This document shows, piece by piece, positions 1-36,499 of a stretch of DNA of 36,499 nucleotides (positions within the stretch are counted from its first letter, which is position 1; each line of letters opens with the position of its first letter). The position numbers were made by a program, and so were the translations under genes. Origin of the DNA: Candidatus Latescibacter sp. (GTDB lineage: Bacteria > Latescibacterota > Latescibacteria > Latescibacterales > Latescibacteraceae); assembly GCA_030692375.1 (NCBI GenBank), contig JAUYCD010000194.1, forward strand, positions 1 through 36,499, read 5' to 3'. A model generated the notes under the pieces. That model was not told where the DNA came from. It did no database searches and worked only from the letters and a program-made list of their open reading frames with translations.

Positions 1-55
1 GAAACGTCAAACTGTATACCTTGGAATCCGGAACCGAATTCTGTAAGGAGGCCCT

Positions 56-1645
56 GTGGCTGGTCCAATAATTAGGGAACAATGGGGTTCCCGTATCGGT
101 GTCATTCTCGCGGTGGCAGGCTCCGCCATCGGGTTGGGAAACTTCCTGCGGTTCCCGGTCCAGGCGGCGCAAAACGGCGGCGGGGCATTCATGATACCCT
201 ATTTTGTTTCTCTCGTGCTCCTGGGATTCCCGCTCATGCTCATCGAGTGGACCCTGGGGCGTTACGGCGGGCTGCATGGGTATGGCACCGCCCCCTCTAT
301 TTTTGCGGTGGCGACCCGCAACCATTTTCTCAAATATTTCGGGGTGGTCGGAATCTTTGTCCCGCTGGTCATTTTCATCTACTATACTTATGTGGAATCG
401 TGGCTTCTGGGATTCGCGTTTCAGTCGCTGTTCGGCTCTGTCATGAGCGCCGCAGCGGACGGCTCCACCATGAAGTCATATCTCCTCGCTTATCAGGGGA
501 TTCTCCAAAACTCCTGGTTCAGTGGTCTTGGCACCGCTTATATTTTCTTTCTCATCACATTTGCGCTCAATTTCTGGATCATCTACATGGGCGTCCAGAA
601 AGGCATCGAATTTTTTTCCAAGATTGCCCTCCCGTTCCTGGTGCTGCTCGGGATTATCATCATGATCCGGGTGGTGACCCTGGGTGCGCCCACCATCGGC
701 CATCCGGACTGGAATATATTGAATGGCCTCGGCTACCTGTGGAATCCGGACCTCTCCAGCCTGAAAAATCCCAAGGTATGGATGGCCGCCGCCGGCCAGG
801 TATTCTTCACCCTGTCGGTCGGCCAGGGAATCATCCTCACCTATGCCAGCTATCTGAACCGTAAGGACGATGTCACTCTGAACAGCCTGAGCTCCGCCAG
901 CATTAACGAGTTTGCCGAAATTATTCTCGGCGGGTCCATCGTGATTCCGGCGGCGTTCATGTTCATGGGTCCGGGTAGTATGGGGGAAATTGCACACAGC
1001 GGTTCTTTCAACCTCGGCTTTGTGACCATGCCCCAGATATTCGCCCACATGCACGCCGGATGGTTCTTTGCATTCCTCTGGTTTGTCATGCTGTTTTTCG
1101 CCGGGGCCACCAGCTCGATTTCCATGCTGCAGCCGGCGGTGGCCTTTGTGGACGAGGAATTCAAAACCGGCCGTAAAAAAGCCACCCTGTACATTCTTGT
1201 TTTTTGTTTCCTCGCCTGCCAGGGAGTTATTTTCGGCATTTCTCATGGCGTCATCGATGAACTAGACTTCTGGGGAGGAACATTCGGCCTGGTATTGTTC
1301 GGGTTTGCGGAGGTCATTATCTTCGGCTGGATATTCGGTATCGACCGCGCCTGGAAAGAAACTCATTTCGGCGCCGACATCCGGGTTCCCCGGATATTCA
1401 AATTTGTGATCAAGTATATCACGTCAACGATTCTGTTTGTGATCCTGGTTGCCTGGACTTTCCAGATGGCTATTCCGATGCTTTCCATGAAAGATGTTCC
1501 GCCGGAAAACCGTATCTGGGTAATCGGAACAAGGGTTTTTATCATAACGTTCATTCTGGTTCTTACCGCTCTGGTGTACCATGCCTGGCGTAAAAGGGAA
1601 CTGCCGGATAAAGACAATGAAATTGACAGGGAGCTGGCCGGATGA
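56..1645 (+). CDS. NSS-family sodium-dependent amino-acid symporter, MetP type
   Basis: This 529-residue polytopic membrane protein belongs to the neurotransmitter:sodium symporter (SNF/NSS) family, which uses the Na+ gradient to import amino acids. The start is GTG, with a TAAGGAG Shine-Dalgarno at 44-50 five bases upstream. The N-terminal segment GSAIGLGNFLRFP followed by QNGGGAFMIPY is the unwound first helix plus the Na+/substrate-binding signature of the family. Hydrophobic segments continue to about residue 515, consistent with 11-12 spans, and the tail is short and charged. It overlaps by 4 bases (ATGA) a 35-residue single-span ORF, the arrangement of MetP-MetS type transporters, so the two should be co-translated. 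The substrate cannot be read from sequence; methionine/alanine is suggested only by the MetS-like partner. Family call is secure, specificity is not. Confidence 0.93.
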   Translation: MAGPIIREQWGSRIGVILAVAGSAIGLGNFLRFPVQAAQNGGGAFMIPYFVSLVLLGFPLMLIEWTLGRYGGLHGYGTAPSIFAVATRNHFLKYFGVVGIFVPLVIFIYYTYVESWLLGFAFQSLFGSVMSAAADGSTMKSYLLAYQGILQNSWFSGLGTAYIFFLITFALNFWIIYMGVQKGIEFFSKIALPFLVLLGIIIMIRVVTLGAPTIGHPDWNILNGLGYLWNPDLSSLKNPKVWMAAAGQVFFTLSVGQGIILTYASYLNRKDDVTLNSLSSASINEFAEIILGGSIVIPAAFMFMGPGSMGEIAHSGSFNLGFVTMPQIFAHMHAGWFFAFLWFVMLFFAGATSSISMLQPAVAFVDEEFKTGRKKATLYILVFCFLACQGVIFGISHGVIDELDFWGGTFGLVLFGFAEVIIFGWIFGIDRAWKETHFGADIRVPRIFKFVIKYITSTILFVILVAWTFQMAIPMLSMKDVPPENRIWVIGTRVFIITFILVLTALVYHAWRKRELPDKDNEIDRELAG

Positions 1646-1749
1646 CTATTGGCGGATGGATAATGTTGGTAGTATCCTGGGGTATCATTCTGAGTGTGGT
1701 AATTTTTTGTTTTGCCACCATGTTCAAGGTAGAAAAAAACCGGAAATAA
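1642..1749 (+). CDS. MetS-like small subunit of the NSS transporter (35 aa)
   Basis: This tiny ORF begins at an ATG overlapping the transporter stop codon (ATGA) and encodes 35 residues. The protein begins MTIGGWIMLVVSWGIILSVV, continues hydrophobic to about residue 27, and ends in a basic tail (KVEKNRK). That is one transmembrane helix with an N-out/C-in charge pattern. In the MetPS transporter of Corynebacterium and its relatives, a similarly short one-span protein (MetS) is encoded directly after the NSS subunit and is needed for transport. Identical position, size and topology support the same role here. The TAA stop lies at the left edge of a C-rich repeat. The evidence is context plus hydropathy; no catalytic motif exists to check. 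Confidence 0.8.
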   Translation: MTIGGWIMLVVSWGIILSVVIFCFATMFKVEKNRK

Positions 1750-1866
1750 ATCCCCCTGTCACCTTTGGTGACATCCCCCTTGCTAAGGGGGATAAAAGAT
1801 AGGTGGCGTATAAGCTCTTTTAACCCCCTTCGATAAGGGGGTCGGCGCATTTGCGCCGGGGGGATC
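1748..1866. repeat. C/G-rich dispersed repeat, stand-alone copy
   Basis: Ends are AAATCCCCC on the left and GGGGGGATC on the right. The interior has three small hairpins: CCCCCTTGCTAAGGGGG, CCCCCTTCGATAAGGGGG and GGCGCATTTGCGCC. The same plan recurs at 4221-4330 and 21309-21414. Here it sits alone between the convergent metS-like and asmA-like genes, so the hairpins could also serve as a two-way transcription stop; that role is inference. Confidence 0.8.
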
Positions 1867-1870
1867 TCTT

Positions 1871-4054
1871 TCACCGAAACAATTTATCAAGTATTTTTTT
1901 CCCCTGTTCACGAAGTTTATCATTCTGCTTGTTCAAAAACTTCTCCGCTTCATTCCTCAGTTTGTCCTGCACTTCCTTCCGTGTACGGGAGGAATCGATC
2001 CGGAAGGATGGAGATTGGAGGGTCCCGGTTGCAGTGAGATACAACTGCGGGACTGTCCCGGACGAAAAGATGCTGCCAAGGTCTCCGAGTTTGTTTTGGG
2101 TGGCGAGGTTTGCCGCCGCTCTGTTGAGTTTGAACGCGATGTCATAGTTCACCGTGGCGTCATATCCGGTGCTGCCGGAAACAGTCATATCACCATACTG
2201 TGTCCGGAACAGGAGGTCCGGGGTGGTTATCCGGCGGTTCTCGAAGCTGAATGTAGTTGACGCATTACCGAAATTCAGCGTGTCGAAGTTAAGAAACCGA
2301 AGTGTCTGACCTAACTTCCTGGTGAAATCCCAGTTTACAAACTGGCCGTTCTCGATGCTTGCCGAGCCAGCCCCTTTAAGGTTGTTCAGGAATGAAACCG
2401 AGTCCATGCCTGCGCCGCTGAAAGCAAGGGAACAGGAAACCAGGCCCCGGAAATTGTCTCCCGCGCCGAAGAATGAGGAGACGAATGGTTCGACGTTCAT
2501 TTTTTTCAGATCGAAAGCCCCGTTATACCGAACATTGTCAGGATTAGAGAAATTAATAACCGTCTTCCCGGCGAGTTTTCCCTCGTATGCAGCCAGGTCC
2601 AGTCCGGACAGCTCGAGAATCCAGTTTTTCATAACCAGGCGCCCCTTCACCGCATCGGCCTTGAGCCTGCCGAATATAATTGTGTTCAGCATGAGCGTGG
2701 CATCGGCTTCCAGGTTGGGGGGAACCGGCAGGTTCTTCAGCGGTTTTTCCAAATCCCAGGGCTTGAGGACAGGTGTCTTCTTGTCAAGTATCACCATGTC
2801 ATTGATGTCGATAAGACGGGAAACCAGGGCGCCTTTAAGGAAAGCGGGCTGCCGCTCTTTCGAAGGCAGGAGATTCATATAGCCTTCCAGCCGGCCGTTC
2901 AGAGCGAAATCGGATTTCCCGGTTTGAAATGCCAGGTTCTCCAGGGTAATAGTCTGAGGTGAGAGGCGGAGAGAGCCGTTTATCAAAAGCGTGTTTCTCA
3001 AAACCCTGGAGGGGGGAAGAGAGAGCGCTTTCAGTGCGATACTGCCGTTCATCTCCATGCTCTGGGGGAGCGAAGGCGTTCCCGCCGCCGACAGATTGAA
3101 TGATGCTCCTCCCCTGAGGCCGCTTGTGCGGAAAGCGGGCAGGGCATCTGCCAGATCATCCATGCGGATGTTCCCGCTGGTTATCAGCGCAACCACCGGC
3201 TTTTCCAGGTAATTCGACACCGTGCCCGAAAGAGTTAAATTTGAGCCGCCGAGCTTTTTTGTTTCGATGGTAAATGCGATGTTCTTCCAGTTGGAGATTT
3301 TTCCGGTGAGAGACAACGGCAGACCATTCACCTCAATATCCCCTCGGGAGAGAGAAAGATCCCCTTCAGCCGCATCGCCGCTCAGTATATGGGTAAAAGC
3401 CAGCCTTACACCGGTAAGGGGCTTTTTCCCCGCGCCGGGAGTAAATGATATGTTTTTTATATTAAGCTTTCCGCTCGTCAGTATGTTTTTCAGGTCACTG
3501 CTGAGCCGGAGCGAAAGCTTTTGGGAAATGCCTTCCAGGATAACCTGGGAGTTGCTTTCCTCGTTCAGTATGGCCAGTTTGCCTTCGCTGATACGGAGGG
3601 AGCGAAGGGTAATCGGCAGAGGCAGAGCGGGGGGACCGGCTGTTTTTGACTGTGAAGAATCGGAAAATGCAGGAAAATTGGAGCTTTTGTCCCGACGGGT
3701 GAGCAGGGTTATATGCGGAGTTTCAACATCCAGGGAACGTATCTCCACCTGACTGTGAAAGAGCGGCAGGAAACGTACATGAATCCTGACCGACTTTGCC
3801 GCTGCGAGAGGGGGTTCTCCCGGAAGGGCGGGACCGATGGTAATGTCATCCACCTGCACGGCTGGTATACCGAGGATGGAGAGCCTGACCTTTCCGATGG
3901 TAACCGGCATGTGCACTGCCTTCGAAGTGCTCTCCTCCACGATTTTCCGTAACCTTTCCCCGGGAAAAAGGATAATCGCCAGGAAAGCGGCGATGACGAT
4001 GATTCCCGCCAGTCCGGCGAAAACACCCGGCAAGATTTTTATTCGTTTTGTCAA
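1871..4054 (-). CDS. AsmA-family envelope protein
   Basis: A 727-residue protein with one N-terminal membrane anchor (about residues 9-30) followed by a long beta-rich periplasmic region. AsmA family members are inner-membrane-anchored proteins related to TamB/YhdP that affect outer-membrane assembly or lipid traffic. The N-terminal part (ESTSKAVHMPVTIGKVRLS) matches the usual AsmA opening, and the C-terminal third, around the LKGAGSASIENGQFVNWD segment, is typical of the AsmA C-terminal domain. The start is TTG at 4054-4052, chosen because GGAGG lies 8 bases upstream (4063-4067) and no better ATG exists. The C-terminus is lysine/arginine rich. It is transcribed alone, convergent with the transporter pair. 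Substrate and partners are unknown. Confidence 0.85.
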   Translation of the reverse strand: MTKRIKILPGVFAGLAGIIVIAAFLAIILFPGERLRKIVEESTSKAVHMPVTIGKVRLSILGIPAVQVDDITIGPALPGEPPLAAAKSVRIHVRFLPLFHSQVEIRSLDVETPHITLLTRRDKSSNFPAFSDSSQSKTAGPPALPLPITLRSLRISEGKLAILNEESNSQVILEGISQKLSLRLSSDLKNILTSGKLNIKNISFTPGAGKKPLTGVRLAFTHILSGDAAEGDLSLSRGDIEVNGLPLSLTGKISNWKNIAFTIETKKLGGSNLTLSGTVSNYLEKPVVALITSGNIRMDDLADALPAFRTSGLRGGASFNLSAAGTPSLPQSMEMNGSIALKALSLPPSRVLRNTLLINGSLRLSPQTITLENLAFQTGKSDFALNGRLEGYMNLLPSKERQPAFLKGALVSRLIDINDMVILDKKTPVLKPWDLEKPLKNLPVPPNLEADATLMLNTIIFGRLKADAVKGRLVMKNWILELSGLDLAAYEGKLAGKTVINFSNPDNVRYNGAFDLKKMNVEPFVSSFFGAGDNFRGLVSCSLAFSGAGMDSVSFLNNLKGAGSASIENGQFVNWDFTRKLGQTLRFLNFDTLNFGNASTTFSFENRRITTPDLLFRTQYGDMTVSGSTGYDATVNYDIAFKLNRAAANLATQNKLGDLGSIFSSGTVPQLYLTATGTLQSPSFRIDSSRTRKEVQDKLRNEAEKFLNKQNDKLREQGKKILDKLFR

Positions 4055-4091
4055 GGAGCGATCCTCCGGTGAAAATCTTTATGCCAAAAAG

Positions 4092-4406
4092 GACGTATAA
4101 ACCCTGGCCATCCCCCAGATATTTGAATCAATATTTTGTAACTCTTTATGATGCTTATCGTTCCAAGAGAATATATTTATGAAAATATTCTTGGGTTCAT
4201 GCAAGTCCTCTTGAAGAACGAATCCCCCCTGTCCTTCGGACATCCCCCCTTATTAAGGGGGGAATCATGTTGGCAGGTTGCTTTTACCCCCTTAATAAGG
4301 GGGTCGCCGCTTTATGCGGCGGGGGGATTTTGTCTAAAGAGCAGATAAGTGATATGGCATATTTATCGCCGAATAAAAAATGGGGGATGTCCAGGACGTA
4401 TAAACC
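4092..4406. mobile_element. MITE-like element, copy 1, with flanking direct repeats
   Basis: The element proper runs 4104-4394. Its left end is CTGGCCATCCCCC and its right end GGGGGATGTCCAG, an inverted repeat with one mismatch. It is flanked on both sides by the same 12 bases, GACGTATAAACC (4092-4103 and 4395-4406), which fits a target-site duplication. It has no coding capacity. A second copy at 21195-21478 shares both arms and the same internal C-rich repeat but has different flanks. It separates asmA from the histidine kinase gene. Confidence 0.75.
4221..4330. repeat. C/G-rich dispersed repeat nested in MITE copy 1
   Basis: Starts AATCCCCCCTGTC and ends GCGGCGGGGGGATTT. Inner hairpins are CCCCCCTTATTAAGGGGGG, CCCCCTTAATAAGGGGG and GCCGCTTTATGCGGC. 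It is nearly identical to 21309-21414 and related to the free copy at 1748-1866. It occupies the same internal site in both MITE-like copies. Confidence 0.8.
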
Positions 4407-4409
4407 AGA

Positions 4410-4438
4410 TTGCACTTCCCCTGATTCTTTGATATATT
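4410..4438 (+). promoter_or_regulatory. candidate sigma70-type promoter for the histidine kinase operon
   Basis: TTGCAC at 4410-4415, a 17-base spacer, then TATATT at 4433-4438. It lies just downstream of the MITE-like element and would give a leader of roughly 130 bases before the GTG at 4579. Prediction by eye only. Confidence 0.4.
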
Positions 4439-4578
4439 AAAAAAAATCCACAAAACGAGTATGATACTGAAACCGATTATGCGGGCAGCATGTTCCTGCT
4501 TGCTACGGTTATATACAATATTTTTTACCGGTAACAAAGAATCCAAATCGGTTTTATAAAAATACGGGAAGAATTATC

Positions 4579-7191
4579 GTGGCAGATCTATCATTTCTCA
4601 TCATCTCGAACGATCAAGAATCTCTTGATCTGGTCGGGAAAAAACTAACCGAAATGGGTTATGAGATATCTGTAGCCAAATCCGTTGAAGAAGCGACGCA
4701 GTTAATCCAGGCCAAAAATTTCGATTTTGCGGTGGTGGACATATCCGGGAAAGATTACTCCGGTGTTGAAGTTCTGCGCAAGGTGATGGATATTCATGCG
4801 GTCAACGATATCATCGTGCTTACCGACCTTGAGAAGAAAAAGGAGGCGTTACGGATATTCGGCAGCGAGATCTGGGCGTATGTTGACAAACCGGTTGACC
4901 CGGATGAACTGGAAGTAATCGTGAACCGTATCGATGGTAACTCCTGCCTCAGAAAGGAAATTACCGATAAATCGCGGAGGCTTTCACACCTCGAAGCGCT
5001 TAACGAAATCGCCCGTGAGGCGCTGATAACTCGGGACGAGGACAGTTTCCTCTGGACTCTGGCCCGCATGATCAATGAGAGATTCAATTACTACAACGTG
5101 AATATGTTTCTCATGAACGAAACCCAGGACCGGGTGGTTCTGAAAGCTTTTGCGGGTGGGTTCGGCCAGGATTTTGTGGTCGGGTACAGCCTGGCGCTGG
5201 GGGAAGGATTAGTTGGGTGGGTAGCACAGAACCGTCAGAGCCTCATCATCGGAGATGTCAGAAAAGACCCCCGAAGAATTCAGGGATTTGCATTCGAGGA
5301 TCATGTACTTTCGGAGTTGGCGGTTCCGATCACCTTTGAAAACAAGCTGATGGGAGTTCTCCACACCGAATCGCTGGAGCTGAATGCCTTTTCGCTGGAT
5401 GATTTGATCACCCTGGAGACGATTGCCGACCAGATCTCACTATCTTTCGAGAAATCGCGCCTCTCCCATGAACTTATTGTTGCACACCAGCTGAGCGCCA
5501 CCATCAACGATTCGATGCCGGTCCCCATCGTCATCGTCGACCGTGAGTTGAAAATCGACTATGTAAACCGCACCTTCTATGAAATGTATGGGCTCAAGAG
5601 GGAAAGTTTCCTGAAAGAGCCGGTGCAGAATTTTTTTTCAAAAGACCTTGCTTCCATGTTGAATATGGAACAGGAACTGGCTGATGTGATGGAGACCGGT
5701 GTTTCGATTTCCCACACCAACATCCGGCATACCTCCCCCCAGCATCCCGAGAAAGTGATCACCATCTCTTTCTTCCGGGTGCAGGCAGGAGATTATCCGC
5801 GCGGAATGATCCTTATACAGGATGTAACTGATTATACCAAGAAAACCTACCAGCTATCCCTTCTCAGGGAAATCACTCTTGCCATGCAGGGGGTGCTTGA
5901 ACGGGACAAACTCCTCCACCTCATACTCACCTGTGTCACCGCCGGGTTTGCCATCGGATTCAATCGGGCGTTTCTCTTCCTGGTGGATAAGAAAAAGAAG
6001 GAGCTGCGCGGTATCATGGGGGTGGGGCCGACCTCGCAGGATGAAGCACACCGCATTTGGCATGAGCTGTCCAGCAATGCTCTGACTTTCGATAAATATC
6101 TGGATAACATCAACCATGGTATTATCGTCTCGGGCGGCGGGCTTCAGGATCAGATAGAGAGCATCGCAATCGATCTGGGGACGGCGAAGAATATCCTGAC
6201 CGAAACAGTGAACACCGGAAAATCGTTCCATATTGTTAATCCCTGGGAAAATCCCCTTGTGGATAATCAGATGAGCATGCTCATCATTTCCAGGGAGTTT
6301 GTATCCATACCGCTCATCGTAAAAAATGAAGTCATCGGGGTGCTTCTGGCAGATAATGCTTTTTCCGGACGGCCGATAACGGAGGACTCAATCGAGGTTC
6401 TCACCATGTTTGCCGCCCAGGCGGCGATAGCCATCGAAAACGCCGAGATCCTCAATGATCTGGAGGACAAGGTGAAAGAGCTCCAGAACGCCTATGTGGA
6501 GCTGGAAAAAGCCCAGGATATGATAATCCGGAATGAAAAGCTCGCCGCCATCGGAGAGGTAAGTGCACGTCTGGCGCATGAAATCCGTAACCCGCTGGCC
6601 ACCATAGGAGGATTCGCCAAATCCATCCAGAAAAAATACGATAACCGTGAACGCACCATCCGCAATGCCAACATCATTGTCGAGGAAGTCCATCGTCTCG
6701 AGCACATCCTCTCGAATGTGCTGGATTTCACTAAAATCGGCGTCCTCAAAAAGACTCCGGGAGATATCAATGATCTTATCCGGAAGACTCTGAGCACTAT
6801 GGAGGCGAATATTGTCTCCAACGGCGTGGTGGTTGTTCTGGATTTACCTGAGGACGGGCTTGCGGCTGAATTTGACGAGACCCAGATCAAACAGGTTTTG
6901 ATCAATGTGATTCAGAATTCGATTAATGCCATGCCTGAAGGCGGCGCCATCGAGATAAAATCATTCGATCTCAATAACGATATTCACATCGAGATCCGAG
7001 ACACCGGAGTCGGCATTCCCAAACAGTATCTGGAGGAAATATTTGAGCCGTTCTTCACCACCCGCGGAAATGGAACCGGCCTCGGTCTTTCCATATCCCA
7101 GCGTATCGTTCAGAATCACGGCGGTGTTTTTCAGATTACCAGCAAAGAAGGGGTCGGCACTACGGTGTCAATCAATCTTCCCAAAAAGTGA
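4579..7191 (+). CDS. hybrid sensor histidine kinase: receiver-GAF-PAS-GAF-HisKA-HATPase
   Basis: An 870-residue cytoplasmic sensor kinase with no transmembrane helix. Domains in order: receiver (about 5-120; phospho-acceptor Asp54, Thr82, Lys104), GAF (about 150-295), PAS (about 305-415), second GAF (about 430-635), a short coiled coil, HisKA (His667 in LAHEIRNP) and HATPase (N-box, Asp808 in DTGVGIP, EPFFTT, GTGLGL). All kinase boxes are intact. The N-terminal receiver has only part of the usual acidic pocket (SNDQE where DD is expected), so its magnesium site may be weakened. The receiver is at the N-terminus, so another kinase may phosphorylate it, and the GAF/PAS domains should bind small ligands or a cofactor. 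The start is GTG. It is followed 9 bases later by a single-domain response regulator, a likely partner. The signal is unknown. Confidence 0.92.
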   Translation: MADLSFLIISNDQESLDLVGKKLTEMGYEISVAKSVEEATQLIQAKNFDFAVVDISGKDYSGVEVLRKVMDIHAVNDIIVLTDLEKKKEALRIFGSEIWAYVDKPVDPDELEVIVNRIDGNSCLRKEITDKSRRLSHLEALNEIAREALITRDEDSFLWTLARMINERFNYYNVNMFLMNETQDRVVLKAFAGGFGQDFVVGYSLALGEGLVGWVAQNRQSLIIGDVRKDPRRIQGFAFEDHVLSELAVPITFENKLMGVLHTESLELNAFSLDDLITLETIADQISLSFEKSRLSHELIVAHQLSATINDSMPVPIVIVDRELKIDYVNRTFYEMYGLKRESFLKEPVQNFFSKDLASMLNMEQELADVMETGVSISHTNIRHTSPQHPEKVITISFFRVQAGDYPRGMILIQDVTDYTKKTYQLSLLREITLAMQGVLERDKLLHLILTCVTAGFAIGFNRAFLFLVDKKKKELRGIMGVGPTSQDEAHRIWHELSSNALTFDKYLDNINHGIIVSGGGLQDQIESIAIDLGTAKNILTETVNTGKSFHIVNPWENPLVDNQMSMLIISREFVSIPLIVKNEVIGVLLADNAFSGRPITEDSIEVLTMFAAQAAIAIENAEILNDLEDKVKELQNAYVELEKAQDMIIRNEKLAAIGEVSARLAHEIRNPLATIGGFAKSIQKKYDNRERTIRNANIIVEEVHRLEHILSNVLDFTKIGVLKKTPGDINDLIRKTLSTMEANIVSNGVVVVLDLPEDGLAAEFDETQIKQVLINVIQNSINAMPEGGAIEIKSFDLNNDIHIEIRDTGVGIPKQYLEEIFEPFFTTRGNGTGLGLSISQRIVQNHGGVFQITSKEGVGTTVSINLPKK

Positions 7192-7200
7192 GGCAGTACT

Positions 7201-7557
7201 ATGGAAAAAAAGAGAATTCTCGTTGTTGACGACGAAGTCAATCAGGGCCTTTTATATGAGCAGGAACTGACTGAAGAAGGATATCTGGTAGATGTGGCGA
7301 ATTCCGGTGAACGCGCGCTCCAGATGATCAAGAGTAAAAAATATGATCTGGTGATACTGGATATCGGAATGCCCGCCATGGACGGTTTGGAGACGCTGGG
7401 AAAGATGCTCAGCATGGATAACAAGCTCCCGGTCATTCTCAACACCGCATATCCTTCCTATAAGGACAACTTCATGAGCTGGGCCGCCGATGCTTATGTC
7501 GTCAAGTCATCCGACCTTGCCGAGCTCAAAGAAAAAATAAAGAAATCGCTTGCATAA
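7201..7557 (+). CDS. single-domain response regulator
   Basis: A 118-residue stand-alone receiver domain, the full CheY/Spo0F length, with no output domain. The conserved residues are all present: Asp10-Asp11 (magnesium pocket), phospho-acceptor Asp54 in VILDIGMP, Thr82 and Lys102. It lies 9 bases after the histidine kinase gene, so the pair is probably an operon and a phosphotransfer unit. Because it has no DNA-binding or enzymatic output, it likely acts as a relay or through protein contact. Possible targets include the N-terminal receiver of the adjacent kinase or a distant phosphotransfer protein; this is inference. Confidence 0.93.
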   Translation: MEKKRILVVDDEVNQGLLYEQELTEEGYLVDVANSGERALQMIKSKKYDLVILDIGMPAMDGLETLGKMLSMDNKLPVILNTAYPSYKDNFMSWAADAYVVKSSDLAELKEKIKKSLA

Positions 7558-7571
7558 TTGAATAGGACATA

Positions 7572-7719
7572 AATAATTGCGCATGTTTTGAGTGTTTAGA
7601 TCCTGAAACGAGTTCAGGATGACACGTGTCATGCCGAACTTGTTGCCGCTTCGCGGTAACGATGAAAGCGCAGCGCATCTTTTAGCAACCGTTTCGGCAT
7701 CTATTTTGAAAAGAAACGC
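7572..7719. repeat. dispersed REP-like repeat, copy with an internal insertion
   Basis: Contains two back-to-back palindromes: GATCCTGAAACGAGTTCAGGAT, read in two halves at 7600-7621, and a GCCGAACTTGTT/GTTTCGGCAT pair. About 45 bases beginning GCCGCTTCGCGG are inserted in the loop of the second palindrome relative to the copy at 15600-15700. Homology with that copy runs outward on both sides. A third, inverted copy is at about 20976-21034. Confidence 0.75.
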
Positions 7720-7776
7720 AATAAAATATGTCGTCATGTAAAAACAGGATATCTATTCTGCAACATGGAGGAATGT

Positions 7777-8799
7777 GTGTCTGAACTGAGGAAAGATCCC
7801 ATCATTGACCGATGGGTTATCATAGCAACCGAACGGGGAAAACGACCCATGGATTTCATTCCTGCCGAACCGAAAGGGGAAGCGGGAGGCTGCCCCTTCT
7901 GCGAGGGCAATGAATTCATGACCCCCAACGAGATTTATGCAGTAAGGTCCCCCAATTCTCTTGCCAACCAGCGAGGATGGAAGATACGCGTGGTACCCAA
8001 CAAATATCCCGCTCTGCAGGTCGAGGGCAGCCTGGAACGCGTGGGAGTGGGAATGTTTGACAAAATGAACGGTATCGGCGCTCATGAAATCATCATAGAA
8101 ACCCCGAATCATATAGATCCTTTTCAGAACCGGCTCATCGAACGGGTGGTAGAACTCCTGGAGGCTTACCAGAAGCGTCTGATCGATCTCAGCAGGGATA
8201 TGCGTCTCTCCTATATTCTGATATTCAAGAATATGGGAATGAGAGCCGGCGCATCCCTGTCCCATGAGCATTCCCAGATTATTGCCACTCCCATCGTCCC
8301 CAAAAGGGTGACCGAGGAGATACTCGGCTCCCTGCAGTATTATAATAACAAGATACGATGTATCTTCTGTGATATCATCCGTGAGGAGAAAAGATTCGGA
8401 ACCAGAGTCGTATACGAAAATGCTTCTTTTATCACCGTATGCCCGTTCGCTTCGAGATTCCCGTTTGAATTATGGATCATGCCGAAACGTCACATGTCCG
8501 GATACAGCATGATAACCGGACAGGAAATGATAGAGCTGGCTAATTGTTTCATCACCAGCATGAAAAGGCTTTCTTCCGCTTTGGGAGAGCCCCAGTACAA
8601 CTGGATGCTGCACTCCGAGCCGAACCGTCAGACGCCCCGCTACCCCTGGCCGGATATCGGAGAACATTATCACTGGCATATTGAGATCATCCCCAAGCTT
8701 ACCCGCGTTGCCGGATTTGAATGGGGCACCGGGTTCTATATTAATCCGACCCCGCCTGAAGACGCGGCCGCTTTCCTGAGGGAAATGGATAAGGAATAG
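7777..8799 (+). CDS. galT: galactose-1-phosphate uridylyltransferase family protein
   Basis: A 340-residue GalT family (HIT superfamily) nucleotidyltransferase. Classic GalT swaps UMP between UDP-glucose and galactose-1-phosphate in the Leloir pathway; close relatives act on ADP-glucose. The N-terminus SELRKDPIIDRWVIIATERG is characteristic. Cys39 and Cys42 (GGCPFC) are the usual zinc ligands, and the catalytic HxHxQ motif is His163-Glu-His165-Ser-Gln167. A C-terminal HWHIEIIP segment completes the second GalT half. I chose GTG 7777 because GGAGG at 7767-7771 lies 5 bases upstream; an in-frame ATG at 7765 overlaps that site and has no RBS of its own. The GH57 gene follows after 8 bases, so the pair likely handles sugar phosphates and alpha-glucans together. 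Which nucleotide sugar is used is not shown. Confidence 0.88.
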   Translation: MSELRKDPIIDRWVIIATERGKRPMDFIPAEPKGEAGGCPFCEGNEFMTPNEIYAVRSPNSLANQRGWKIRVVPNKYPALQVEGSLERVGVGMFDKMNGIGAHEIIIETPNHIDPFQNRLIERVVELLEAYQKRLIDLSRDMRLSYILIFKNMGMRAGASLSHEHSQIIATPIVPKRVTEEILGSLQYYNNKIRCIFCDIIREEKRFGTRVVYENASFITVCPFASRFPFELWIMPKRHMSGYSMITGQEMIELANCFITSMKRLSSALGEPQYNWMLHSEPNRQTPRYPWPDIGEHYHWHIEIIPKLTRVAGFEWGTGFYINPTPPEDAAAFLREMDKE

Positions 8800-8807
8800 C
8801 TCCCCCT

Positions 8808-10952
8808 ATGAACGATATGTATGTTGCCATACTCTGGCATATGCACCAGCCGAATTATCGAAATGCCATTCGCGGTTTTTACAGCATGCCCTGGGTGCGC
8901 CTCCATGCAACCAAGGGTTACTATGACATGCTTATGACGGCCCGAAAGTATCCGGGACTTGGATTGACTTTCAATCTCGTACCTTCGCTTCTGGAACAGC
9001 TTGATGATTATGCACATGGCGCCGATGATTATGAGCTGATACTTTCGAAAAAAAATCCGTCCGGCCTCACTGTCGATGAAAAAAGGGCCATTCTGTCCCG
9101 TTTCTTTCAGGCCAACCTCGATACCATGATAAAACCGCTTCACCGTTATATGGAGCTGCTCCAATACCGTGGAACAAACGGTTCCCGTAAGGAAATCGAA
9201 AACGCCCTGGGGAAATTCGCCGCTCAGGATTACCTCGATCTCCAGGTTCTTTTCAACCTGAGCTGGTTCGGATTCACCGCACGGGAGGAGGACGCCGGGT
9301 TGCGAAGGCTTCTCCGCAAAGGGCAGATGTTCACCCTGGAGGAGCGTGACATGGTGCTCGATAAGCAGCGGAAGATTATCGAGAGACTTCCCGGACTCTA
9401 CCGGGAGTCATGGGAACAGGATATCATCGACATTACGGCCAGCCCTTTCTACCATCCCATTCTTCCCCTGATATGCGATGTCGCTGTTGCCCGTGAAGCG
9501 ATCCCGGGCATTCTCCTCCCGATGAACTCGTTCCGTCACCCCGAAGACGCAGAACGCCAGGTGAACATGAGCCTGGACTATTTTATGGAAAAATTCGGAC
9601 GGAAACCCTCCGGCATGTGGCCCAGCGAAGGATCTGTAAGCCCGGCGGCGCTGGAGATACTCAACAAGGCGGGAATCCTATGGGCTGCCACCGATGAGGA
9701 CATCCTGGCGCGCTCGGTCCCGAAATTCAGCAAGGCGCGGGATCTCTACTATCCCTGGGAGGCGCATGGCCTCGCAATGTTTTTCCGGGACCGCCGTATT
9801 TCGGATCAGATCGGGTTTGTATATGCCCATACACCTCCTTCGGCCGCAGTGGACGATTTTATCTACAGAATAAAGGAAATCTCATCTCAGGTAACAGTCA
9901 GACCGGCTTGTGTCAGTGTCATCCTTGACGGAGAAAATCCCTGGGAAACGTACCCGAACAGCGGCAAGGAGTTCCTGGAAACCCTTTATTCGCGTCTTCT
10001 TTCCGAAGAGGGTATCAAACCCATATCATTCACCAGGTACCTGGAAAAATATCCCCCGGACAGAAAAATAAAATCGATATTCCCCGGCTCCTGGATTAAC
10101 GCCAGCTTCGATACCTGGATCGGCGACCAGGAAGAAGCCGACGGCTGGGATGCTTTGGCAAATGCCCGCAACGCCCTGGTCCAGAGCGGGAATAAACTGA
10201 CTCAGGAACAGTCTCTTGAAGCCTGGCGCGAGATTTACAAAGCGGAAGGCTCTGACTGGTTCTGGTGGTATGGCGAAGATCATACCTCGCCGAACGATCC
10301 CGAATTCGACCGTCTTTTCCGCGCTCATCTCGAACGTGTGTATCATATCCTGGATAGTGTTCCGCCTGTGGAAATCACCGAACCGATCATAAAGAAACCG
10401 CTCGTCCACGCAGATGTGGAGCCAACCGGGCTGATGACTCCGGTCATCGACGGTAAAACCACCACCTTCTACGAATGGATATCCGCGGGATGGATTTCCA
10501 CTTCCGGTCCCGAAGGGGTGATGAGCTGCGGCGAATCCATCCTTTCCGGCATCTATTACGGATTCGATTTGAATTACTTTTATCTCCGGTTTGACCTGGC
10601 CAAACGGGAAAAACCGCTCGATCTGTCCGCATGGGATCTGATCGTATCCATCGAAACCGGAGGAGAAAAATACCGCCTGGAGCTGTCTCTTAAAAAACCG
10701 GATAATTACATGATTTACCGTCAGGTGCGGGACAAGTGGGTGCGGAGAAACCGTAAGGATGATGTGGCTATGGGCAAGATAATCGAAATGGGCATTTCAT
10801 TCGACGACATCAACGCCAGGAATGGCGAGAAGGTCGATTTCAGCGTTACCCTCCTTGAAAATTGCATCGAAACAGAGCGCTGGCCAAAAACCGGTCATAT
10901 CAGTTTCGCAGTCCCGGATGAAAGCTTCCAGTCGAAAATGTGGCAAGTGTAA
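8808..10952 (+). CDS. GH57 family glycoside hydrolase (alpha-amylase/glucanotransferase type)
   Basis: A 714-residue cytoplasmic enzyme (no signal peptide) of glycoside hydrolase family 57. The opening YVAILWHMHQPNY is the conserved first barrel strand. The catalytic nucleophile is Glu274 in MWPSEGSVS and the acid/base is Asp374 in LDGENPWE. The barrel is followed by a helical segment rich in aromatic residues (DWFWWYGEDH) and a beta-rich C-terminal domain from about residue 530. GH57 members act on alpha-1,4 glucans as amylases, 4-alpha-glucanotransferases or branching enzymes; the subgroup is not decided here. ATG 8808 is used; Met4 at 8817 is an alternative. It follows galT closely, probably in one transcript, which fits storage-glucan breakdown feeding sugar phosphates. 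Confidence 0.88.
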   Translation: MNDMYVAILWHMHQPNYRNAIRGFYSMPWVRLHATKGYYDMLMTARKYPGLGLTFNLVPSLLEQLDDYAHGADDYELILSKKNPSGLTVDEKRAILSRFFQANLDTMIKPLHRYMELLQYRGTNGSRKEIENALGKFAAQDYLDLQVLFNLSWFGFTAREEDAGLRRLLRKGQMFTLEERDMVLDKQRKIIERLPGLYRESWEQDIIDITASPFYHPILPLICDVAVAREAIPGILLPMNSFRHPEDAERQVNMSLDYFMEKFGRKPSGMWPSEGSVSPAALEILNKAGILWAATDEDILARSVPKFSKARDLYYPWEAHGLAMFFRDRRISDQIGFVYAHTPPSAAVDDFIYRIKEISSQVTVRPACVSVILDGENPWETYPNSGKEFLETLYSRLLSEEGIKPISFTRYLEKYPPDRKIKSIFPGSWINASFDTWIGDQEEADGWDALANARNALVQSGNKLTQEQSLEAWREIYKAEGSDWFWWYGEDHTSPNDPEFDRLFRAHLERVYHILDSVPPVEITEPIIKKPLVHADVEPTGLMTPVIDGKTTTFYEWISAGWISTSGPEGVMSCGESILSGIYYGFDLNYFYLRFDLAKREKPLDLSAWDLIVSIETGGEKYRLELSLKKPDNYMIYRQVRDKWVRRNRKDDVAMGKIIEMGISFDDINARNGEKVDFSVTLLENCIETERWPKTGHISFAVPDESFQSKMWQV

Positions 10953-11060
10953 AAAACAAGGATGAAGGATGAAGGATGAAAGGGGAAAGATAGTCTGAAC
11001 CGCGGATGGTCAGGATGAAAGGATGAACGGGATGTCAACAGCAGATTATCCTTTGAAACC
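10953..11060. repeat. intergenic repeat debris: tandem heptamer and half of a GTCTGAACC element
   Basis: GGATGAA is repeated three times in tandem at 10960-10980. It is followed by AAAGATAGTCTGAACCGCGG, which is one arm of the inverted-repeat family seen whole at 13911-14015 and 15542-15783. A near reverse complement of the heptamer tract lies at about 21106-21148. No gene is seen here. Confidence 0.6.
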
Positions 11061-11074
11061 GCTTAAAACTGTTC

Positions 11075-11102
11075 TTGACAAAATAGTGAATATAGGTATA
11101 TT
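11075..11102 (+). promoter_or_regulatory. strong candidate promoter upstream of the DUF4160 remnant/DUF2442
   Basis: A perfect TTGACA at 11075-11080, a 16-base spacer and TATATT at 11097-11102. A transcript starting near 11109 would begin about 9 bases before the ATG of the DUF4160 remnant and about 112 bases before the DUF2442 start. Confidence 0.6.
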
Positions 11103-11117
11103 GCGTTTGATAGTTAG

Positions 11118-11240
11118 ATGAGAACACGATCGGATGGATGTGGTGGATTTAGCTGGGCAGAAATTGGTCAAATTTTAAAAATCATCAATCAACATAATCA
11201 ACAATTAATGGAGGCGTGGCATGAGTATTTCGGTAAATGA
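11118..11240 (+). pseudogene. C-terminal remnant of a DUF4160 protein
   Basis: A 40-codon frame whose last 30 residues (GFSWAEIGQILKIINQHNQQ, then LMEAWHEYFGK) match the usual C-terminus of DUF4160 proteins: a G-F-S start, an amphipathic helix and L-x-x-W-x-x-Y/F-F-G at the end. The normal N-terminal half, which carries a P-P-H-x-H type motif, is missing; the sequence upstream is a promoter, not coding. It overlaps the DUF2442 start by 20 bases. DUF4160 and DUF2442 genes are commonly adjacent in bacteria, often in toxin-antitoxin-like pairs, so this looks like a truncated partner. It could still be translated as a short peptide. Family assignment is from memory of the pattern. Confidence 0.5.
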
Positions 11241-11526
11241 AATAGAGGTACCAAATGCTGATAACGTAACGATAACAGAGGACACCTTATGTGTTGACCT
11301 CAGCGATGGGCGCACTATTTCGGTTCCTCTGGCATGGTTTCCCCGTCTTTTACAATCTACTCCTGAGGAGAGAAATAACTGGAGATTGATCGGCAAGGGG
11401 CGCGGTATTCATTGGGAAGATATTGACGAAGATATCAGCGTCGAAGGTCTTTTAGCAGGCAGACCATCAGGCGAGAGCCAATCCTCCTTTAAGAAATGGC
11501 TGGATAAACGGTCTTCTCGTCAATAA
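11221..11526 (+). CDS. DUF2442 domain protein
   Basis: A 101-residue protein with the DUF2442 pattern: an N-terminal beta hairpin, then LCVDLSDGRTISVPLAWFPRLL, described here in two halves (LCVDLSDGRT and ISVPLAWFPRL), and GIHWEDIDEDISVEGLLAGR, the most conserved part of the family. A GGAGG at 11210-11214 lies 6 bases before the ATG. It probably partnered the DUF4160 gene whose C-terminal remnant overlaps its start. The biochemical role of DUF2442 is not established; it is often listed as an antitoxin-like partner. The C-terminal tail (KKWLDKRSSRQ) is basic. If the partner is broken, this gene is an orphan. Confidence 0.85.
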   Translation: MSISVNEIEVPNADNVTITEDTLCVDLSDGRTISVPLAWFPRLLQSTPEERNNWRLIGKGRGIHWEDIDEDISVEGLLAGRPSGESQSSFKKWLDKRSSRQ

Positions 11527-11574
11527 TGACGCTCCTGCTGATTCGCTGAGAACCGAAAATATTAAGGTATTGAT

Positions 11575-11667
11575 ATGAGTCATTTTACGCCAAAAGAATA
11601 CAAATTGGCGGAAGGTATTTTACAGAAAGAGACATTCTGCCTTTACAGATTTATGCAGAATTTATAA
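11575..11667 (+). other. possible 30-residue ORF of unknown nature
   Basis: ATG 11575 opens a 30-codon frame beginning MSHFTPKEYKLAEGILQKET, with AAGG 7 bases upstream. It reads like a natural protein N-terminus but ends early, so it may be the stub of a truncated gene or chance. I do not recognise it. Confidence 0.25.
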
Positions 11668-11725
11668 TCATTGTTGGGCTTCAAATATGAACTCACAAGC
11701 CATAAAAAAAAGGAGTAGAAACTAT

Positions 11726-12553
11726 ATGTTCTCTGTCCCAAAGAAGTTCTCGGAACGCGTCCTAAAAACCCTCCCTAAGTTTCAGAAAGTACTTGCTTTG
11801 GCAAAAGATCGCGATGTAAATGAAGCAGATACTGTTTCTATTGTTAAAGATATTCTCGGAGAGCTTTTTGGTTATGACAAGTTTCTGGAGGTAACTAGTG
11901 AACTGGCAATACGCGGCACATATTGCGATTTAGCGATAAAGGTGAACGACCAGATTCAGTTCCTAATCGAATGCAAAGCGATTGGCCTGGCCATGAAGGA
12001 AAGCCACCTTAAACAGGCGATCGACTACGGAGCGAACAAAGGGATCCCCTGGGTTGTACTTACCAATGGGATGCTCTGGAGTCTATACAGACTCCGCTTT
12101 GAGCAGCCAATCTCGTACGACCCAGTTTTCAGCCTGAACTTGGCGGAAGTCAGTCCAAGAAGTGAGAAGGATATCGAGCTCCTCTACATACTTTCCAAAG
12201 AGGGATTGGAAAAAGCAGCAAGGGAAGAGTACTACAACAAGATTCAATCGATCAATAGGTTCATAATTGGGAACCTTATACTCAGCGAGACTGTAATCTC
12301 ATCCTTACGGAAGGAAATCAGGAAATTCGCAGGAGATATACGTGTCGATGCAGCTGAGATCGAAGCCATGCTCAAAATGGATATTATCAAGAGAGAAATC
12401 ATTGATGGTGAAGAAGCAAAGGCCGCTCAGGAACGGCTCAGAAAGTACTATAAGAAGATTGAGAGATTAGCAAGAAAGAAAGACATTTCAACTGATGAAA
12501 CAACTCCGATTTTGAGCGAAAAACAAGAAAAGGACAGCAATCAGTCTAGTTAA
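11726..12553 (+). CDS. solitary HsdR N-terminal-type nuclease domain protein
   Basis: A 275-residue protein with a PD-(D/E)xK fold like the N-terminus of type I restriction subunit HsdR. The signature reads EVTSELAIRGTYCDLAIKV, then FLIECKAIG, then QAIDYGANKGIPWVVLTNG; the Asp of CDLAIK and Glu-x-Lys of ECK form the likely metal site. There are no helicase motifs, and no HsdM or HsdS is nearby. The C-terminal third is helical and charged, perhaps a coiled coil. I place the start at ATG 11726 (MFSVPKKF), with AGGAG at 11711-11715; the upstream in-frame ATG at 11687 adds 13 residues but has no RBS. Proteins of this stand-alone type are widespread and of unproven function; an orphan defence nuclease is plausible. 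Confidence 0.82.
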   Translation: MFSVPKKFSERVLKTLPKFQKVLALAKDRDVNEADTVSIVKDILGELFGYDKFLEVTSELAIRGTYCDLAIKVNDQIQFLIECKAIGLAMKESHLKQAIDYGANKGIPWVVLTNGMLWSLYRLRFEQPISYDPVFSLNLAEVSPRSEKDIELLYILSKEGLEKAAREEYYNKIQSINRFIIGNLILSETVISSLRKEIRKFAGDIRVDAAEIEAMLKMDIIKREIIDGEEAKAAQERLRKYYKKIERLARKKDISTDETTPILSEKQEKDSNQSS

Positions 12554-12745
12554 GACGATGAGCAAGAAATCCAGAAAGCCTATGTCTAACAAAGCGCTGA
12601 AGCACGATAGGTATCGCGCGTTTTACAGCTTGGATGGTTGACAAGGTGATACGTTTCGGGATACCGGACGAATGGAAATCGTTTGCGTGGAGTAACCAAA
12701 CTTTCCTGGAGCATTTTGAAGGGCTCGTTCATCCTATGTCCCCTT
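12554..12745. other. intergenic stretch without a confident gene
   Basis: A 52-codon frame at 12634-12792 (+), beginning MVDKVIRFGIPDEWKSFAWS, has protein-like composition in its first 34 codons but a proline/serine run after that. It overlaps the antisense remnant below, has no clear RBS and is unrecognised, so it may be a gene fragment. Confidence 0.3.
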
Positions 12746-12871
12746 CTACCCCCCAAACACCCTCACCGCATCCAGTAAAAATTTCCCGCTGAAAAAAATG
12801 AGGAAAACTCCGCAGATTCCGAAGATGACTTTCTGGAACATCCGTCCGAACACGTGGCCGCACTTGAAGGG
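12746..12871 (-). pseudogene. possible C-terminal remnant of a LysE-type transporter
   Basis: Read on the minus strand, this frame ends GRMFQKVIFGICGVFLIFF followed by SGKFLLDAVRVFGG and a TAG. A single hydrophobic helix ending in K-F-L-x-D-A-V-R resembles the last helix of LysE/RhtB family exporters. There is no plausible start codon before the internal ATG, and upstream frames do not continue the family. A decayed gene end is the simplest reading; a tiny one-span protein is the alternative. Confidence 0.3.
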
Positions 12872-13005
12872 GGAATTCCATTCTTCGAATCTCGTATTTC
12901 CACAATTTAACCTTGCATTTTCCCTCCCTGTTTTTCATATATTCTGTATTCTGCCTTCCGAATAAACAATTCTTTCTCATATCACTCTTTACAGGACATA
13001 AATAT

Positions 13006-13887
13006 ATGGAAACCAAATCCTCTCTCTCCCGCCGGTCGGTTCTTCAGTGCCTGGGTCTGGCGGGAACTGCATCCGTGATTGGCGCATCTCTTTCAGTATT
13101 GCCAGCTTCAGCCGCTTCCCGTAAAACCGACGCATTTGCCCTGGTCGGAGACCGCTGGCACAATTTCGATTACATCCGCACAGCCCTGACCAAAACCCTG
13201 GTCAAGGAATCGGGCATTACCGCAGTTTTTACACCGGACAGCACCCTTCTTACTGCGGAGGAGCTGAAAGCCCACCGTCTGCTCATCATTCTCCAGGACG
13301 GCATGGTGTTTCCCGGCGGATACACCACCCCGTATGTGTTCTACGACCCGGAAAAGATGAAGATTGTGAGCGATCCTCCCCTGCCTAGATTCGACGAGAA
13401 GTACGAGATGTGGATTACCAAGGAACAGGGGAAAGCCATCCGTCAGTTTGTGGAGAAGGGCGGCTCGGCCTGGTTCTTCCATAACGCCAGCTACATATCC
13501 GGGGCAAACGAGGATTTTCGGCATGTCGAGGGGGCGCTGTTCACCGGGCATACGGCGTTCCGTCCCTACAAGATGAAAATCGTGAACAGCGACCACCCTA
13601 TTACACAGGGTATCAGCAATTTTGTGGTAACCGAGGAGCAGCACTACCTGATTTACGACAAAGACCCCAAAAATGTGCTGATACGGAGCGTGAACGAGGA
13701 GGGGCTGGAATACTCCACCCCAAAGTACGGCAACCAGGGCGCCACCTGCGAAGCCTGCTGGGCGTACGATTATGGCAAGGGGCGGGTATGCTACATGTCT
13801 CCGGGGCACACCATCCAGAGCTTCTGGAACCCGGAGTATGTGAAACTACAAAAGAACGCGGTGAAGTGGCTGTTACGAGAGATATAA
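13006..13887 (+). CDS. Tat-exported ThuA-like protein
   Basis: A 293-residue protein with a twin-arginine signal peptide (SRRSVLQCLGLAG, Arg9-Arg10; hydrophobic stretch; ASAA cleavage near residue 37). The mature part is ThuA-like, a class I glutamine-amidotransferase-like fold linked to trehalose and other sugar use. Supporting segments are NSDHPITQGISNFVVTEEQ (usual HPI-T-x-G-I plus the E-x-Y strand), WAYDYGKGRVCYMSPGHT and the closing LQKNAVKWLLREI. The start is ATG 13006, which begins the Tat signal, with AGGA nearby; further upstream codons would disrupt the signal. It is followed by an inverted-repeat element and a gene for another secreted protein. The substrate is unknown; a periplasmic role in carbohydrate turnover is inferred. 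Confidence 0.85.
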   Translation: METKSSLSRRSVLQCLGLAGTASVIGASLSVLPASAASRKTDAFALVGDRWHNFDYIRTALTKTLVKESGITAVFTPDSTLLTAEELKAHRLLIILQDGMVFPGGYTTPYVFYDPEKMKIVSDPPLPRFDEKYEMWITKEQGKAIRQFVEKGGSAWFFHNASYISGANEDFRHVEGALFTGHTAFRPYKMKIVNSDHPITQGISNFVVTEEQHYLIYDKDPKNVLIRSVNEEGLEYSTPKYGNQGATCEACWAYDYGKGRVCYMSPGHTIQSFWNPEYVKLQKNAVKWLLREI

Positions 13888-13910
13888 AGAAAGCCCAAAG
13901 CAGATAAAAT

Positions 13911-14015
13911 GTCTGAACCACTGATTCGTATGATTCAAGTGATCAAAAATGATGAAAAACAAGTTGTTGCATCAATCATTATCAGGCTTTTATCATACGA
14001 ATCAGTGGTTCAGAC
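13911..14015. repeat. inverted-repeat element, GTCTGAACC family, intact copy
   Basis: Perfect 23-base inverted arms (13911-13933 and 13993-14015) begin GTCTGAACCACTGATTCG and end CAGTGGTTCAGAC. The 59-base centre has no coding potential. The transcript could form a long hairpin between the ThuA-like gene and the next gene. Related copies are at 15542-15783, with half copies near 10985 and 19831. Confidence 0.85.
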
Positions 14016-14075
14016 TATCTTTGTCACGTATCGTTAAAAATAAAAACGATAGGGCGCTACACACAAGGAGCAGCC

Positions 14076-15518
14076 ATGCATATGAAAAATGCTGTCGCTT
14101 TTCTCTCAGTTTTTATTCTCCTGGACTTTCTACTCGCGGGTTCGGTTATCGCCGCCACCGAATTGGACCGCAAGGCGGAAGTGGAAAAGTGGGATAAGAA
14201 GGGACTCAGGTTTTCCACCGGAATGGTGACCGACGCCTCCAAAGATTTTCTCAAAATCCCCGAAGGTTATAAAGGGAAACGTGATTTCGAGGTGGCGAAA
14301 GCAGTGCCGGAAATCGAGTTTGCGCCTTTCCGGGGGCAGAATCCCTACTTCTTCCCCGAAGACAACAAGGGGCTCTGGTCCGAGTGGGGCGAGGTGACCC
14401 GCGGCCCCAACGGCTGTTTCTACATGGCGACCGGAGACCACCGCAGCAAGGACGGCCATGTATTCATCATAGAGTATGACCCGAAAAAGAAAGACTGCCG
14501 CATCGTTGTGGATGTGGCGCAGCTCTGCGGCTGGAAAAAAGGACAGTATGTGGACGGCAAAATCCACGGCAAGATGGATATCATGCCGGACGGCACCCTG
14601 GTTGCCGCCACCTGGCTCGGCCATGATGTGACTGCGGACGAGGTCGCCCACGGCTATGTGCGCGGCGGGCATTTATTGACCTATAATGTTTTTTCCGGCG
14701 TGGCGATATACCACGGAGTCCCCCTCTATGGCGACAGTTGGCCCTACCATTCCATCGACCCGCATACCTGGACGATGCTCGCCATCGGCAACGAGCAGAT
14801 GTTCATGTCTTACGATGTGCGCAACGATAAGCTCCTCTATGGCGGCCGCCCGCCCAGGAACATGATCTGGAATTCGCGTTCCATGCTTCTCGATGAAGAC
14901 ACCGGCCTCGTTTACAGCACCAACACCTCGAAAGACCATAATTTCACCCCCAACAAGGAAGACTACAACTTTGTCTGCTTCGACCAGAAAACCAACCTTT
15001 TCAGCATGCTGAAATGCAAGGTCCCGGTGAACCCTGTCACAGGATTATGCTCCGCCCTCCGCTCATACACGGAGCGCCGCACGCCGGAAGGGTTCTTCTG
15101 GTGCTTCGATTACCAGGGGACGATGTTCAAATTCTTCCCCGACGAGGACAGGACCGAGCTTGTGGGGATGAACTGGGATGAAAAGGGCGTTTATACCACA
15201 AGCATCGCCATGAGCCCGAAATACCGGTATCTCTATTATGTCCTCAGCGCCCAAGGACAAGGACAGCAGTGGGGGTCGCCGGTTATCCAGTACGACACGA
15301 AAACCGATAAAAAGAAAGTGATTGCCTTCCTTGCGCCCTACTATCATGCCACGTACGGCTATCTGCCGGGGGGAACATTCGGCATCGAACTCAACGAAGA
15401 CGGTTCCCTCCTGGTCATACACATGAACGGGCAGTTTGGTCCCTGGAGCGAGCGGAGCGCCTATAACCAGACCTCCATTTTCGCAGTACATATCCCGGAG
15501 TCCGAACGGGGGGAATGA
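14076..15518 (+). CDS. secreted protein of unknown function, possible beta-propeller
   Basis: A 480-residue protein with a clear signal peptide (about residues 1-26, ending GSVIAA). AAGGAG sits 5 bases before ATG 14076 (Met3 at 14082 is an alternative). I do not recognise a catalytic domain. The body has repeated blade-like segments with P-D-G/T turns and alternating hydrophobic strands, e.g. GKMDIMPDGTLVAATWLG, SIDPHTWTMLAIGNEQMF and LLDEDTGLVYSTNTS. This suggests a beta-propeller of the kind found in exported sugar- or quinone-related proteins. Cysteines are few, and no haem motif is present. Neighbours are also exported (ThuA-like upstream, LamG-like and NHL lipoprotein downstream), hinting at a shared extracytoplasmic task. 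Separated from both neighbours by inverted repeats, it may be transcribed alone. Confidence 0.75.
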   Translation: MHMKNAVAFLSVFILLDFLLAGSVIAATELDRKAEVEKWDKKGLRFSTGMVTDASKDFLKIPEGYKGKRDFEVAKAVPEIEFAPFRGQNPYFFPEDNKGLWSEWGEVTRGPNGCFYMATGDHRSKDGHVFIIEYDPKKKDCRIVVDVAQLCGWKKGQYVDGKIHGKMDIMPDGTLVAATWLGHDVTADEVAHGYVRGGHLLTYNVFSGVAIYHGVPLYGDSWPYHSIDPHTWTMLAIGNEQMFMSYDVRNDKLLYGGRPPRNMIWNSRSMLLDEDTGLVYSTNTSKDHNFTPNKEDYNFVCFDQKTNLFSMLKCKVPVNPVTGLCSALRSYTERRTPEGFFWCFDYQGTMFKFFPDEDRTELVGMNWDEKGVYTTSIAMSPKYRYLYYVLSAQGQGQQWGSPVIQYDTKTDKKKVIAFLAPYYHATYGYLPGGTFGIELNEDGSLLVIHMNGQFGPWSERSAYNQTSIFAVHIPESERGE

Positions 15519-15541
15519 AGGACAACCCAAAGCAGAGGGTT

Positions 15542-15783
15542 GTCTGAACCACTGATGCGCTTGATGGAAATGATAAAAGATGATAAAATATTGCGAAATA
15601 GATAGTTGTGTATGTTTAGAGTGTTTAAATCTTGAATCAAGTTCACGATGACACATGTCATGCCGAACTTGTTTCGGCATCTATTTTTGAAAGGAAACGC
15701 TAATCTTATCTTGAACCAAAATGCATTCTTATCTCTTTTCATCATCTTTTATCACATGCATCATACAAATCAGTGGTTCAGAC
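15542..15783. repeat. inverted-repeat element, GTCTGAACC family, interrupted copy
   Basis: Left arm begins GTCTGAACCACTGAT at 15542 and right arm ends ATCAGTGGTTCAGAC at 15783. A second paired segment, TGATAAAAGATGAT (15571-15584) with ATCATCTTTTATCA (15741-15754), is perfect. Compared with 13911-14015 the centre is about 140 bases longer because a different repeat (15600-15700) sits inside it. No gene lies here. Confidence 0.75.
15600..15700. repeat. REP-like repeat nested inside the GTCTGAACC element
   Basis: Matches 7572-7719 over its length, without the 45-base loop insertion, and includes ATGCCGAACTTGTTTCGGCAT and the trailing GAAAGGAAACGC. The first palindrome is decayed (CTTGAATCAAGTTCACGAT) compared with the other copies. 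Confidence 0.75.
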
Positions 15784-15834
15784 AATCTTTGAGATACTTT
15801 TATAGATTATGATTCGCCAGAGGGGGAGAAATTC

Positions 15835-16515
15835 ATGGAGAAATGTTTGATTTTCACATTGGCGTTGGTATTCGCTCTGGCTTTCGTGTCCTGGAGCGCA
15901 GAGAAAAAGAGCGCGAAAACCGGCCAGGTAGTCTGGGATATCAATACCATCACCGCTGTCGGGGGCTATCCCACTGAGGTGCTTGGTGCGCCTAAAGTCA
16001 TCAACACACCGGGAGGAAAAGCGGTGGAGTTCGACGGCGTTAAGGACGGCCTCATCGTCGATTCTTTTCCCCTGGCCGGTGTCGGGTCATTTACCCTCGA
16101 AGTGATATTCTGCCCCTATAGCGACGGCCCTGCGGAACAGCGCTACTTTCACCTTCAGGAGAACGAGGACGGCAACCGTATCCTGCTCGAAACCCGCATC
16201 ATGGACGGGAACAAGTGGAGCCTGGATTCGTTCATACAGTCCAACGAAACCAATCAGACCCTCCTTGACAAGACCATCACCCATCCCACCGGCGCCTGGT
16301 ACAACGCCACGCTTGTTTTCGACGGCAAAGAGATGCGTCACTATATAAATGGAGTGAAGGAACTGTCTGCGGAAATCAAGGCGTTCACCCCTTACATCGG
16401 CGGAAAAACATCCGTCGGGGTGCGCATGAACAAGGTATTCTGGTTCAAGGGCGCCATCGGTAAAGCCCGGTTCACCCCCTGGGCGCTCTCGCCGGGTGAG
16501 TTTTTGAAACCGTAA
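15835..16515 (+). CDS. secreted LamG/concanavalin-A-like protein
   Basis: A 226-residue protein with a signal peptide (about residues 1-21, FALAFVSWSA) after a strong GGGGGAG ribosome site. The mature part is a single LamG-like (laminin G/concanavalin A) jelly-roll. It has the usual order: KAVEFDGVKDGLIV, then GSFTLEVIFCPYSD, then WYNATLVFDGKEMRHYINGV and a closing GAIGKARFTPWALSPGEF. These domains generally bind carbohydrates and often occur in polysaccharide-processing proteins. No second domain is present. It is followed 13 bases later by a glycosyltransferase gene and then an NHL lipoprotein, so these three are probably one transcript. Ligand unknown. Confidence 0.8.
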   Translation: MEKCLIFTLALVFALAFVSWSAEKKSAKTGQVVWDINTITAVGGYPTEVLGAPKVINTPGGKAVEFDGVKDGLIVDSFPLAGVGSFTLEVIFCPYSDGPAEQRYFHLQENEDGNRILLETRIMDGNKWSLDSFIQSNETNQTLLDKTITHPTGAWYNATLVFDGKEMRHYINGVKELSAEIKAFTPYIGGKTSVGVRMNKVFWFKGAIGKARFTPWALSPGEFLKP

Positions 16516-16528
16516 AAAGCAGGGATGC

Positions 16529-17416
16529 ATGACTCTTTCCGTTATCATACCGGCGCACGGCCGTGAAGAACTGCTCATACTCTGCCTGAAATCTCTGGAT
16601 AAAAACGTCCAGGGAGATAGAGAGTACGATGTCTGTGTCATCGATGACGGCAGCGGTCTCGATGAAGGGAGCGTACGAGAAAAGGGCGCCGTCTCATATC
16701 CGCTCATCTGGAGACAGTTCGAGACCCGGCGGGGAAGGAGCGCCGCCCGTAACGAGGGTATCCGGGCTGCTACAGGCGGGATCATCGTCTTTCTCGATTC
16801 GGATATGGAGGCGAGGGAGGGATTCCTCCGTGCGCACGTTGAAAGCCACCGTAACCGGCCTCATACCGCCGCCATCGGGAAAATCGTCTGGCCGAACGGC
16901 GGCGGGTTCATCCGCTACATCGGTTCGCGGGGCATCACCAAGCTGAAACCGGAAAGCGATGCTCCTCCCTGGTATTTTGTGACCGGGAATTCATCTGTAG
17001 AGCGCGCCGATCTTCCGGGGAACGCTCCCTTTGACGAAACTATCCCCGGCTGGGGAGGCGAAGACCAGGACCTGGGGATGAAACTGGCGAATGCGGGCGT
17101 TCGGTTCGTTCCCGCGCCGGACGCCGAATCATACCACCATTTCCACGGCGGCCTCAGCGGCCATTTGCGGCGTACTCAGCTTTACGGCTCTCGGAGCCTC
17201 CCCATCCTGGCCGGCCGTTACCCGGAACTCCGACGGGCGCTGCATCTCGATCTCCTCCGGTCTCCTGCCTGGAAACTGCTCATTTCCTCCCCTGCCTTCC
17301 ATGCTCTGTCCTGGGCGGCGCAGATGCTCGATGTCTTCCCCTTGCCGGTGAAACTCTACGATTACCTCACTTTTGCCGCTTATTCCCGCGGCTTTTTGGA
17401 AGCTGAAAAAAAATGA
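16529..17416 (+). CDS. family 2 glycosyltransferase
   Basis: A 295-residue GT-A fold glycosyltransferase. The opening LSVIIPAHGREELL, then VIDDGSG, the metal-binding Asp90-Ser-Asp92 of VFLDSDME, and GWGGEDQDLGMKL (the catalytic-base ED region) are all present. It lacks an N-terminal signal; the C-terminal portion has a moderately hydrophobic helix pair that may touch the membrane. GT2 enzymes add sugars to polysaccharides, lipids or proteins, and donor and acceptor cannot be read here. The last 4 bases overlap the next gene (ATGA), and the LamG-like gene is 13 bases upstream, so a surface-carbohydrate role is a fair inference. An in-frame alternative start was not found nearby. Confidence 0.9.
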   Translation: MTLSVIIPAHGREELLILCLKSLDKNVQGDREYDVCVIDDGSGLDEGSVREKGAVSYPLIWRQFETRRGRSAARNEGIRAATGGIIVFLDSDMEAREGFLRAHVESHRNRPHTAAIGKIVWPNGGGFIRYIGSRGITKLKPESDAPPWYFVTGNSSVERADLPGNAPFDETIPGWGGEDQDLGMKLANAGVRFVPAPDAESYHHFHGGLSGHLRRTQLYGSRSLPILAGRYPELRRALHLDLLRSPAWKLLISSPAFHALSWAAQMLDVFPLPVKLYDYLTFAAYSRGFLEAEKK

Positions 17417-18339
17417 AATTCTTTATTATCGTATTCTTTTCATTCGCCATTATTTCCTGCGCCGGGAAAATGGGGGAAAAACCCCAATCGCCCCGTGCAC
17501 TCGCTCCGCCTCCTTCTGTTACCGGCTCAGTCCGTCTGACCTTTCTCGGTGTATTCGGAACGGAAAAAATATCGCCCTGGGGAATGTCTTTCGGCGCGGA
17601 CGGCACTCTCTATGTCTGCGATCGTGATCACGCCGGCGTCATCCGCATGGACGGCGAGGGGAAAGTCATTTCACGGTTCAACGGCCTTGAATCACGGGTG
17701 CAGCGGATGTTCGCCCCGATTGATGTGTGCGCCTCCGGGGGGATCGACATCTATGTTCTGGACGGCGCCAATTCACGGATATTGCGGCTGGACCGCGACC
17801 TCCGGAACGCCTTTGTAGTATACGACGGCAGCGCTGAAGAAAAGAATCGTTTCAGCACATTCAACGGCATGACCTATGACCGTGAATCAGGCGACCTGTA
17901 CATCACCAACGGGAGCGACGGCTCACTGATCCGGATGGATATGATCAGCAAATCAGTAGGCGCCGCCGGGGGGTTCGGCTCGGACAAGAAGAGCCTGCTG
18001 GAACCTGTAGGACTCGACGTGGACAAGGACGGCGCGCTCCTTGTTGCCGACCGCAAGTACGGAGCGGTGGCGGTCATGCTTCATTTCGGCGCAGATATCC
18101 GGTACATCGGAAAAAATGTCCTGGAAGCTCCTGTCGATGCGGCAGTTCTCCCGCAAAACCTGCTGGCGGTGGCGGATCGGCGGGGAGTAGTGATAGTGAA
18201 CCGAACAGGAACGGCGGAAGCTCTGGCAGGCTTTGGCGTTGACCGTGAGATGGCTCCCCGCTCGGTCGCCTACCGTGAGGGAAAGCTCTATATCTCCGAT
18301 GCCCTTTCCGGTTCGGTGCTGGTGTATAAACTGGAATGA
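17413..18339 (+). CDS. NHL-repeat-like beta-propeller lipoprotein
   Basis: A 308-residue protein with a lipoprotein signal: hydrophobic FFIIVFFSFAIIS and lipobox Cys16. The mature part consists of about six NHL-like blades with recurring D-G-x-L-Y-V-x-D motifs, e.g. SFGADGTLYVCDRDHAGVIR, IDIYVLDGANSRILRLDRDL, DKDGALLVADRKYGAV and EGKLYISDALSGSVLVYKLE. Such propellers usually act as binding scaffolds. Translation is coupled to the upstream glycosyltransferase by a 4-base overlap. It is most likely periplasmic or on the outer-membrane inner face. No enzyme residues are evident. Confidence 0.83.
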   Translation: MKFFIIVFFSFAIISCAGKMGEKPQSPRALAPPPSVTGSVRLTFLGVFGTEKISPWGMSFGADGTLYVCDRDHAGVIRMDGEGKVISRFNGLESRVQRMFAPIDVCASGGIDIYVLDGANSRILRLDRDLRNAFVVYDGSAEEKNRFSTFNGMTYDRESGDLYITNGSDGSLIRMDMISKSVGAAGGFGSDKKSLLEPVGLDVDKDGALLVADRKYGAVAVMLHFGADIRYIGKNVLEAPVDAAVLPQNLLAVADRRGVVIVNRTGTAEALAGFGVDREMAPRSVAYREGKLYISDALSGSVLVYKLE

Positions 18340-18391
18340 TATAGTATTCAATATATTACATTGAACAGGATTTACAGTTTGATAGGCTTTC

Positions 18392-18420
18392 TTGACATTC
18401 GGTATGAGTTATCGTATTTT
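18392..18420 (+). promoter_or_regulatory. candidate promoter of the toxin-antitoxin operon
   Basis: TTGACA at 18392-18397, a 17-base spacer and TATTTT at 18415-18420, about 65 bases before the antitoxin start. The block TTGACATTCGG also opens the promoter at 19854. A GAACAGGATTTACA half-repeat lies just upstream (about 18363-18376). Confidence 0.5.
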
Positions 18421-18484
18421 TCTTTTATAAAGAAAATGTACTTGGTGCGGCGAAACCTCAACTTTGCCACATATTGGAGATATT

Positions 18485-18706
18485 ATGAAACGTAATGAAT
18501 GGCAAATCTCTCAACTCACTCTTCCCCAAAAACTGGATTTGCTGGAGGCTGTTTGGGAGGACTTGAGTAGAAACGAGGATACATTGGAGTCCCCGGCCTG
18601 GCATGAGTCGATTCTGAAAGAACGGGAGGCCGCCCTTTCGGCAGGCAACGCAACGCTGTCTGATTGGGATAAAGTGAAAGAGAGAATCCGGCGGAAGGTT
18701 TCATGA
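18485..18706 (+). CDS. type II antitoxin, addiction-module component family
   Basis: A 73-residue protein of the putative addiction-module component family (PF09720 type). The pattern LTLPQKLDLLEAVWEDLS, then SPAWHESILKEREAAL and DWDKVKERIRRKV is diagnostic. GGAG at 18476-18479 lies 5 bases before ATG 18485; the longer frame from 18464 would lose this RBS. It binds and neutralises the toxin encoded next, and the two genes overlap by 4 bases (ATGA), so stoichiometry is set by translational coupling. Such pairs usually repress their own promoter, which would be the TTGACA site upstream. Confidence 0.9.
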   Translation: MKRNEWQISQLTLPQKLDLLEAVWEDLSRNEDTLESPAWHESILKEREAALSAGNATLSDWDKVKERIRRKVS

Positions 18707-19008
18707 GAATCAGAATTCTCGATACAGCCGAAAACGATATCGTAGAGGGATTTCGATTTTACGAATCACAATCACCCGGTCTCGGTTTCTATTTCCTTGA
18801 TTCTCTCTATTCAGATATCGATTCCCTCGCTTTTTACGCAGGTATACATCGAATAGTATTTGGTTATCATCGGTTGCTCTCAAAACGCTTTCCATTTGCT
18901 GTATATTATCATATCGTTGGAGAGGATGTATTGGTAAGCGCTGTTCTTGATTTCAGACGGGGCCCAAGTTGGATACATGAGCGATTAAAAGAGTCGGATA
19001 TGGAGTGA
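18703..19008 (+). CDS. RelE/ParE-family toxin
   Basis: A 101-residue toxin of the RelE/ParE superfamily. The pattern is MRIRILDTAENDIVEGFRFY, then GLGFYFLDSLYSDIDSLA, then RIVFGYHRLLSKRFPFAVYY and a closing VLVSAVLDFRRGPSWIHERL. The conserved R-F-P-F-x-V-Y-Y strand and terminal R-R-x-P-x-x-I segment are those of the ParE-like branch normally paired with PF09720 antitoxins. Target (ribosome-dependent mRNA cleavage or gyrase) cannot be decided from sequence. It appears intact. It overlaps the antitoxin stop codon. Confidence 0.9.
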   Translation: MRIRILDTAENDIVEGFRFYESQSPGLGFYFLDSLYSDIDSLAFYAGIHRIVFGYHRLLSKRFPFAVYYHIVGEDVLVSAVLDFRRGPSWIHERLKESDME

Positions 19009-19198
19009 TATACGAAGTAACTTATACGAAATATTGATGTTGGTATCATAATAAAATTGACACTTAGATTAATCCGATCAGCGGCATTTTTTCTAACAAA
19101 ATGGAATAAAATCGAATCATTTCGAGTTAAGCCGCGCTATATTCAAATTCCTTAAAAAATCTTTTTGATGAAAAAACACTCAATTCGGAAATATACAA

Positions 19199-19699
19199 AT
19201 GGCCACTAATACTTATAGCTTTAAGACTTATGAAGAAGTGGCAACATACCTTCTTAATCAAATGGCGGAAGAATTCGGATTGCAGAAGGTTGAAGACAAG
19301 CAAAAGATAATCGGTCTTAGATCAGGAACCGTATGGGAGATTGATGGAAAGGGTATTGGCGATGGTAATACCAAATTCGTAATCATCGAGTGTAAAAGAT
19401 ATACTGCTTCAAGACTAAACCAGGAGATCGTTGGTGGACTCGCTTATCGAATTAATGATACTGGTGCATCCGGTGGCATTATTGTCTCCCCTCTTGGCCT
19501 CCAAGAAGGTGCCAAAAAAGTTGCAGCAGCAGAGAATATTATCCCAGTAATCATTGATGAAAATAGTTCCTCTACTGACTACATCATGAAGTTCCTGGAT
19601 AAGATAAAAGTTGGTTTGAGCGGCCAACTCGATATGAGTAGTTCGCTTGGCAAACTGGTTTCCCGGAAGGATGGGACAATAGAAGATAAAGGCTGTTAG
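19199..19699 (+). CDS. solitary Mrr-like PD-(D/E)xK endonuclease
   Basis: A 166-residue protein resembling the Mrr-type restriction endonuclease core. Metal-site residues are visible: the strand FVIIECKRYTASRLNQEIVG carries E-x-K, preceded by WEIDGKGI, and followed by the typical Q-E-I-x-x-x-x-x-x-R-I-N-D-T-G-A and GGIIVSPLGLQEGAKKVA. Mrr proteins cut modified DNA; the usual N-terminal winged helix is lacking here, leaving only the catalytic core and a short tail. It is AT-rich compared with the housekeeping genes and sits right after a toxin-antitoxin pair, so it was probably acquired. The RBS is weak. An orphan defence nuclease is likely but unproven. Confidence 0.75.
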   Translation: MATNTYSFKTYEEVATYLLNQMAEEFGLQKVEDKQKIIGLRSGTVWEIDGKGIGDGNTKFVIIECKRYTASRLNQEIVGGLAYRINDTGASGGIIVSPLGLQEGAKKVAAAENIIPVIIDENSSSTDYIMKFLDKIKVGLSGQLDMSSSLGKLVSRKDGTIEDKGC

Positions 19700-19778
19700 T
19701 AAGAAGCAATTTTTCTTCTCGTTCTTCGAAAAGGTTTCTTTATCATTTTTTATCAATTTCAACGCGCCCATCACCGGT

Positions 19779-19833
19779 TCAGTCAGTCTTTTATCCTGCC
19801 CATCCTTCCATCATGGGTATCCGCGGTTCAGAC
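19779..19833. repeat. half/degenerate GTCTGAACC-family repeat
   Basis: Begins CCGGTTCAGTCAGTC and ends ATCCGCGGTTCAGACAAG, with CCCATCC/ATGGG pieces inside. The right end is the reverse complement of the arm near 10990. It lies between the Mrr-like gene and the promoter at 19854; no gene seen. Confidence 0.5.
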
Positions 19834-19853
19834 AAGAGTATCAATAATAAATA

Positions 19854-19881
19854 TTGACATTCGGCCTGTTTTTTCTATATT
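19854..19881 (+). promoter_or_regulatory. candidate promoter of the acidic-protein gene
   Basis: TTGACA 19854-19859, 16-base spacer, TATATT 19876-19881; leader of about 45 bases to ATG 19935. Confidence 0.6.
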
Positions 19882-19934
19882 GCACCCGTTCTTTATCCCG
19901 TTTTGCATCCATAATTCGCGGAAGGGACTTGGCT

Positions 19935-20927
19935 ATGGAAAATAAAAAGAAAAAAAGTCAGGAAAAGAAGACCGAACCTCATGAATTTAGATATGAAGAT
20001 CTCCTGGATGGTTTTTCCATGAAGGAAGAGGATGATGCAACCAAAAATATTCCCGTCGTGGAAACCCCTGATATGGATGATCAGGCACTCGCCGAGCTTC
20101 TTGGGGATGAGGCAGAGAAACGCATAGTCAAAAAGGGCGCCGATAGTTTAGACACAGCTTTAGAAGATGATACGGATTTGGAGAAGGAGTTTGAGAAGCT
20201 GGATCTCAGTTCCGTCTCTGAAGAATTGGAGGCAGACACTGTTACGGCGCAACCCGGAACACGTAAAAAACTGGAAATGGATGTCATTGCAGTAGACTCC
20301 GCGGAACCGGATATAAAGAAGCCGGAATTTGTTATCGAGGAAGACCAGGGCGGGTATGCTTCCCTTCTCAGCCAACTCGAAAATGAGGAGAAGCCGGAGG
20401 AACCCGCTGAATCAAAAGAAGGCAAACCGGAAGTCGACTTTTCTGATCTGGAACTGGAAAAACTGGCCGGCCTTGATCTTGAGGAACTTTCCGATAAGGA
20501 TGAATACAACCGTGACGCCGACAGGAAAGTTACGTTGAGTGAAAGGGATACCCGGGAATTGCCCTCTCTCGATGACGAGCCTTCCGATGAACCCGCCATA
20601 ATGGATGCAGAAGCTGATAAAGAGGTATCATCGGATGTTAATGAACCGGAAAAACCGGCGCCAGAGATGGATTTTCTCGGCCTTTCCGGAATCCAGTCAA
20701 AACCTGAAAAATCCGCCAAATCTGTACTTTCCCTTACCGAGGTGCTTTTCGAGGGGGTGGAGATGGATTTTGATGAGCAGATCGATGCCGTTACTCATGC
20801 CGAGCTTCTCCTGGCCCAGGGAAAGAGAAAAGAGGCTGCTAATGCTTTTCAGCATCTGTCGGAGACGAAAGGGGTAACGCACTGGGTAAGCAAACGGCTT
20901 CGCATGCTTACCGTTCCTGAAAAATAA
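19935..20927 (+). CDS. highly acidic cytoplasmic protein of unknown function
   Basis: A 330-residue protein without a signal peptide or recognised domain. ATG 19935 follows AAGGGA at a good distance; the longer frame from 19854 would run through the promoter. The first 15 residues are lysine-rich (ENKKKKSQEKKTEPHE), then a very Asp/Glu-rich, probably disordered region of about 240 residues with repeats of the type D-L-E-L-E-K-L. The last 60 residues form a compact helical part (ITQ-free, e.g. FDEQIDAVTHAELLLAQGKR then KEAANAFQHLSETKG) that looks like a TPR-type helix pair. A bridging or docking role is possible, but no function can be assigned. It is transcribed alone, between repeats. Confidence 0.75.
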   Translation: MENKKKKSQEKKTEPHEFRYEDLLDGFSMKEEDDATKNIPVVETPDMDDQALAELLGDEAEKRIVKKGADSLDTALEDDTDLEKEFEKLDLSSVSEELEADTVTAQPGTRKKLEMDVIAVDSAEPDIKKPEFVIEEDQGGYASLLSQLENEEKPEEPAESKEGKPEVDFSDLELEKLAGLDLEELSDKDEYNRDADRKVTLSERDTRELPSLDDEPSDEPAIMDAEADKEVSSDVNEPEKPAPEMDFLGLSGIQSKPEKSAKSVLSLTEVLFEGVEMDFDEQIDAVTHAELLLAQGKRKEAANAFQHLSETKGVTHWVSKRLRMLTVPEK

Positions 20928-20944
20928 AGAAGACCAGTTAAGTA

Positions 20945-21067
20945 TAGAAGGCTTGTGAAAAAATTCGTTTAATTGATAGATGCCGAAACAAGTTCGGCAT
21001 GACGTCATCCTGAACTCGTTTCAGGATCTACACGATAATACAAACCAACTTTTTCACAAGCCTTCTA
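20945..21067. repeat. long hairpin: 18-base perfect inverted arms around a REP-like repeat
   Basis: Arms TAGAAGGCTTGTGAAAAA (20945-20962) and TTTTTCACAAGCCTTCTA (21050-21067) are perfectly complementary. Inside lies an inverted copy of the REP-like repeat (GATGCCGAAACAAGTTCGGC, then CATCCTGAACTCGTTTCAGG) also present at 7600 and 15630. Placed 17 bases after the acidic-protein stop, it may end that transcript, but the structure looks like a nested mobile repeat. Confidence 0.8.
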
Positions 21068-21182
21068 GAACAGGTGGGTAAATCCACATCCTGTTCAGCG
21101 TATATCCTTCATTTTCATCCTTCATCCTTTTCCCTTTATCTTTCAGAATTCAGATGTTATTCTCTTCCCTCAGATTTCAACA

Positions 21183-21490
21183 TTCCGGTATAAACTGGCC
21201 ATCCCCTATATTTTTTAAATCAATATTTTGTAACTCTTTATGATCCTTATCTTTCCACGAAAATATATTCTTGAAAATATTCTTGGGTTTAAGTCCTCTT
21301 GAAGGACTAATCCCCCCTGTCGGACATCCCCCCCTATTAAGGGGGGAATCATGTTAGCAGGCAAGCTTTTACCCCCTTAACAAGGGGGTCGCCGCTTTAT
21401 GCGGCGGGGGGATTTTATCTAAAGAGCAGATAAGTAATATGGCATATCTATCGCCGAATAAAAAATGGGGGATGGCCATTCCGGTATAAA
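21183..21490. mobile_element. MITE-like element, copy 2, with flanking direct repeats
   Basis: The element runs 21195-21478: left end CTGGCCATCCCC, right end GGGGGATGGCCA. Both arms align with copy 1 (4104-4394), and the same C-rich repeat sits inside. The 12 bases TTCCGGTATAAA occur on both sides (21183-21194 and 21479-21490). They differ from the flanks of copy 1 apart from a shared GTATAAA. It lies immediately upstream of the holB promoter. The stretch 21068-21182 before it holds only CCTTCAT-type repeats. Confidence 0.75.
21309..21414. repeat. C/G-rich dispersed repeat nested in MITE copy 2
   Basis: Begins AATCCCCCCTGTCGG and ends GCGGCGGGGGGATTTT, with the same internal hairpins as at 4221-4330; the first small hairpin is shortened (CTGTCGGACATC here versus CTGTCCTTCGGACATC). 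Confidence 0.8.
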
Positions 21491-21493
21491 TGC

Positions 21494-21523
21494 TTGACAG
21501 AAGCCCCTTTTGTCTGTTATATA
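21494..21523 (+). promoter_or_regulatory. candidate promoter of the holB operon
   Basis: TTGACA at 21494-21499, an 18-base spacer and TATATA at 21518-21523, starting 3 bases after the MITE flank. It would drive the long holB-to-recJ gene series. Confidence 0.55.
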
Positions 21524-21534
21524 TACGTGAGATA

Positions 21535-21581
21535 CTTCGACAAGCTCAGTTCTCAGTCTGCGGACGCTGAACTCGTCGAAG
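21535..21581 (+). repeat. imperfect hairpin in the holB leader
   Basis: CTTCGACAAGCTCAG (21535-21549) pairs with CTGAACTCGTCGAAG (21567-21581), with 13 of 15 positions matching. It lies between the promoter and the GGAGG of holB and resembles a short repeat commonly dispersed in bacterial genomes; an effect on translation is possible but only inferred. Confidence 0.6.
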
Positions 21582-21598
21582 CGTCACCCGGAGGAATT

Positions 21599-22675
21599 GT
21601 GTTTGACAGGATTGTCGGCCAGGAGAATGTAAAAAAAGTTCTCGCTTCCATGCTTGAAACGGGGAAGATACCACATGCCCTTCTCTTCGCAGGCCCTTAC
21701 GGCGCCGGGAAGGGCGAAACGGCGCTTGAGTTTGCCCGGATGCTTCTCTGTACGAATGGTCCGCTTTCCGGCTGCACCTCCTGTTCCGCCTGTATACGGT
21801 CGTCACGGATCGAGCATCCGGACCTGCATCTTCTCTTCCCGTTTCGTAGCAGGCCGGTAAAGGATGACGGCGAATGGTACGAGGATATCCAGAAACACCG
21901 TAAGCTGATCCGGGAGGGATATCAGCCGGTAGAGTACGAGAAAAACCGTCAGATTGTGATTGATCTGGTCAGCGAAGTGCAGGAACGTCTGATGGAGAGT
22001 TCTTTCGAGGGCGGACGCAGGGTATGTATTATTTTCCAGGCGGATCGACTCAATGACAAGACCGGCAACATGCTCCTGAAAATCCTCGAGGAACCTCCGG
22101 ATGATGTGCATTTCATCCTGACTACAGAACGGATATCCTCGGTTCTGCCGACAATCGTGTCACGGGCGTCGGTTCTGCGGTTCCGGCGTTTGAAGGAAAA
22201 GGAAATTGAAGAGTACCTGAAAAATTTTCCGGATCTGACCGCAGAACAAATGAAGTCATGCGCCCTGTTCGGTGAGGGCAGCATCAAGACTGCGAAAGCG
22301 TTTGCCTTCCAAAACAAGGAAGATGGACGGACAAAGTCGTACGAAATCTACCGGAATGTGGCACTGGGCGGACCAGATGCTGTAACAGCCAATGCCGCTC
22401 CGTTCCTCTGGTCCAGGGAAGTGCGTGATGCCGAGGAGATAATTAACGGCTTTGCGCTTTGTACACGCTCCGTCCTGGAACTGAAATCGGGAATATGTAA
22501 AAATGAGAACGTGCTTCCCCAATCTATGCGCGAATTGGCGGATGCGACGAATCTCGCTTCTCTCCACAGGTTATCGGGCAGGCTCGAAAATGCTATCGAA
22601 ATGCTTGGCCGAAATGTGAATATTTCCAATGTTATGACCAAACTACTATACGAGATACATGACACCTATAGATAA
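21599..22675 (+). CDS. holB: DNA polymerase III delta' subunit
   Basis: A 358-residue AAA+ clamp-loader subunit. Walker A is GPYGAGKGE (Lys38), the zinc module is Cys51-Cys59-Cys62-Cys65, and LLKILEEPPDDVHFILTTE is the family signature of gamma/tau/delta' proteins. Delta' opens the sliding clamp together with delta and tau/gamma. I place the start at GTG 21599 (VFDRIVGQENV), because GGAGG ends 4 bases upstream and the first native strand begins there. The longer frame, from 21494, would translate the promoter and leader hairpin. The stop overlaps ricT by 17 bases. The order holB-ricT is conserved in many bacteria, e.g. Bacillus holB-yaaT. Confidence 0.9.
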   Translation: MFDRIVGQENVKKVLASMLETGKIPHALLFAGPYGAGKGETALEFARMLLCTNGPLSGCTSCSACIRSSRIEHPDLHLLFPFRSRPVKDDGEWYEDIQKHRKLIREGYQPVEYEKNRQIVIDLVSEVQERLMESSFEGGRRVCIIFQADRLNDKTGNMLLKILEEPPDDVHFILTTERISSVLPTIVSRASVLRFRRLKEKEIEEYLKNFPDLTAEQMKSCALFGEGSIKTAKAFAFQNKEDGRTKSYEIYRNVALGGPDAVTANAAPFLWSREVRDAEEIINGFALCTRSVLELKSGICKNENVLPQSMRELADATNLASLHRLSGRLENAIEMLGRNVNISNVMTKLLYEIHDTYR

Positions 22676-23597
22676 CAATCCTGTTCGTTCTCCGGAAATT
22701 ACGGTTTATGAAATAGAGTTCAAAGGCAGCAGGAGAGATTACTACCTGCGGCCAGACAGTATAGTACTCAGACCCTCTGATTTCGTCATCGTTCAAGCGG
22801 ACCGTGGAGAACACATCGGCAGATTTAACCGCTCGGGTCTAAAATCCTCTTTCCCCCAGGTCAAGGAATTAAAGAATATCCTCCGGCTTGCCTCTTACAC
22901 TGATCTCGAGATCATGATGGATGATCGATCGAAGGAGGAAGAGGCTTTCATAGTCTGCCAGAAGAAAATCGAAGAACACGATCTTAAGATGAAACTGGTG
23001 GATGTCGAATACCAGTTCGACGGCAATAAAATCTGCTTCTATTTCACCGCCGACAAACGTATCGATTTCCGCGCCCTGGTGAAAGATCTGGCCGCCGAAT
23101 ACCGAACCCGCATCGAGCTGCGGCAGATCGGCGTTCGCGATGAGGCCCGGAGGCTGGGAGGAATCGGAGTCTGCGGGAGAACCCTCTGCTGCAAAACCTT
23201 CCTCAGTCAGTTCGAGCCGATCACCAGCCAGATGGCCCGTAACCAGAACCTGAGCCTGAGTCCCTCCAAAATCAGCGGACTCTGCGGCAGACTCATGTGC
23301 TGCCTGGCATTCGAGGAAGATTTCTATAAGATCCAGGCCGATGTACTCCCGAAGGAGGGCGCCCTGGTGAGGGGTGAAGGCAGACAGTACCGGGTGATGA
23401 AGGTTGACATCCCCAACGAGTATTTCGTCCTCCAGGATGAAAAAGGTATCGAGAGCACCCATGGAATGAGCGAATTCACCCTTTTCCGGTCGGCGCCAAC
23501 GCCCAAAGGTGAGGGAGAGAAAGAATGTAATGGGTGCGGCAAAGAATGCTTGAACAATCTCCCGGAGAACAACGAAGATCCGGAGGCGGTTTCCTGA
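22659..23597 (+). CDS. ricT: PSP1-domain RicT (YaaT)-like protein
   Basis: A 312-residue member of the PSP1/RicT family. In Bacillus, RicT forms an Fe-S-containing complex with RicA and RicF that affects RNase Y activity and several developmental pathways. The conserved core has RRLGGIGVCGRTLCCKTFL and SKISGLCGRLMCCLAFE, giving Cys172, 177, 178, 209, 214 and 215. A C-terminal extension adds ECNGCGKEC, a further three-cysteine cluster that I do not recall from standard RicT. It overlaps holB (17 bases) and touches metG (shared ATGA-type junction), so the genes are translated together. RicA/RicF are not in the window. The family call is firm; the Bacillus role may not transfer. Confidence 0.88.
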   Translation: MTPIDNNPVRSPEITVYEIEFKGSRRDYYLRPDSIVLRPSDFVIVQADRGEHIGRFNRSGLKSSFPQVKELKNILRLASYTDLEIMMDDRSKEEEAFIVCQKKIEEHDLKMKLVDVEYQFDGNKICFYFTADKRIDFRALVKDLAAEYRTRIELRQIGVRDEARRLGGIGVCGRTLCCKTFLSQFEPITSQMARNQNLSLSPSKISGLCGRLMCCLAFEEDFYKIQADVLPKEGALVRGEGRQYRVMKVDIPNEYFVLQDEKGIESTHGMSEFTLFRSAPTPKGEGEKECNGCGKECLNNLPENNEDPEAVS

Positions 23598-25600
23598 TGA
23601 CAAAACCCAAGTTTTATATTACGACTGCCATAGATTATGTAAACAGCCTGCCCCATATCGGAACCGCCTATGAAAAGATTGCGGCGGATTGTATCGCCAG
23701 GGCGAAGAGGCTTCTCGGATACGATGTGCGTTTCTGCATGGGAACCGACGAACATTCCATCAATGTCAAGAAAAAAGCTCTTGAGAGCGGCCTCGATCCC
23801 ATGACCTACTCCGACCTCATGGCGCCCCGGTTCCAGGAGATTTGGCGGAAGCTTTCCATCTCCAATGATGACTTCATCCGTTCCACGGAGCCTCGCCATA
23901 TCACCGGAGTTATCGAACTTTTCAAAAGGATCGATGCCGGCGGCGACATTTATTCCGATGTCTATAAAGGCTGGTACTGCGAGGGATGCGAGACGTTCAT
24001 CCAGGAAAAGGACATGGTTGAGGGAAAATGTCCGAACCATACAACAGTCCCTTCCTGGATCGAGGAGCGGAATTATTTTTTCCGGCTTTCCCGGTACGGC
24101 CCGCCCCTGCTGGAACACATCCGCAAGCATCCGGATTTCATCCGGCCGGAAACGCGGAAAAACGAAATCGTCCGTCTTTTAGAGAGCGGTCTTGAAGATA
24201 TCAGCGTTTCCCGTTCAGGATTCGACTGGGGCATTCCCCTGCCGGAAGACCCCGGCCATGTTGTGTATGTCTGGTTCGACGCCCTGATCAATTACCTGTC
24301 CGCTCTCGGTTTCGGGGGAAGCGATGAAACCCTGGTGTGTAAATACTGGCCGGCCGATCTCCATGTCGTCGGCAAGGATATCACCCGTTTCCACTGTGTA
24401 ATCTGGCCCGCCATGCTCCTGAGCGCAGGCGTTCCGATTCCGGTTTCCGTTTACGGCCACGGGTTCATCTACCACCGTGGGGAGAAGATGTCCAAGAGCC
24501 TTGGCAATGTATTGTCACCCCTCGATGTGGCGGACCGGTTCGGCGCCGACCCGCTCCGGTATTTCCTCCTCCGTGAGGTGGTATTCGGAAATGACGGCGA
24601 TTTCACCTACGACCGCTTCACCGAACGATACAACAGCGACCTGGCGAACGATCTGGGGAACCTGTTCAGCCGGGTTGTTGCCATGATCGGCCGCTATTTC
24701 GGCGGCGCTATTCCGCTGGACGCCGGGCTGCCCCCCGATGCCCTCTCCTTGTCCTACCCGGAGACGGTTAAAAAATGGATCGCGGCGATGGAAAAGTATG
24801 AGCTTTCGGCTGCCTGTGATATTGTCTGGGAGCTGGTGCGGGCCGCCAACCGGCGGGTAGAGGAAAGCGCGCCCTGGAATCTGGCCAAGGACCCCGCAAA
24901 AAGAGGCGACCTGGCCTCTGTGCTCTATGACCTGGCCTGTGTGAGCGGGGGTGTCGCCATCCTTCTAGAGCCTTACATTCCTGCCACTGCGGCAGCGATG
25001 TGGAATGCCCTCGCTTTGCCCGGAGATGTCGCCGATTCCCGGCTTTCTGAGCATTCCCATGTGCCCCTGGTTCCGAAAGGGGTGCGCCTGGAAAAAGGGA
25101 AGGCATTGTTCCCGAGGATAGAAGTATTGGAAGGCAAACTCAATTTAGGGGGAACACTTACAGCCGAGATTAATTACGCCAATACGGACAAGGAGAAATC
25201 CACAGTCATGGAAGATAAAAAGGAAATACTGGAATCACCCTCATTGGCGGCCAAACCGCCTGTTTCGCCGGAAGAGGGATTCATCGATATCGAGGAGTTC
25301 GGGAAAGTCGATCTCAGGGTCGGAACGGTTACCAGAGCAGAGCGTGTGGAGGGGTCCTCGAAGCTGCTTCGGCTCGAGATCGATGACGGTATGTGCGGGC
25401 GTAAAATTCTCGGGGGAATCGCTCAGTATGTGGCGCCGGAGGAGCTTACCGGCAAACAGGTGGTGTTTGTCGCCAACCTGAAACCCCGCAAAATGATGGG
25501 CGAGATGTCCCAGGGCATGGTCCTCGCGGTTACCGATACTGACAAGCTTTTTCTCCTTCACCCGTCCGGGAAAGTCAGTCCCGGCTCGAAAGTGAGCTGA
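23597..25600 (+). CDS. metG: methionyl-tRNA synthetase
   Basis: A 667-residue class I synthetase that charges tRNA-Met, covering both initiation and elongation. HIGH-type motif PHIG at 19-22, the zinc site C128-x2-C131...C145-x2-H148, and KMSKS at 297-301 are present. After the catalytic and anticodon-binding parts, an extended linker leads to a C-terminal OB-fold tRNA-binding domain (FGKVDLRVGTVTRAERVEGS), which allows dimerisation. I take ATG 23597 (MTKPKFYITTAIDYVN) with GGAGG at 23582-23586; the longer frame upstream merely overlaps ricT. The knuckle is of the one-zinc kind. It overlaps ricT by a single base and tatD follows after 1 base. Confidence 0.95.
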   Translation: MTKPKFYITTAIDYVNSLPHIGTAYEKIAADCIARAKRLLGYDVRFCMGTDEHSINVKKKALESGLDPMTYSDLMAPRFQEIWRKLSISNDDFIRSTEPRHITGVIELFKRIDAGGDIYSDVYKGWYCEGCETFIQEKDMVEGKCPNHTTVPSWIEERNYFFRLSRYGPPLLEHIRKHPDFIRPETRKNEIVRLLESGLEDISVSRSGFDWGIPLPEDPGHVVYVWFDALINYLSALGFGGSDETLVCKYWPADLHVVGKDITRFHCVIWPAMLLSAGVPIPVSVYGHGFIYHRGEKMSKSLGNVLSPLDVADRFGADPLRYFLLREVVFGNDGDFTYDRFTERYNSDLANDLGNLFSRVVAMIGRYFGGAIPLDAGLPPDALSLSYPETVKKWIAAMEKYELSAACDIVWELVRAANRRVEESAPWNLAKDPAKRGDLASVLYDLACVSGGVAILLEPYIPATAAAMWNALALPGDVADSRLSEHSHVPLVPKGVRLEKGKALFPRIEVLEGKLNLGGTLTAEINYANTDKEKSTVMEDKKEILESPSLAAKPPVSPEEGFIDIEEFGKVDLRVGTVTRAERVEGSSKLLRLEIDDGMCGRKILGGIAQYVAPEELTGKQVVFVANLKPRKMMGEMSQGMVLAVTDTDKLFLLHPSGKVSPGSKVS

Positions 25601-25601
25601 A

Positions 25602-26369
25602 GTGCTCGCCGATACGCACGCTCACCTCGATTTTGAGGACTTCGACAGCGACCGGGACCAGGTCATCGAAAGGGCGGCGGAAGCGGGCGTAAGCTGTATC
25701 ATCGATCCGGGTATCGATGCGGCGTCATCCAAAAAAGCGATTTCCCTGGCGGAAAAGTATGGAATAGTGTATGCTGCGGCGGGCATCCACCCCAATAATG
25801 TCGCTGGGGCTTTGCCGGAGGATATGGAGATTATCGCCCGTCTTGCGAAGCGGGAGAAGATTGTCGCCATCGGTGAAACCGGACTTGATTTTTACCGTAA
25901 CCGGACGCCGAGTGACATGCAGGTGCAGAGTTTCCAAAAACACCTTGAACTGGCAAAAGAGATGAACCTTCCGGTCATCATCCACTTCCGCCGGGTGGAA
26001 AGAGAGGGAATCGAGTTGGCCGGCATAGAGCGGTTCAAAGGATTGAGAGGAGTTTTCCATTGTTTCGGCGGCGCAGTGGATTTTGCCCTGGAGCTGGTTG
26101 ATATGGGATTTTGCATCGGCTTCGACGGTCCCCTGACGTACCCGAATTCGGATCGGATCGAAGTGGCAGAGGCAGTTCCCCTGGAACGGTGTCTGATCGA
26201 AACCGATTCGCCGTTCCTTGCCCCGCAGAAATACCGTGGACGCCGGAACGAGCCTTCATTCGCAGGCGAGGTGGCAAAGAAGCTGGCGGAGATAAAAAAT
26301 CTTGGTGTTGAGGAGGTAGCCGCGGTAACAGGGCGCACAGCCGGTGCACTCTTCGGTATCGGCGGATAG
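25602..26369 (+). CDS. tatD: TatD-family metal-dependent hydrolase
   Basis: A 255-residue TIM-barrel metallohydrolase of the TatD/YcfH family, which includes 3'-5' DNases. Metal ligands are visible: DTHAHLD (His6, His8), GETGLDFY (Glu), a His in VIIHFR, VFHCFGG (His) and ETDSPFLAP (Asp). It starts at GTG 25602 after the metG stop, with 1 base between them, and rsmA follows directly. The order metG-tatD-rsmA is widespread and the protein is often called YcfH/TatD. In vivo substrate is uncertain; DNA repair or clean-up of fragmented DNA is the usual proposal. Confidence 0.93.
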   Translation: MLADTHAHLDFEDFDSDRDQVIERAAEAGVSCIIDPGIDAASSKKAISLAEKYGIVYAAAGIHPNNVAGALPEDMEIIARLAKREKIVAIGETGLDFYRNRTPSDMQVQSFQKHLELAKEMNLPVIIHFRRVEREGIELAGIERFKGLRGVFHCFGGAVDFALELVDMGFCIGFDGPLTYPNSDRIEVAEAVPLERCLIETDSPFLAPQKYRGRRNEPSFAGEVAKKLAEIKNLGVEEVAAVTGRTAGALFGIGG

Positions 26370-27224
26370 ATGACTGAGAGAGAGGACAGGCGCCGGAGGA
26401 AAAAACGGTTCGGACAGCACTTTCTGGCCAACAGCCGCACCGCCTTACGGATTGTGGAAGCCGCGGACATTCAGCCCGGAGACATGGTCCTCGAGATCGG
26501 CCCGGGGAAAGGGGTGCTCACTTCACTGCTCCTTGATCGGGCAAAGAAGGTCACTGCAGTGGAAATCGACCGTGACCTTATCGGAAAGCTCTCAGAGCAA
26601 TTCGGGAGCAGGAGCGGTTTTCACCTTATCGAAGGCGATATCCTCGCTCTGGATATGCAAAAGGTTTTCCGTGATTCCCCCGGACGAATAAAGGTGGTTT
26701 CTAATTTACCTTATAATATCTCCACCCCTGTCATCGATCTCCTTATCCGGAACAGGGCGCTCGTGTCGTTTGCGGTGCTCATGATACAGAAAGAGGTCGC
26801 TCAGCGGCTTCTCGCTTCACCCGGCTCCAAAGACTACGGCCTTACCACGATCAATCTGGGGTTGTGCGCCCGGGTGAAAAAAATAATGGATGTGAAACCG
26901 GGAGCATTCAATCCGCCTCCGGAGGTCATGTCCAGCGTAGTGGCCGTTACATTCGGTCCGGATTATCTCTATCCCCTCAGGGATGAGAAAATATTTTTCG
27001 AAATGACCGGCGCCGCTTTTCGCCATCGGCGCAAGATGGTACGGAATACCCTGATTCCTTACCTGGTTTCCGGAGGGATACCGGAAGAGGAAGCAGGGCG
27101 TCTTCTGGAAATGGCATGCATCAGCCCCACCGTCCGGCCGGAAAACCTGAGCGTGTCCGATTTCGTAAAGTTGAGCAATGCATTATATGAAGAACTTTTA
27201 TTGCTACATAACCATGCGGAGTAG
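26370..27224 (+). CDS. rsmA: 16S rRNA dimethyladenosine transferase (KsgA)
   Basis: A 284-residue SAM-dependent methyltransferase that dimethylates two adjacent adenines (A1518/A1519 in E. coli) near the 3' end of 16S rRNA. It shows KKRFGQHFLANS, the SAM motif VLEIGPGKGVLTS, VEIDRDL, GDILALD and the catalytic VVSNLPYNIS. The C-terminal helical domain with GAAFRHRRKMVRNTL is also in place. The length and order match the family. ATG 26370 immediately follows the tatD stop codon, indicating coupled translation. The outer-membrane-like gene begins 5 bases after the stop. Confidence 0.95.
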   Translation: MTEREDRRRRKKRFGQHFLANSRTALRIVEAADIQPGDMVLEIGPGKGVLTSLLLDRAKKVTAVEIDRDLIGKLSEQFGSRSGFHLIEGDILALDMQKVFRDSPGRIKVVSNLPYNISTPVIDLLIRNRALVSFAVLMIQKEVAQRLLASPGSKDYGLTTINLGLCARVKKIMDVKPGAFNPPPEVMSSVVAVTFGPDYLYPLRDEKIFFEMTGAAFRHRRKMVRNTLIPYLVSGGIPEEEAGRLLEMACISPTVRPENLSVSDFVKLSNALYEELLLLHNHAE

Positions 27225-27229
27225 GAGCC

Positions 27230-29044
27230 ATGAGGTTCACTTCGACGGCGACGGTCATCATTGCCGTCGGATTTTTCTCCCTCTGTGCAGGCAATGCGGG
27301 AGGGGAGGGAAAAATCGGCAGTGCAATCTTCGAGCGAAATGACCGGCTCCTTACCTGGCAGACGAACAATTCAGGTTTATTCATTCTCAAGCCGAATCTG
27401 AAATGCACCCTGGAAAGCGCCCTTTCCACAAGTGTGAACCTGACTACCGGAACTGACATGCGGAACCGGTGGTACGACAAGGTGTACAACAAAGCTCAGC
27501 TGGAATACGATTATTCCGACAAGATCAACGTTCGGATGAACATGGGGGAGGACTGGAACAGGGATACCATGAACCGGCTGGGCAATACGCTCCTGACCAC
27601 CAATTATGGCGGTGTGGTCCGTTATAAACCTTCACCGGACTGGAACCTGGCAGGCAAAGCGGGACAGATGTACGACCGCCGTTTCGATTACCGTGACACC
27701 GGAACCACTGTTGCAGGAGAGCTCCACTATTCAGGCGCGCCGCTTTCCGGGATGAAAAACCTCAATGCGCAGATGGATGTCAACGGTGGAACATCTAATC
27801 TGAAACGTACGAACGATGTCTCTCAATTCAGAGGCGCCCTGACATATGAAAATCCGCTGGCCGATGTGGGCCTGGAATTACGGGGCAACCGTTCCAAACG
27901 GGGTTACCTTTCCGATGTGGATAGAAAGAACATAGAAGAGAGGGAATCCGCCGATCAGGAATTGATCCTGACCCTCCAGCGGGGAATCATCGAGAACATT
28001 CTGGCCGCTCCGGCGTTCGCGTTCAGGATGAATCTGGGAAACCGGCGGATTGACGATACAGCAAACAACCGTCGCCAATCCTCGAAATTCATGACCAATT
28101 CCAAAGGAGGGATAAGGGAATTCGAAGTAAGATATGGCAGAACCCTGGGGCGATATCTTTCGGCGCTCCTGGAAACCGGGTACAGCAAAGATGAAAGCAA
28201 TGTGGAGCAGATCATACGCTCCCGTAACCAGACTGATGTGTACACACGGGGTACTTTTGGGATTGTCCTTGGGAAACTGGACAGCCTCGAAGTTATCGGA
28301 TGGATTAAACGCACCCGTATCGATACTCCCCCGGGAGTAGCGAACAACCGGGATGAATTGAAAATTGAAAGCGGGGCAAAATATAAACGCCGGTTGACAG
28401 AGAATCTGAAGACAGCACTTGACTTTCGGGTGTTGGAGACGCATTATGTAAACATTGACGTATCGCAGTCATCCCAAAATAAATGGATGAAAACCTATCA
28501 GCTCTCTCCTTCACTGGTGTATGCTCCGCTGCCCTCGGTGGAAATTCGGCATGAGGTAGGTTTATATGCCAGCTACATCGATTTCGATTTTGATTCGGAT
28601 TCCATGCCCCGGAGCACCATCACCCGCCGGGTGTCATCTGAAACCTGGATAGAAGGCGCAGTATCTTCAAAGACGAGATTCACCGCCGGGGTCATGTTCG
28701 AAGACAACGATTACGGCCGGCTTACCACAAGGGATTTCAGGATTCCGGCCGAAGACGGGATCAGAAGATTTGCCGATATATCGGTAGAATATGAATTTGC
28801 TCCCTGGATGATTTTCGTCCCGCATTACATATATGCCATAAGGAAAGACTATTCGGTTGTATTGAACACAGTAGAGCGCAGAGAAATCGATCAAACCTAT
28901 GGTCTTGATATAAGTCTTTTCGACAGCCGGAGACAATCCGGCCATGATTGCATCATCGGATTAAAACGAGTGGTGAGAGGTACAACCAAAGAACCTCCCC
29001 AGATAAGAAACTACATCAGCATGACATTAAAGTATGGATTTTAA
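27230..29044 (+). CDS. putative outer-membrane beta-barrel protein
   Basis: A 604-residue exported protein with a signal peptide (residues 1-21, IIAVGFFSLCAG). The rest alternates aromatic/hydrophobic and polar residues in short strands typical of a membrane barrel, e.g. FDFRVLETHYVNIDVSQ-like segments and YEFAPWMIFVPHYIYAI. It ends in MTLKYGF, a terminal Phe preceded by alternating hydrophobics, the sorting signal of outer-membrane proteins. I know no family match. The gene lies between rsmA and recJ with gaps of 5 and 3 bases, an unusual place for an envelope gene. Its role could be transport or structural; strand count is not determined by eye. Confidence 0.75.
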   Translation: MRFTSTATVIIAVGFFSLCAGNAGGEGKIGSAIFERNDRLLTWQTNNSGLFILKPNLKCTLESALSTSVNLTTGTDMRNRWYDKVYNKAQLEYDYSDKINVRMNMGEDWNRDTMNRLGNTLLTTNYGGVVRYKPSPDWNLAGKAGQMYDRRFDYRDTGTTVAGELHYSGAPLSGMKNLNAQMDVNGGTSNLKRTNDVSQFRGALTYENPLADVGLELRGNRSKRGYLSDVDRKNIEERESADQELILTLQRGIIENILAAPAFAFRMNLGNRRIDDTANNRRQSSKFMTNSKGGIREFEVRYGRTLGRYLSALLETGYSKDESNVEQIIRSRNQTDVYTRGTFGIVLGKLDSLEVIGWIKRTRIDTPPGVANNRDELKIESGAKYKRRLTENLKTALDFRVLETHYVNIDVSQSSQNKWMKTYQLSPSLVYAPLPSVEIRHEVGLYASYIDFDFDSDSMPRSTITRRVSSETWIEGAVSSKTRFTAGVMFEDNDYGRLTTRDFRIPAEDGIRRFADISVEYEFAPWMIFVPHYIYAIRKDYSVVLNTVERREIDQTYGLDISLFDSRRQSGHDCIIGLKRVVRGTTKEPPQIRNYISMTLKYGF

Positions 29045-29047
29045 GCC

Positions 29048-30757
29048 ATGGTTGAAAAAGTACCGCGCTGGGTTTTGACCGGTCATGAAATAGAGATTAT
29101 TGTAGAACGTTTAATCCACGAGCAGCCCATGCCTGTCCACTTTGCAAGGATGCTCGCCATAAGAGGCATTACCTCCATCAGGGAAGCAACTGCATTCATT
29201 AATCCCTCGCTCGATGATCTCCGGGATCCTTTCCTCATGAAAGACATGGATAAAGCGGTGGCCCGGCTGAAGAAGGCCATGAATACCGGCGAACGGATCA
29301 TGGTGCTTGGCGATTATGATGTGGACGGGGTCTGCGGGACAGCGCTATTTGTAAGGATAATGACCAGTCTGGGCATTAAAGTTCACTATCATGTACCCGA
29401 TCGTTTCAAGGAAGGATACGGCGTCTCCAGGGAAGCCATCGACCGGGCTTCAGCATTGGGAGTGACGCTTATCATCACAGTCGATTCCGGAATAACTGCT
29501 TTCGATGAAGCGGAGTATGTAAAAAGCAAGGGTATGGATTTCATCATTACCGACCACCACGAACCCCAGGCCAACCAACTCCCGGCCGCAATGGCGGTTC
29601 TGGACCCCAAGCTGGCTGGCAGCAGCTATCCATTCCGTGATCTGGCCGGTGTGGGAGTCATGTTCAAGCTTCTCCAGGCCCTCTTTATCGATACCGGAAT
29701 GGACCCCGCCGATCTCTACGATGATCTCGATCTGGTCGCTCTGGGGACCGCGGCGGATGTGGTGCCATTAGTGGACGAGAACCGCGTTCTGGCCAAATTC
29801 GGAATAGAGCGCATGAAAAATACCGCCAACACCGGTCTCGCCGCCCTTATGGAGATATCGAAAGCCATGAAGGGCCGCTCCAATTCCAACAACATCATCT
29901 ACCTTCTTGCCCCGAGGCTGAACGCGCCGGGAAGGCTGTCGAGCGCCTCTAAAACAGTGGAGCTGCTCACCTGTGAGAACTGGCTCAGGGCGCTGGAAAT
30001 CGCCGATGACATCGAGAAGGAGAATGCCACCCGCCGCGAAATGAATGACCGTGTGTATGCCGAAGCGGAATCGATGATCCGCGAACTCGATCAGGATGTT
30101 TGGAATAGAGGCATCGTTCTGGCCTCCAAGGATTGGCACCAGGGAGTGATCGGAATCGCGGCCTCACGGATTGTGGAGAAATACTACCTGCCTACCGTGC
30201 TTATTTCCCTTGAAGGGGGTGTCGGGAAAGGCTCGGCCCGGAGTATCAAGGAATTTGACATATGCGGAGCCATGAGCGAATGTGAGAACATCCTCGACAC
30301 CTATGGCGGGCACAAGTATGCTGCGGGACTTTCCATTAAAGCCGACAAGATCGAGGATTTCAAGCTTCGGTTCAGCGAGATTATCAGCCGTGATCTGCCC
30401 TTAGGCATTCCGGCGCCGAGCATCACCATCGATTCGGAGGTCGATTTTTCCTGTCTTAACAGTCATATGATCAACTTCCTCAACAAACTTTCTCCATTTG
30501 GGGAAAACAATCCCATACCCCTCTTCCTGACCCATAACCTGAGAGCGGTCAGCGATTCACGGGTTGTGGGAAAGAATCACCTGAAATTCAAACTGACCGA
30601 CGGGGCTGCCAGTTTTGACGCCATCGGGTTCAATATGGGCGAATTCAAAGACAGGGTGAGATCCGATGCGCCGCCGATGGACGTGCTTTACAATGTTGAG
30701 GAGAACGAGTGGATGGGCAAAAAAACCATTCAGCTCGTTGTAAAGGCGATACGGTAA
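29048..30757 (+). CDS. recJ: single-stranded-DNA-specific exonuclease RecJ
   Basis: A 569-residue DHH-family 5'-3' exonuclease used in recombination and base-excision repair. Phosphoesterase motifs are Asp89-Tyr-Asp91-Val-Asp93, Asp146 (VDSG), the Asp169-His170-His171 triad, and LAPRLNAPGRLSSA. DHHA1 segment GGHKYAAGLSIK follows, and an OB-fold-like C-terminal part with EENEWMGKKTIQLVVKAIR completes it. Length matches the bacterial family. The gap from the barrel gene is only 3 bases, so it likely shares the transcript. The RBS is weak, consistent with translational coupling. Confidence 0.94.
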   Translation: MVEKVPRWVLTGHEIEIIVERLIHEQPMPVHFARMLAIRGITSIREATAFINPSLDDLRDPFLMKDMDKAVARLKKAMNTGERIMVLGDYDVDGVCGTALFVRIMTSLGIKVHYHVPDRFKEGYGVSREAIDRASALGVTLIITVDSGITAFDEAEYVKSKGMDFIITDHHEPQANQLPAAMAVLDPKLAGSSYPFRDLAGVGVMFKLLQALFIDTGMDPADLYDDLDLVALGTAADVVPLVDENRVLAKFGIERMKNTANTGLAALMEISKAMKGRSNSNNIIYLLAPRLNAPGRLSSASKTVELLTCENWLRALEIADDIEKENATRREMNDRVYAEAESMIRELDQDVWNRGIVLASKDWHQGVIGIAASRIVEKYYLPTVLISLEGGVGKGSARSIKEFDICGAMSECENILDTYGGHKYAAGLSIKADKIEDFKLRFSEIISRDLPLGIPAPSITIDSEVDFSCLNSHMINFLNKLSPFGENNPIPLFLTHNLRAVSDSRVVGKNHLKFKLTDGAASFDAIGFNMGEFKDRVRSDAPPMDVLYNVEENEWMGKKTIQLVVKAIR

Positions 30758-30819
30758 AAGGACAAGTCTGAAAAAGACAGAATAAAAAAATTAAATGAAG
30801 AAAAAAACATTAGACATGA

Positions 30820-30888
30820 TTAACAGGATTCACATGATTAGAATAAAATGTATAATATAATCTTGTAAAATCTTGTAAATCCTGTCAA
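30820..30888. repeat. imperfect inverted repeat, ACAGGATT family
   Basis: TTAACAGGATTCACATGATT (30820-30839) pairs with AATCTTGTAAATCCTGTCAA (30869-30888), with about 17 of 20 positions matching. AATCTTGTAA is tandemly duplicated at 30859-30878. A related half lies at about 18363. The remainder of 30758-30943 is AT-rich and holds nothing else I can name; it separates recJ from the ATPase gene. Confidence 0.65.
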
Positions 30889-30943
30889 AATTTTTTATGC
30901 AGTTTTCTGCGGTACAACCGGTTGATCACCTGGGTTCATCGGC

Positions 30944-31984
30944 ATGAGTGAAACAAAAGCAAATCCGGATACCGGTGAGGATATTATCTATATCCTGCAG
31001 GAAAATACCGCAAAAAAGGTCTGGACTTTCGCCGGCGGCAAGGGAGGCACCGGGAAAACAGCCCTCACCGCCAATATCGGAGTGGCGCTTGCCACCATGG
31101 GCTACCGGGTCATTCTGGTTGACGCCGATCTGGGCGGCGCAAACCTTCACACCATTCTCAACATCAAGCGCCCTCGCCTGACCCTGGCCGATTTTCTCAA
31201 CCGCCGCGTCAGCAGCCTTCAGGAAATCCTCCTCCCTACACCAAGCGAGAACCTCCGGCTTATCAGCGGCGGGAGCGACATGGTCGGACTGGCCAATATC
31301 ACTTTCCAGAGCAAGGTCCGCCTCCAGAAGCACCTTGAACTCCTTGAAGCCGATTATATCCTTATCGATCTCGGCGCCGGAACAAGTTTCAACACGCTTG
31401 ATTTCTTCGTGCTCTCCAACGAGGGCTTTATCATCTCAAATCCCGAGCCGACCGCCAAAATCAATGCCTACTCCTTCCTCAAAAGCGTCGTCTACCGTCT
31501 GATTGAACGTGAATTCAAACGGGGCACAGAAATCAGCGAACTTATCGTGCGGGAAGGCCGTAATAATAAAAGCGGCAGCCTTTCCATCCCCGAACTGATT
31601 AAACGTATCACCCAGGTGGACCCCGCCTCTTCAAGACAGATCCGCGATATCCTGACCCGGTTCCACCCCAAACTGATCATGAACAAGCTGCGGAGATACT
31701 CCCAGGAGAAAGAAGGGATTCAACTCGCCGGACTTACCGAAAAATATCTGGGGGTTTCCATGGAATACATCGGCATGGTGCGGGATGATTCCCACGTAAT
31801 CGACTCCTCGGAACTGATGATGCCGTTTGTACTCCAGTTCCCGGGGAGCAGGGCATCCAAGGATATCTATACCATTGTCGGAAACCTGGGAATAACGGAC
31901 AGGCTGGGACGATTTGATACCAACAGGGCGACGAAACTCAAGAAGTACATCCGTTCGGAACGAAACTACTGGTATCAGGAATAA
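30944..31984 (+). CDS. MinD/FlhG-like deviant-Walker ATPase
   Basis: A 346-residue P-loop ATPase of the ParA/MinD/FlhG group. A deviant Walker A, GGKGGTGKT (signature Lys33, catalytic Lys38), is followed by ILVDADLGGANLHTIL and LIDLGAGTSFNTLDFF. Residues 1-24 form an N-terminal extension as in FlhG/FleN, and the C-terminal part carries REFKRGTEIS to KKYIRSERNYW. Such ATPases position cell-division, flagellar or polar structures. No flagellar gene is present in this window, and a MinC/MinE partner is not seen. The start codon lacks a clear SD. A flagellar number regulator elsewhere in the genome or a polar-assembly protein are both possible. Confidence 0.85.
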   Translation: MSETKANPDTGEDIIYILQENTAKKVWTFAGGKGGTGKTALTANIGVALATMGYRVILVDADLGGANLHTILNIKRPRLTLADFLNRRVSSLQEILLPTPSENLRLISGGSDMVGLANITFQSKVRLQKHLELLEADYILIDLGAGTSFNTLDFFVLSNEGFIISNPEPTAKINAYSFLKSVVYRLIEREFKRGTEISELIVREGRNNKSGSLSIPELIKRITQVDPASSRQIRDILTRFHPKLIMNKLRRYSQEKEGIQLAGLTEKYLGVSMEYIGMVRDDSHVIDSSELMMPFVLQFPGSRASKDIYTIVGNLGITDRLGRFDTNRATKLKKYIRSERNYWYQE

Positions 31985-32078
31985 AAAAAGTGGCAAAGTG
32001 ACAAAGTAAAAGCTCCTCCTCTTTCTTCGTAATTCTGTCTTCCTATTTTCGTTTAATAATTGAAAATCAGCTCCCTTT

Positions 32079-32093
32079 GGCGCTGCCTGCGCC
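32079..32093. terminator. short hairpin between convergent genes, possible terminator
   Basis: GGCGC-TGCCT-GCGCC, a 5-bp GC stem between the ATPase gene and the antisense cassette end. No T-tract follows on either strand, so a role is uncertain. Nothing else in 31985-32120 looks coding. Confidence 0.25.
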
Positions 32094-32120
32094 CGTTCAG
32101 ACGGTTCTTTCTTCGAAAAG

Positions 32121-33074
32121 CTACGCTTCGACCTCGGTGAAGTTTGGATAATAGCGATATAACTTGCGGTATCTTTCGCGTTCCTCCTCTGGCAACCACT
32201 TGGGGAAGGCGGCGGAGCGAGGCAAGCATTTATCCAAGAAGCGCATTTCCCGCCATGTCAAGACTGGGGTTTCGATGGCATAGGCCGTATCATTGGAACG
32301 GGTGAACTCCAGATCCTTAAAATGTTCCTTTACTGACAGCCTTTCCCGGTCATTCCCGTTAAGGAAAATGCCTCCAACCGTAAGCATTTTCGTTCCGTCT
32401 GCGTAGTGAAAGTTGAAGAGTTGATCGTATCCGATACTAGCGTCGGGAGACAAGGGAGCGCATCGAGCGTTCAGCGTTTGGAGAATTTCATTGTGTACGA
32501 TCACCCGACACGCGTTCGCCATTCCCCATTTGGACAAGTGCTTTGCCTCAATTGAAGAGGGGACCTTGTTTATCCCGACACGTTCCTTCAGATCTTTCAG
32601 GCGCTTATTCGCTGCATCCGGTTCGGAAGAATCACCAGGTTCTACGGGAACCGTAACTAGCAACACACTACCGGATTTTGTAATTCCTGCTACGAGTGCA
32701 ATGTCTATAAGTTTTTTGGCGTCCAATGGCGAATCAAAATCCAACCAGACTATTGCTCGACGAGGCCAATCCAGAGTAGGCAGGATATCGTGCGATAAGC
32801 CCCACTCCATCTTAATGCACGAATGGGGACGGTTGAACTCCACGCGCTTTTTTGCGTCAGTTCGTCCTTCTATACTAACCATGTCCTTGATGCCGAGACG
32901 TTCGTGGAACAGCCGGAAATCGCAAAACTCGTTAGACCCGAAACCGATATAGCGATAGGTAGGTAGAGGCGCAATTCGGGAAAGTCTGGCAAAAGCTTCG
33001 CAGAACATCTTCCGCTCGATGTTCTTCGCCGGTCTTAGCGCATAGTGGAATTTACCTAGGCTGGATTCGTTCAC
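32121..33074 (-). CDS. Rossmann-like protein of a MORC-associated cassette
   Basis: A 317-residue protein, last gene of the minus-strand cassette. Near the N-terminus it has FHYALRPAKNIERKMFCEAF, then YRYIGFGSNEFCDF (a G-x-G-S loop like SAM motif I, residues 42-53), SIEG at the second strand, and AIVWLDFDSPLD at the fourth. This looks like a Rossmann methyltransferase fold; I recall related proteins being labelled putative O-methyltransferases but am not sure of the family name. There is no nuclease motif. The start codon overlaps the stop of the GHKL gene (4 bases), so its product is made with that protein. Possible roles are adaptor, sensor or modifying enzyme. Function unknown. Confidence 0.75.
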   Translation of the reverse strand: MNESSLGKFHYALRPAKNIERKMFCEAFARLSRIAPLPTYRYIGFGSNEFCDFRLFHERLGIKDMVSIEGRTDAKKRVEFNRPHSCIKMEWGLSHDILPTLDWPRRAIVWLDFDSPLDAKKLIDIALVAGITKSGSVLLVTVPVEPGDSSEPDAANKRLKDLKERVGINKVPSSIEAKHLSKWGMANACRVIVHNEILQTLNARCAPLSPDASIGYDQLFNFHYADGTKMLTVGGIFLNGNDRERLSVKEHFKDLEFTRSNDTAYAIETPVLTWREMRFLDKCLPRSAAFPKWLPEEERERYRKLYRYYPNFTEVEA

Positions 33075-34408
33075 TCGTCGACCTCCGCATTGTAGAAATA
33101 ATCGAAGGTTTTTTCGCCCACTTGCTTGAAGGAGTGAGCCTTGAGCGCCTTCTTGACCCGAATCACCTTGTCGAGTGGCACATCGTACTGGATACGCTGC
33201 ATCTTGGGACCGACCTTTGTTTGATTGGCCATTATGGTAGGTTGCTTAAATATATCGCGTGTCTGGACATCCGCAACATCCATCGTTTTTGATCGCTCTA
33301 TGAGTTGCTCCAAAGGACCTTTTTCCCCATCTTCATCTTCCCTATCGGCCTTCTCGTCTTTGAGTTTGTTAAGGAAGTCCACGACGGGACGCATCAAGCG
33401 CATCATTTCTAGTTTGGTCGCCCGATAAACGGAAGAATCCGTGTTCAGGCCTGTCTTGGTAGTATTCCACGGCAATCTGCCGGGATCGTCCGAATCGAAG
33501 TATGCGTATCCTCGCAGGTGATTGAACTGCATGTGGAATCCCGGAATCGATATCCCATTCGACTTATCGCCCCAGCCTGTAATATACGTCTTGTCGGCTT
33601 CGAGAATCAGCCTGCCGTTGCAGAAGACGTGCCAACCTGCCAGAGCTGGATCTCGCATTTTGCCAAGTCCACAATATAGTTTCACTTTGACCCGATTCTC
33701 GGGGGAATCCCCGTATTGCAGCTCTTTGAACGCGGGGGCCAGTTGATCGTCTCCCAACAGTTCCAATGGCTCAGCGTCGACGGGAATTCCGTTCAGAGTT
33801 ACGGCAAGGCCCTTCGATATTGGGTCTTGAAGTCTTGCCTTCATTTCGTTCGCGAGTTCCGTTTTGAAGTTTTCCAAACCGAACGAATGAGACACATCTT
33901 CGTGTAGATTGGTAACCGTTATAGTCGTTCCGCGTTTGTCCTCTTTTACCTCGATATCCTCCTCTATGATGGAGAATTCATATTCCCATTTGGGTTTACT
34001 TGCCCAATTTCTTACATCCTCCTCAACAACGAATCGACTTGTCTCCGTGAGCGATTCGACTTTGAACTTGCTGCCCAGCTTAAAAATGGCACGCTTCATC
34101 CCAACGCCGAATTCTCCGATCGAATGCTTCACCAGTGGCATGTCCGAAGCCCTTCCGAAACGGAAAGCGTACTTTCGAGCGATTTCAACGGATATGCCGC
34201 CGCAATTGTCCACGATGCGGAATTCCTCTGGTGATATTTCCAAGCGTGCCCAAAGGTTATTGTACGAGCCGTCACCCTCCATTTTTCTTGCCCCATCGGC
34301 ACAGTTGTCCACCAAATCTATGATCGCCGGAATGAGCGGAATGTCCCGCGTCAGCATGTCGATGAAGAGTTCCTTCGTCGGCATTGCGTTTATCTTTTTA
34401 TCAGTCAT
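33071..34408 (-). CDS. MORC/paraMORC-like GHKL ATPase
   Basis: A 445-residue protein with an N-terminal GHKL ATPase domain. N-box AIIDLVDNCADGA places Asp31 where the catalytic Glu usually stands (4 before Asn35), a notable E-to-D change. ATP-contact motifs are VDNCGGIS (Asp67) and the lid GEFGVGMKRA (Gly101-x-Gly103-x-Lys105). An S5-like transducer follows (about residues 160-300), then a helical C-terminal part with many charged residues. In prokaryotes, MORC-like GHKL proteins occur with restriction-modification genes. AAGGA lies 8 bases before ATG 34408; the gap to the methyltransferase gene is 19 bases. Probably DNA-binding or -clamping, with ATP-driven dimerisation; specificity unknown. 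Confidence 0.85.
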   Translation of the reverse strand: MTDKKINAMPTKELFIDMLTRDIPLIPAIIDLVDNCADGARKMEGDGSYNNLWARLEISPEEFRIVDNCGGISVEIARKYAFRFGRASDMPLVKHSIGEFGVGMKRAIFKLGSKFKVESLTETSRFVVEEDVRNWASKPKWEYEFSIIEEDIEVKEDKRGTTITVTNLHEDVSHSFGLENFKTELANEMKARLQDPISKGLAVTLNGIPVDAEPLELLGDDQLAPAFKELQYGDSPENRVKVKLYCGLGKMRDPALAGWHVFCNGRLILEADKTYITGWGDKSNGISIPGFHMQFNHLRGYAYFDSDDPGRLPWNTTKTGLNTDSSVYRATKLEMMRLMRPVVDFLNKLKDEKADREDEDGEKGPLEQLIERSKTMDVADVQTRDIFKQPTIMANQTKVGPKMQRIQYDVPLDKVIRVKKALKAHSFKQVGEKTFDYFYNAEVDE

Positions 34409-34427
34409 TTATCCGTCCTTATCCGTT

Positions 34428-35591
34428 CTAACTATACTCGTTGTTTGACAGAAGTTCTATAACGCATCGTGCAACTGCACGCGCTAGTAACGGGGGCACG
34501 GAATTGCCTACCTGACGGAAACCATGCCATTTCGTCGGATGAAACTCGAACCAATCCGGGAATGAATGGAGCCGCGCCGCCTCGCGCGTCGTTATGCAGC
34601 GTGGCATTTTCGGATGTATCGGTCTGGCCGCGGTATGCGAGCCGTGGTCCGGTCCTGTACCCGCCCTCAGGGTAGGTGCGACCCCATCGCAGGCCAATCG
34701 GAAGAAGCGACTGATTTTCTCGGTCGTTCCTGGTGTTGTGTCCGCAAAGCGACGCTGGGTTGTATCAGAGTGCTTCGTTCGAAAACACCCTCCTAGACCG
34801 CGTACATTCAGTATCTTCCGCGAATCGATGCCATCTTCGAATGTTTCGTAAGCACACAACGATTTGACGTATCGACTGAGCGAACCGAGCTCACCATGAT
34901 ATCGGTCCGAATCGAAGAGTTCGGGGCAATCATCGAGGTGCGCCAGGTCGCCGATGGCATCCCACACAGTCGGCGATAGGAACTGGCCGCAATCGTCGCA
35001 AATAGAAGCCGGTTCGGGATAACTGGGCGGTTCGATTTCCTTCTTGAATCCCAGCAAGAACGCCCTTTGTCTTTTCTGCGGTATGCCAAATTCCGTTGCA
35101 TTCAACACCCTTACCGGTTCAACGAGTTCGTATCCGGCTCTTCGTATCCGCCGACTGAAAGCTCGAAACAATTCAATGGCATCGCCCAACAACAATCCCG
35201 GAACATTCTCCAAAACAAAATAGCGAGGTTGGATTTCGCGCACTAAGCGCGCGAAATGTAAAAGCAACTGGTTTCGTTCGTCTTGAATTTCCCTTTTTCC
35301 GATCAGCGAGAACCCTTGACACGGCGGCCCACCGAAAACAACATCCACGGAACCGGCGAAAAGATTAGCCTCGTCCAACAAGTCTCTACCGGAGAGCCTT
35401 GACAAATCGGCTTGGATCGTCTTGCAGTTCCGGAAATTCTCCATGTGCGTGCGAATATTGATCGGATCCTGTTCAATGGCGGCGGCGACATCGAATCCCG
35501 CCTGCTCGAAACCGAGCGACATTCCTCCGACTCCGGCGAACAAATCGATTCCAATCGGGCGTGTTTTGGGGGTTCCCTTAGTGCCGTTCAT
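34428..35591 (-). CDS. C5 cytosine DNA methyltransferase
   Basis: A 387-residue DNA (cytosine-5) methyltransferase. Motif I DLFAGVGGMSLGFEQAGF, motif IV GGPPCQGFS with catalytic Cys91, motif VI ENV (128-130), motif VIII Q172-x-R-x-R176, motif IX with REAARLHSFPDWF and motif X RQVGNSVPP are complete. A target-recognition region of about 180 residues contains CDDC near residue 200. The recognition site cannot be read from sequence; pairing with vsr suggests a C that is protected from T:G mismatch. It overlaps the vsr stop by 14 bases, and the ATPase gene follows after 19. Confidence 0.95.
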   Translation of the reverse strand: MNGTKGTPKTRPIGIDLFAGVGGMSLGFEQAGFDVAAAIEQDPINIRTHMENFRNCKTIQADLSRLSGRDLLDEANLFAGSVDVVFGGPPCQGFSLIGKREIQDERNQLLLHFARLVREIQPRYFVLENVPGLLLGDAIELFRAFSRRIRRAGYELVEPVRVLNATEFGIPQKRQRAFLLGFKKEIEPPSYPEPASICDDCGQFLSPTVWDAIGDLAHLDDCPELFDSDRYHGELGSLSRYVKSLCAYETFEDGIDSRKILNVRGLGGCFRTKHSDTTQRRFADTTPGTTEKISRFFRLACDGVAPTLRAGTGPDHGSHTAARPIHPKMPRCITTREAARLHSFPDWFEFHPTKWHGFRQVGNSVPPLLARAVARCVIELLSNNEYS

Positions 35592-35994
35592 CGAGAAACC
35601 TACGCAATCTCTGTTCCAGTTTGTCGCGATCAGTCGTTTGACATTGCCAGACCACGAGAATCTTCCATCCTTGTTTCTTCAATATACCGATGTTTCGAGT
35701 GTCGCGCTTGACATTTTTCTCGAACTTGTCCAACCAAAAGGCCGTCCGGCTTTTCGGCACGCTTGCTTTTCGGCACGCTTTATGTCGATGCCAGAAGCAA
35801 CCATGCACGAAAATGATCTTCTTGTGCCTCGGCAACACGATATCGGGCTTTCCCGGCAAATCGGAACGATGCAGGCGATAACGATAGCCCATGGCATGAA
35901 CCAATCTCCGAACGATAAATTCCGGTGTTGTGTCTTTCGAGGGAACCCGGCTCATGAGCCAACTTCGCCTTTTCGGAGTTAAACGGTCTGTCAT
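35578..35994 (-). CDS. vsr: Vsr very-short-patch mismatch endonuclease
   Basis: A 138-residue nuclease. With the start at 35994 (MTDRLTPKRRSWLMSRV), catalytic residues fall at the same numbers as in E. coli Vsr: Glu25, Asp51, His64, His69 and His71, with Cys66 in the zinc site. This supports choosing this ATG over a TTG at 36048 that lacks an RBS. The segment PGKPDIVLPRHKKIIFVHG then CFWHRHKAC is diagnostic. Vsr nicks T:G mismatches caused by deamination of 5-methylcytosine; in modification clusters it can also be a restriction-type nuclease. It is the first intact gene of the cassette, 13 bases after an hsdM-like fragment, and its stop overlaps the methyltransferase gene by 14 bases. Confidence 0.93.
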   Translation of the reverse strand: MTDRLTPKRRSWLMSRVPSKDTTPEFIVRRLVHAMGYRYRLHRSDLPGKPDIVLPRHKKIIFVHGCFWHRHKACRKASVPKSRTAFWLDKFEKNVKRDTRNIGILKKQGWKILVVWQCQTTDRDKLEQRLRRFLDERH

Positions 35995-36007
35995 GGTCGC
36001 ATACGCC

Positions 36008-36088
36008 CATCTTGTCAGCCGCCAGCCATAACTTTGCCTCGAAGTCAAGAATCGACGTTTGTTGAGATGGGGTATTCCCCTTTCGCAT
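36008..36088 (-). pseudogene. N-terminal remnant of a type I hsdM-like gene
   Basis: From ATG 36088, preceded by AAAGGG, the frame reads MRKGNTPSQQTSILDFEAKL and then WLAADKM. Type I methylase subunits (HsdM) typically open with F-E-A-x-L-W-x-A-A-D-x-L/M-R. The match breaks off right after ADKM; the remaining frame (to 35780) is simply vsr read in another frame. So 27 codons of an hsdM start with their RBS now sit 13 bases ahead of vsr. A short coupled leader peptide is an alternative explanation. Confidence 0.55.
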
Positions 36089-36131
36089 ATATCCCTTTAT
36101 CGATACGAAAATGTGCTTTATGTTATGTAAT

Positions 36132-36160
36132 AATAAATGGTACGCATTTTTATTTGTCAA
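36132..36160 (-). promoter_or_regulatory. candidate promoter of the vsr-dcm-MORC cassette
   Basis: On the minus strand, TTGACA (36160-36155), a 17-base spacer and TTTATT (36137-36132), about 45 bases upstream of the hsdM-like start. It may be the original hsdM promoter. Confidence 0.45.
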
Positions 36161-36499
36161 TCACTCTTTTAAATATATACTGAAAAGGTTTAGATAACTT
36201 CTTATCCAAAGTCCTTGAATTTTAAGGCAAAGAAGTAATGTGCTATATTTTATACTAATATTCGCATTTTCGAGCTTTTATTAACCAGAGGAAACAAGGA
36301 GAGAATGCTATTGCATCAACAATAGAACCGCCATACATCACGTCTGGCGATTTTAAAATGTTTGAGCACCTTTTGGGTTTCAGCAAACACCTTAAGAAAG
36401 ATTGAGGAAGCAAAAAAAACCGCCAAACCTTTTTTCCAGTCTGACGGTCAATTGCTTTTTACCCTTACTGGAAAAATCACAATTCGGCGCTATTATCGT
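36161..36499. other. AT-rich right edge without a confident gene
   Basis: The + frame after the stop at 36323-36325 stays open to the window end (58 codons: e.g. TLRKIEEAKKTAKPFFQSDG then QLLFTLTGKI). It has protein-like composition but no start or RBS that I trust; it could be the beginning of a gene running off the edge or a fragment. A second short frame ending KHLKKD is equally uncertain. Confidence 0.3.

Follow-up and report, generated by a model that had tools for sequence, protein, structure and literature searches.

A MORC-family ATPase and a methyltransferase-fold partner beside a cytosine methylase and Vsr: a cassette probably directed against DNA without the cell's own marks

A cytosine methylase and the mismatch endonuclease Vsr form a familiar neighbourhood in E. 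coli, so why are they packed together with a MORC-type ATPase and a further protein in Candidatus Latescibacter sp.? The question arises from a DNA stretch of 36,499 nucleotides (GCA_030692375.1, contig JAUYCD010000194.1, positions 1 to 36,499; the window), in which a first-pass annotation had pointed out these four genes as a candidate defence cassette. The analysis described here indicates that the cassette probably serves to attack DNA without the marks of the cell itself, and that its conserved part is smaller than the four genes.

The cassette and its four proteins

Open reading frames and Pfam matches confirmed the four minus-strand genes, including the positions and overlaps that had been given for them (Table 1). 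Vsr and the C5 methyltransferase (DCM) overlap by 14 bases, a gap of 19 bases separates DCM from the ATPase gene, and the latter overlaps the fourth gene, which begins with GTG, by 4 bases. The ATG is the most likely start of Vsr, with an in-frame TTG at 36048 as an alternative. A terminator-like hairpin upstream of Vsr suggests that the four genes form a separate transcription unit, and only 450 bases of the contig remain upstream of Vsr. It was also correct that the cassette contains no standard restriction enzyme or helicase, as neither a restriction endonuclease (REase) nor a helicase gene was found in a Pfam scan of it. A Hydrogenedentes MAG carries the identical gene order with 72-80% identity and has no flanking genes in common with the window; thus, the arrangement is not due to chance and the four genes move together. 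In the window, the neighbours of the cassette are housekeeping genes and no defence island is evident there. Two isolated proteins resembling restriction nucleases are encoded on the plus strand among unrelated neighbours and far from the cassette, namely, an HSDR_N_2-domain protein at 11687-12553 (4.6e-7) and an Mrr_cat-domain protein at 19199-19699 (1.1e-4).

Table 1. Features of the cassette and its upstream region in the window.
Feature	Coordinates	Strand	Details
Vsr	35578..35994	(-)	138 aa from ATG at 35994; PF03852 3e-29
C5 cytosine DNA methyltransferase (DCM)	34428..35591	(-)	387 aa; PF00145 2.7e-63, 214.8 bits
Prokaryotic MORC-family GHKL-S5 ATPase (predicted)	33071..34408	(-)	445 aa; HATPase_c_3 PF13589 9e-9
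MT35 (PF20553 Methyltransf_35 protein)	32121..33074	(-)	317 aa; Pfam 3e-97, 326 bits
Terminator-like hairpin	36418..36449	(-)	12-pair stem followed by T run; consensus match only

The MORC-type identity that had been proposed for the ATPase was borne out by its motif, a profile match and its predicted fold. The motif GhXhhpXXRhl of the S5 domain separates MORCs from paraMORCs according to the main text of PMC2292703. It reads GWHVFCNGRLI at residues 258-268 of the window protein, and of 92 non-redundant relatives, 85 keep its strict form. With a profile built from 40 relatives, the top match in the PDB was human MORC4 (7K7T, E 3.8e-5), spanning both the GHKL and the S5 domain. According to its structure prediction (pLDDT 90.7), the protein resembles MORC3 (6o1e), MORC2 (MORC2-DNA), SMCHD1 and Hsp90/TRAP1. 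Judged by these features, it is a MORC-family GHKL-S5 protein with the S5 signature of true prokaryotic MORCs. The N-box D31-x-x-D34-N35, the motifs DNCGG and GxFGVGMKRA, the S5 residue Lys318 and the other ATP-site residues that were checked are invariant or nearly so among the 92 relatives. At the position of the GHKL catalytic Glu (residue 31), 88 of them have Asp and four have Glu, a family-wide exchange that may weaken ATP turnover or slow down hydrolysis. Approximately 70% of the published prokaryotic MORC loci have a linked superfamily II helicase, which the main text of PMC2292703 presents as a tendency and not as obligatory; none was found linked to the window cassette.

The fourth protein, first described as Rossmann-like, is present where it had been placed and belongs to a named Pfam family, PF20553 (MT35), to which Pfam assigns no function. 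The match exceeds the curated cut-off of 27 bits (Table 1). Its AlphaFold2 model (pLDDT 93.8) has a predicted class I SAM-methyltransferase fold, as the best 50 Foldseek matches were all proteins of this fold. The top match was the tRNA methyltransferase Trm1 (3axs) with E 1.1e-6 but a TMq of only 0.45, and a profile search against PDB sequences gave no match. In 94 non-redundant relatives, Y11, R14, K17, R21, Y42, G46, D52, W110, D112, D226, M230 and E276 are invariant, E69 as the likely acidic residue of the SAM site is nearly so, and G44, G46 and D112 are also conserved. The invariant residues and the nearly invariant E69 suggest that MT35 is an active enzyme.

The remaining two proteins are of well-known types. 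DCM was recognised by the PADLOC model MTase_II with 445.6 bits, and its nearest solved structure is 3G7U (E 6.8e-78). Vsr reached 145 bits with NCBIfam TIGR00632 (cut-off 97.85) and its alignment with the E. coli enzyme (1CW0, E 3.9e-31) extends over HGCFWH and LPGxPD, i.e. over the active-site and mismatch-reading region.

A conserved pair with exchangeable partners

The first-pass annotation had made its proposal dependent on a repeated linkage of the ATPase and the fourth gene to DCM in other genomes, and this linkage held. Of 152 loci, 148 have MT35 after the ATPase, mostly with an overlap of 1-4 bp. The four loci without MT35 in this place are one at a contig end (L053), an actinobacterial one (L064) and two distant haloarchaeal relatives (L004 and L005). 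The latter two are located on plasmids with Dam-type adenine methylases alongside, and one of them adjoins dptFG. In the reverse search of about 1,650 sampled genomes from five phyla, counted without the centre genomes, all 13 PF20553 matches adjoined the ATPase. Each of 28 host genomes contained exactly one PF20553 gene.

The two proteins also diverged together. Across 71 dereplicated loci with DCM, the Spearman correlation was 0.857 for ATPase and MT35 (0/1000 permutations), compared to 0.14 for ATPase and DCM and 0.065 for MT35 and DCM. With DCM-adjacent loci only, the respective values were 0.86, 0.11 and -0.06. The nearly absent correlations with DCM mark it as an exchangeable module, and a value of 0.30 for ATPase and DCM in the non-viral subset indicates that this exchange is frequent and not complete. 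The position and strand of DCM relative to the pair are variable. ATPase and MT35 are a near-obligate, co-evolving pair, and the conserved core is this pair and not the four genes. The earlier expectation that the genes act together was thus supported as to co-functioning, whereas a four-gene unit did not hold since Vsr is absent from most loci. MT35 had been considered a possible regulator or modifier; rather than a loose regulator, it is the constant partner of the ATPase.

One copy of the pair is probably dead. On pSymA of Sinorhizobium meliloti KH46 (L002, 8205-13350), the ATPase is separated by an IS66-type element from MT35, which has lost part of its N-terminus; DCM, Vsr and a REase-like gene are located downstream on the opposite strand.

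A DNA-modification gene was present within 6 kb of all 13 sampled PF20553 loci: nine of the C5 type, three of the N6/N4 type and one of the MmeI type inside DISARM. Of the genome loci with full context, 44 out of 55 had a C5 methylase and six had Dnd. DndC, DndD and DndE fused to a HerA/FtsK-like ATPase were encoded beside the pair in L056, L062, L078, L080, L021 and L028, and at such loci the pair is possibly an alternative or an addition to DndFGH restriction. N6_N4_Mtase genes stand beside it in other relatives. On the Microvirga terrae plasmid pR24_2 (L003, 1006-18999), the pair is inserted between an MmeI-like methylase and drmA of a DISARM type 1 cluster with DCM and Vsr at its head. It has the same position inside the DISARM type 1 cluster of a sampled Bacteroidota genome (L178). 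No description of a DISARM composition with this pair was found in the searchable literature. Given the fact that differing marks (5mC, N6/N4-methylation and phosphorothioation) occur beside one and the same pair, direct reading of a single mark by it is unlikely, and the co-divergence result means that simple recognition of a constant methylated motif is not possible for it. We infer that it would be coupled through the modification enzyme.

Directly upstream of the pair, two Paenibacillus loci (L020, 1449-2720; L021, 3952-5223) encode a SIR2_2-domain protein, so that some variants could have an abortive effector linked to NAD.

Proposed interference by the pair and alternative roles

In the most likely reading, interference within a modification-guarded defence system is the task of the pair, and Vsr only carries out repair. 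The more detailed version, a machine of MORC clamp and MT35 that blocks unmarked DNA beside an exchangeable self-marking module, is given about even odds (approx. 0.5). The modification module, here the C5 methyltransferase, would mark the cell's own DNA. Since the pair does not co-diverge with DCM, contact with unmarked DNA of a phage or plasmid would probably be made via the modification enzyme or jointly with it. A MORC dimer would close on this DNA using ATP and block it by compaction or arrest, with MT35 contributing as effector or regulator by means of SAM. Vsr would repair T:G mismatches that originate from deaminated 5mC.

The likely defence role that had been suspected at first is supported by the place of the genes in a prophage hotspot. 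P2-like prophages of E. coli have a published anti-phage hotspot in the interval that separates the genes for portal and replication endonuclease (PMC9122126, PMC9519451). It is occupied by exactly the ATPase, MT35 and a convergent DCM; this trio is bounded by phage genes and no nuclease gene was found in the interval. The P2-type trio was present in 47-50 genomes. For the trio of the Rac prophage, a minimum of 172 out of 5,426 complete E. coli genomes contained 80% or more of the 5-kb query. The trio is also found in the Pf filamentous phage PfAC20, from which a 2025 survey of Pf phages counted only the cytosine methylase, as an incomplete system (PMC11878078).

The same mobile location is compatible with a role of the pair in modification support or anti-restriction, which appears rather doubtful. 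The pair would aid the modification enzyme, limit its cost or add a second mark, so that mobile elements and prophages evade restriction. Its frequency in prophages, its presence in a filamentous phage and the methyltransferase fold of MT35 fit this role. A stand-alone DCM can protect phage DNA, and the prophage-borne DCM could serve anti-restriction instead of defence. However, chromosomal loci with Vsr in many phyla imply a long-term resident methylation, Dnd and DISARM loci are accompanied by the pair as well, and its P2 slot is documented for anti-phage systems.

It is unlikely that MORC-MT35 is an accessory which remodels DNA for a REase that is lost here or acts in trans. Such remodelling was proposed for MORC-linked restriction-modification systems in the main text of Iyer, Abhiman and Aravind 2008 (PMC2292703), and the published linkage agrees with it, as do REase-like families, HNH_2, GmrSD or helicases beside the pair in some loci. 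With the families in the query set, beyond which others could go unrecognised, a REase-like family was recognised near 12 of 60 C5 genome loci. The remaining 48 and 62 of 64 C5 viral loci had none of these families, and the P2 trio leaves no space for a REase between the phage genes. Should this nuclease-free trio act in defence, interference would have to come from the pair.

The distribution of Vsr bears on its assumed role as the effector. It was present in 28 of 80 genome loci (the closest 80 of 382 relatives) and in 3 of 65 viral loci, a redundant set; ORFs were called mechanically for all loci. Among the genome loci with full context, it occurred in 21 of 44 with a C5 methylase vs. 0 of 11 without (Fisher p = 0.004). 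Given this confinement to C5 loci and the conserved mismatch-reading region, an optional repair companion for deaminated 5mC seems the better reading of its sequence and context. In the first-pass annotation, Vsr was the possible effector nuclease with the ATPase as DNA sensor or clamp; in this model, the clamp would license Vsr on unmethylated DNA. Without its methylase, a Vsr-like protein from Caulobacter leads to DNA damage (PMC12907096), and E. coli MutL as a related ATPase interacts with Vsr (as cited in PMC12907096). Both would suit an effector, but 52 of the 80 genome loci and 62 of the 65 viral loci lack Vsr altogether, so that this model is very improbable. By analogy with the Caulobacter case, Vsr may still have a secondary role. 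Hardly credible is a mismatch-repair annex in which the ATPase would assist Vsr at 5mC sites in the manner of MutL. The GHKL kinship to MutL and the DCM-Vsr context speak for it, but most loci of the pair are without Vsr and some have Dnd, the signature and profile match indicate a MORC, and the profile search against the PDB returned no MutL match.

Interference by the pair could reach further than the C5 context. Tentatively, and well short of even odds, MORC-MT35 may be a nuclease-free, modification-agnostic module in which a clamp and a SAM enzyme silence or arrest unmarked DNA, coupled to writers of 5mC, N6/N4-methylation or phosphorothioation. In eukaryotes, foreign DNA such as transposons is silenced by MORC ATPases, and such a module would be the bacterial counterpart of this silencing. 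If the pair restricts without a nuclease across modification chemistries, self and non-self would be told apart in a new manner. Since 2008, the role of prokaryotic MORCs has been no more than a comparative-genomics prediction. As ATPase, MT35 and DCM form a minimal recurrent unit in E. coli prophages, which defence catalogues miss, the proposal is directly testable in laboratory strains.

Comparison with known systems

The first-pass annotation could not name a characterised system with this gene set, and none was found in PADLOC, NCBIfam or the searchable literature. PADLOC and NCBIfam recognised DCM and Vsr and contain no models for the ATPase or MT35, both of which match families of unknown function in PHROGs. 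Searches for PF20553, for DISARM with GHKL and Vsr and for prokaryotic MORC defence yielded no description of the pair and no mention of PF20553 in the literature covered, which excludes subscription papers and supplements; the pair could appear there under another name.

Several assignments do not fit. The cassette has no cognate restriction endonuclease, as expected of a type II restriction-modification system, and the DndC/D/E genes of Dnd systems are absent from it. DISARM type 1 houses the pair in Microvirga and L178, which suggested membership; this was rejected because the window is without DrmA, DrmB, DrmC and DrmD, and none of its ORFs matches the Microvirga Drm proteins. MZA shows a distant GHKL-domain likeness through its ATPase MzaB (PADLOC MzaB 2.9e-6 for one relative), but the window ATPase reached only 10.9 bits against the MzaB cut-off of 850 bits, and the cassette has MT35 instead of Z1 or AIPR partners. 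PD-lambda-5 from an E. coli functional screen is labelled as a methyltransferase; a GHKL-MT35 pair is not indicated in its paper, and MT35 has no PADLOC match.

Other systems share single traits with the cassette. E. coli Dcm-Vsr likewise combines an adjacent methylase and mismatch endonuclease, but is without the MORC-MT35 pair. In VcSduA, a paraMORC3 Shedu (PMC12137116), a GHKL ATPase is proven to be necessary for anti-phage defence. It is a single gene with a fused DUF4263 nuclease, unlike the window ATPase, which had no DUF4263 match in a Pfam scan. The HEF_HK/Response_reg_2 pairs (Bellieny-Rabelo 2021, PMC8011034) also consist of a GHKL protein and a constant partner with a C5 methylase and often Vsr. 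Their partner is Response_reg_2 and not PF20553, and neither HEF_HK nor Response_reg_2 was found in the window proteins by Pfam scan. The prokaryotic MORC restriction-modification operons share the GHKL-S5 ATPase, the motif GhXhhpXXRhl and the linkage to cytosine methylase and Vsr, and comprise a helicase-free minority like the window cassette, while the main text of PMC2292703 mentions no MT35-type partner, Dnd link or prophage trio. The most fitting place for the cassette is among MORC-linked restriction-modification systems, as an uncharacterised variant with MORC-MT35 as its conserved core.
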